Below are positions 1-38,552 of a stretch of 38,552 nucleotides of DNA, in pieces (position 1 is the first letter of the stretch; every line of letters begins with the position of its first letter). The notes beneath the pieces were generated by a model, which made no database searches, was not told where the DNA came from, and was given only the letters and a program-made list of their open reading frames with translations. This DNA is from Candidatus Izemoplasma sp. (GTDB lineage: Bacteria > Bacillota_I > Bacilli_A > Izemoplasmatales > Izemoplasmataceae): contig JAGYII010000010.1 in assembly GCA_018402725.1 (NCBI GenBank), forward strand, positions 1 through 38,552, written 5' to 3'. Made by a program: the position numbers and the translations under genes.

Positions 1-680
1 AAACCATGACGGAATCGCCAAAAAGTCCTCCGGTTCAACCTCTGTTTTTTAATCAAAAAAATCACCTATTAAAAATCATTAAGGCGTACTCTTTAAAAGA
101 GTTAGAAGCCCTATATAATGTCTCTCAGCCGATCGCCCTTGAAAATAAGAAACGGTTTGAAGACTTTCAAGAAAAGCATGAAGCCTATCATGCCTATACG
201 GGGTACATGTTTAAAATGATGGCTAAAGAGACGCTGCCTTTAGAGGCTGAAACGTATCTTAGAAATCATTTACTGATTGTCAGTGGACTTTATGGTCTGG
301 TGAGGATGAAAGACACGATTGGGCTTTACCGGTTACCGATGGGGGTAAGCCTAGAAAAACCCTTGGCTCAATATTGGAAAAAAGAACTCACTCACGCTCT
401 TCAAGGGGAATGGGTGGTGGATTTACTCTCCCAAGAATACCGGGACGCCTTTAACGTCGATGAATTAAACCTAACCACAATTGATTTTGTTCAGTTTAAA
501 AATAAAAAACCATCGCGGCCAGCGATGGTCTTAAAAAAATGTCGGGGTCTCATGGTTAAGGCTATGGCTCTAAATAACATCCAAACAAAAGAGGCTTTAA
601 AAACGCTTGTGATCGATGGATTCACCTACGATGAAGCGGCATCCCATGATTCACTTATGGTTTTTCAAAAGGACGTTTGA
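1..680 (+). CDS. yaaA: YaaA family protein (peroxide stress / UPF0246), 5' end cut by the window
   Basis: This is the C-terminal ~225 residues of a YaaA-family protein. The family protects against peroxide stress by limiting free intracellular iron and binds DNA in E. coli. The first readable codons (acc atg acg gaa) translate T-M-T-E and match the family's N-terminal SPAKTM motif. The ATG at position 6 is therefore an internal Met and the true start lies upstream. Family hallmarks are SGLYGLVRMKDTIGLYRLPMG in the middle (positions 285-350) and, near the C-terminus, KKCRGLMVKAM, GFTYDEAASHDSLMVF. The usual family length is about 250 aa, so roughly 10-20 residues are missing. The stop codon lies inside the loop of a terminator hairpin. 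Family assignment is firm; the physiological role is inferred from the family. Confidence 0.9.
   Translation, partial: TMTESPKSPPVQPLFFNQKNHLLKIIKAYSLKELEALYNVSQPIALENKKRFEDFQEKHEAYHAYTGYMFKMMAKETLPLEAETYLRNHLLIVSGLYGLVRMKDTIGLYRLPMGVSLEKPLAQYWKKELTHALQGEWVVDLLSQEYRDAFNVDELNLTTIDFVQFKNKKPSRPAMVLKKCRGLMVKAMALNNIQTKEALKTLVIDGFTYDEAASHDSLMVFQKDV
504..529 (-). terminator. Antisense intrinsic terminator inside yaaA
   Basis: On the minus strand ACCATCGC and GCGATGGT form an 8-bp perfect stem (bases 529-522 with 516-509) around a 5-nt loop, followed directly by a T run (bases 509-504) and more Ts. It lies about 165 bases past the stop of the minus-strand nucleoside kinase gene, within yaaA codons, and would end read-through of that transcript. 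Prediction only. Confidence 0.5.
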
Positions 681-693
681 GGCGTCCTTTTTT
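667..693 (+). terminator. Terminator between convergent yaaA and nucleoside kinase
   Basis: AAAAGGACG (667-675) pairs with CGTCCTTTT (683-691) and ends in Ts. The yaaA stop TGA (678-680) lies in the loop. Read on the minus strand the hairpin is followed by fewer Ts, so it is best for yaaA and possibly weakly bidirectional. Confidence 0.75.
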
Positions 694-2311
694 AATGGCC
701 AATGAACTCTCTTAAGATTGAGTTTTCTGGGACATTTACAGGGTCGATCGGAATAAAGTATTTTAAATATTTAAGGAGTCGGTTGACGGTCATAAAGTGA
801 GGATTGGTTCGTTCAATCGGGGTGAGTAACGCCTCAATTTCAGCTTTGAGGACACCCATTTCATAATGAAGCGCGCTATTAAATACGATGTCCGCATCTT
901 CGATAAAGGGATAGATCCATTTAAATTCACCGCGCCGGACGGAGGGCCACATTTTTAACGTATCTTCAACACTCGACCCCCGCGTTGCGGCGTCTCTGAC
1001 GAGGCGTCTTAAGAGTCTTAAACTGGTCAGTCTAAATGGGTTGTGTTCATCAAGTCTGAGTTGAAGATGCGGAGAAATAAAAATCTTTAAAATCTGATGT
1101 TCATCCATCTCTTCTAAGAGGCGTGGATTTAAGGCATGAATCCCTTCAATCAACACTTTTTCATCCGGTTTTAAGCGTAAAGGGGTCGACCCTGTCCGCT
1201 GACCTAGATTAAAATCGAAGTGGGGAAGTTCAATGGTTTTCCCTTGAATTAGAGCTTGCATATCACTTTGAAGACGCTCTAGGTCAAGCGCTTCAACGTG
1301 CTCTAAATCGCGTTTTCCATCGATTAAGACTTGATCGTCACGGTTCTTATAATAATGATCGAGTGAAATCATCTGAGCGCTCAAATGATGGGCTTTAAGT
1401 GTCTCTAACAACCGGGTGGTAAACGTCGTCTTCCCGCTTGAAGAAGGTCCGGTGACCGCAATTAAACGGATTTCATTCCTTCTAGCGATGTGTTTTACGA
1501 TGCCTTCAAGGGCCTCTGAGTGTTCTTTTTCAGTCCCCGCAATCAGCGATTTTAATCCGGGCCCTTGGCTATTTTCATTGATGGCTTTGACCGTAAACGC
1601 GCCGTGTTTAAGGGCGGTCCGGTTCGCTTCTTTAAGCATTTCTTTAAAGACGGGTTCATCTTTAAAAGGCGGAATGTCTCCGTGAAGGTCGGACCGGGGC
1701 ATCTCAAGTAAGAAGCCCGGGGAATAAGCTCTAAGGCGGTACTTATACAAATACCCAGTCGAAGGAACCATGTGAGAATACATGTAGTTATAATACCCAT
1801 CACATTCATACATGTGGACATCGCCATCCGGTCTTAGGGTGATGGCTTCAATTTTATCAGCGTGTTTAAGCGGGTCTAGTTTTTGAATGGCTTCTTTTTT
1901 AGATAAAGTAAGGCGCGTGATGGGAAGGTCTAATTCAATCAACTGTTTCATCATTAAATTTAAATCACTCAAGACGGCTTTAATCGATAAAAGCGCCGGC
2001 CCTTTGATAAACTCGACATAAACCGATTTAGAGACACTAAAGAAAAAACGGAAGGTCGCGTCTTGATAGGTGCGCTCCATCGCCATCGCCAAAAGATACA
2101 TGAGACTCGCTTCATAGGTAAAAGTAGCCTCATCATCGGTGAGGTCTAAAAACCGAATATGAGCGTCTTTATCCACCGTTTGAAAAAGCTCATAATGACG
2201 GTCATTGACGGCCGCTAAAAAATATTGATGGGCCGGATCATCGATTAGGTCTTTGAGACAAACCGGATTTTGAAAGCTTTTTTCTTGGTCGTTCCAACGC
2301 AATGTAAACAT
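692..2311 (-). CDS. Nucleoside (uridine) kinase with TGS/ThrRS-like N-terminal region
   Basis: 539 aa. The C-terminal half (from about residue 280) is a P-loop kinase of the uridine kinase/phosphoribulokinase family. It carries the Walker A motif TGPSSSGKTTF at residues 287-297, the Asp-containing SLDHYYKNRDD segment that follows it, and the VLIEGIHALNP strand. The N-terminal ~270 residues resemble the TGS plus second additional domain of threonyl-tRNA synthetase, including the stretch around DGYYNYMYSHMVPSTGYL. This architecture is typical of Firmicutes and Thermotoga nucleoside kinases. It probably phosphorylates uridine/cytidine (nucleoside salvage) in the cytoplasm; the substrate is not proven by sequence. 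ATG is preceded on the minus strand by AAGGAG at good spacing. It is monocistronic, convergent with yaaA, and divergent from the tRNA-Thr gene. Confidence 0.88.
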   Translation of the reverse strand: MFTLRWNDQEKSFQNPVCLKDLIDDPAHQYFLAAVNDRHYELFQTVDKDAHIRFLDLTDDEATFTYEASLMYLLAMAMERTYQDATFRFFFSVSKSVYVEFIKGPALLSIKAVLSDLNLMMKQLIELDLPITRLTLSKKEAIQKLDPLKHADKIEAITLRPDGDVHMYECDGYYNYMYSHMVPSTGYLYKYRLRAYSPGFLLEMPRSDLHGDIPPFKDEPVFKEMLKEANRTALKHGAFTVKAINENSQGPGLKSLIAGTEKEHSEALEGIVKHIARRNEIRLIAVTGPSSSGKTTFTTRLLETLKAHHLSAQMISLDHYYKNRDDQVLIDGKRDLEHVEALDLERLQSDMQALIQGKTIELPHFDFNLGQRTGSTPLRLKPDEKVLIEGIHALNPRLLEEMDEHQILKIFISPHLQLRLDEHNPFRLTSLRLLRRLVRDAATRGSSVEDTLKMWPSVRRGEFKWIYPFIEDADIVFNSALHYEMGVLKAEIEALLTPIERTNPHFMTVNRLLKYLKYFIPIDPVNVPENSILREFIGH

Positions 2312-2394
2312 CTTTACTCCTTGGGCTTAAATTGTAACACACCTAAAGCCAAAAAGAACGTTTATAGAGGGTTTTAAGGGGTTCTTTTTAGGGT

Positions 2395-2422
2395 TTGCAA
2401 TTAGGGTAATCTGTGATAAAAT
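2395..2422 (+). promoter_or_regulatory. Promoter of the tRNA-Thr gene
   Basis: TTGCAA (2395-2400), 16-nt spacer, then TAAAAT (2417-2422) with an extended -10 TG at 2414-2415. The predicted start lies a few bases before the tRNA acceptor stem. Confidence 0.6.
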
Positions 2423-2435
2423 GATGAAGCTTCAC

Positions 2436-2512
2436 GCCGCTTTAGCTCCAATCGGTAGAGCAGTTCCATGGTAAGGAAAAGGTTGCTGGTTCGAATCCAG
2501 CAAGCGGCACCA
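2436..2512 (+). tRNA. tRNA-Thr (anticodon GGT), CCA encoded
   Basis: A full cloverleaf can be drawn. Acceptor GCCGCTT (2436-2442) pairs perfectly with AAGCGGC (2502-2508). The D stem is GCTC/GAGC. The anticodon loop ATGGTAA (2468-2474) gives anticodon GGT at 2470-2472, which reads Thr codons ACC/ACT. The T arm is GCTGG-TTCGAAT-CCAGC. Discriminator A2509 is followed by an encoded CCA (2510-2512). One non-pairing base pair (G27-A43) sits at the top of the anticodon stem. Confidence 0.95.
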
Positions 2513-2516
2513 TTTT

Positions 2517-2540
2517 AAACTCCCCCTCGGAGTTTTTTTT
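2517..2540 (+). terminator. Terminator of the tRNA-Thr gene
   Basis: AACTCC (2518-2523) and GGAGTT (2529-2534) form a stem with a CCCTC loop, followed by a run of eight Ts. It begins five bases after the CCA end. Confidence 0.85.
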
Positions 2541-2554
2541 ATGGACCTACGGTG

Positions 2555-2563
2555 TGATACAAT
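2555..2563 (+). promoter_or_regulatory. Extended -10 promoter for the SDR operon
   Basis: TGATACAAT (TG, one base, TACAAT) lies just after the tRNA terminator. No convincing -35 is present. Initiation near 2570 would be downstream of the possible GTG start at 2554, supporting ATG 2590 as the start of the SDR. Confidence 0.5.
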
Positions 2564-2589
2564 ACTCGTATCTTATTTTAGAGGTCATT

Positions 2590-3417
2590 ATGGGTCAAAA
2601 AATCATCTTAACAGGGGCCACCAGTGGGATTGGAAAAGCCTTAGCCTTAGCTTTAGTGAAAGAAGGCCATGTGGTCTATGCGACGGGGCGCTCCTCAGCT
2701 AAATTAGCGGCTTTAAAAGAAGAGGCTCGCAGTGAAAAACTGATTCCAGTTCTGATGGATTTTTCTTCATTTGAATCGATTGACCTCGCCTTGAAAAAAC
2801 TCTTAACGTCGAGTTTTCAAGTCGATATTTTAATTAATAATGCCGCCGCAACATCCGCTAAAAAAATTATCACCGAAGATGGTTTTGAGATGCAGCTTCA
2901 AGTCAATCATTTCGTCCCGGTGTATTTGACGATGAAACTCCTCCCTTATTTAGAAGCGTCTAAAGGTTTTGTCATCACCACCGCCTCAAACGCTCACAAA
3001 CGGACCACCTTTAATCCCCGGGCGATGGAAGATAAAACGATGTACCGGATCTTTAAACGCTATCAAGAAACGAAACTCTATAATCTAATGATGACCCGTT
3101 ATTTCAAACGAGTTTATCAAGCTTCTCCGGTCGACTTTTATGCCGTTCATCCGGGTTTAGTCAAAACCGATTTAGGGTCTAAAAATGCTTCTAAACTGGT
3201 GGACATTGCCTGGAAGTTATTTAACCGAAGAGGGATGGACCCAGAAGGACCGATTCCAACCTATTTAAAAATCATCCAAGAACGTCCGCAAGACGGGACC
3301 TATTACGCCTATGAAAAGATAGAACCTTATTTACCGGTAGTCGATGATGAATCTAAACAAGAACGCTTAATGAACCATGCGTTTGATGCCTTAAAATTGG
3401 AGAAACCTCATGCGTAA
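2590..3417 (+). CDS. Short-chain dehydrogenase/reductase (SDR)
   Basis: 275 aa, NAD(P)-dependent oxidoreductase of the classical SDR superfamily. The Rossmann cofactor motif TGATSGIGKA is near the N-terminus, the NNAA motif is near residue 82, and the active-site YxxxK is seen as YQETK. The C-terminal half resembles the retinol-dehydrogenase/WW-oxidoreductase-like SDRs (AVHPGLVKTDLG). The substrate cannot be told from sequence. The start at 2590 is chosen over the GTG at 2554 because it sits after an AGAGGT ribosome binding site and the upstream GTG overlaps the -10 element. It is the first gene of a three-gene operon and its end overlaps the next start by 8 bases. Confidence 0.85.
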   Translation: MGQKIILTGATSGIGKALALALVKEGHVVYATGRSSAKLAALKEEARSEKLIPVLMDFSSFESIDLALKKLLTSSFQVDILINNAAATSAKKIITEDGFEMQLQVNHFVPVYLTMKLLPYLEASKGFVITTASNAHKRTTFNPRAMEDKTMYRIFKRYQETKLYNLMMTRYFKRVYQASPVDFYAVHPGLVKTDLGSKNASKLVDIAWKLFNRRGMDPEGPIPTYLKIIQERPQDGTYYAYEKIEPYLPVVDDESKQERLMNHAFDALKLEKPHA

Positions 3418-3958
3418 AGTGGCTCAAGGCTTATATTTATTTTTAGTGGCTTACGGCCTTATTTATACCTTATTTATTGGAGTCCCGACGACCTTTTTAG
3501 CCCAAGTCTTTGCCCAAGAAGCCGATGGTCTTGCGTTCATGGTCTTTAACTTTTTAGGACTAATTCCAGCCGCTTTTTTAATGTATTTTCTTCGGTACTA
3601 TCAACTCAAGTGGTTTCACTTCATGATCTTATTATTTAGTTTTGTTTTTGGCGGCTTTAGCTTAGGGCTGATCTTTTTCTTTTTCCCTGAAGAAAGAGCC
3701 GTTGAAAAACCGAACCGGCTCGCCGCTGGGATTGGATTGGCCATCAGTGTTTTTACCTTGAGTCTAGGATTTACGGGTTCATTCGCTGAATTCGGTCGCT
3801 TATTTATCGAAGACTCCTTTGTGCATATTATGACGATTGATTTTATCGTGCTCTTTGGCATTGCTTTAACGCTGCCTAAATTTAAACGTTCGATTTGGCA
3901 AGCCACGTTTATGATTGGGATGTTTTATCAATTGATGGATCCCCCGGCTTTAAAATGA
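3410..3958 (+). CDS. Small multi-pass membrane protein of unknown function
   Basis: 182 aa with about five hydrophobic segments likely to span the membrane: near residues 5-30, 38-60, 66-88, 100-122 and 135-155. There are few charged residues outside short loops. I do not recognise a family and no catalytic motif stands out. The ATG overlaps the end of the SDR gene by 8 bases and is preceded by GGAG. Its stop overlaps the next start in an ATGA junction, so translation of the three genes is probably coupled. Confidence 0.75.
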   Translation: MRKVAQGLYLFLVAYGLIYTLFIGVPTTFLAQVFAQEADGLAFMVFNFLGLIPAAFLMYFLRYYQLKWFHFMILLFSFVFGGFSLGLIFFFFPEERAVEKPNRLAAGIGLAISVFTLSLGFTGSFAEFGRLFIEDSFVHIMTIDFIVLFGIALTLPKFKRSIWQATFMIGMFYQLMDPPALK

Positions 3959-5069
3959 AATTAATTGCAAACACCGCATTTGGACTTGAAAAAATCACCG
4001 CCACTGAACTTGAAAAACTAAACCTCACCCCCGGTGCGATTGACCGGGGGTATATCCCTTTTGAGGGGTCTTTTGAGGATGTTTATAGAACGAATCTCTA
4101 TTTAAGAACCGCAGAACATGTCTATATTGAACTCGCCCATGAAAAAATCACCGATTTTGATGCCTTTTTTGATTTAGTGCATGCGATTCCTTTTGAAGAT
4201 TATTTAAAGACGGATGGTTTTTTTCACGTCAACGCAAAAACCCATCAATCCGTCTTAATGGCCGAGCGTTCCTTACAATCGCTGGCTAAAAAAGCCCTTC
4301 TCAAACGGTTGACTTTAAAAACAAACGAAACAACCTTTATAGAAAATGGTCCTAAATATAAAATCTTGATCGATATGTACCAAGACCACGTAAGAATCCT
4401 CCTTGATACGTCTGGGGACGCCCTTCATCAACGGAAGTACCGCTTAAAAGCCGGCGATGCGCCTTTAAAAGAAACCTTAGCCGCCGCGATGGTGCTTTTA
4501 TCAAGGTATCAAGGTGAAGCCCCGGTGGTGGATCCGTTTTGTGGATCGGGGACCCTCCTGATTGAAGCGGCGATGATTGCCTTAAATATACCCCCGGGTT
4601 TGATGCGAAGCTTTTCATTCAGTGATTTTAAAAACTTTGATAAAGAGGCCTTTCAAACCGTTAAAAAAGCCTGTTATCAAGCAATCAAGCAAGTCGAGAT
4701 TCCGATGTTAATCGGTTCTGATGTTGACCCCAAAATCATTGAAGTCGCCAAAGCCAATGCGATTGAAGCCGGGGTCGATGAAGTCATCACCTTTGAAGTC
4801 GAGCGTTTTGAACTTAAAAAACCCTTGAAAGAGTTTCATTACTTTTTTACCAATCCGCCCTATGATGAACGCTTGATGACGATGAAAGATATCATTCCTT
4901 TATATCAGTCGATCGGTCGTAATCTATCCTTATACCCCAATAAAGATAGTTTCATCTTACCTCCGTGAGCGGTTTAGAAAAGTTATTTAACGTTAAAGCC
5001 GATAAAACGCGGGTCTTATTTAACGGCCCCATCAAGACCCGTTTGTATCAATTTTTTGGAAAAAAATAA
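3955..5069 (+). pseudogene. THUMP-domain class I RNA methyltransferase (RlmL/YpsC-like), frameshifted near the 3' end
   Basis: The product is a SAM-dependent 23S rRNA guanine-N2 methyltransferase of the RlmL N-domain/YpsC type. ATG 3955 (MKLIANTAFGLEKI) is the family N-terminus and overlaps the preceding stop in ATGA. A THUMP region is followed by the SAM-binding DPFCGSGTLLIEAAMIA and the catalytic NPPYDERL motif. The open frame stops at 4966-4968 straight after SFILPP. The following bases in another frame (4962-5066) encode SVSGLEKLFNVKADKTRVLFNG and so on to FFGKK, the expected family C-terminus, ending in TAA 5067-5069. A single missing base near 4958-4962 (for example TTAACC reduced to TTACC) explains this. 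The core methyltransferase is intact, so a true mutation might leave a partly working enzyme. A sequencing error is equally possible. Confidence 0.85.
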
Positions 5070-5083
5070 AAACTTATGACACT

Positions 5084-5114
5084 TTGACATATTTTAAAAA
5101 AATTATGTTAAACT
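5084..5114 (+). promoter_or_regulatory. Possible promoter upstream of the MATE gene
   Basis: A consensus -35 TTGACA lies at 5084-5089. Possible -10 sequences at 5108-5114 are poor (TTAAAC/TAAACT, with a TG at 5106-5107). A second TTGACA occurs at 5114-5119. Weak call. Confidence 0.3.
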
Positions 5115-5129
5115 TGACACGGTGAAAAT

Positions 5130-6548
5130 ATGTCGACTGACAAAAAGAAGAGTGCTCTCATTCTTCATGATAAAAACATTTATAAAGGGTTAATCATTTT
5201 ATCACTGCCCTTGATGGTGAATAACTTACTTAGAACACTCCATGATATTGTGGATATGTTTTTTGTTGCGAGGATTGAAGGCTTAGCCACTGAATCCGTC
5301 TCAGCGATCCAACTATCCTTTCCAGTGATGTTTACTTTTGTGGCCTTAGGCATTGGCTTATCGGTGGCCGGTACGGCCTTAATTAGTCAGTTGATTGGAG
5401 CCAAAAAAGAAGACCTCGCCGTCCATTATGCGGGTCAACTTTTCTGGGTGGCGATCTTAACAAGCTTTGTCTTCTTAGCCTTAGCTTATGTATTAGCCCC
5501 CTGGATTGTTTCATCGATGGGTGCGACAGGATATGTGTTTGATGCGACCGTCCAGTACATAAGGATTCGGTCATTTGAACTCCCATATGCCTTTTTATTC
5601 TTCGCGCTCTTGGCGACCCGTCAAGCCTCCGGAGATACCTTGAGTCCGGTTTATATTGGGGGCACGGCGATTATCTTGAATATTATTTTTTCACCGATTT
5701 TGATTCAAAACTTTAACTTAGGCGTTGCCGGAGCGGCTTACGCAACGATTCTTGCAAACTTTTTAATGTTTCCCTTTTTGATTCATCGGTTCTTTTTTGC
5801 GAAAACCGGGATTCGTTTAGAGTTAAAAGCCTTAAAACCCGATTTTCCGGTGATGAAAGAAATCATCCAAGTCGCGATCCCAGCGTCGGTCGGGCAATCT
5901 TTAACCGCGGTTGGCTTTGGGGTGATGAACGGGATTATCTACGGATTTGGGATTGCGACCGTAGCGGCCTTTGGGATTGGAAACCGCTTAACCTCCTTAG
6001 TCTTACTCCCGGTCTTAGCGATGGGGTCTGTGATTAGTGCGTTTGTCGGTCAAAACATCGGGGCCCTTAATCAAGACCGGGCCCGGGAAGTATTTAGAAA
6101 ATCATTGGTTTTAACCACAGGGATTTTATTAGTTGGATCCTTAATGATGTTGCCATTTCGGGAAGTCATCATTCGTTTATTCATTGAAGATGATCCTTTA
6201 TCTTTAGCCTTAGCGGTGGAGTACTTATTTTTTATTTTAATTGGAATCCCTTTAATGGGTGTCTTTCAAACTTTCTTAGGGACCTTTAACGGAACCGGTT
6301 ATACCAAATATACCTTTTACATGGCTGTCATCCGGTTATGGGGCGTCCGGATTCCGCTCACCCTCTTTTTCCGGGAATTCACCACGCTCGGTTCATCAGG
6401 GGTCTGGTATTCAATCCTCATTTCCAACTTTGTGATGGTGGGCGTTGGAATGGTCTTTTACCGGCTGATTTCCTTTGAACCTCGGGTCAAGAAAGCTAAA
6501 ATTATCCCGGTCGCATTAATGACTGAAAAACCCGTATTAGACGCTTAA
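5130..6548 (+). CDS. MATE-family multidrug/cation antiporter
   Basis: 472 aa, about twelve transmembrane segments. It is a MATE-family (MOP superfamily) secondary exporter, close to the NorM/DinF-like bacterial branch. The N-terminus has the family's short cytoplasmic lead followed by LIILSLPLMVNNLLRTLHDIVDMFFVARI. Two homologous six-helix halves follow; the second begins near residue 245 (IIQVAIPASVGQSL). The expected role is efflux of cationic drugs or metabolites driven by Na+ or H+; the substrate is unknown. ATG 5130 has a GGTGA just upstream at short spacing. The gene stands alone between the methyltransferase and a good terminator, convergent with the TetR gene. Confidence 0.88.
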   Translation: MSTDKKKSALILHDKNIYKGLIILSLPLMVNNLLRTLHDIVDMFFVARIEGLATESVSAIQLSFPVMFTFVALGIGLSVAGTALISQLIGAKKEDLAVHYAGQLFWVAILTSFVFLALAYVLAPWIVSSMGATGYVFDATVQYIRIRSFELPYAFLFFALLATRQASGDTLSPVYIGGTAIILNIIFSPILIQNFNLGVAGAAYATILANFLMFPFLIHRFFFAKTGIRLELKALKPDFPVMKEIIQVAIPASVGQSLTAVGFGVMNGIIYGFGIATVAAFGIGNRLTSLVLLPVLAMGSVISAFVGQNIGALNQDRAREVFRKSLVLTTGILLVGSLMMLPFREVIIRLFIEDDPLSLALAVEYLFFILIGIPLMGVFQTFLGTFNGTGYTKYTFYMAVIRLWGVRIPLTLFFREFTTLGSSGVWYSILISNFVMVGVGMVFYRLISFEPRVKKAKIIPVALMTEKPVLDA

Positions 6549-6563
6549 AGCGTCTTTTTTTTT
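6539..6563 (+). terminator. Terminator of the MATE gene
   Basis: AGACGCT (6539-6545) pairs with AGCGTCT (6549-6555) around a 3-base loop, followed by Ts to 6563. The stem includes the stop codon region. Confidence 0.85.
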
Positions 6564-6566
6564 GCA

Positions 6567-6592
6567 TAAAAAAAGCGGAGGGTTACTCCGCT
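6567..6592 (-). terminator. Terminator of the TetR gene
   Basis: On the minus strand AGCGGAG and CTCCGCT (plus positions 6592-6586 and 6580-6574) form a 7-bp stem with a 5-base loop, followed by seven Ts. The TetR stop codon lies in the loop. It is back to back with the MATE terminator. Confidence 0.8.
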
Positions 6593-7188
6593 GTAAATAA
6601 GCCATGTTTTAAGACGTGCATGATGGTATCAACGACCGCATCAATCTTACTCTCTGATTCCCCTAAATCTAAGATGATTTTTAAGCCCATAAAGTTAGTG
6701 ATTCCCATCAAGATATAAGCGACAATCTCTAGGTCAAGATTCGCCATTTCATGGGCTTCTTTAGCCGGGGTTAAGCCTTTTATATATCGTTTCGCAAAGG
6801 CATCATAATAAGCTTGAAATAACGAACGATCAATGTATAAACTCTCCCAAATAATTTGATACATGTGAGGGTTTTTAATCGCATATTCTAAAAAAGCACG
6901 AATCCCCGCTTTTTCTTGATCGACCCGTTTTAAGGAAGGATCAATTTTAGACGCGATTTCTTTCCGGATATCATGAGAAAGTTCATTTAAAAGATGACGG
7001 TATAAAGACATCTTACTCGGGAAATAAAGATAAAACGTCCCTGCCGCGACGCCGGCTTTTTGGGTGATATCGGCCACCGTCGTCCCATGATAGCCTTTTT
7101 CAAAGAAGCAAGCCTCGGACGCTTTTAGTAAAAGATTAAAGGTGGTCGTTCCATTTCGGGTGGTGGGAATTTTTATGGATTCGTCCAT
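6583..7188 (-). CDS. TetR/AcrR-family repressor, likely of the acid-utilisation operon (FadR-like)
   Basis: 201 aa. The N-terminal helix-turn-helix is typical of TetR proteins: ASEACFFEKGYHGTTVADITQKAGVAAGTFYLYFPSKMSLYRHLL, about residues 23-67. The C-terminal ligand domain is variable, as usual. The gene is transcribed away from the thiolase operon. The shared intergenic region carries two perfect ATGAAT-N4-ATTCAT inverted repeats that overlap both predicted promoters, so it probably represses itself and the operon and is released by a pathway metabolite, perhaps an acyl-CoA. The site resembles the published operator of the TetR-type fatty acid regulator FadR of Bacillus subtilis (TGAATGA-type inverted repeats). 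Orthology to FadR is an inference. The AAGGAG ribosome binding site is at good spacing. Confidence 0.87.
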   Translation of the reverse strand: MDESIKIPTTRNGTTTFNLLLKASEACFFEKGYHGTTVADITQKAGVAAGTFYLYFPSKMSLYRHLLNELSHDIRKEIASKIDPSLKRVDQEKAGIRAFLEYAIKNPHMYQIIWESLYIDRSLFQAYYDAFAKRYIKGLTPAKEAHEMANLDLEIVAYILMGITNFMGLKIILDLGESESKIDAVVDTIMHVLKHGLFTAE

Positions 7189-7205
7189 CGTGACTCCTTA
7201 GACAA

Positions 7206-7234
7206 TTGACAATGTAAGCGTTTTATGTTAGTAT
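7206..7234 (+). promoter_or_regulatory. Main promoter of the thiolase/LIV operon
   Basis: TTGACA (7206-7211), 17-base spacer, TAGTAT (7229-7234) with extended -10 TG at 7226-7227. Predicted start near 7241 falls inside the first operator. The leader would be about 120 nt. Confidence 0.6.
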
Positions 7235-7258
7235 ATGAATAAGCATTCATGTTATGAA
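7230..7258 (-). promoter_or_regulatory. Probable promoter of the TetR gene, facing the operon promoter
   Basis: On the minus strand TTCATA (plus 7258-7253) and TATACT (plus 7235-7230) are 17 bases apart. The -10 overlaps that of the plus-strand promoter and the first operator fills the spacer. Confidence 0.45.
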
Positions 7259-7269
7259 TAACTATTCAT
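7235..7269. promoter_or_regulatory. Two tandem TetR operator sites
   Basis: Two 16-bp inverted repeats with the same arms: ATGAATAAGCATTCAT (7235-7250) and ATGAATAACTATTCAT (7254-7269). Centres are 19 bp apart. The first covers the predicted operon start site. Both overlap the predicted TetR promoter. Confidence 0.75.
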
Positions 7270-7296
7270 ATTATAATAGCCTTGAGAAACTAATGC

Positions 7297-7343
7297 AAGT
7301 ATACCTCAACCCTTCCTCATTCTCCAAACATTAAGGTATACTT
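7297..7343 (+). promoter_or_regulatory. 10-bp inverted repeat in the thiolase leader
   Basis: AAGTATACCT (7297-7306) and AGGTATACTT (7334-7343) are perfect reverse complements separated by 27 bases. The 3' arm ends directly before the AAAGGAG ribosome binding site (7344-7350). It could be an mRNA stem-loop affecting initiation or a protein-binding site; each arm also contains the palindrome GTATAC. Confidence 0.55.
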
Positions 7344-7359
7344 AAAGGAGAAACGTTTA

Positions 7360-8568
7360 ATGCAAAAAGTCTACGTTTTAGGCGCAAAGAGAACCCCAAT
7401 TGGAAGATTCTTAGGAAGTTTATCGAAGCTCCATCCTAAAGTTTATGCCGCTGAAGTCATTAAAACATTGATTCAAGAAACCAAGATTTCAATCCATGAT
7501 ATTAACGAAGTCATTGTTGGGAATGTCCTCCCCGCTGGACTTGGTCACGGGCTTGCTCGTCAGATCTCAATCACGGCCGGGATTCCTGATCATGTCCCCG
7601 CTTATGGGGTGAATATGGTGTGTGGGTCGGGGATGAAATCGGTGATGACAGCGTTTACGCAAATCGCCTCAGGTTCTAGTGACCTGATCATCGCTGGGGG
7701 CGCTGAATCGATGTCAAAAGCCCCTTATCTGATCGACGCTTCAGCCCGTCATGGGGTGAAAACCGGCGGCCCTTCGATGCGTGATCATCTTTTGGTCGAT
7801 GGTTTGATGGATGCGTTTAATGATATCCATATGGGTATTACCGCAGAAAATATTGCTGATAAATATCAGATTTCAAGAGACGCCCAAGATGATTTTGCCT
7901 GGGCTTCTCAAGTTAAAGCGATTGAGGCGGTTGATAAAGGCCGCTTTGATGATGAAGTCGTCCCTATCTCTATTCCTTCCAAAAAAGGAACCCTACTCTT
8001 TAATAAAGATGAATATCCGAACCGGACGTCATCCCGAGAAAAACTCGCAACCTTAAGACCCGCCTTTAAAGAAGGGGGCTCGGTGACCGCAGGCAACAGT
8101 TCAGGGATTAATGATGGCGCCAGCTTTTTAGTCTTGGCATCAGAAGAGTACGTCTTAAAACACCACCTCACCCCGGTCATGGAAATCATCGGGATTGGGC
8201 AAGGGGCTTTAGATCCTAACTATATGGGACTGGGTCCAACGCCTGCGATTAAAAAAGCGTTAGCGTTTGCGAAGTATGACCTCAAAGATATCGATTTAAT
8301 GGAACTTAACGAAGCCTTTGCGGCGCAAGCCCTAGGGGTTATCCATGAATTGTCAGAAACCTTTAACATCCCTCAAAAGACGCTATTAGAAAAAACCAAC
8401 GTCAATGGCGGTGCCATTGCCCTTGGTCATCCCCTTGGGGCGTCTGGAAACCGGATTATCGTGACCTTGATTCACGAAATGATCAAACAAAATAAATCGC
8501 TCGGTCTGGCTTCTTTATGCATCGGTGGAGGCATGGGGACAGCGGTTATCGTGAGGAGACCTACATGA
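7360..8568 (+). CDS. Thiolase (acetyl-CoA C-acetyltransferase)
   Basis: 402 aa, the usual length for a thiolase. It interconverts acetoacetyl-CoA plus CoA and two acetyl-CoA. The nucleophilic Cys is Cys88 in VCGSGMKS. The other signatures are NEAFAAQ (near residue 320), NGGAIALGHPLGASG with the catalytic His, and the C-terminal CIGGGMG with the second catalytic Cys. All catalytic residues are present. Whether it runs in the breakdown or the condensation direction is not decidable from sequence; the company of a CoA-transferase and an importer favours breakdown. It is the first gene of the long operon, with a strong AAAGGAG site, and its stop overlaps the next start in ATGA. Confidence 0.93.
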   Translation: MQKVYVLGAKRTPIGRFLGSLSKLHPKVYAAEVIKTLIQETKISIHDINEVIVGNVLPAGLGHGLARQISITAGIPDHVPAYGVNMVCGSGMKSVMTAFTQIASGSSDLIIAGGAESMSKAPYLIDASARHGVKTGGPSMRDHLLVDGLMDAFNDIHMGITAENIADKYQISRDAQDDFAWASQVKAIEAVDKGRFDDEVVPISIPSKKGTLLFNKDEYPNRTSSREKLATLRPAFKEGGSVTAGNSSGINDGASFLVLASEEYVLKHHLTPVMEIIGIGQGALDPNYMGLGPTPAIKKALAFAKYDLKDIDLMELNEAFAAQALGVIHELSETFNIPQKTLLEKTNVNGGAIALGHPLGASGNRIIVTLIHEMIKQNKSLGLASLCIGGGMGTAVIVRRPT

Positions 8569-9275
8569 AATTAAAAGGAAAAAGAGCCCTCATTACCGGA
8601 GCCGCTCAAGGGTTAGGCCTCGCCATGGCTGAAGCGTTTATTTCTGAAGGTGCGCATGTCATCGGGGTCGACTTAAAAGCCTTTGACCATCCCACGATGG
8701 AAACATACGCCCTGGATGTCTCAAGCTTTAAAGACTGTGAAGCCTTTTTTGAAAGAATTAAAAAAGCAGGCCCAATTGATATTTTAGTCAATAACGCCGG
8801 TATCACCAAAGATGCGATGACGCATAAAATGACCGAACAAGACTGGGACCTCGTGATCGATGTCAATTTAAAAGGGGTCTTTAACTTAACCCGGCTCATC
8901 GGCCCAATGATGACTGAACATAACTTCGGCTCCATCATCAATATCTCAAGTGTAGTCGGTGAATACGGCAATATTGGCCAAGCCAATTATGCCGCCACTA
9001 AAGCCGGGGTCATGGGACTGACCAAAACCTGGGCCAAAGAATTCGCTAGAAAAGGTCAAAACGTCAGAGTCAATGCGATTGCTCCTGGGTATATCATGAC
9101 TGATATTTTAAAAACAGTGCCCCAAGATCTATTAGATTCCTTTGCCCAAATGACGATGTTAAAACGCCTCGGTGAGCCGAAAGAAATCGCCTCAGCCGCG
9201 GTCTTTTTAGCGTCTGATGATGCCAGTTATATCACCGGTCAAATCCTCCATGTGAATGGTGGGATGCGTCTTTGA
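8565..9275 (+). CDS. SDR oxidoreductase, FabG/PhaB-like (3-ketoacyl / acetoacetyl-CoA reductase family)
   Basis: 236 aa classical SDR. The cofactor motif is TGAAQGLGLA, followed by NNAG near residue 81. The catalytic Ser is in NISSVVG and YAATK carries the Tyr and Lys. The C-terminal FLASDDASYITGQILHVNGG is typical of FabG and acetoacetyl-CoA reductases. Next to a thiolase and a CoA-transferase it may oxidise 3-hydroxybutyryl-CoA (or a similar 3-hydroxyacyl-CoA) to acetoacetyl-CoA, or run in reverse. ATG 8565 is chosen over an upstream in-frame ATG at 8517 because it has GGAG at correct spacing, starts at the family N-terminus and forms an ATGA overlap with the thiolase stop. Confidence 0.88.
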   Translation: MKLKGKRALITGAAQGLGLAMAEAFISEGAHVIGVDLKAFDHPTMETYALDVSSFKDCEAFFERIKKAGPIDILVNNAGITKDAMTHKMTEQDWDLVIDVNLKGVFNLTRLIGPMMTEHNFGSIINISSVVGEYGNIGQANYAATKAGVMGLTKTWAKEFARKGQNVRVNAIAPGYIMTDILKTVPQDLLDSFAQMTMLKRLGEPKEIASAAVFLASDDASYITGQILHVNGGMRL

Positions 9276-10300
9276 ATCCAGTGATTGGAATTACCGGGAT
9301 TGGGACGTATGTCCCTAAAACCGTGATGACTGCGGCCGCGATTGCGGAAAAAACCAAGGGCCGCTGGACGGAAGAAAACATCAAGCTTAAACTTGGAATC
9401 CAACAAATATACGTCCCTGGAAAAGAGGACGGAACTCAAGCGATGGCGGTTAAAGCCGCTTTAAAGGCGATTGAAGATGCGAATATTCAAGCCACAGACA
9501 TCGATCTGATTTTATCGATTGGTGAAGAGTGGAAAGAATATCCCCTAACTACCTCATCTTTAGTGGTCCAAGGCGATATTGGGGCTGTGAATGCGTGGGG
9601 TATTGATTTACAAAACCGGTGTTCAACCGGCCTATCCGCTTTAAAAATTGCGAAAGACATGATGCTTTCAGATGATACCCTCAATACGGTCTTAATTGTG
9701 GGGGGCTACCGAAACGGTGACTTTGTGGATTTTACCGATCCTGAGATGTCGATGATGTATAACTTATCGGCGGCTGGGGGGGCGTTGGTCTTACAAAAAG
9801 GCGCTAAGAAAAATGCCTTATTAGGCTCCCACATTATTTCAGATGGGACCTTATCGCGCAGTGTCGGGGTGAAGTACGGCGGAATCAATGAACCGATCAC
9901 TCTCAAAAACATGGAATACGCCTATCAGTCCTTACAACTCTTTGAAGCGGAGAAAATGAAAAACCGGCTCAATGAAGTATCGATGGATAACTGGATGAAA
10001 TGCATTCACGAAGCCTTAAATAAATCCGGCCTATCCGAAGAAGATATTGATTTTTTAAATATCTTACATATAAAAAGATCGGGACACTTAGGGCTATTAG
10101 AGACCTTACATTTAAAAGAAGACCAATCCATTTATTTAGAAAACTACGGCCATATGGGCCAACTCGATCAAATTATTTCGATGGCTGAAGGATTAAAAAC
10201 GGGCCGTTTAAAAGACGGCGATGTGATGGTCATGATTGCCGCGGGTGTGGGATATGTATGGGCTGCTTCCGTGGTGAAATGGGGACCGGTTGATGAGTGA
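9272..10300 (+). CDS. KASIII-like condensing enzyme (FabH family) with Cys-His-His instead of Cys-His-Asn
   Basis: 342 aa thiolase-fold enzyme of the 3-oxoacyl-ACP synthase III group. The nucleophile is Cys117 in NRCSTGLSAL. The first His is His266 in NILHIKRSG, where FabH has PHQAN. At the place of the FabH catalytic Asn (YGN) the sequence reads ENYGHMGQ, giving His294. The reaction is unknown: it may condense or transfer acyl groups between CoA thioesters rather than act in fatty acid synthesis. The TTG start at 9272 overlaps the SDR stop by 4 bases and has GGTGGGA upstream. A GTG at 9281 is the alternative but is badly spaced. It lies between the SDR and the transporter genes, so it belongs to the operon's acyl-CoA chemistry. 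Confidence 0.8.
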   Translation: MNPVIGITGIGTYVPKTVMTAAAIAEKTKGRWTEENIKLKLGIQQIYVPGKEDGTQAMAVKAALKAIEDANIQATDIDLILSIGEEWKEYPLTTSSLVVQGDIGAVNAWGIDLQNRCSTGLSALKIAKDMMLSDDTLNTVLIVGGYRNGDFVDFTDPEMSMMYNLSAAGGALVLQKGAKKNALLGSHIISDGTLSRSVGVKYGGINEPITLKNMEYAYQSLQLFEAEKMKNRLNEVSMDNWMKCIHEALNKSGLSEEDIDFLNILHIKRSGHLGLLETLHLKEDQSIYLENYGHMGQLDQIISMAEGLKTGRLKDGDVMVMIAAGVGYVWAASVVKWGPVDE

Positions 10301-11164
10301 CTTACTAAGAATCTTATTTAATTCGATCCAAACCGGCAGTGTTTATGCCTTGGCCGCTTTAGGGATCGTCCTTATTTTTAGGACGTCTAAAACGACCAAT
10401 TTTGCGCAAGGCATTATCGGAACCTTTAATGCATATGTCGCGGCCTCCTTATTCTTAAATCAAGGCGTTTCGATTTGGGTCGCCGCGTTAGCGGCCTTAG
10501 TCACCGCATTTTTAACCGGGGTCATCATTGACCGCTTAATCATGCGTTCAGCAAGAAAAGCCACCGGCATGACCAAACCGATTTTGACCTTAGGCATCAT
10601 CATGGTCTTAGTGGGCTTGATACCGATTCTATCTGGGTCCAGTTTTAACCTTACCCAGTTTTATTCCCACCCGGCTCTTTAATTATCTCAGGGATTCAGC
10701 TTAGGTATAACACGCTCTTTGTGATTCTGTTGTCGACGCTTTTAATGGGTGGTTTATTTTGGTTTATTCAATATACGCGCCGGGGCTGGCCACTGCGCTC
10801 ACCGCCGCCGATGAGAGACGACCTCAATTTAATGGGGTCCCAACGCAGTGGATCGCCAATGATTAGCTGGGCAGTCGCAGTGATGCTTGGAACTTTATCC
10901 GCTTTATTTATCGCACCCTCGGTCGGGGTCCAACCTAACATGATGTTGAGTGTTCAAATCAGTGCTTTTGCGGGGACTCAGGTGGTTTTAGTACTTTCTT
11001 TGGACCGGTGGTCGGGGCTTACTTTGATTGCCTTTATGAGTAATTTTACTGGGTTTTACATTTCCGATATTTGGGGGAATGTAATTGTTTACTCCCTAAT
11101 TTTAGTGTTCTTATATTTCAAACCGTATGGGCTTTTTGGTAAGAAGCCTACGAAGAAGGTGTGA
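10293..11164 (+). pseudogene. livH: LivH-type ABC permease gene with a cluster of frameshifts
   Basis: The 872-base interval matches the usual ~290-codon LivH permease of branched-chain-amino-acid type importers, but no single frame spans it. The first 125 codons (to ~10670) read well through SVYALAALGIVLIF and ILTLGIIMVLVGL and then stop at 10680. Conserved pieces continue in other frames: RYNTLFVILLSTLLMGG (frame 2), LTAADE (frame 1), LNLMG (frame 2), GVPTQWIAN (frame 1), ISWAVAVMLGTLSALFIAPSVG (frame 2), GGFSTFFGPVVGA (frame 1), LIAFMSNFTGFYISDIWGN to the end (frame 2). That is about seven frame switches in 350 bases, several at GGGG or T runs. The ATG overlaps the preceding stop by 8 bases. 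Either a recently broken gene or a locally bad consensus; livM, livG and livF next to it are intact. Confidence 0.85.
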
Positions 11165-11166
11165 AG

Positions 11167-12192
11167 ATGGCGAAGATCTATGACGCGCTCACGGCCTTTT
11201 TCAAAGGTCATCCGTACCGCAACTTTCTCTTAACCGGTGCTTTATTAATGCTGATCCCGCTTTTTCATGGGCTCGGTATATTAGGGTCTGGCACCTTAGG
11301 TATTTGGGGTTACATTCTGATCATTACCGTGGTGGCGCTTGGCTTAAATATTCTTTTAGGCTTTTCTGGACTGATCTCTTTAGGGACGGCAGGGTTTGTT
11401 GGAGCCGGGGCTTTAGGGACGGGCGTCTTTATTAGTTTAGGGCTTCCCTTTGAACTCGCTGCCTTGTTAAGTATTTTTATTGCCGGCTTGGTCGGGGCTT
11501 TAATTGGCTTTTTATCTTTAAAAGTCGAAGGCCTTTACTTAGCGATTGCAACCTTATTTGTCGGTGAAATCCTCCGTCAAATTTACACCCAAGTCGAGAT
11601 ATTTGGCGGTCAAATGTTACAAATTGGGGCCGTGGAACTCTTTGGGTTTTGGACCCTTTCTTCCAACCCTCCTAACGAAAGACGTCTCTTATTTGTGCTG
11701 ATCGTCTTCATCTTAATAGGGATGATGGTCTTGATGTATCACCTGACCCAGTCAAAAACGGGCCGAGCGCTTTTAGCGATGAGCCGTTCTGAAAGTGCCG
11801 CTCAAGCGATGGGAATTGTGATCTTAAAGTATCGTCTCGTGGCCTTTGTGACGGCGACCGTCTTTGCGGCAGTTGGGGGCGTGATGTATGCCTTATACTT
11901 CCAAAATGTACCAACAACAGCTTGGACCCTTGATTTAAGTCTATTCATCATCGCGATGGTGGTGGTGGGAGGCTTTAAATCGATCTACGGGACATTGCTC
12001 GGCGCCTTTGTGATTCACGGGATTCCTAACTTACTCTTAAAAGAATTCTTTGGCGATGTTTCTTATATCTTCTCAGGCGTCCTCATCATTAGTGTCATCT
12101 TGTATTATCCGTATGGTGCGATTCAAGTCTTTTATGACGCGAAAAAAGCGATCATGACCTTTATGGCTAAAAGAAAAAGGGGGAACGCGTGA
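11167..12192 (+). CDS. livM: LivM-type ABC permease
   Basis: About 341 aa, eight to ten transmembrane segments. It is the second permease of a LIV-type (HAAT family) importer. The family signature LNILLGFSGLISLGTAGFVGAGALG lies near residues 59-85. The cytoplasmic EAA-like loop, which contacts the ATPases, contains SKTGRALLAMSRSESAAQAMGI. ATG 11167 has AAGGTG at good spacing. A GTG at 11161 that overlaps the livH stop in GTGA is the alternative but sits too close to the ribosome binding site. It pairs with LivH in the membrane; with livH frameshifted, either LivM alone forms the channel, livH is translated by unseen means, or the importer is inactive. Substrate is unknown: such importers carry amino acids, short amides and carboxylates. 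Confidence 0.9.
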   Translation: MAKIYDALTAFFKGHPYRNFLLTGALLMLIPLFHGLGILGSGTLGIWGYILIITVVALGLNILLGFSGLISLGTAGFVGAGALGTGVFISLGLPFELAALLSIFIAGLVGALIGFLSLKVEGLYLAIATLFVGEILRQIYTQVEIFGGQMLQIGAVELFGFWTLSSNPPNERRLLFVLIVFILIGMMVLMYHLTQSKTGRALLAMSRSESAAQAMGIVILKYRLVAFVTATVFAAVGGVMYALYFQNVPTTAWTLDLSLFIIAMVVVGGFKSIYGTLLGAFVIHGIPNLLLKEFFGDVSYIFSGVLIISVILYYPYGAIQVFYDAKKAIMTFMAKRKRGNA

Positions 12193-12968
12193 TGAAAACC
12201 CCGCTCTTACAACTTAAAAATGTGACGATGGCGTTTGGCGGCTTAGTTGCCGTCAATGACCTAAGCTTTGATGTTTTTGAAAATGAAATTGTCGGTTTAA
12301 TTGGACCGAACGGGGCCGGTAAAACCACCGTCTTTAATTGCATCACCCAATTTTATAAAGACTATCAAGGCTCGATTAGCTTCGGAGTACCGCCCGTTGA
12401 TTTAAAAACCATCCCGGTCACTGAAGTCATTGACCAAGGGTTAGTTAGAACCTTTCAAAACATTGAACTCATTCCGGATATGAGTGTGCTTGATAATTTA
12501 CTGATTGGCGCGCACCGACAATTTAAAAGCCATCTCTTAGACGAACTTTTAAGAACCAAAAAAGCCCGTCAAGAAGAAGCCCGTTTAACCGCTAAAGCTC
12601 TTGATCTTCTGACGCTATTAAAAATCGATCATTTAAAAGATTTTTATGTCAAAGGGCAACCGTACGGGATTCTTAAAAAAATTGAAATTGCCCGGACCTT
12701 AATGAGTGACCCTCAGTTAATCATCTTAGATGAACCGGCGGCGGGACTGAATGATCAAGAAACCGATGACCTTGAAGCCTTAATTGGTCAGATCAAAAAG
12801 AAATACCCGCTCACCATCCTCTTGATTGAACATGATATGGGGTTTGTGATGAAGCTGTGTGACCGCGTATGTGCGATTAACTTTGGGAAATTCTTAGCGA
12901 TGGATACCCCCTCTAAGATTCAAAAAAATCCCCTTGTTCAAGAAGCGTATCTAGGGAAGGAGGACTAA
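12192..12968 (+). CDS. livG: LivG-type ABC ATPase
   Basis: 258 aa ATPase subunit of the LIV-type importer. Walker A is GPNGAGKTT (near residues 37-45), Walker B LIILDEPAAGLN, and the switch His is in LLIEHDMGFV. The signature is PYGILKKIEIARTL, where LivG proteins usually have YGxQRxLEIARAL, so the Gln-Arg pair of the ABC signature is replaced by Leu-Lys and neighbours. ATG 12192 shares a base with the livM stop (TGATG), preceded by AGGGGG; a GTG three bases earlier is less likely. The C-terminal DTPSKIQKNPLVQEAYLG is typical of the family. Confidence 0.9.
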   Translation: MKTPLLQLKNVTMAFGGLVAVNDLSFDVFENEIVGLIGPNGAGKTTVFNCITQFYKDYQGSISFGVPPVDLKTIPVTEVIDQGLVRTFQNIELIPDMSVLDNLLIGAHRQFKSHLLDELLRTKKARQEEARLTAKALDLLTLLKIDHLKDFYVKGQPYGILKKIEIARTLMSDPQLIILDEPAAGLNDQETDDLEALIGQIKKKYPLTILLIEHDMGFVMKLCDRVCAINFGKFLAMDTPSKIQKNPLVQEAYLGKED

Positions 12969-13766
12969 ATGGAATCCATTCTTAGAACCGAAAACTTAAA
13001 GGTGTCTTACGGAGTCATTCAAGCCTTAAAAGGCATCACCATCAACGTTCCTAAAGGTAAAATCACCGCGATTTTAGGGGCCAACGGGGGTGGAAAGAGT
13101 ACCTTACTTAAGACGATCTCAGGGATTGTCACTGAGACGTCTGGAGATATTATTTACCTCGATCAATCATTGCGAAAAGTGGCCCCTGAAAAAAGAACCC
13201 AAAAAGGGATTATTCATGTCCCTGAAGGCCGTCAAATTTTTGGTGAGCTGACCGTCTTTGAAAACTTGATGATCGGCGCTTTTACCGTCAAAAAAGGCAC
13301 GGTTCCATTCACCCAACTGACGGCGACCTTAAAAAAAGCCACGGCTGATCAAGATACGACCGAGCGAGTCCTCACTAAAAAACAAATCATCGCTAACAAC
13401 TTAGAAAAAGTCTTTACGTATTTCCCCGTCTTAAAAGAGCGGGCTGACCAAATGGCCATCACCTTATCAGGGGGTGAGCAACAGATGCTGGCGATTGGAC
13501 GGGCCTTAATGGGAACCCCAAAACTCCTAATCTTAGATGAACCCTCATTAGGCCTTGCCCCCCTCATTGTCCAGTCGATCTTTAAAATACTTCAAGAACT
13601 CAATCAAACCGGTATCAGTATTCTCATTGTCGAACAAAATGCGCTCCAAACCCTCAAAATTGCCGATTATGGTTATGTCATTCAAATCGGTCAGATGGTC
13701 AAAGAAGGTCCGGCCCAAACGCTCTTAAAAGATCCGGCCTTGATTGAAGCGTATTTAGGAAAATAG
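12969..13766 (+). CDS. livF: LivF-type ABC ATPase
   Basis: 265 aa, second ATPase of the importer. Walker A is GANGGGKST (usually GANGAGKST), the signature is LSGGEQQMLAIGRAL, Walker B is LLILDEPSLGLAP, and the switch His position is replaced by Gln in LIVEQNA, which is normal for LivF. Between Walker A and the signature there is an insertion of about 30 residues (around 105-135) rich in Thr and Lys compared with typical LivF proteins of ~235 aa. A strong AAGGAGG site is 5 bases from the ATG and the gene abuts livG directly. Confidence 0.9.
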   Translation: MESILRTENLKVSYGVIQALKGITINVPKGKITAILGANGGGKSTLLKTISGIVTETSGDIIYLDQSLRKVAPEKRTQKGIIHVPEGRQIFGELTVFENLMIGAFTVKKGTVPFTQLTATLKKATADQDTTERVLTKKQIIANNLEKVFTYFPVLKERADQMAITLSGGEQQMLAIGRALMGTPKLLILDEPSLGLAPLIVQSIFKILQELNQTGISILIVEQNALQTLKIADYGYVIQIGQMVKEGPAQTLLKDPALIEAYLGK

Positions 13767-13825
13767 GTCATTCACTGTGAAAACAGGTAGACAACTTAAG
13801 CATTAAAAATTTAGGAGGAAGAATT

Positions 13826-15031
13826 ATGAAGAAATTATTATTACTTGCAGTCCTTTTTACCAGCATCTTTGTCTTAGCAGCATGTGGGGGTTCAACCGCC
13901 TCACAAGGCGTCACCGATGATAAAGTCATAGTCGGTAACACCGCCGCAACCAGTGGGGGCTTAGCCTTCGTCGGAGGCCCCTTTAGAGATGCCATGCGTG
14001 CGTACTTTACGATGGTGAACGAGGCTGGTGGCGTTGCCGGACGTCAAATTGAATACATTCAATATGACGACGAATTTAACGCGGCTCAAGGTCTTTCATT
14101 AACCCAACGTTTAGTCGAAGATGATGAAGTCTTTGCCTTAGTGGGTCACTTTGGGACCCCGACCGTAGGGGCGACCCAAGAATATTTAGATGGCGTTGGG
14201 ATTCCCCGCGTTTATTACGCGACGGGGATTAGTGCATTATTCCAACCGAACGCCGTGGATGGTCAACGCGGAAGTTTCCCCGTTCAACCGATTTTTGATG
14301 CCGAAGGTGAAGTCATGGTGGCCCGTGCCATCGGTGAATTTAATGCCTTAAGAATTGGCGTTATTTATACCAATGACGATGCTGGACGAGGCCTCTTAAA
14401 CGGGATTAGAATCCGGGCAACCGAAAGTAGCCGTGTCTTAGTTGAAGCTCAAGTGGCTCCGGATGCGTCTGATATGTCAACCGCCGCTTTACAAATGATC
14501 AGTGGGGGCGTTGATGTCGTCATCTTAGCCGCTAACCAAATTCCTGCTTCCGTCGCGGCCAGAGCGTTAGCTTTACAAGGTAACACTAAACCCGTGATTA
14601 CCTCTTATGTGAATGCGGATGCAAGCTGGTTAGGTTTAGTCAGTGAAGTCTTAAGTTCATTTGATATTTATGCCAGTGCTTGGATTGACGTCGCAGGATC
14701 TCCTGAAGACTTACAAGAATACATCACTGAAGTTTCTAAAATTGATCCTGCCTTAGCCGGTAATGCGTTTGCGTTTGCAGGCTGGATTGCCGCGGCCACC
14801 TTTGTTGAGGGCTTACGCCGTGTTGGGGATGACCCTTTAACCTGGGAAAATTACATCAATGCGATGGAATCAGCCCCGGTTGAACTTCCCTTTGGTGTCG
14901 TCGTTGATTATGCGAATTCCCGCCGGGTCGGCACCCAAGCCATGGCGTTCTTAAAAGCAACATTAGTCGCTGGAGTCCCAGCTTGGTCGAGCGTCCAACC
15001 GATTCAAACCATCGATGATATTTTAAATTAA
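13826..15031 (+). CDS. LIV-type substrate-binding lipoprotein
   Basis: 401 aa, Peripla_BP_6-type binding protein of the importer. It has a lipoprotein signal peptide: MKKLLLL then a hydrophobic stretch and the lipobox LAAC with Cys20 as the lipidated residue, so it should sit on the outer face of the cytoplasmic membrane. The mature part begins with VIVGNTAATSGGLAFVGGPFRDA and contains ALVGHFGTPTVGATQEYLDGVGIP, both characteristic of LivJ-like and amide- or carboxylate-binding homologues. The ligand cannot be read from sequence. A strong TAGGAGGAAG site precedes the ATG. A hairpin follows the stop, so it may be made in excess of the downstream enzymes. Confidence 0.9.
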   Translation: MKKLLLLAVLFTSIFVLAACGGSTASQGVTDDKVIVGNTAATSGGLAFVGGPFRDAMRAYFTMVNEAGGVAGRQIEYIQYDDEFNAAQGLSLTQRLVEDDEVFALVGHFGTPTVGATQEYLDGVGIPRVYYATGISALFQPNAVDGQRGSFPVQPIFDAEGEVMVARAIGEFNALRIGVIYTNDDAGRGLLNGIRIRATESSRVLVEAQVAPDASDMSTAALQMISGGVDVVILAANQIPASVAARALALQGNTKPVITSYVNADASWLGLVSEVLSSFDIYASAWIDVAGSPEDLQEYITEVSKIDPALAGNAFAFAGWIAAATFVEGLRRVGDDPLTWENYINAMESAPVELPFGVVVDYANSRRVGTQAMAFLKATLVAGVPAWSSVQPIQTIDDILN

Positions 15032-15046
15032 TCTATTTCGTGCTAT

Positions 15047-15074
15047 AAAAAGGGTGAAGAATTTCACCCTTTTT
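15047..15074 (+). terminator. Terminator or partial attenuator within the operon
   Basis: AAAAAGGGTGAA (15047-15058) pairs with TTCACCCTTTTT (15063-15074) around GAAT. The T run is only five long and is followed by CC, so read-through into the CoA-transferase gene is likely. Confidence 0.6.
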
Positions 15075-15095
15075 CCAATGTCTAAGGAGGCCTTA

Positions 15096-16391
15096 ATGGC
15101 ACAGACTATTTCAATTCAAGCGGCCCTTGATTTAATCAAAGACGGCGATCATATTGTGGCGGGGATGGCAGCGGCTGAAGGAAAGGCTCTATTTGGAGCC
15201 CTTCATACGATTGCGCCCCGCGTTAAACACGTTACGATTGACAATTGTTTACCGCTTTCTCCCTATCCATTTATGCTCGATGAAGCCTATAAAAATACCT
15301 TTACCATTCACAGTTGGTTTTTTTCAGGCGACCTTAGAAAAGCCTATCACCACGGAAATATTCATTTTATTCCCAATCATTTGCATTTTGCCGGGGTGAA
15401 ACGGCTGGATTTTCTAAAACCGGACCTTTATATCGGTAATGCGACGCCGCCGGATGAACATGGGTATGTTTCTTTATCTTTAGGAAACGTGTACGAGAAA
15501 AGAATGATTCAACAGGCGAAAACGGTCATTTTAGAAATTAACCCGAAACTACCGAGAACCTTTGGGGATATGGAAGTTCATGTTTCTGACATTGATTACA
15601 TGGTTGAAGTCGATTATGACGTTCCGGTCTTACCGGACACCGAGCCCAATGAAAAAGATTTAGCGATTGGTCAACATATCGCATCGTATATCCATGATGG
15701 AGATACCTTGCAACTCGGCATTGGGGCGATTCCTAATGCCGTAGCGTATGCCTTAAAAGACAAAAAAGACCTCGGCGTCCATACAGAAATGTTGACGACT
15801 GGGTTTATGAAACTTTACCAACAAGGCGTCATCACCAATAAGAAAAAGACCCTCCACCCCGGAAAAATGGTGGCGGCTTTTGCGCTTGGGACTAGAGAAC
15901 TGTATGACTTTTTAAATGATAATCCCGGGATTTTACTCCTCGATGGTAATTACGTCAACGACCCCAGTGTCATCGCCAAAAATGATCATCAAGTTTCAAT
16001 TAACACGACCCTCCAAGTCGATTTAGCGGGACAATGTGCCTCTGAATCGATTGGTTCCGTCCAGTATTCAGGCACCGGGGGTCAGACTGATACCGCCACC
16101 GGCGCTCAAAAAGCCAAAGGCGGAAGAAGCTTCATTGCGCTTTATTCGACGGCCATGGTGAAAAATGAAAAAGGCGAGCGGACTGAAACCTCCAAAATTG
16201 TCCCTCAACTTCTGCAAGGGGCCTTTGTCTCTTTATCCCGGAATGATGTCGACCATATTGTCACTGAATACGGGGTCGCTGAACTAAGAGGCACATCGGT
16301 CGACGAACGTGCGCGACGTTTGATTCAAGTGGCTCATCCTAAATTTAGAGATGAACTGACCGAACAAGCGAAGAAGCTTGGCTTTTTCTAA
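15096..16391 (+). CDS. Acetyl-CoA hydrolase/CoA-transferase family enzyme (4-hydroxybutyrate/butyryl CoA-transferase-like)
   Basis: 431 aa, two-domain class I CoA-transferase of the AcH/4-hydroxybutyrate group. It moves CoA from acetyl-CoA (or another acyl-CoA) to a carboxylic acid. The catalytic Glu lies in GVHTEMLTTGFM (about residue 235). The glycine-rich CoA loop is SGTGGQTDTATGAQKAKGGRSF. The N-terminal substrate region has PPDEHGYVSLS, and the C-terminal VTEYGVAELRG is a family mark. It would activate the imported acid without ATP. ATG 15096 is preceded by AAGGAGG; an earlier in-frame GTG (15054) lies in the hairpin and is rejected. The exact acid substrate is unknown. Its stop overlaps the next ATG by one base (TAATG). 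Confidence 0.9.
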   Translation: MAQTISIQAALDLIKDGDHIVAGMAAAEGKALFGALHTIAPRVKHVTIDNCLPLSPYPFMLDEAYKNTFTIHSWFFSGDLRKAYHHGNIHFIPNHLHFAGVKRLDFLKPDLYIGNATPPDEHGYVSLSLGNVYEKRMIQQAKTVILEINPKLPRTFGDMEVHVSDIDYMVEVDYDVPVLPDTEPNEKDLAIGQHIASYIHDGDTLQLGIGAIPNAVAYALKDKKDLGVHTEMLTTGFMKLYQQGVITNKKKTLHPGKMVAAFALGTRELYDFLNDNPGILLLDGNYVNDPSVIAKNDHQVSINTTLQVDLAGQCASESIGSVQYSGTGGQTDTATGAQKAKGGRSFIALYSTAMVKNEKGERTETSKIVPQLLQGAFVSLSRNDVDHIVTEYGVAELRGTSVDERARRLIQVAHPKFRDELTEQAKKLGFF

Positions 16392-17215
16392 TGCCGACGT
16401 TTCAAGGTCCAAAAGGTCCGGTCTATTATGACTATCAAGTCAATCCCAATCAGCCGGTTTTATTATTACTCAACGGAATCATGATGAGTGTGGATAGTTG
16501 GGCCCCTTTTGTTGAACCCTTTTTAAAGCATGTTTCTTTATTGCGGGTTGATTTTTATGATCAAGGGAAATCAGCGCATCTATCTGAACCGTATGATCAG
16601 TCCTTACAAGTCGCTTTATTAAATGGACTCCTTGAGCATTTAAAGATTTTAAACGTCCATCTTGCGGGCATCAGCTATGGGGCCAGCGTGGCCTTACAAT
16701 GGGCCACACAAAGTCCCGAAAAAGTTTCGTCTTTGATGGTCTTTAATGGCGTGATGAAAACCAATCAGACCTTAAAAAATATCGGAGATGAATGGAACCG
16801 GGTCGCTTTAAAAAATGAGGGTAAAGCCTATTACGAAGCGACCATCCCGATGATTTATTCGACCTATTTTAAAACCCATCAAAGCGCCTGGATGGCCACC
16901 CGTAAAACCCTATTAATCGATGTCTTTTCTAATCCTCTTTTCTTAAACCGGATGGTACGACTTACAAAAAGTGCTGAAAATCATGACGTGACCGATGCGC
17001 TTGAGCAACTAACTATGCCGGTTTTAATCATTGCGTCTGATGATGACGCACTGACCCCTCAAGCCGAGCAAGAAGCCATGGCAAAAAGAATTCCGCATGC
17101 GGATTGTGTGATTTTTTATCAAACTGGGCATGCGAGTATGTATGAACGTCCTCAACTCTTTTTAAACACGGTCCTTGGTTTTATCACCGGGGGCCACCCA
17201 ACATTCAATATTTAG
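16391..17215 (+). CDS. Alpha/beta hydrolase
   Basis: 274 aa cytoplasmic alpha/beta-hydrolase fold protein without a signal peptide. The oxyanion region is LLLLNGIMMSVDSW, the nucleophile elbow is GISYG (about residue 96), the acid Asp is in ASDDDALTP and the catalytic His in TGHASMYERP. The broad family includes esterases, lipases and enol-lactonases. In this operon it might split an ester, lactone or oligomer before CoA transfer. It resembles the neighbour at 17224 only in fold, so the two may act on different bonds or chain lengths. The start shares one base with the CoA-transferase stop. Confidence 0.85.
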   Translation: MPTFQGPKGPVYYDYQVNPNQPVLLLLNGIMMSVDSWAPFVEPFLKHVSLLRVDFYDQGKSAHLSEPYDQSLQVALLNGLLEHLKILNVHLAGISYGASVALQWATQSPEKVSSLMVFNGVMKTNQTLKNIGDEWNRVALKNEGKAYYEATIPMIYSTYFKTHQSAWMATRKTLLIDVFSNPLFLNRMVRLTKSAENHDVTDALEQLTMPVLIIASDDDALTPQAEQEAMAKRIPHADCVIFYQTGHASMYERPQLFLNTVLGFITGGHPTFNI

Positions 17216-17223
17216 GAGGAACC

Positions 17224-18105
17224 ATGAAAAAAAGCATACAATGTGCCCATGGGGAAACGCTTTATTATTTAGAAGCAGGATCCTCACACCAAGATAATCT
17301 CATCTTAGTTCATGGCAACATGTCAAGCAGTATTCACTACCTCCCCCTAATCGAAGAACTGGCTTTAAAGCACCATGTCTTCGCCTTAGATTTAAGAGGG
17401 TTCGGGGATTCAACCTATCACACCCCAGTGGATTCACTGAAAGATTTTGCGGATGATGTCTTTTTCTTCATGGACGCTCTAAATCTTAAAAAAGCATCGT
17501 TAGTCGGATGGTCCACCGGCGGCGGAATCGTTTTAGAATTTGCGGTTAAATATGCTCCGATGGTTACCAAACTAGTTCTTTTAGAATCGGCGTCTGTGAT
17601 GGGGTATCCCATCTTCAAAAAAGATGAAAACTTCCAACCTATTTTGACTGAAATCTATCAATCAAAAGCCGAGATGGCCACCGATGTAATGCAAGTCGCA
17701 TCAGCGGTTGAGGCGATGAAAAATCATAACACCGACTACATGAAAGCGGTTTGGCAAGCGGCGATTTATAACGTCAAAGTGCCCGGTGAAGAAGAACTCA
17801 TGCGTAACATTGAGGAATCGTTAAAACAACGGAACTTAGTCGATGTGGACTGGGCCTTGATGACCTTTAACATGACAAATCAACATAACGGTGTGGTTTT
17901 AGGGGATGATACGGTTCAAAAAATCACTGCTCCGATTTTAAATGTCTGGGGCGAAAAAGATTACGTGATTCCAAAAGTCATGTTTGATCAAAACGTTACC
18001 TATTTAAAAACCGCCACCCATCATATCTTAAAAGAAGGATCTCACTCCCCAATCACCGATGACCCAAAAGGTTTAGCCCAAACGATACTAGACTTTTTAA
18101 ATTAA
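17224..18105 (+). CDS. Alpha/beta hydrolase with GWSTGG nucleophile elbow
   Basis: 293 aa, no signal peptide. The oxyanion motif is LILVHGNMSSSIHYLPL, followed by FALDLRGFGDS, and the nucleophile elbow is GWSTGG (near residue 98). The acid Asp is in WGEKDYVIPK and the catalytic His in KEGSHSPITDD. The overall layout is that of short esterases and enol-lactonase-like enzymes, a group that includes an intracellular polyhydroxybutyrate depolymerase of Bacillus thuringiensis once annotated as enol-lactonase. Together with the thiolase, SDR and CoA-transferase this suggests release of hydroxyacid monomers, which is an inference. Strong TAGGAGGAACC site. It is the last gene of the operon and ends at a strong terminator. 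Confidence 0.85.
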   Translation: MKKSIQCAHGETLYYLEAGSSHQDNLILVHGNMSSSIHYLPLIEELALKHHVFALDLRGFGDSTYHTPVDSLKDFADDVFFFMDALNLKKASLVGWSTGGGIVLEFAVKYAPMVTKLVLLESASVMGYPIFKKDENFQPILTEIYQSKAEMATDVMQVASAVEAMKNHNTDYMKAVWQAAIYNVKVPGEEELMRNIEESLKQRNLVDVDWALMTFNMTNQHNGVVLGDDTVQKITAPILNVWGEKDYVIPKVMFDQNVTYLKTATHHILKEGSHSPITDDPKGLAQTILDFLN

Positions 18106-18109
18106 AGAA

Positions 18110-18145
18110 AAAGGATTTCACTGATGTGAAATCCTTTATTTTTTT
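18110..18145. terminator. Bidirectional terminator between the operon and the anti-sigma gene
   Basis: AAAGGATTTCAC (18110-18121) pairs with GTGAAATCCTTT (18126-18137) around TGAT. Plus strand continues ATTTTTTT; minus strand continues in a T-rich tract. It serves the long operon and the convergent anti-sigma gene. Confidence 0.88.
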
Positions 18146-18842
18146 AAGGGCGACCTGGAAAGATGCCAAGGCGTCTAGACAGTTGAATCAGTTCTGGCAT
18201 CGAAAGAGTTCTTAAGTTTTCTAAATCCTCGGTAGGGTCGTTTTCAAGGATCGTTTGAATCAGATTATCACGCATTGGGTTGGTCATCATACCGGTGGAT
18301 TCAGGTTCACTTGGATGAAAGGAATCCCCATCAACGAGATCATCAAAGAGCGGGGATTGACCCCTAACAAGCTGCGCTTGAAGTTTACCCATGACCCGGG
18401 ACTTAGCGAGGTCTGAACGTGACCGGACACTGTACATAATGGTCGTGTGATCCGGCCGCTGAGGAGCCGTTTCTAAAGTAATTAAGAGCTGATCCATGAC
18501 GGTTTCTAAGGACGCGTTACGCCAAGCATGGGTGGTTTTTAATATCGCCACTAAGGCTTCCCCTTCGGGATTGGTTCCAGAAATTGAGATAACTTCATCC
18601 TCGTCATTTAAACCGATGCTTAAGGCCGCATCAAAATCAAGATAAACGGTACTGGCTTCAACCGGAGTAGGGACTAAAAAAGGCAGGCTTAATAAGCCAA
18701 TTAAAAGGATTCCAAACGCAAAGCTGAGCGCGGGTTTTAACCGGCGTGATTTTAAGGGCGATGTTTCAGGCATGATGTGACTGAGGACATCTGGGACATC
18801 ATACGACGCCATTCTTTCAATCTTTTTTTCAATCCGTTTCAT
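18144..18842 (-). CDS. RsgI-like membrane anti-sigma factor
   Basis: 232 aa with a short cytoplasmic N-terminus (residues 1-37, basic), one transmembrane helix (about 38-57) and an extracellular part. Right after the helix, VYLDFDAALSIGLNDEDEVISISGTNPEGEALV matches the beta-rich segment that follows the membrane helix in RsgI-type anti-sigma factors. The remainder (100-232) is charged and not recognised. It overlaps the sigma factor gene by 14 bases, the classic arrangement for an anti-sigma factor. It probably holds the sigma factor at the membrane until an envelope signal arrives. RsgI proteins usually partner SigI; here the partner looks like an ECF factor, which is worth noting. Confidence 0.75.
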   Translation of the reverse strand: MKRIEKKIERMASYDVPDVLSHIMPETSPLKSRRLKPALSFAFGILLIGLLSLPFLVPTPVEASTVYLDFDAALSIGLNDEDEVISISGTNPEGEALVAILKTTHAWRNASLETVMDQLLITLETAPQRPDHTTIMYSVRSRSDLAKSRVMGKLQAQLVRGQSPLFDDLVDGDSFHPSEPESTGMMTNPMRDNLIQTILENDPTEDLENLRTLSMPELIQLSRRLGIFPGRP

Positions 18843-19359
18843 CGATTTTTACCTTCTTTAATTTTTTTAACGCTTGTTGATAGCGCCATGTGATCGTGCC
18901 AAGGGGTTTATTTAAGGCGGTGGCAATGGTTTGATGGGTTTCTTTTAATAAGACATGTCTTAAGACAATTTCTTGGTCTTCAAGATCGAGTTTCTTAATC
19001 AGTTGATAGACATAGGTTTTCTTGTAATAATCAGGATCAATCCCCCCAAACAAGGCTTCATTATCGGACACATCTAACACCGATGTGTTTTTTCTTTGGT
19101 GATAATGATTGATCGCTAAGTTGCGGGCGATGGTGGAGACCCAGGCAGCAAAGTGGGTGTTTTCTTGATAGGACTGAATGCTTTTTATGACCCGCATGTA
19201 GGTATCTTGTAAGAGGTCTTCGGCATCCCGGTCATTTTTGACAATGGTTAAAATCGTGTAGTAAGCACGCGTTTTAGTGGCTTCATAAAGGATTTTAAAG
19301 GAAGTTTCATCCCCATTTTTAAATCGCTGAATTGCTTTGGCGAGTCTTTTGTCCGTCAT
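18829..19359 (-). CDS. ECF-type RNA polymerase sigma factor
   Basis: 176 aa. Region 2 (about residues 20-90) has the family run AEDLLQDTYMRVIKSIQSYQ and FAAWVSTIARNLAINHYHQRKN. Region 4 (about 118-170) has the helix-turn-helix ETHQTIATALNKPLGTITWRYQQALKKLKK. There is no extra domain, so it is a minimal group 4 sigma factor. It would direct transcription of a small set of envelope genes and likely of itself. The gene is followed by its anti-sigma factor with a 14-base overlap and is divergent from the surface protein at 19471, a plausible target. No convincing matching -35/-10 pair for both directions could be picked out of the 111-base intergenic region. Confidence 0.9.
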   Translation of the reverse strand: MTDKRLAKAIQRFKNGDETSFKILYEATKTRAYYTILTIVKNDRDAEDLLQDTYMRVIKSIQSYQENTHFAAWVSTIARNLAINHYHQRKNTSVLDVSDNEALFGGIDPDYYKKTYVYQLIKKLDLEDQEIVLRHVLLKETHQTIATALNKPLGTITWRYQQALKKLKKVKIDETD

Positions 19360-19470
19360 CTTTTCACACTCTTTAAACCTTAAAAGGCTCTATTTTATTG
19401 GGGGTTTTTGGTTTTTTTTAATAAAAAGAAATTCAATGACTTCTAGGTATCATCTGTTTGAGGTGATGAA

Positions 19471-21036
19471 ATGAAAAAAGTATTAATTTTATTGGTTTTA
19501 CTTTGGGGTCTTTCGTGGGGATCCTTAGAGGCGTCATCAAGTGGGAAAAACTTACTTAATCCGGCTTTATTTACGCTTTCAAACCACGTCTTAGAAAATA
19601 CGGAAGCCATCTCGGTTGAAGGAGGAGAGACCTATACCCTATCTTTACCCGAATATTACGCCATCGACTTAGTCCATGTTAAAGTCGTTGGGGTCTCTAA
19701 TGAAATCTATATTGATGAAGTCGTGAATGTTTATCAGAACTGTACCTTAGAGGGGTATTATACCGTATGCTCCTTCATGGTGGCGCCTTCTGAAACAGGT
19801 TTAATGATTTCTTTTAAAGATGGGTATATTTCTCAGTGGCATCAATACTATGAAATGTATGACTTTCAACTTGAAAAAAACCCAGTAAGAACGGCGTATG
19901 AACCCTATCTAAGTGGCAGTGGAGATTCGAATGGCCCGGTCATGCAAGGGGCTGGAAATATCATAGTATCCTATGCCCGTAACGTGCCCCTTGCGACGTT
20001 AATTGAAGAAAATCTCCAAGCGCACGATAATATCGATGGGGATATCACGGGCCAAATTCGAGTGGTGGATGATGCCTATACGGGCCATGAAAACATTACG
20101 GGTCGTTATACGGTCTTACTCAGTGTCTCTGATACTTCAGGGAATACGACGCTTTTTGAACTGGTCATTGATGTCGTCGATAATGTCCCTCCCGTCATAT
20201 CAGGACCTTCCACCGTCGACGTCCAAATTGACGCGAAGCCTTTATTAAACGATCTGATTGCGAATCATTTTACCTTTAATGATGTTTATGCCGGAGTGAT
20301 TCAATCCTTTGTGGTCTTAAGTGATGCCTACACCGAAGCGACCGTTGTCGGTGAATATCCGGTGACAATCATGATTGAAGATGTTTCGTTAAACCGGACG
20401 GAGCGAACCTTTTACGTCCATATTCAATCAGATTTACCCCCGGTCATGGAGGGCCCTGATACGGTTAGACTCTATTTATCAGAAACCCCTAACGCCCAAA
20501 AGGTGACGCAGTTATTTACGGCTTCAGACCGGGCGACAAGTGACGATTTAGCGATTGATTTAGTTTCAACAACGATTGACGATTGGACCTTGTCAGGACG
20601 TTTTCAGGGGACTTTATCGGTGACCGATTCCTTTGATAATGTCTCGACTCGGAAGATTACGATTGTGATCATCGATGACATCCCGCCTATCTTTACGTAT
20701 GACAATCAAATCGTGATTCCCTTAGGAACCTCGATTAAAGAATCCGATATCATGGAAATGGTCATTCAATACTATGAAGATCAGGGCGTCGATGTCTCTT
20801 CGTTAAGAATGATTGATAACAACTATCACGGGAACGAATTTAAAGAAGGGAGTTATCCTTTTACGGTTGAAGTCTTGAGTTTTACCGGAGACACCTTTAT
20901 CCATCAAGGAAGGATCAGTGTTGAAACCATCCTTGATGAACCGGAAAGCCTTTGGCCCTTAAAAACACTCGGCTATTCAGCCCTCATGGGCAGCCTTGGC
21001 TTCGCCTGGTTCGTGCTCCGCAAACGTCTGATTTAA
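19471..21036 (+). CDS. Membrane-anchored surface protein with DUF5011-like Ig repeats
   Basis: 521 aa with an N-terminal signal peptide (MKKVLILLVLLWGLSWGSLEAS) and a C-terminal helix (about residues 498-515) followed by a basic tail (RKRLI), so most of it is outside and tethered at the C-terminus. Residues ~25-148 look like a jelly-roll carbohydrate-binding-type module, ending in FQLEKNPVRTAYEPY, a segment often seen at the end of such modules. Residues ~160-490 hold about four Ig-like units of DUF5011 type (AHDNIDGDITGQIRVVDD, GRYTVLLSVSDTSGNT, VVDNVPPVISGPSTV). No enzyme motif. Likely cell-surface binding or structural role. Start codon has GAGGTGATG upstream. Divergent from the sigma/anti-sigma pair, so it may be controlled by it. 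Confidence 0.8.
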   Translation: MKKVLILLVLLWGLSWGSLEASSSGKNLLNPALFTLSNHVLENTEAISVEGGETYTLSLPEYYAIDLVHVKVVGVSNEIYIDEVVNVYQNCTLEGYYTVCSFMVAPSETGLMISFKDGYISQWHQYYEMYDFQLEKNPVRTAYEPYLSGSGDSNGPVMQGAGNIIVSYARNVPLATLIEENLQAHDNIDGDITGQIRVVDDAYTGHENITGRYTVLLSVSDTSGNTTLFELVIDVVDNVPPVISGPSTVDVQIDAKPLLNDLIANHFTFNDVYAGVIQSFVVLSDAYTEATVVGEYPVTIMIEDVSLNRTERTFYVHIQSDLPPVMEGPDTVRLYLSETPNAQKVTQLFTASDRATSDDLAIDLVSTTIDDWTLSGRFQGTLSVTDSFDNVSTRKITIVIIDDIPPIFTYDNQIVIPLGTSIKESDIMEMVIQYYEDQGVDVSSLRMIDNNYHGNEFKEGSYPFTVEVLSFTGDTFIHQGRISVETILDEPESLWPLKTLGYSALMGSLGFAWFVLRKRLI

Positions 21037-21064
21037 ACGCTTGGAATTTCAAGCGTTTTTTTTT
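21035..21064 (+). terminator. Terminator of the surface protein gene
   Basis: AAACGCTTG (21035-21043) pairs with CAAGCGTTT (21050-21058) around a 6-base loop, followed by Ts to 21064. The stop codon overlaps the stem. Confidence 0.88.
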
Positions 21065-21073
21065 GCTTTTAGA

Positions 21074-21120
21074 TTGACCAAATCGACGCCTCATATTATT
21101 ATTAGTTAGTGTCTAACTAA
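21074..21120 (+). promoter_or_regulatory. Promoter and palindromic operator of the MarR-exporter operon
   Basis: TTGACC (21074-21079), 17-base spacer, TATTAT (21097-21102). The 19-bp perfect inverted repeat TTAGTTAGTGTCTAACTAA (21102-21120) begins at the end of the -10 and covers the predicted start near 21108. This is the expected position for MarR-type autorepression. Confidence 0.75.
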
Positions 21121-21134
21121 CTATAGAGGTGACC

Positions 21135-21557
21135 ATGAATAAAGAAATCTTGCGTCAAAGTCTCAATGCCTTTTTAAAACGCTATTATGACGGCTCAAAA
21201 GAGTTGTATCAACGGATGGATTTACCCGAACTGACCCAAAAGCAGTTTAAATATCTTCAGGCCCTCGATTCCGATTCACCTTTAACGATGACCGATTTGG
21301 CCGATCAGTTTTTATTGGCTAAGCCGACCGTGACCGACATGGTCAACAAATTTAAAAAAGCGGGATTAATAAAAAGAACTCGCTCAAAAACCGATCAGCG
21401 GATTTATTATTTAAATCTAACGCCTCTTGGACAGACCATGGCCAATACCAATACCTTAGAATCAGAAGAACTAACCAAGACCATTCAAAGCATCCTCACT
21501 GAAGAAGAACAGCACCTCTTAAAAAAATTATTTGATAAGATAGGACACCGTTCATGA
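21135..21557 (+). CDS. MarR-family transcriptional regulator
   Basis: 140 aa winged-helix regulator. The recognition helix region is LTMTDLADQFLLAKPTVTDMVNKFKKAGLIKRTRSKTDQRIYYLNLT, with the wing Asp-Gln-Arg motif. ATG 21135 follows AGAGGTGA; the in-frame GTG at 21129 is inside the ribosome binding site. It is the first gene of an operon with two half-exporters, and its upstream region carries a perfect 19-bp palindrome over the promoter, so it very probably represses its own operon and is released by a compound exported by the pump. The stop overlaps the exporter start in ATGA. Confidence 0.9.
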   Translation: MNKEILRQSLNAFLKRYYDGSKELYQRMDLPELTQKQFKYLQALDSDSPLTMTDLADQFLLAKPTVTDMVNKFKKAGLIKRTRSKTDQRIYYLNLTPLGQTMANTNTLESEELTKTIQSILTEEEQHLLKKLFDKIGHRS

Positions 21558-23320
21558 TATTTGGCCAGACGATTAATAAATACTATAAAAAATATTTCTT
21601 CCGTTTTTTCATCGGAGTTTTAGCCCTCATTATGGTGAACTACGCTCAATTAGAAATTCCAAGACTCACCGGCGAACTCATTGACGGGTTAGCCGATGGA
21701 ACTTATGGGCAGCCTGAATTATTACGGTTGATCAGCATGATTGCGCTGGTCGGGGTATTAATTACCGCCGGCCGTTTTTTCTGGCGGATTGGAATCATTG
21801 GCGCCGCTAGAAGAATTGATTATGACATCCGTAATGAAATGTTTAAAAAATCTTTAATCTTATCCAATGACTATTATTCAAACCATAAAGTGGGGGGCTT
21901 AATGGCCCACTTCATCAACGATACCCAAGCCGTTAGGATGGCGATTGGCCCCGGGATGATTATGTTTGTGGATGCGGTCTTTTTAGGGTCCTTGGTTTTA
22001 ATAAGAATGTATGCCTTATCCTCATCGCTCACCTTGTTGGTGGTAATTCCTTTATCGACCATTGCGGTCGCTGGAACGATTCTTGGAAACAAAATGCGGA
22101 AACGATTTAAAACCGCTCAAAAGGCCTTTGAAGAACTCTCAGACTTTACCCAAGAAAGCTTTTCAGGCATTGCCGTGGTGAAAGCTTTTGTGAAAGAAGG
22201 CATTGAGCTCCGTGAGTTCTTAAAGACGAATCAAAACACCAAAGATAAAAACATAGCTTATGTCCGCTTAGCGACCATCTTACAAATCATTGTCCAATCC
22301 GTCGTCTCGTTAGTCTTTATCTTGATTATTATCTTCGGGGCCCAGCTGATTTTGAGTTCAGAAGCGAGTGCCAATCCCTTTACGGTGGGTGGCTTGGTGG
22401 CCTTTAGTAGTTACTTTGGGCTCTTAGTATGGCCAATCATGGCCGTCACGATGATCATTAGAACCCGTTCACAAGGGAAAGCATCGCTTGAGCGGATTGA
22501 TGAAATCTTATATGCCCCCGTGGACGTCTATGATGCCGATGATGTGGTTGAAGTCGATGAATTAAAAGGGGACATCTCCTTTAAACATTTAGACTTTAAG
22601 TACCCTGACGGTGATGAACTCGCCCTTCAAAATATCAATATGGATATCAAAGCCGGTGAAACGGTGGGCATATTAGGCCGCACCGGTTCAGGTAAAACCA
22701 GCATTGTCGACTTATTATTAAGAATTTACAACGTAAAAAGAGGACAGCTTTTTATTGATGGCATTGACATCATGCAAATCCCTTTAAAAACACTCAGAGA
22801 AAACTTTGGTTATGTGCCTCAAGATGGTTTCTTATTTAGTGACACGATTAAAAATAATATTACCTTAGGCCTCCATCATGACCCCGATATTCAAAAAGTG
22901 GAAGATGTCGCGATGATGAGTGATGTTCACGACAACATCATTACCTTTAAAGATGGGTATGAAACCATCATCGGTGAGCGCGGCGTGACCTTGTCAGGCG
23001 GTCAAAAACAACGGGTGTCCATTGCCCGGGCCTTGATGAAAAATGCCCCGATCTTAATCTTAGATGACGCCGTGAGTGCCGTAGATACCGCCACCGAAGA
23101 AAAGATTTTAAATAACTTGAAAAAGATGCGTCAGGGTATGACTACGATCATGATTGCGCACCGTATTTCGACGGTGAAATACGCCGATAAAATTATTCTT
23201 ATTGATGATGGGGAAGTGATCGCCACCGGCGATCATGCCACTTTACTGAAAACCTCAGAACTGTATAAAAAAATGGTCCAACAACAAAGCTTAGCGCAAG
23301 ATAAGGAGGTGGTTTTATGA
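21554..23320 (+). CDS. ABC exporter half, pair 1 first subunit (degenerate Walker B)
   Basis: 588 aa with an N-terminal six-helix type I exporter domain (to ~residue 320) and a C-terminal ATPase. Walker A is GRTGSGKTS (near 374), the signature LSGGQKQRVSIARAL (near 479), and Walker B ILILDDAVSAVD. The residue after the Walker B Asp is Asp, not the catalytic Glu. This is the pattern of the BmrC/TM287-type subunit in heterodimeric exporters, in which one ATP site is inactive. It overlaps the MarR gene and the partner by 4 bases each. The likely role is export of a drug, lipid or peptide controlled by MarR. Confidence 0.9.
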   Translation: MIFGQTINKYYKKYFFRFFIGVLALIMVNYAQLEIPRLTGELIDGLADGTYGQPELLRLISMIALVGVLITAGRFFWRIGIIGAARRIDYDIRNEMFKKSLILSNDYYSNHKVGGLMAHFINDTQAVRMAIGPGMIMFVDAVFLGSLVLIRMYALSSSLTLLVVIPLSTIAVAGTILGNKMRKRFKTAQKAFEELSDFTQESFSGIAVVKAFVKEGIELREFLKTNQNTKDKNIAYVRLATILQIIVQSVVSLVFILIIIFGAQLILSSEASANPFTVGGLVAFSSYFGLLVWPIMAVTMIIRTRSQGKASLERIDEILYAPVDVYDADDVVEVDELKGDISFKHLDFKYPDGDELALQNINMDIKAGETVGILGRTGSGKTSIVDLLLRIYNVKRGQLFIDGIDIMQIPLKTLRENFGYVPQDGFLFSDTIKNNITLGLHHDPDIQKVEDVAMMSDVHDNIITFKDGYETIIGERGVTLSGGQKQRVSIARALMKNAPILILDDAVSAVDTATEEKILNNLKKMRQGMTTIMIAHRISTVKYADKIILIDDGEVIATGDHATLLKTSELYKKMVQQQSLAQDKEVVL

Positions 23321-25098
23321 TGGATATCGATCAGGATAAACGTTTAAATACGTATTCCGATAAAGCCATTCTCATAAGGCTCCTTAAATATGCGCTGCCT
23401 TATTGGAAGAACTTTTTAGTGACCTTAATCTTTATGTTATTAAGTGTAGGATTCGCCTTGGTAGAACCTTTTATTCTAGGGCGAAGCCTTGATATCATCA
23501 TTGAACGTCCCATGAATTTTAACTTGCTGTATATATGGATGGGCGTCTTTTTTGGCTCGATTATCCTCAATGCCATCTTTAACTACCTCCAAACCATCAT
23601 CTTACAAAAAACCGGTCAAACCATCATCTATAACATCCGTGAAGAAATGTTTAGTCACGTTCAGTCTCAAGACATTGATTACTTCAACCAAGTCCCCACC
23701 GGTAAATTAGTGACCCGGGTCGCGAATGATACTAATACCTTAAATGAAATGTATACGAGTGTCGTGGTCAACTTCTTTAGAAACTTTTTACTGATCATCG
23801 GAATCTTAATTGCGATGTTTATTTTAAATGTTCGTCTGACCCTCATCTTAATGACGGTGATTCCATTAATTGTCTTATTTAGTTTTGTTTTTAGACGCTT
23901 TTCAAGAAAAGCCTACCGAGAAGTCAGAAGTCTGACTTCCATGATTAATGGGTTTTTAGCGGAACACTTATCGGGGATGAAGATTGTTCAGATCTTCAAC
24001 CAAGAAAAAGAGAAGATGGAAACGTTCATTGAACGGAATACCAAACTTAAAAATGCTCAGCTTAAAGAACTTTTAACCTTTGCGATTTACCGGCCGACGA
24101 TGTATTTACTTTATACGTTTGCGCTCATCTTAATCTTTTACTTCGGCGGGATGCAAGTCGTCCGGGGCGCCCTCACGATTGGGGTCTTATTTGCCTTTCA
24201 AAACTACGTTCGTTCGTTCTTTCAACCGATTCAAGAACTTGCTGAACAGTTTAATATCTTACAATCCGCCTTCGCCTCTTCTGAACGCATCTTTTCGATT
24301 CTTGATACGAAGCCCCTCATTGAAGATAAAGAAGATGCAGTTAGGCTTGAAAATGTCAAAGGGGACATTGAATTTAAAGATGTATGGTTTGCCTATAAAA
24401 ACGATGAGTGGATATTAAAAGGCGTATCTTTTAACGTTCAAATGAATCAAAGCATCGCTTTTGTCGGGGCCACCGGCGCCGGCAAGACGACCATTTTAAA
24501 ACTCATCACCCGAGACTTTGAGATTCAAAAAGGTCAAATCTTGATTGACGGGATTGACATTAAAACCATTCACCGCCAATCCTTAAGACGATTCATCGGT
24601 CAAATGCTCCAAGATGTCTTTATGTTCTCAGGGACGATTAAATCAAACATCACCCTCAAAGAAGAATCCTTCACCGATGAAGATGTCTTAGTGGCGACTA
24701 AATATGTTAACGCGGACCGCCTTTTAAGAAAACAACCCAAAGGAATTCACGAAGAAGTCAGGGAGCGCGGCAATAATTTCTCCGCCGGAGAACGTCAATT
24801 GATCAGCTTTGCGAGAACCTTGATTCACCAACCCAGGATTATCATCTTAGATGAGGCCACCGCGAATATTGACACCGAAACCGAAATCATCATTCAAGAG
24901 TCGTTAAAGAAAATGTTATCGATTGGGACGAGTTTTATTGTCGCTCACCGCCTATCCACGATTCAGCACGTCGACCAAATTATCGTCATGGCCCATGGTA
25001 AAATTATAGAAAAAGGAACTCATGTTGAGCTCTTAAAAGAAAAAGGCCATTATTACCAGCTCTATCAAATCCAATTTAAGGATGCCCTCTTGGCATAA
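23317..25098 (+). CDS. ABC exporter half, pair 1 second subunit (catalytic)
   Basis: 593 aa, type I exporter fold. Walker A is GATGAGKTT (near 383), Walker B IIILDEATANID with the catalytic Glu intact. The signature reads FSAGERQLISFARTL instead of LSGGQ, as in BmrD/LmrD-type partners whose signature serves the non-hydrolysing site. It therefore completes the heterodimer with the preceding protein. ATG 23317 is the first of two adjacent ATGs, with AAGGAGGTGG upstream and an ATGA overlap with the partner. Confidence 0.9.
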   Translation: MMDIDQDKRLNTYSDKAILIRLLKYALPYWKNFLVTLIFMLLSVGFALVEPFILGRSLDIIIERPMNFNLLYIWMGVFFGSIILNAIFNYLQTIILQKTGQTIIYNIREEMFSHVQSQDIDYFNQVPTGKLVTRVANDTNTLNEMYTSVVVNFFRNFLLIIGILIAMFILNVRLTLILMTVIPLIVLFSFVFRRFSRKAYREVRSLTSMINGFLAEHLSGMKIVQIFNQEKEKMETFIERNTKLKNAQLKELLTFAIYRPTMYLLYTFALILIFYFGGMQVVRGALTIGVLFAFQNYVRSFFQPIQELAEQFNILQSAFASSERIFSILDTKPLIEDKEDAVRLENVKGDIEFKDVWFAYKNDEWILKGVSFNVQMNQSIAFVGATGAGKTTILKLITRDFEIQKGQILIDGIDIKTIHRQSLRRFIGQMLQDVFMFSGTIKSNITLKEESFTDEDVLVATKYVNADRLLRKQPKGIHEEVRERGNNFSAGERQLISFARTLIHQPRIIILDEATANIDTETEIIIQESLKKMLSIGTSFIVAHRLSTIQHVDQIIVMAHGKIIEKGTHVELLKEKGHYYQLYQIQFKDALLA

Positions 25099-25105
25099 GG
25101 CGCTT

Positions 25106-26005
25106 ATGAAACATTTTGAACTGAAAGATAAAGTAAAAAAGAACGGCTTTGAAGGCTGGTACACCCGCCTCACTGACCCTTCAAAAGGCGTCAACATCGC
25201 TGTTATTTTTGCGAAGACGACCTATCATAAAGACCCGCATGGCTTTATCCAAATTTATGATGGGACCTTAAAAGTGAATCATTACTTCCGGTTTTTACTC
25301 AGTGACTTTAAAGCGACCGATGACGGCGTTTATCTCAAAGATAATCACCTCAGTTTAAAGACGTTGAAAATCAAGGCTGGGGATTATGCGATCGACGTCA
25401 ACTTTGCTAAACCGGTTCAAAATAGTTATAAAAGCGCGATGGGCTTTTTAGAAAAGCTCCCTCTTGAAACATTTCAAGAAGTCGTTTTAATGCAAGCTGA
25501 ATTTAAGGGAACTCTAATCTTTAAAGGTCAAACCCAAAACCTCATCGGAAAAAGCTACATGGAAAAAACGTATGGCAAGAAATTTCCCAAAACCTGGTTT
25601 TGGCTTCAAGCCAATCATTTTCAGGATAAAGCCTTATCGATTTCAATGTCTGGGGGCCATGTGCCGACGTTATTCTTAAGACCCTTTGGTTTTTTTGTCC
25701 TTCTTTACACAAAAAACAAAACCTATCGTTTTGCGACCTATAATTTCTCTCAGTTCAGATCCTCAGTCCATGACGATCACGTCGAAATGAGGGTAAAAAA
25801 AGGCCGGCTTACCCTGACGGTCAAAGTCTATGATCATCACCCCGTCGAACTCGTCGGTCCAAAAGATGCCGGGGATATGTCTTTACCGGTCTATGAATGT
25901 ATTAATGCGAACACAAAAATTACCTTGGAAAAAAATAAACAAGTCATCTTTTCCGATGAAAGCCCCTATGCAGGCTTTGAATGGATGATGAAAGGAGCCG
26001 TATGA
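25106..26005 (+). CDS. Tocopherol cyclase-like family protein
   Basis: 299 aa. It carries the signature of the tocopherol-cyclase-like family: GFEGWYTRL near the N-terminus, MGFLEKLPLETFQEV in the middle, and SYMEKTYGKKFPKTWFWLQANHF, the best-conserved block (about residues 150-172), then TYRFATYN. Plant and cyanobacterial members close the chromanol ring of vitamin E. Bacterial members outside photosynthetic groups have no assigned role, and no other tocopherol genes are seen here, so the function is unknown; a lipocalin-like fold binding a hydrophobic ligand fits. ATG 25106 follows AAGG, 7 bases after the exporter stop; an upstream in-frame ATG (25082) lies inside the exporter gene. Its place in the MarR operon suggests it handles the exported or protected compound. 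Confidence 0.75.
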   Translation: MKHFELKDKVKKNGFEGWYTRLTDPSKGVNIAVIFAKTTYHKDPHGFIQIYDGTLKVNHYFRFLLSDFKATDDGVYLKDNHLSLKTLKIKAGDYAIDVNFAKPVQNSYKSAMGFLEKLPLETFQEVVLMQAEFKGTLIFKGQTQNLIGKSYMEKTYGKKFPKTWFWLQANHFQDKALSISMSGGHVPTLFLRPFGFFVLLYTKNKTYRFATYNFSQFRSSVHDDHVEMRVKKGRLTLTVKVYDHHPVELVGPKDAGDMSLPVYECINANTKITLEKNKQVIFSDESPYAGFEWMMKGAV

Positions 26006-26826
26006 AAACCATCACGTTAAACAATGGTGTTAAAATCCCGGTGGTGGGGTTAGGGACCTTTAGAGCCAAAGAAAATGAAGCCTATCAAGCTGTGGCTCAT
26101 GCGTTGAAAGCCGGGTACCGTCATATTGATACCGCCGCGATATATCGTAATGAAAAAGAAGTCGGCCAAGCGATTAAAGATTCTCAGATTCCAAGAGAAG
26201 AAATCTTTGTGACCAGTAAGTTATGGAATGATGACCAAGGCTATGAAAAGGCTCATCTAGCCTTTCAAAAAACCCTCGATGAGCTCGGATTTGATTATCT
26301 CGACTTATATCTCATTCACTGGCCTAAGACCTATCAAAAAGCCGCGGACAGCTGGAAAGCGTTAGAAGAACTATATCACCAAGGCAAAATCAAAGCGATC
26401 GGGGTGTCTAACTTTACTTTTCATCACTTAGAACACCTTTATGAAACGGCGACCGTCATCCCCGCGGTCAACCAAGTCGAAATGCATGTCGGCATCCAAC
26501 ATGAAAAGCTGAGAGCCTTCTGTCAAGAAAAGAACATCTATCTAGAAGCCTACGCTCCCCTGATGAGTCATGAGATTAAAAACCTTTTAGCCAATGAAAC
26601 CCTGCAAAAGGTGGCGGCCTCAAAAAGCGCAACCATTGCCCAGGTCGCTTTAAAGTATTTAGTCGACTTAGACGTCATTATTTTACCGAAGTCAACGAAC
26701 CCGCAACGGATTGAAGAAAACATTGATTTATTTAACATCACCTTCACTTCCGAAGAAAAAGCGTTATTAAAAGGATTAAACAATGGCCGTAAATATTTTC
26801 CAGATCCCGATAATATCGCGTTTTAA
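26002..26826 (+). CDS. Aldo/keto reductase
   Basis: 274 aa, NADPH-dependent reductase of carbonyl compounds. The family motifs are complete: GLGTFRAKENE, GYRHIDTAAIYRNEKEVG with catalytic Asp and Tyr, TSKLW with Lys, LIHWP with His, IGVSNF, and VILPKSTNPQRIEEN for NADP binding. It resembles the diketogluconate reductase/YtbE group. ATG 26002 follows AAAGGAG and overlaps the stop of the tocopherol-cyclase-like gene in ATGA. It is the last gene of the MarR operon and may detoxify aldehydes alongside the exporter. Confidence 0.92.
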   Translation: MKTITLNNGVKIPVVGLGTFRAKENEAYQAVAHALKAGYRHIDTAAIYRNEKEVGQAIKDSQIPREEIFVTSKLWNDDQGYEKAHLAFQKTLDELGFDYLDLYLIHWPKTYQKAADSWKALEELYHQGKIKAIGVSNFTFHHLEHLYETATVIPAVNQVEMHVGIQHEKLRAFCQEKNIYLEAYAPLMSHEIKNLLANETLQKVAASKSATIAQVALKYLVDLDVIILPKSTNPQRIEENIDLFNITFTSEEKALLKGLNNGRKYFPDPDNIAF

Positions 26827-26859
26827 AGAGCGTTTCATCCCTTTTAACTTTAGAATTTG

Positions 26860-26868
26860 TGGTAAAAT
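26860..26868 (+). promoter_or_regulatory. Extended -10 promoter for the small Lys-rich protein
   Basis: TGGTAAAAT (TG, one base, TAAAAT) at 26860-26868, with an overlapping TATAAT at 26868-26873. No clear -35. AGAGGTGA ribosome binding site follows before ATG 26893. Confidence 0.45.
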
Positions 26869-26892
26869 ATAATAAATTGAAGAGGTGAAATC

Positions 26893-27186
26893 ATGGGATT
26901 ATTCGATCGATTATTTGGAAAAAAAGAACCCGCTAAACCCGCATCAAGCTTAGAACCAGTCTTGGAACCTCAAAAGGCTCCAGAAGCCCCAAAAACAAAA
27001 CCTGTTCCGACCTTAGAAAAAGTATCTCAAGACATCAAAGCCGGTAAAGTGGCATCGATGAAAGATAAGCCTGCCCCTAAGAAGCCTGCATCTAGTAGTG
27101 CTCAAAGCCCAGCGGCAAAAAAACCAACAGCTAAAAAACCAGCGGCAAAAAAACCCGCGGCTAAAAAGCCGGCTGCGAAGAAATAA
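26893..27186 (+). CDS. Small Lys/Ala/Pro-rich protein with histone H1-like tail
   Basis: 97 aa. The N-terminus MGLFDRLFGKKEPAKP has an amphipathic look. The middle (LEKVSQDIKAGKVASMKD, about residues 42-60) could be a helix. The C-terminal ~30 residues are five to six AAKKP units, like the basic tails of histone H1-type and some nucleoid proteins. No Cys, no signal peptide and no transmembrane segment. It has its own promoter, an AGAGGTGA ribosome binding site and its own terminator, so it is a separate gene. It may bind nucleic acid or the membrane surface; I do not recognise a characterised family. The tail is encoded by a 15-base imperfect repeat, so copy number could vary between strains. 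Confidence 0.75.
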   Translation: MGLFDRLFGKKEPAKPASSLEPVLEPQKAPEAPKTKPVPTLEKVSQDIKAGKVASMKDKPAPKKPASSSAQSPAAKKPTAKKPAAKKPAAKKPAAKK

Positions 27187-27213
27187 AGCCTACCTTGGTA
27201 GGTTTTCTTTTTT
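27185..27213 (+). terminator. Terminator of the small Lys-rich protein gene
   Basis: CCTAC (27189-27193) pairs with GTAGG (27198-27202) around CTTG, followed by TTTTCTTTTTT. Confidence 0.7.
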
Positions 27214-27249
27214 GGAATTGAAGTGACACATTGTCGCTAGGAGTCATGC

Positions 27250-27855
27250 ATGCCGAGTGAAACCTATTACCGCTTACCCGGTCCGAAACGAAAACGGATT
27301 TTTGATGGGGCGGTAAAGCTCATTTTAAATCACCCGATTGAAGAACTCACTATCTCGCACGTGGTTCGCCAGACCGGCATTCCACGTGGGAGCTTTTATC
27401 AATACTTTGATTCGCTCGAAGATATTTTAAAGTATGTCTATGTGACGTTTATTGAAACCTTTGAAGCGTTTAAACTCGACCAAGTTAAAGGTAAAAAGTT
27501 AAGCTTAATGGAATACTTTGAAACGTCTTTTGAAGCCGACCATCATTTCTTTACAACGTGTCAGTTTCAAGATGTCTATGCGAAGTTGATGCAGGCGAGG
27601 AAGTTTGTCGGGCTTGATCTTACGGTGCATGAAAAAAACCGGATGGACTTTATTAAGCTCTTACTTAAAGAACTCGATACCTCCTTATTTTCTCACCTCA
27701 GTGAACAAGAAATCATTTGGATTTATATGTTGTATGTCCGGGTTAAAAATCAAGAACTACAACGGATTATCTCAGGCACCATCACCAAAGAAGAGGGCCT
27801 TAGAATGTTCCGGTTTTATTTAGACTTAATGTTAAAAGGAGCGCATCATGCGTAA
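27250..27855 (+). CDS. TetR-family regulator of exporter pair 2
   Basis: 201 aa. The N-terminal helix-turn-helix is KRKRIFDGAVKLILNHPIEELTISHVVRQTGIPRGSFYQYFDSLEDILKYVY (about residues 13-65); the rest is a TetR-type ligand domain. It has AGGAG upstream and its end overlaps the start of the exporter gene by 8 bases, so it is cotranscribed with the pump and probably senses a pumped compound. A short palindrome GACACATTGTC at 27225-27235, just before the gene, may be an operator core but is too short to rely on. Confidence 0.88.
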   Translation: MPSETYYRLPGPKRKRIFDGAVKLILNHPIEELTISHVVRQTGIPRGSFYQYFDSLEDILKYVYVTFIETFEAFKLDQVKGKKLSLMEYFETSFEADHHFFTTCQFQDVYAKLMQARKFVGLDLTVHEKNRMDFIKLLLKELDTSLFSHLSEQEIIWIYMLYVRVKNQELQRIISGTITKEEGLRMFRFYLDLMLKGAHHA

Positions 27856-29620
27856 TATCAGAGCCTTATTGCACTATGCTTGGCCGTATAAATTTTATCT
27901 CTTTTTATCTTTAGCGATGATGCTCTTACAAGTCTTCGTTGAATTTTTAATTCCCTTTATCATGATTGGCATCATCGATGAAGCCTTACCAGCGGAGGAC
28001 CTTGGTATTGTCCTCACACGCGGGCTTTACATGCTAGGGCTCGCCTTAATCGGGGCTTTAGCGGGCTTTGTGAATACGTATAGTTCTCAAAAAGTCGCCC
28101 AGTCGGCTTCGGCTGAACTGCGGTCTGATTTATTTGCCAAGATTCAAACCTTGTCCTTTAAACAAATTGATTACTATAAAAAAAGTCGTTTGATTACCAA
28201 TGCGACGAATGACATTCAACGAGTTCAAATGTTTTTTACGATGCTTTTAAGAATCATCGTCAGAGCGCCTTTAATGATTGTGGTCGGCCTTGTCTTGGCG
28301 ATCAGTACGTCCTTACAGCTTTCTCAAATCTTTTACATCACAATGCCCTTGCTGATTATATCGGTCGTGGTCTTACTGATTAAAGCGTATCCTCGCTTTA
28401 AGAAAGTCCAAGGCGCGTTAGATGCTTTAAACGGAGTCGTTATTGAAAATGCCAACGCCCCTCAAGTCGTGAAGTCATTTGTGTCTCAACCCTATGAAAA
28501 AGAAAAATTCGAAGAAACCAACAATCACTATAAAGAAGTCAACACTGCCGCAGAATCGATTTTAGCTTTTGCTGAACCTTTAATCATCTTTATTTTTAAT
28601 TTAGGCATCGCGCTTATTTTAGTCTTTGGGGCGCTATATCTCAATGCGGCTAACCCCGAATTTTTTGTCAACGGCATGCCTAGAATTGGTTTAATTATGG
28701 CCTTTGCCCAGTACTCCCAGCAAATTCTGATTGGCTTAATGATGTTTGCGATGATTCTCATCTTTGTTTCAAGAGCTGATGTTTCGGCCCAACGGATCAA
28801 TGAAGTCTTTGCCGCTGAAGATGATGTTTACCGCTCAGAAGACCCCGTTCGCTCCGCCATTAAAGGAGCCCTCACCTTTAACAAGGTGTCATTTAAGTAC
28901 GGTGAAGGCTCTGCCGACGCCGTCCATGATATTTCATTTTCACTTAATCCAGGAGAGTCCCTGGCCATCATAGGGTCCACGGGGTCAGGTAAAACCACGT
29001 TAACTTCGATGATTCCACGCTTATATGACGCCACTGAAGGAGAAGTCTTATTAGACGGGGTCCCCGTCAAAGAATATGATTTAGCCTACTTACGAGATAA
29101 CGTCGGGTACGTCACTCAGCGGGCTCATATTTTTAGTGGGTCGATTGGCTTAAACATTGCCCAGGGGTCTAAAGATTCTTTATACGAAGAAACCTTAGAA
29201 GCCGCTAAAGCGGCGGCGCTTTCTGAATACATTGAACGTCAAGAAGAAGGTCTTAATAGTCTCACCACAGCTAAAGGGACCAACCTATCAGGCGGTCAAA
29301 AACAACGGATTTCGATGGCGCGTGCATTCATGAAAAAACCGAAAGTCCTCATTTTAGATGACTCGACCTCCGCGGTGGATGTCGCCACTGAACGTCAAAT
29401 CATTAAATCCATTGCGGCGATCAACCCTAAACCCACGTTATTACTGATTACTCAAAAAATCACCACCGCGAAACGGATGGATAAGATCTTGGTATTAGAT
29501 AACAATGGTCATGTAGCGGGTTTTGGTTCGCATGCGGAATTATTAAAAACCTCGAGTGTGTATCAAGAAATTGCCCAGTCACAAATCGCGATGGGGGGTG
29601 ATTCCCTTGTCAATGCTTAA
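27848..29620 (+). CDS. ABC exporter half, pair 2 first subunit (degenerate Walker B)
   Basis: 590 aa with a six-helix membrane domain and an ATPase domain. Walker A is GSTGSGKTT (near 376), the signature LSGGQKQRISMARAF, and Walker B LILDDSTSAVD with Asp replacing the catalytic Glu. It is the non-hydrolysing partner of a heterodimeric exporter, as in pairs 1 and 3. It overlaps the TetR gene by 8 bases, with AAAAGGAG upstream. The H-loop is also altered: the usual IAHR is ITQKITTA here, another mark of the degenerate site. Confidence 0.9.
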   Translation: MRNIRALLHYAWPYKFYLFLSLAMMLLQVFVEFLIPFIMIGIIDEALPAEDLGIVLTRGLYMLGLALIGALAGFVNTYSSQKVAQSASAELRSDLFAKIQTLSFKQIDYYKKSRLITNATNDIQRVQMFFTMLLRIIVRAPLMIVVGLVLAISTSLQLSQIFYITMPLLIISVVVLLIKAYPRFKKVQGALDALNGVVIENANAPQVVKSFVSQPYEKEKFEETNNHYKEVNTAAESILAFAEPLIIFIFNLGIALILVFGALYLNAANPEFFVNGMPRIGLIMAFAQYSQQILIGLMMFAMILIFVSRADVSAQRINEVFAAEDDVYRSEDPVRSAIKGALTFNKVSFKYGEGSADAVHDISFSLNPGESLAIIGSTGSGKTTLTSMIPRLYDATEGEVLLDGVPVKEYDLAYLRDNVGYVTQRAHIFSGSIGLNIAQGSKDSLYEETLEAAKAAALSEYIERQEEGLNSLTTAKGTNLSGGQKQRISMARAFMKKPKVLILDDSTSAVDVATERQIIKSIAAINPKPTLLLITQKITTAKRMDKILVLDNNGHVAGFGSHAELLKTSSVYQEIAQSQIAMGGDSLVNA

Positions 29621-31460
29621 AACCAAAGAACAACTTAAACCCGAACTTCAAAAGCAACTCGATTTAGATAAAGCTTCTAAAGGCGGTCGTTGGGGCCGAG
29701 GACCGGGAATGCCGGTCAAGAAACCGAAAAAAATCGGACCTACGGTTAGACGTTTATTAGGCTATTTAGGCGTTTATAAGATTGCGCTTGTCTTTATCAT
29801 TTTGACATCCATTGTCGCCACGCTTTTAAATACCACGATTCCTAGTTTATTCTCATTAGCGATTGATGACTTTATTATTCCAGGGGATTATTCAGGGCTT
29901 TATCAAATCGCCCTTGTGATCATGGGCTTTGCCTTATTTAATGGCTTAGTCCGCTTTTTCTCGCGTTACATCCTCATCAGGATTTCCCAAGGCGCCATTA
30001 AAAAAATCAGAGAAGATGCCTTTGATAAACTCTTAAAAGTGCCGGTGTCATACTTTGATGAAAAAGGGGCGGGAGACTTAGCCTCGAGAATTACCAATGA
30101 CGTGGAATTGATTAATAATACGCTGGCTCAAACCTTAACGCAGTTCATTAACACCATCATCATCATTATTGGGGTCTCGGTTTTAATGGTGCGTCTAAAC
30201 TGGGCTTTAGCCCTCATTGTCTTTGGCTTTTTACCGCTGATGTTTTTAGTGATTATCGTGATTTCTAAAAAGACCCGGAAATACTTCATGGCCCAACAAA
30301 TCCATGTTGCAGGGCTAAATCAAATTATCGAAGAAGACGTCTCCGGCTTAGAAGCCGTTAAGCTTTATAACCAAGAACAAGCCTTCCAAGATGAATTTAA
30401 TGATGAGAATATCAAACTTAAGAAGGCGAGCTTTGCGGCTCAAATTTACTCTGGACTCTTATGGCCGTTTATTCATTTCTTTAATAACTTAGTCTACCTC
30501 GTCGTCGTCGCCGTGGGGGCGCTTTTATACATCAATTATCCTGGCTTTATTACGATTGGGGGGATTTCTGGGGTGTCTCAGTATGCCCGTCAATTCGTCC
30601 AGCCGATCTCAGAGATTGGTCAACTTTTTAACGCCCTCATGCAGGGGCTTGCGGGAGCAGAAAGAATCTTTGAACTGATGGACGCTGAATCCGAATATAA
30701 AGACGATCAGACCATCGTTTTAGATAAGTTTGAAGGGGCCCTCACCTTTAAAGACGTTAGCTTTGGCTACAAGCCTAATGAACTGATTTTAAATAACGTA
30801 AGCTTTACGTCTAAAGCCGGCGCCTTGATTGCGATTGTCGGACCCACGGGTGGTGGTAAAACGACGCTGATTAAACTATTAAATCACTTTTACGATCTCT
30901 CAGACGGGGCCATTCTGATTGATGATGTTGACATTGCGAAGGTCCAAAAAGATGCCTTAAGAAAACGGATTGGTATCGTTTTACAAGATACGCATCTCTT
31001 TAAAGGGTCGATCTTTGAAAACATTCATTATGGTGATTTAACGGCGTCTTCTGAAGCGGTTATCGAAGCGGCTCAAAAAGCCGGCGCCCATGAATTTATC
31101 ACGAAGTTACCGGACCGCTATGACACCCAAATCTTAGAAGGCGGTCAAAACTTCTCCCAAGGCGAGCGTCAGCTAATCAGTATCGCAAGAACCCTCCTTA
31201 ATAATCCTGACTTACTGATCTTAGATGAAGCCACCTCCAACATCGATACCAGAACCGAGGCGAAGATTCAAACTTCTTTAAAAGGGTTAATGGAAGGAAG
31301 AACCTCCATCGTCATCGCTCACCGTTTACAAACCATTGAAAAAGCCGACCAGATATTAGTCATTGATCAAGGGGCTTTAATCGAACAAGGAACCCATCAA
31401 AGCTTACTAGCGAAAAAAGGCTTTTATTATGATTTATATCAATCCCAGTTTACGATTTAG
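29613..31460 (+). CDS. ABC exporter half, pair 2 second subunit (catalytic)
   Basis: About 615 aa. A polar N-terminal extension of ~50 residues (LKTKEQLKPELQKQL then Gly/Arg/Lys-rich) precedes the membrane domain. Walker A is GPTGGGKTT (near 409), the signature FSQGERQLISIARTL, Walker B LLILDEATSNID with catalytic Glu, and the H-loop is VIAHRL. It pairs with the previous subunit. ATG 29613 overlaps the partner's stop by 8 bases. A TTG at 29607 lies at better distance from the GGGGGGTG sequence and could be the true start, adding two residues. The operon ends without an obvious terminator before the leader ORF at 31519. Confidence 0.9.
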   Translation: MLKTKEQLKPELQKQLDLDKASKGGRWGRGPGMPVKKPKKIGPTVRRLLGYLGVYKIALVFIILTSIVATLLNTTIPSLFSLAIDDFIIPGDYSGLYQIALVIMGFALFNGLVRFFSRYILIRISQGAIKKIREDAFDKLLKVPVSYFDEKGAGDLASRITNDVELINNTLAQTLTQFINTIIIIIGVSVLMVRLNWALALIVFGFLPLMFLVIIVISKKTRKYFMAQQIHVAGLNQIIEEDVSGLEAVKLYNQEQAFQDEFNDENIKLKKASFAAQIYSGLLWPFIHFFNNLVYLVVVAVGALLYINYPGFITIGGISGVSQYARQFVQPISEIGQLFNALMQGLAGAERIFELMDAESEYKDDQTIVLDKFEGALTFKDVSFGYKPNELILNNVSFTSKAGALIAIVGPTGGGKTTLIKLLNHFYDLSDGAILIDDVDIAKVQKDALRKRIGIVLQDTHLFKGSIFENIHYGDLTASSEAVIEAAQKAGAHEFITKLPDRYDTQILEGGQNFSQGERQLISIARTLLNNPDLLILDEATSNIDTRTEAKIQTSLKGLMEGRTSIVIAHRLQTIEKADQILVIDQGALIEQGTHQSLLAKKGFYYDLYQSQFTI

Positions 31461-31518
31461 TCTTGCCTTTTTAAAACGGCTTTGATAAGCTTTAATTAGT
31501 CATTCTATAGAGGTGCCC

Positions 31519-31569
31519 ATGGGAACCATGTCAAGACCGAGTGTTCAATTCAATATTTTTCTAACCTAG
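31519..31569 (+). CDS. 16-codon leader ORF upstream of exporter pair 3
   Basis: ATG 31519 follows AGAGGTG at normal spacing (31509-31515) and encodes MGTMSRPSVQFNIFLT, stop TAG 31567-31569. The upstream string TATAGAGGTGnCCATG is the same as in front of the MarR gene at 21123-21137. A strong terminator lies 42 bases after the stop and just before the exporter gene. The layout equals that of leader peptides that sense slowed ribosomes, such as the one in front of bmrCD in Bacillus subtilis. The peptide itself matches nothing I know. The bases AGTGTT inside the ORF (31540-31545) could pair with AACACT of the terminator's 5' arm. Confidence 0.55.
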   Translation: MGTMSRPSVQFNIFLT

Positions 31570-31610
31570 TGGGCTCTTTATAAGCACTTTTTATCGCATG
31601 TTAATTGGAT

Positions 31611-31643
31611 AAACACTGCTTTTAACTGAGCAGTGTTTTTTTT
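31611..31643 (+). terminator. Intrinsic terminator/attenuator before exporter pair 3
   Basis: AAACACTGCT (31611-31620) pairs perfectly with AGCAGTGTTT (31629-31638) around an 8-base loop and is followed by a T run to 31643. The exporter ATG is only 13 bases further on, so the exporter can only be transcribed from upstream by read-through; no good promoter fits between. Confidence 0.85.
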
Positions 31644-31656
31644 ACGAAAGGACCTC

Positions 31657-33450
31657 ATGAAAAAGCTCAGACAATTTACGCGTTTCATGAAAGGTCAAAT
31701 TCATTGGTATTTACTTTCCTTGTTTTTGATCTTTATCTTGCAGTATTTTAGAACCCTTGTTCCGCTTTTTACCCAGCACGTCATTGACGTGATTTTTGGC
31801 AACGGAGAAAGTAGCTTACCAGATTTTATCGCCAATCTTTTAGTCGGGGATACCATCACGCAAGCGCTGATTTTAGTCGCAGTCTTTAGTATTCTTTTTA
31901 CGCTGGTGAGAATGGGTCTCATCTTTGCCCGTAACGTCATCAATGCCATGTTCACCGAAGGCGTCGCCTTTAGACTGCGGAATAAACTTTATGATCACCT
32001 ACAAAACTTATCAACGGATTATCATTCCCATGCTGAAACCGGAGACCTCATTCAACGAGTCACCACCGATGTGGAAACCTATAAGACCTTTATCGGGGAA
32101 CAACTCGTAGAAGTCGTCCGGATGGTTTCTTTATTAGCCTTTGCGATTTATCAGATGGCCGTGATGGACATTCCGATGATGTTAGTCTCGACTGCGATTG
32201 CCCCTGTCGTTTTCTTTGTCTCCTTTTTATATTTTAATAAAGTCAAAAACGTCTTCACCGAAGTCGAAGAATCAGAAGGCACGATGACGACCACCGTTCA
32301 AGAAAGTATGACCGGCGTCCGGGTTGTCAAAGCCTTTAATAATGAAATCTATGAAGTCAATAAATTTGAAAATCACTCAGTTGACTTTAGAGACAAGAGC
32401 TATAAACTGATTACCTTGATGGCCTATTTCTGGGCAGGTACCGACGTTTTAATCTTTGGTCAATACATGGCGACCGCGGTATACGGGATCGTCCGGGTGA
32501 CTGAGGGCACGCTTGCAACCGGTGAGTTTATTGCCTTCTTGGCCTTACTGGGTCTAATTGTTTGGCCGATTCGCCAGCTCGGAAGAATCATCGCCGATAG
32601 TGGTAAAACGTCCGTCTCTTTAGACCGGATGGAAGAAATCTTAGAACAAATTTCTGAATACGATAACGAACCCGATACCCACATTGACATCAAAGGGGAT
32701 ATCGTCTTTAAAAACGTGTCCTTTAAATTTTCCGATGACACCAAGCACCTTTTAAAAGATATTTCATTCACCGTCAAACCCGGTGAAACCGTGGCTTTAA
32801 TTGGCCGGACGGGTTCTGGGAAAAGTACGCTTTTAAAGCTCTTATTAAGACTCTATGAGATTGACCAAGGGGAAATCCTGGTTGAAGGACGTCCGATTCA
32901 GTCGATCCATAAAAAATCACTCCGCTCTCAAATGGGAATGGTGCTGCAAGAACCGTTCTTATATTCACGGTCCGTTTTTGACAACATTCGCATCATGAAC
33001 CGGGCGATTGAACCTGCTAAAGTCGAAGCGGCCGCTTCGATTGCGAGTGTACATCAAGACATCAAACAATTTGAAAAAGGCTACGACACCTTAGTCGGTG
33101 AACGCGGCGTGACGTTATCGGGGGGTCAAAAGCAACGCCTCGCGATTGCGCGGATGTTGTTAGAAGATAAACCGGTCTTAATGTTTGATGATTCCTTATC
33201 CGCTGTTGATACTGAAACTGACCGTAAGATCAGAGAAGCCCTTGATACGACTTGGAAAAACGCCACGGTCTTTATTATTACGCACCGGATTACCACCGCG
33301 ATGGAAGCCGATAAAATCATCGTCTTAGATCAAGGTCAAATCATCCAACAAGGCACCCATGATGAACTCTTAGGTCAAGAGGGTCTTTATCAACGTCTAT
33401 GGGCCATTCAAACTGACCGCCAAGAAGAAACCTTTAAGGAGGGCCTCTAA
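31657..33450 (+). CDS. ABC exporter half, pair 3 first subunit (BmrC-like, degenerate Walker B)
   Basis: 597 aa type I exporter subunit. Walker A is GRTGSGKST (near 382), the signature LSGGQKQRLAIARML, and Walker B VLMFDDSLSAVD with Asp in place of Glu; the H-loop is ITHRI. The sequence style, the partner's LSVGQ signature and the leader attenuator together point to the BmrC/BmrD (YheI/YheH) branch of multidrug exporters. ATG 31657 follows AAAGGA; the in-frame GTG at 31633 lies in the terminator and is rejected. Its stop overlaps the next ATG (TAATG). Confidence 0.9.
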   Translation: MKKLRQFTRFMKGQIHWYLLSLFLIFILQYFRTLVPLFTQHVIDVIFGNGESSLPDFIANLLVGDTITQALILVAVFSILFTLVRMGLIFARNVINAMFTEGVAFRLRNKLYDHLQNLSTDYHSHAETGDLIQRVTTDVETYKTFIGEQLVEVVRMVSLLAFAIYQMAVMDIPMMLVSTAIAPVVFFVSFLYFNKVKNVFTEVEESEGTMTTTVQESMTGVRVVKAFNNEIYEVNKFENHSVDFRDKSYKLITLMAYFWAGTDVLIFGQYMATAVYGIVRVTEGTLATGEFIAFLALLGLIVWPIRQLGRIIADSGKTSVSLDRMEEILEQISEYDNEPDTHIDIKGDIVFKNVSFKFSDDTKHLLKDISFTVKPGETVALIGRTGSGKSTLLKLLLRLYEIDQGEILVEGRPIQSIHKKSLRSQMGMVLQEPFLYSRSVFDNIRIMNRAIEPAKVEAAASIASVHQDIKQFEKGYDTLVGERGVTLSGGQKQRLAIARMLLEDKPVLMFDDSLSAVDTETDRKIREALDTTWKNATVFIITHRITTAMEADKIIVLDQGQIIQQGTHDELLGQEGLYQRLWAIQTDRQEETFKEGL

Positions 33451-35276
33451 TGAATCACTTTGAAGAAGAAGATTTTACGGCGTCGAAGTTTGATGTCTCC
33501 GTATGGCGTCAACTCCTAGCCTTTTTAAAACCCCTAAGAAAAGAACTCTTTTTAGCCTTATCGATTGCCTCTTTATTAGCGGTTTCTGATGTGGGATATC
33601 CTTTACTCAACCGCTACGGGATTGATACGATTATCGCCTCAGGCGACTTTACTGGACTGCCTTTATTTATTGGGATTTATGTGGGCTATATGATTGGGAT
33701 TGGACTCTTGGTCTTTGGCTTCATTCATCTCGCTGGAAAAGTTCAAACTCATCTCGCTTACTTTATTAGGGAAAAAGCCTTCTTAAAACTGCATCAACTC
33801 CCTTATAGTTATTACGACCAAACCCCGGTCGGCTGGATCATGGCCCGGATGACGTCTGATTCAAGAAAGCTTTCAGATATCTTAGCGTGGGGACTCATTG
33901 ATTTAACCTGGGGCTTATTGATGATGGTGGGTTTATCAATTGCGATGTTGGTGGTCAACGTCAAGCTCGGACTGATCGTTTTGACGGCCCTCCCTTTACT
34001 TGTCTTTTTAAGTTTTTATTTCAGGATTAAAATATTAAAAGCGTACCGCGCCATCCGGAAACAAAACTCAAAAATCACCGGCTCATATAACGAAATGCTG
34101 GGCGGGGCTAAAACGACTAAAACCTTAGTCTTAGAAGAACAAAACTTCCAAGACTTTGAAAAGCTGACATCCTCGATGCGTCGTCACTCAGTCCGGGTTG
34201 CCATCTTCTCAGGCCTTTATTTACCGTCGATTATCTTTGTATCATCGCTCTCTACGGCCTTAGTGTTTTACTTTGGCGGTCTAGACGTCGCGAGCGGGGT
34301 GATTACGATTGGGACGCTTTATGTCTTTATTGCTTATGTCGGTCAGTTCTTTGACCCGGTCATGAACCTTGCGAACATCCTCGCCCGGTTCCAAGAAGCG
34401 CAGGCTTCGGCTGAGCGGATCATATCCTTGATTGATGCACCGATTGAAATTGAAGATACCGATGAAGTCAAAGCGGTCTACGGAACCCTTTATCAGCCTT
34501 TAAAAGAAAACTGGGAATCCTTAAAAGGTCAAATCACCTTTGAGGATGTGACCTTTAAATATCAAAACGGTGAAACCGTCTTAAGTCACTTCAATTTAGA
34601 TGTCAAAAAAGGCACCTCGGTCGCCTTAGTTGGTCAAACCGGCGCGGGTAAGTCAACCATTGTCAATCTCGTCTGTCGCTTTTATGAAGCCACCTCAGGA
34701 CGCATCTTAATCGACGGGAAAGACATTAAAGACCGTTCGGTATCCTGGCTCCATTCGAATTTAGGCTACGTCTTACAAGACCCGCATTTATTCAGCGGGA
34801 CCATCTTAGAAAATATTCGGTATGGCCGCTTAAATGCGACCGATGAAGAATGTATGCATGCGGCGACCTTAGTCGATGCGGACCACTTCATCAAAACTTT
34901 TGATAAAGGCTACCTCAGCGAAGTCGGAGAAGGGGGATCCTTATTATCCGTTGGTCAAAAGCAACTGATCTCCTTTGCAAGAGCGCTCTTAGCCGATCCT
35001 AAGATTCTAATACTCGATGAAGCGACATCGAGTGTTGATATGGAAACCGAACAAAGCATTCAAAAAGCGATTGATGTCGTGATGAAAGACCGGACGACTT
35101 TTATCATTGCCCACCGTTTATCCACCATCACCAAAGCCAACCGCATCTTAGTCTTAGAAAACGGGAAGATCATTGAAGACGGGACCCATCAAATCCTGAT
35201 TAACCAAAATGGGCATTACCAAACCCTCTTCAAAAACCAATTTAAACGTCGTCAAAGCGAAGCCTTAATGTCTTAA
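33450..35276 (+). CDS. ABC exporter half, pair 3 second subunit (BmrD-like, catalytic)
   Basis: 608 aa. Walker A is GQTGAGKST (near 395), the signature LSVGQKQLISFARAL, Walker B ILILDEATSSVD with catalytic Glu and the H-loop IIAHRL. Between the membrane and ATPase domains is a ~20-residue insert (KAVYGTLYQPLKENWESLKG), as in BmrD/YheH proteins. It forms the heterodimer with the preceding subunit. AAGGAGGG precedes the ATG. The last codons form part of a strong terminator hairpin. Confidence 0.9.
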   Translation: MNHFEEEDFTASKFDVSVWRQLLAFLKPLRKELFLALSIASLLAVSDVGYPLLNRYGIDTIIASGDFTGLPLFIGIYVGYMIGIGLLVFGFIHLAGKVQTHLAYFIREKAFLKLHQLPYSYYDQTPVGWIMARMTSDSRKLSDILAWGLIDLTWGLLMMVGLSIAMLVVNVKLGLIVLTALPLLVFLSFYFRIKILKAYRAIRKQNSKITGSYNEMLGGAKTTKTLVLEEQNFQDFEKLTSSMRRHSVRVAIFSGLYLPSIIFVSSLSTALVFYFGGLDVASGVITIGTLYVFIAYVGQFFDPVMNLANILARFQEAQASAERIISLIDAPIEIEDTDEVKAVYGTLYQPLKENWESLKGQITFEDVTFKYQNGETVLSHFNLDVKKGTSVALVGQTGAGKSTIVNLVCRFYEATSGRILIDGKDIKDRSVSWLHSNLGYVLQDPHLFSGTILENIRYGRLNATDEECMHAATLVDADHFIKTFDKGYLSEVGEGGSLLSVGQKQLISFARALLADPKILILDEATSSVDMETEQSIQKAIDVVMKDRTTFIIAHRLSTITKANRILVLENGKIIEDGTHQILINQNGHYQTLFKNQFKRRQSEALMS

Positions 35277-35289
35277 GGCTTCGCTTTTT
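35255..35289 (+). terminator. Terminator of exporter pair 3
   Basis: AAGCGAAGCCTTAA (35255-35268) pairs with TTAAGGCTTCGCTT (35273-35286) around TGTC, then Ts. The stop codon is within the 3' arm. Confidence 0.9.
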
Positions 35290-35290
35290 A

Positions 35291-35299
35291 TGTTACAGT
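35291..35299 (+). promoter_or_regulatory. Extended -10 promoter of the CoA-disulfide reductase gene
   Basis: TGTTACAGT (TG, one base, TACAGT) directly after the exporter terminator; no good -35. A start near 35306 would give a leader of only ~11 bases containing AGAGGTGA. Confidence 0.4.
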
Positions 35300-35316
35300 A
35301 AAGAAGAGGTGAACCC

Positions 35317-36639
35317 ATGAAAATAGTTGTGATTGGCGGCGTTGCTGCGGGGATGAGTATGGCATCCAAACTCAAACGCTTAAAACCTGAATATGAGATT
35401 GAGGTATATGAAAAAGGACATGATTTATCCTACGGGGCATGTGGGATGCCTTATTACTTATCAGACATCATTAAAGATGAAAAAACCTTAGTGGCCCGGA
35501 CCCAAGAAGAATTTCAAGCGTCAGGCATCAACGTCTTTACCGGGCATGAAGTCACCCATGTGAATGCGTTTGATAAAAGCATCGAAGGCCTTCATCAGGA
35601 AAAACCCTTTAAAAAGACCTATGATCAACTGGTGATTGCCACCGGCGCGTCTGCCATTCATATCCCCGTGGATAATCATCACTTAAAAGGCATTTATCCC
35701 TTAAATTCCTTACAAGATGCGATTCATTTAAAAGAAGCCTTAAAAAGCGCCCAAACCATTGCCATCATTGGGGCGGGGTTTATTGGGATGGAAGTGGCTG
35801 AAAACATGATTCATCTTGGAAAAACCGTTCATGTCATTGAACGTTTAGACCAAGTCTTACCCACCTATGACGCCCCTTTTGCCAAGCTAGCAGAAGATGC
35901 GTTAAAAGAAGCAGGTGTCATCATGCACCTGAATGAAACGTTAAAAGGCTATGAAGGCTTAGAAAACGTCAAACACGTCATCACCGACCGTCAAGCCATC
36001 GAGGTCGATTTAGTGATTGAGGCCGTAGGGGTAAGACCTAATACGCAGTTTTTAAAAGACCAAGGGTTTGACATGCTGCCAAACGGGGCCTTAGTTGTGA
36101 ATGATAAAGGTGAAACCAATCTTAAAGACATTTATGCTGCCGGCGATTGTGTCGCCTATCCGCATCTTTTAACCCAAGAACCCACCTTCGTGCCCCTTGG
36201 GACTCATGCGAATAAAATGGGACGAATCATCGCTGAACAACTTTCAGGAAACAAAGACGCTTATTTCCACGGGGTCATTGGCTCAAGTATCTTAAAAGTC
36301 ATGGACCTCACTGTTTCTAAGACGGGATTGACCATGAAAGCCTCTGAGCGTTTAAATTTAGGCCTTAAGTATGTCGACGTTAAAGCTAAAAACCAAGCTG
36401 GATATTACCCTGGCGCAGAACTCATGGATATACGTTTTACGTATGACCCTAAAACCTTGGTCATTAAAGGGGCCCAAATCATCGGTAAAAAAGGGGTTTC
36501 AGACCGGATAAACATCATGGCCAGTATCATCAGCCAAGGGCTGACTCAAGACATCTTAGAAAACATGGATTTGGCTTACTCACCGCCTTTTCAGCCGGTT
36601 TGGGATCCGCTTCAAATCGCCGCCCAACAAATCAAATGA
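35317..36639 (+). CDS. CoA-disulfide reductase / NADH oxidase-family flavoprotein
   Basis: 440 aa, class III pyridine nucleotide-disulfide oxidoreductase. FAD motif GGVAAGMSMASKLKR at the N-terminus; single redox Cys42 in SYGACGMPYYLSD; NAD(P)H motif IAIIGAGFIGMEVAENM near residue 150; second FAD motif DIYAAGDCVA. C-terminal Tyr residues in NQAGYYPGAE and DLAYSPPF match those that act in the active site of CoA-disulfide reductases. It may keep CoA (or a similar low-molecular-weight thiol) reduced, or act as a peroxide/persulfide reductase; these relatives are hard to separate by sequence. AGAGGTGA precedes the ATG. It is followed by a GntR regulator with its own promoter. Confidence 0.88.
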   Translation: MKIVVIGGVAAGMSMASKLKRLKPEYEIEVYEKGHDLSYGACGMPYYLSDIIKDEKTLVARTQEEFQASGINVFTGHEVTHVNAFDKSIEGLHQEKPFKKTYDQLVIATGASAIHIPVDNHHLKGIYPLNSLQDAIHLKEALKSAQTIAIIGAGFIGMEVAENMIHLGKTVHVIERLDQVLPTYDAPFAKLAEDALKEAGVIMHLNETLKGYEGLENVKHVITDRQAIEVDLVIEAVGVRPNTQFLKDQGFDMLPNGALVVNDKGETNLKDIYAAGDCVAYPHLLTQEPTFVPLGTHANKMGRIIAEQLSGNKDAYFHGVIGSSILKVMDLTVSKTGLTMKASERLNLGLKYVDVKAKNQAGYYPGAELMDIRFTYDPKTLVIKGAQIIGKKGVSDRINIMASIISQGLTQDILENMDLAYSPPFQPVWDPLQIAAQQIK

Positions 36640-36672
36640 TGTTACTTTAGAAAAGTTGTAATATAGGTTTTG

Positions 36673-36699
36673 TTTTTTGCAAAAAAAATATGCTATACT
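36673..36699 (+). promoter_or_regulatory. Promoter of the GntR gene with a 14-bp palindrome
   Basis: The extended -10 TGCTATACT is at 36691-36699. Upstream, TTTTTTGCAAAAAA (36673-36686) is a perfect palindrome overlapping the region between -35 and -10 and could be an operator or an A-tract element. Confidence 0.45.
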
Positions 36700-36717
36700 C
36701 AAAAACGAGGATAGCGT

Positions 36718-37401
36718 ATGAAGAATAAATCACAAGTGGTCTATGACTATATCGAAGAACTCGTTATCAGTGGCCAAATCAAACCGGGAGAAAGACTTCC
36801 TTCTGAAGCCAAACTCGGTGAGACCCTTGAAGTCTCAAGAGTCACGGTGAGAGCAGGCATTGAAAAACTTAGTGCGATTGGACTGATTTCAAAGAAAAAA
36901 GGTGGCGGGAGTTATGTCAATTTTCCTAATGACCTTAATTACCTCCAAGTCTTTACCCCGACCATTTTACACAACACAGACTTTTATGAACTTTTAGACA
37001 TTAGAAAAGCCCTCGATACCTTAAGTGTTGAATTGTGTACCCAAATGATTTCAGAGCGCGATCTTAAAAGCTTAGAAAGCACCGTCAAAAAGATGGAACA
37101 CGTCAGTGACGGTCAAACTTTCTTTGAACTCGACCGTCAATTTCATTTAGACATCACTAAAGCCACGAAAAATCGGTTTTTACTTAATATTCAGTCGATG
37201 ATATGGGACGTGATTGAAAAATCACAACGCATCAGTTACGATAAAGTCGCTAATCAAAGCCGGCTCGTTGAACATCAACTCATTCTTGATGCCATCACCG
37301 CTCGCGATGTCGTTCAAGCCAAAGCTTACATCTTATCGCACCTTGATAAAATCATTGATACGTATCAAAATGAACCCATCACCTCATCCAAAGTCCAATA
37401 A
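36718..37401 (+). CDS. GntR-family (FadR subfamily, FCD domain) regulator
   Basis: 227 aa. The winged helix at residues 1-70 has the family pattern IKPGERLPSEAKLGETLEVSRVTVRAGIEKLSAIGLISKKKGGGSYV. The C-terminal helical FCD domain has FELDRQFHLDI, EHQLILDAI and the late His in LSHLDK, the positions that usually bind a metal ion and a carboxylate ligand. Family members regulate acid metabolism (lactate, pyruvate, sugar acids). Target unknown: it could be itself or the flavoprotein gene before it. GAGG precedes the ATG and a good terminator follows. Confidence 0.88.
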   Translation: MKNKSQVVYDYIEELVISGQIKPGERLPSEAKLGETLEVSRVTVRAGIEKLSAIGLISKKKGGGSYVNFPNDLNYLQVFTPTILHNTDFYELLDIRKALDTLSVELCTQMISERDLKSLESTVKKMEHVSDGQTFFELDRQFHLDITKATKNRFLLNIQSMIWDVIEKSQRISYDKVANQSRLVEHQLILDAITARDVVQAKAYILSHLDKIIDTYQNEPITSSKVQ

Positions 37402-37425
37402 AGCCCTCAATAGAGGGCTTTTTTT
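37400..37425 (+). terminator. Terminator of the GntR gene
   Basis: AAAGCCCTC (37400-37408) pairs with GAGGGCTTT (37413-37421) around AATA, followed by Ts. Confidence 0.88.
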
Positions 37426-37505
37426 ATGTCATCATATTAAATATACGTAAAAAAAAATGAGATTAAACATAAAATTTAAATAGTTCACTATTGGTCATGA
37501 TTTCC

Positions 37506-37534
37506 TTGCAATTATCGCCTCATTTTTATATAAT
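37506..37534 (+). promoter_or_regulatory. Strong housekeeping-type promoter of the small ORF and surface protein
   Basis: TTGCAA (37506-37511), 17-base spacer, consensus TATAAT (37529-37534). Start near 37541. The AT-rich stretch 37426-37505 before it holds nothing else that I can recognise. Confidence 0.7.
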
Positions 37535-37581
37535 ATTTTTGATATAAACTTCCATCATTGAACTAATAAAAGGATGTGCCT

Positions 37582-37668
37582 ATGACGCATTTCTTTCTAG
37601 AAGGTCCTGTTACTTATACCCATATAAAACCTAAACCACGTCGCAAACCTAAACCCTTGAGCGTTTAA
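37582..37668 (+). CDS. 28-codon small ORF ahead of the surface protein
   Basis: ATG 37582 follows AAAGGATG (37578 region upstream) and encodes 28 residues: a hydrophobic start (MTHFFLEGPVTYTHI) and a basic, Pro-rich end (KPKPRRKPKPLSV), stop TAA 37666-37668. It lies 41 bases after the predicted transcription start and 16 bases before the next ATG, so it would be translated first from the shared mRNA. It could be a small protein or a leader peptide. No family is recognised; the only support is the promoter, ribosome binding site and spacing. Confidence 0.45.
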   Translation: MTHFFLEGPVTYTHIKPKPRRKPKPLSV

Positions 37669-37684
37669 GATAGAAGGAGAAATT

Positions 37685-38552
37685 ATGCAGACCAATCATC
37701 CAAGAAACAAAGAAGAAAATAAAAAAAGAAGAAAGCTCCTGATTTGGTTTTTCAGTTCGCTGATGATCTCTTTTATTGTTGGGCTTATATTATTTTTACT
37801 TTTAAGAAACGATCCTTTTACCGCTTTTGTGGATATTAATGAAGGCTTTTATGTGTTAGAAGAAGGTCAGTCGACTGAAGTCTTTTTTAATGCGTCCGAT
37901 GAACTCGGTAGCTTTTTATATGTAACCTATGACCCTAGAGTGGTTCGCTTTGAAGAAAACCGTCTTATCGCGGTCGGTCCCGGGACCACGACCATCATGG
38001 TCAGTAGTTCATCGAATCGTCGTGCTTTTGATACCGCGTCGGTCACGGTCAGGCCCAGAACGGTGATTCCGGTCGAACCAGAACCTGAAGTGCCTGAACC
38101 CGTTGAACCTGAACCTGAAGTCCCGGTGGTCGAACCTGAACCTGAAGTCCCGGTGGTTGAAGAACCTAAAGAAGAAGTCGTGACCCCTCCTACCATTTAT
38201 ACGGTCACCATTACCAATGAAACGGGAGCCGTGATTACAACCTTAGAAATCGAAGAAGGTTCTTTCATCAACGAAGAAGACTTAGACCTCCCTGAGTTAT
38301 TCAAAGGATTCCTTTTTGAAGGCCAAGCCTGTGCGGATGAACCTTTTGATTTAGAGACGCCCATTACCGAAAACTTAACACTGATTCAAGCCGCATATAA
38401 TCAAGAGGCGCCGTGTCTACAACTCGATTATATTGTATTATCCGGTAAACCCGTTGCGGGGACTGAACTCATCGTTGATATATTCCCCATCGGTGCCAAC
38501 GTCACCATTAGCTGGTACACCTCGGTCAATAACCGGACGTACCGTGAGATCC
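37685..38552 (+). CDS. Membrane-anchored surface protein, 3' end cut by the window
   Basis: 289 codons are seen, open to the window end. The N-terminus is basic (NKEENKKRRK) and then one transmembrane helix (about residues 20-41), so it is a signal-anchored protein with most of the chain outside. Residues ~48-115 look like a bacterial Ig-like (Big_2) domain (FVDINEGFYVLEEGQSTEV, AVGPGTTTIMVSSS). A Glu/Pro/Val spacer (about 121-160) follows, built from a 27-base tandem repeat. Next, ~165-235 resembles an InlB B-repeat (YTVTITNETGAVITTLEIEEGSF to LIQAAY) but carries two Cys. A further Ig-like module begins near the cut. Likely adhesin or envelope protein; AGAAGGAG precedes the ATG. Confidence 0.8.
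   Translation, partial: MQTNHPRNKEENKKRRKLLIWFFSSLMISFIVGLILFLLLRNDPFTAFVDINEGFYVLEEGQSTEVFFNASDELGSFLYVTYDPRVVRFEENRLIAVGPGTTTIMVSSSSNRRAFDTASVTVRPRTVIPVEPEPEVPEPVEPEPEVPVVEPEPEVPVVEEPKEEVVTPPTIYTVTITNETGAVITTLEIEEGSFINEEDLDLPELFKGFLFEGQACADEPFDLETPITENLTLIQAAYNQEAPCLQLDYIVLSGKPVAGTELIVDIFPIGANVTISWYTSVNNRTYREI
38105..38158 (+). repeat. Two tandem 27-base units in the Pro-Glu spacer
   Basis: Units 38105-38131 and 38132-38158 begin GAACCTGAACCTGAAGTCCC and differ at only the last base. A diverged, longer copy lies at 38075-38104. They encode EPEPEVPVV repeats, an extended spacer. Confidence 0.85.

Follow-up and report, generated by a model that had tools for sequence, protein, structure and literature searches.

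The window, by which we mean the whole stretch of 38,552 nucleotides analysed here, contains an ECF sigma factor gene and an anti-sigma factor gene whose reading frames overlap by 14 nt and, divergent from the sigma ORF across a gap of 111 nt, a gene for an Ig-repeat surface protein (Table 1). All three ORFs sit where the earlier note had placed them, and its description of an ECF sigma factor paired with an RsgI-like anti-sigma factor beside an Ig-repeat ORF was confirmed by ORF positions, Pfam matches and structure models.

Table 1. Features of the sigma/anti-sigma locus and its surroundings (positions in the window).
Feature	Position	Strand	Remarks
Bidirectional terminator-like hairpin	18110-18137	.	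Between anti-sigma and alpha/beta-hydrolase genes
Anti-sigma factor gene	18144-18842	-	232 aa
Parts of the anti-sigma factor			Cytoplasmic 1-36; TM helix 37-56; RsgI_M/SEAL domain plus C-terminal helices 64-224 (residues)
D71-A72 codons at RsgI Asn-Pro cleavage position	18627-18632	-	Loop between strands 64-69 and 73-78
ECF sigma factor gene	18829-19359	-	176 aa; regions 2 and 4 only
Sigma-operon promoter-like motif	19363-19401	-	CCAATAAAA at 19393-19401, GTTTA at 19374-19378, then GTGAA
Ig-repeat tethered surface protein gene	19471-21036	+	521 aa; judged outside the circuit
Terminator-like hairpin 3' of Ig-repeat gene	21035-21058
MarR regulator gene	21129-21557	+	Pfam MarR
First ABC exporter gene	21554-23320	+	ABC by sequence reading
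MarR and first ABC exporter, unit accompanying Ig gene	21129-23320	+

Pfam assigns Sigma70_r2 (3.3e-15) and Sigma70_r4_2 (8.7e-7) to the sigma ORF, both over the cut-off. With these two regions only it is a minimal ECF sigma factor, as had been proposed, and not a SigI protein, which is defined by a SigI C-terminal domain in place of region 4 (PMC6056542). Homologues (any ECF, E<=1e-3) were found in 95 of 120 relatives. A gene matching a profile grown from the window anti-sigma lies directly downstream of 53 of 54 such sigma genes (61 loci, window included), which is not an unbiased rate because the loci were fetched for sigma or RsgI_M matches. The starting point of the earlier note, RsgI segments as a normal part of anti-SigI factors, does not hold for this lineage, ECF partners being common in it. 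Among the titles and abstract openings covered, mostly outside the subscription literature, we recognised no description of RsgI_M with ECF partners or of SEAL lipoproteins, which is not a claim that they are unpublished.

The anti-sigma ORF matches RsgI_M (E 2.8e-6, 28.4 bits against a cut-off of 25.3), a family matched by 41 of 42 anti-sigmas from sigma-adjacent places, window included. Its AF2 model (pLDDT 78.1 on average and about 90 in the SEAL core) predicts a cytoplasmic part of about 36 residues, and the clear PDB matches of the model are RsgI periplasmic domains only (8t9n, Z 15.0, rmsd 2.1 over 108 residues; 8hdj, Z 13.9). With E allowed up to 10, Pfam reports RsgI_M alone, so the N-terminal sigma-I-binding domain of RsgI was not found, and the partner gene encodes an ECF sigma factor in place of SigI. 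What survives of the proposed RsgI likeness is thus the middle region, by Pfam and predicted fold, and not the N-terminal one. An NCBIfam search and a phmmer search of the single sequence against the PDB gave no match; PDB matches were found once a profile of the anti-sigma alignment was used as query. Relatives of the same sigma group also have anti-sigmas with a second ectodomain type that lacks a Pfam model, and the relation between SEAL and non-SEAL anti-sigma profiles is not above chance level (8.1%).

The window anti-sigma has Asp-Ala (D71-A72) in place of the Asn-Pro at which RsgI proteins cut themselves; in the RsgI1, RsgI2 and RsgI6 structures, the second chain begins to align with the model at its residue 72. 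Of 42 aligned anti-sigmas, 38 retain Asn-Pro, as do all 15 of the further anti-sigmas outside this alignment (L170-L184) and 12 of 12 aligned lipoproteins that share the SEAL ectodomain (lipo-SEALs); L147 (truncated) and L163 (no anti-sigma profile match) were also left out of the alignment. The dipeptide is missing in all three members of the window genus found to hold the anti-sigma gene. The fourth aligned anti-sigma without it is that of locus L157, where the aligned stretch is not SEAL-like. Judged from these sequences, the window genus has lost its self-cutting site, and a site-1 protease would probably have to stand in for self-cleavage.

A promoter-like motif, CCAAYAAAA-N14-GTTWA, precedes the sigma gene in the window and in many relatives. 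Scored with a matrix from whose training the window genus was left out, the window site reaches 25.0 bits; the runner-up in the whole window has 4.4. Scores of at least 15 were found upstream of sigma in 41 of 79 named sigma loci and in 28 of 65 named loci outside the family, while 37 of the latter fall below 15, which counts against the explanation that we favour. No stretch at eight other offsets (0/547) and no shuffle (0/79) reached 15. A single control at +1500 nt downstream gave 13 matches in 77 (13 in 78 on a rerun). Because these lie just 3' of the anti-sigma gene and mostly before lipoprotein genes, we read them as a second promoter, and the eight further offsets were taken as control in its place. 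With the strict pattern, 67 sites turn up across 35 of the 49 family genomes, whereas its reverse yields 28, and 10 of 45 motif sites were read without a sensible gene; many strict-pattern matches are therefore chance. The window's own genome has three strict sites only, one with a short spacer, and seven more with the 14-nt spacer if one mismatch is allowed; the best scored of those seven (G000:C40, 15.0 bits) was dropped, being antisense inside a coding ORF. The site upstream of the sigma gene is a predicted promoter of the sigma group and suggests an autoregulated operon.

Among relatives, the genes led by the motif include lipo-SEALs (7 loci; 15 of 45 sites read; 19 of 49 family genomes), whose profile aligns with that of the anti-sigmas at 99.6% over 169 columns. 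The same switch appears also to drive an exported SEAL lipoprotein in these relatives. Before the lipo-SEAL gene of the window genus the motif is missing in four of four cases; this uncoupling and the Asn-Pro loss are one event in one genus, and a link between them has a sample of n=1. In nine named loci, a motif-led lipo-SEAL (at least 14.0 bits) stands beside a non-SEAL anti-sigma, so that matching sensors are not needed everywhere. An 80-locus survey gave 14 loci with a SEAL anti-sigma, 51 with another, 6 with none and 9 without a sigma ORF; the L297 entry among its listed lipo-SEALs is that locus' own anti-sigma. Another table, of 30 loci, has 27 rows; its L029 row picked up an overlong, wrong ORF, and the site in question was read as L261. 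In the window's own genome, the motif stands 28 nt upstream of the gene for an HtrA-like surface lipoprotein (16.8 bits); an antisense match in a neighbouring coding ORF reaches 17.2, and at the orthologue loci in G001, G002 and G003 the score is never above 0.2. Small, genus-specific secreted proteins encoded divergent to sigma (L126, L127) were rejected as kin of lipo-SEALs or anti-sigmas, the resemblance being weak only (42.6% and 6.9%). A site-2 protease was found in 45 of 49 genomes, in 42 of them over the cut-off; that of the window's own genome (PF02163, G000:C12, 1.5e-61) provides a gene for intramembrane proteolysis.

The reading that we hold somewhat above even odds is a positively autoregulated circuit of ECF sigma factor and membrane anti-sigma factor that works by regulated proteolysis, with the Ig-repeat protein as a bystander. 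The short cytoplasmic N-terminus of the anti-sigma would hold the sigma factor, and the extracellular RsgI-type SEAL domain with the C-terminal helices would be the sensor. Upon a signal, the anti-sigma would first be cleaved on its outer side and next inside the membrane, the latter by the genome-encoded site-2 protease, and the freed sigma factor would transcribe the sigma operon itself and genes for a small number of exported proteins from CCAAYAAAA-N14-GTTWA. In relatives, the usual first cut would be pre-made by autoproteolysis at Asn-Pro, and the lipo-SEAL would be a main target. With Asn-Pro lost and the lipo-SEAL gene without the motif, the first cut in the window genus would have to come from a separate site-1 protease, for which the HtrA-like lipoprotein is the best candidate found. 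This is the least sure step because the motif there is weak and the orthologue loci are without it.

A circuit in decay is improbable, though it is the most serious alternative: in this reduced genome, the SEAL domain would be vestigial and the anti-sigma a brake that no longer releases, with hardly any targets remaining or none. The loss of Asn-Pro, the low RsgI_M score, the lipo-SEAL gene without motif, the small number of strict sites in the own genome and the failure to find a sigma homologue in G001 (a draft 81% complete) all fit this as well. However, the ORFs are intact and the sigma-operon motif is present in all three species holding the pair, the sigmas of the genus are 55-57% identical to the window sigma, and the SEAL fold is confidently modelled.

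A broader scheme, to which we give slightly less credence than to decay, extends the proteolytic circuit to the whole ECF group as a three-part module, in which the sigma factor drives export of a lipoprotein built from anti-sigma-type sensor domains. The SEAL and the unnamed ectodomain, which lack detectable similarity, each serve in both roles, also in mixed combinations, and this suggests an extracellular interface that they have in common. Where both partners are autocleaved SEALs, the free body of the lipoprotein might re-cap the anti-sigma stub, block the site-2 protease and end the response. Such strand-exchange feedback would predict that an uncleavable anti-sigma goes together with a lipoprotein leaving the regulon, as in the window genus.

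Self-cutting of the SEAL domain at Asp-Ala, by the ordinary RsgI mechanism, would fit the scissile loop and fold kept in the model, but we think it quite unlikely: Asn-Pro is otherwise near-invariant, and RsgI8 of Clostridium thermocellum, which is without the motif, is described as not self-cleaving (PMC12203970). We give a little less weight still to the possibility that the upstream motif shared by these genes marks an RNA element or repressor site and not an ECF promoter. Some copies contain dyads (e.g. L126 and L132), and folding z averages -0.50 when the sigma sites are taken by themselves. For the full set of 43 sites the average is -0.19, however, with +0.55 at lipoprotein sites, and no register has a clear excess of pairing, which leaves the RNA element unsupported. 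The two boxes with fixed spacing, mostly a short distance 5' of a start codon, and the occurrence of the motif before ECF genes of other families likewise count against this reading. The motif may still be a protein-binding site other than a promoter.

The proposed proteolytic circuit resembles two kinds of known system. RsiV-type ECF pairs consist of a sigma factor and a membrane anti-sigma with a short cytoplasmic part. The window pair is like them in its minimal sigma factor, overlapping anti-sigma gene, likely autoregulation and presumed regulated intramembrane proteolysis, and differs in having SEAL as sensor domain. With the SigI/RsgI systems (B. subtilis RsgI; C. thermocellum RsgI1-9) it shares the RsgI_M/SEAL extracytoplasmic domain beside one TM helix, the adjoining sigma gene and the site-2 protease gene in the genome; it differs from them in its ECF partner with region 4, the RsgI N-terminal domain and Asn-Pro that were not found, and the carbohydrate-binding C-terminus that was not seen. 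RsgI/SEAL domains have been discussed as detecting defects of the cell wall, and also plant polysaccharides. In contrast to SigI/RsgI lineages, no penicillin-binding transpeptidase was detected here (0/49 genomes); on this ground SEAL on ECF anti-sigmas probably reports something else. The bacterium of the window is small and probably wall-less. The window anti-sigma is like RsgI8 as an RsgI factor without self-cleavage motif, whereas RsgI8 belongs to the SigI/RsgI set of a cellulolytic bacterium; the signal that initiates its response is reported as unidentified (PMC12203970). One genus having lost the cleavage site naturally, there is a direct handle on whether signalling needs self-cleavage, and the conserved promoter-like motif amounts to a ready list of candidate targets.

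The Ig-repeat protein is apparently not a member of the circuit. The earlier note proposed to look for a shared -35 motif in the intergenic region; the best score on the Ig side is -14.8 against +25.0 on the sigma side, and none of the 30 upstream regions scored among 31 Ig homologues reaches 15 (best 5.7). The model of the earlier note, in which the ECF/RsgI-like pair would sense substrate or envelope state jointly with the Ig-repeat protein and control it, is very improbable: in the window and in G015 the Ig gene lies next to sigma in divergent orientation, and 13 of the 61 loci fetched, counting the window, have an Ig homologue, but besides the missing motif, immediate adjacency to sigma is limited to these two of 54, a MarR gene follows within three genes 3' in 24 of 31 homologues, and several riboflavin-type genes (by reading) separate the Ig gene from sigma in the sister species. 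Pfam gave no model at cut-off for the Ig-repeat ORF. In the search for the carbohydrate-binding-like module of the earlier note, residues 23-138 gave a weak match to the Epf adhesin domain (Z 6.6, rmsd 3.0, 94 aligned). The structure model of the protein has a beta-rich N-terminal module, then Ig-like domains, for which PDB matches span residues 151-405 with a best Z of 11.1, and ends in a helix at 498-520.

The window, contig C2 of a 1.02 Mb draft genome that is 85.5% complete, carries a genuine pair of an ECF sigma factor and an RsgI-like anti-sigma factor, as the earlier note had proposed, and the pair is common in its own lineage. The identities of the two proteins are borne out by sigma regions 2 and 4, by the RsgI_M-type outer domain (here SEAL) of the anti-sigma factor and by the fold of the latter. 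The eight top Foldseek matches of its AF2 model, made from 13 sequences, are RsgI periplasmic domains (E 3.1e-6 to 1.2e-3), and a second structure aligner places such domains at Z 11.4 to 15.0 against 4.3 for the following entry. A sequence profile of 42 anti-sigma factors retrieved B. subtilis RsgI (1.8e-18) and C. thermocellum RsgI chains. The interest of the pair lies in a lost cleavage site and in exported copies of the sensor in relatives.

Coordinates of the features discussed (plain numbers, window; G000, own genome; other L numbers, fetched loci of relatives)
Feature	Position	Strand	Content
ECF sigma ORF	18829-19359	-	sigma regions 2 and 4 only
Anti-sigma ORF, overlapping the sigma ORF	18144-18842	-	one TM helix and RsgI_M domain
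Sigma start codon and GTTTA box	19357-19378		14 nt apart
Ig protein	19471-21036	+	Ig-like domains (model)
HtrA-like surface lipoprotein	G000:C1:55390-56883 (L269:391-1884)		Trypsin_2, PDZ, Listeria-Bacteroides repeats; motif 28 nt before start codon
Stand-alone lipoprotein	G000:C1:85135-85536 (L185:9025-9819)		intact RsgI_M domain and Asn-Pro
Small secreted protein, sister species	L126:8420-9067		215 aa
Small secreted protein, sister species	L127:8488-8982		164 aa
Motif-led lipoprotein, second type	L326:10624-11724		ectodomain without Pfam model
Motif-led lipoprotein, second type	L356:4242-5285		ectodomain without Pfam model

RsgI_M was found in 80/120 relatives, and homologues of the window sigma factor, other ECF factors counted too, in 95/120. 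Within neighbourhoods fetched by sigma or RsgI_M matches, 53/54 sigma genes are immediately followed by a gene that matches the anti-sigma profile; in 11/54 cases such a gene lies immediately upstream, there mostly as an exported lipoprotein with a SEAL ectodomain (lipo-SEAL) at the operon head; 41/42 selected anti-sigma factors have an RsgI_M Pfam match. The best named matches of the sigma-family scan are drafts titled Tenericutes, Candidatus Izimaplasma, Acholeplasmatales and Mollicutes. Outside the family of 49 genomes, RsgI_M follows sigma in 7/7 named loci, among them Clostridia and a Christensenella draft; these loci were selected for showing DINPS or a near form and serve as examples rather than as a rate. 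A SEAL anti-sigma factor, as judged by a SEAL-only profile, is present in 14 of the 71 named loci where a sigma ORF was called.

Asn-Pro, at which RsgI proteins are cleaved, occupies the cleavage position in 38/42 aligned anti-sigma factors, in 15/15 further ones outside that alignment and in 12/12 aligned lipo-SEAL proteins; L325, a lipo-SEAL outside the latter alignment, has SP. The four exceptions among the 42 are the window protein (DA), the proteins of the two sister species (ET and DT) and L157 (QA), whose aligned stretch is not SEAL-like. Assembly error is an unlikely source of the loss, because the replacing residues differ among the three species. In the model the scissile loop sits between strands 64-69 and 73-78. 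Deposited domain structures of RsgI1, RsgI2 and RsgI6 have a second chain whose alignment to the model begins at residue 72, just past the expected cut. One study describes the RsgI periplasmic domain as cleaving itself, and RsgI8, which has no self-cleavage motif, as not doing so (PMC12203970).

B. subtilis RsgI has been given a role in sensing the cell wall (PMC10202637). A penicillin-binding transpeptidase was found in 0/49 family genomes, own genome included, and in 10/14 control genomes, and one study infers that the ancestor shared by Mycoplasmatales and Izemoplasmatales had already lost peptidoglycan completely (PMC10868615); cell-wall sensing by the window anti-sigma factor is therefore unlikely.

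Regions upstream of the sigma genes share CCAAYAAAA, 14 nt, GTTWA and then GTGAA, a motif that looks like the promoter of this ECF group. With a 43-site matrix trained without the window's genus, the window copy scores 25.0 and no other window position exceeds 4.4. Scores of at least 15 occur upstream of sigma in 41 of the 79 named loci with enough upstream sequence, in 0/79 shuffled upstream sequences and in 0/547 stretches at eight other offsets; outside the family the count is 28/65 and may partly overlap with genomes of the order used in training. The strict pattern gave 67 sites in 35/49 family genomes and its reversed form 28, so a fair share of strict matches is chance. The motif showed no more RNA folding than shuffled sequences did (mean z -0.19 for all 43 sites; -0.50 at sigma sites, +0.55 at lipoprotein sites). 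The GTTTA box of the window stands closer to the sigma start codon, at only 14 nt, than it does in the sister species, so that the sigma transcript may be nearly leaderless.

Modelling identifies the neighbouring Ig-repeat product as a tethered surface protein, and this part of the earlier note holds. Its membership of the sensing circuit is not supported: matrix scoring found no motif upstream of the gene, and a MarR gene lies within three genes after it in 24/31 homologues (the other seven have none in the stretch seen). A terminator-like hairpin separates the Ig gene from marR.

Of 45 motif sites read, 15 stand before lipoprotein genes at RsgI_M matches, ten lack a sensible gene downstream and the remainder are mixed; with 7 further lipo-SEAL loci behind the motif, the combined total is 19/49 family genomes. 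In a set of 30 loci (27 rows) picked for their RsgI_M score irrespective of the motif, six untrained family lipo-SEAL genes score 33.5 to 43.0 and a seventh 15.2, with 39.6 and 40.4 for two used in training; the motif is absent before those of genomes G003, G027, G030 and G039, and other families' lipo-SEALs are all below 15 (14.9 to -12.1 in the neighbouring family). The profile of the anti-sigma factors and that of the lipo-SEALs align across 169 columns, C-terminal helices included. Further motif-led genes, named by sequence reading, encode a trypsin-like lipoprotein (genome G011), a subtilase and small membrane or secreted proteins. Each of the two sister species has a fast-changing small secreted protein, encoded divergent to sigma behind its own motif copy and only weakly like the lipo-SEAL C-terminus.

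All four genus genomes in hand (own genome, G001, G002, G003) keep a lipo-SEAL with Asn-Pro, and 0/4 have the motif upstream of it; G001, G002 and G003 have a TATAAT-like box close to its start instead. Sigma and anti-sigma are kept in 3/4, no sigma homologue being found in G001 (81% complete). Around the stand-alone lipoprotein of the own genome, 19.9 kb held no sigma factor of this group. In the own genome the motif precedes sigma and an HtrA-like lipoprotein, the latter being the weakest part of the proposed circuit: its site has 16.8 bits against 17.2 for an antisense match in a neighbouring coding ORF, and the loci of its 70-74% identical orthologues in G001, G002 and G003 have no motif score above 0.2. 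In a homologue from G011, a site of 18.8 bits lies some 95 nt ahead of the start; it reads GTTGA instead of GTTWA, and a TATAAT-like box separates it from the start.

Other lineages of this sigma group have a different anti-sigma outer domain. The three such anti-sigma factors tested reached no Pfam cut-off, and the profile of this type shows no relation to SEAL anti-sigma factors (8.1%). In thirteen named loci a second motif stands right behind the anti-sigma gene. It is followed by a lipo-SEAL in seven, by no ORF of 80 codons at the expected place in L340, L348 and L355, and in L326 and L356 by a lipoprotein related to the outer domain of its own anti-sigma factor (1.6e-4 and 1.3e-14). The second-type anti-sigma profile matches that of the lipoproteins, L360 included, at 99.6% over 279 columns. 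A motif-led lipo-SEAL (14.0 to 31.1 bits) accompanies a non-SEAL anti-sigma factor in nine named loci and a SEAL one in two (SEAL-only profile). Motif-led lipoproteins of both kinds argue that control of an exported lipoprotein, with one or the other sensor type, recurs in the sigma group and that the types are mixed. The L326 and L356 lipoproteins and the anti-sigma factors upstream of them have in common an ectodomain that occurs both in ECF anti-sigma factors and in motif-led lipoproteins.
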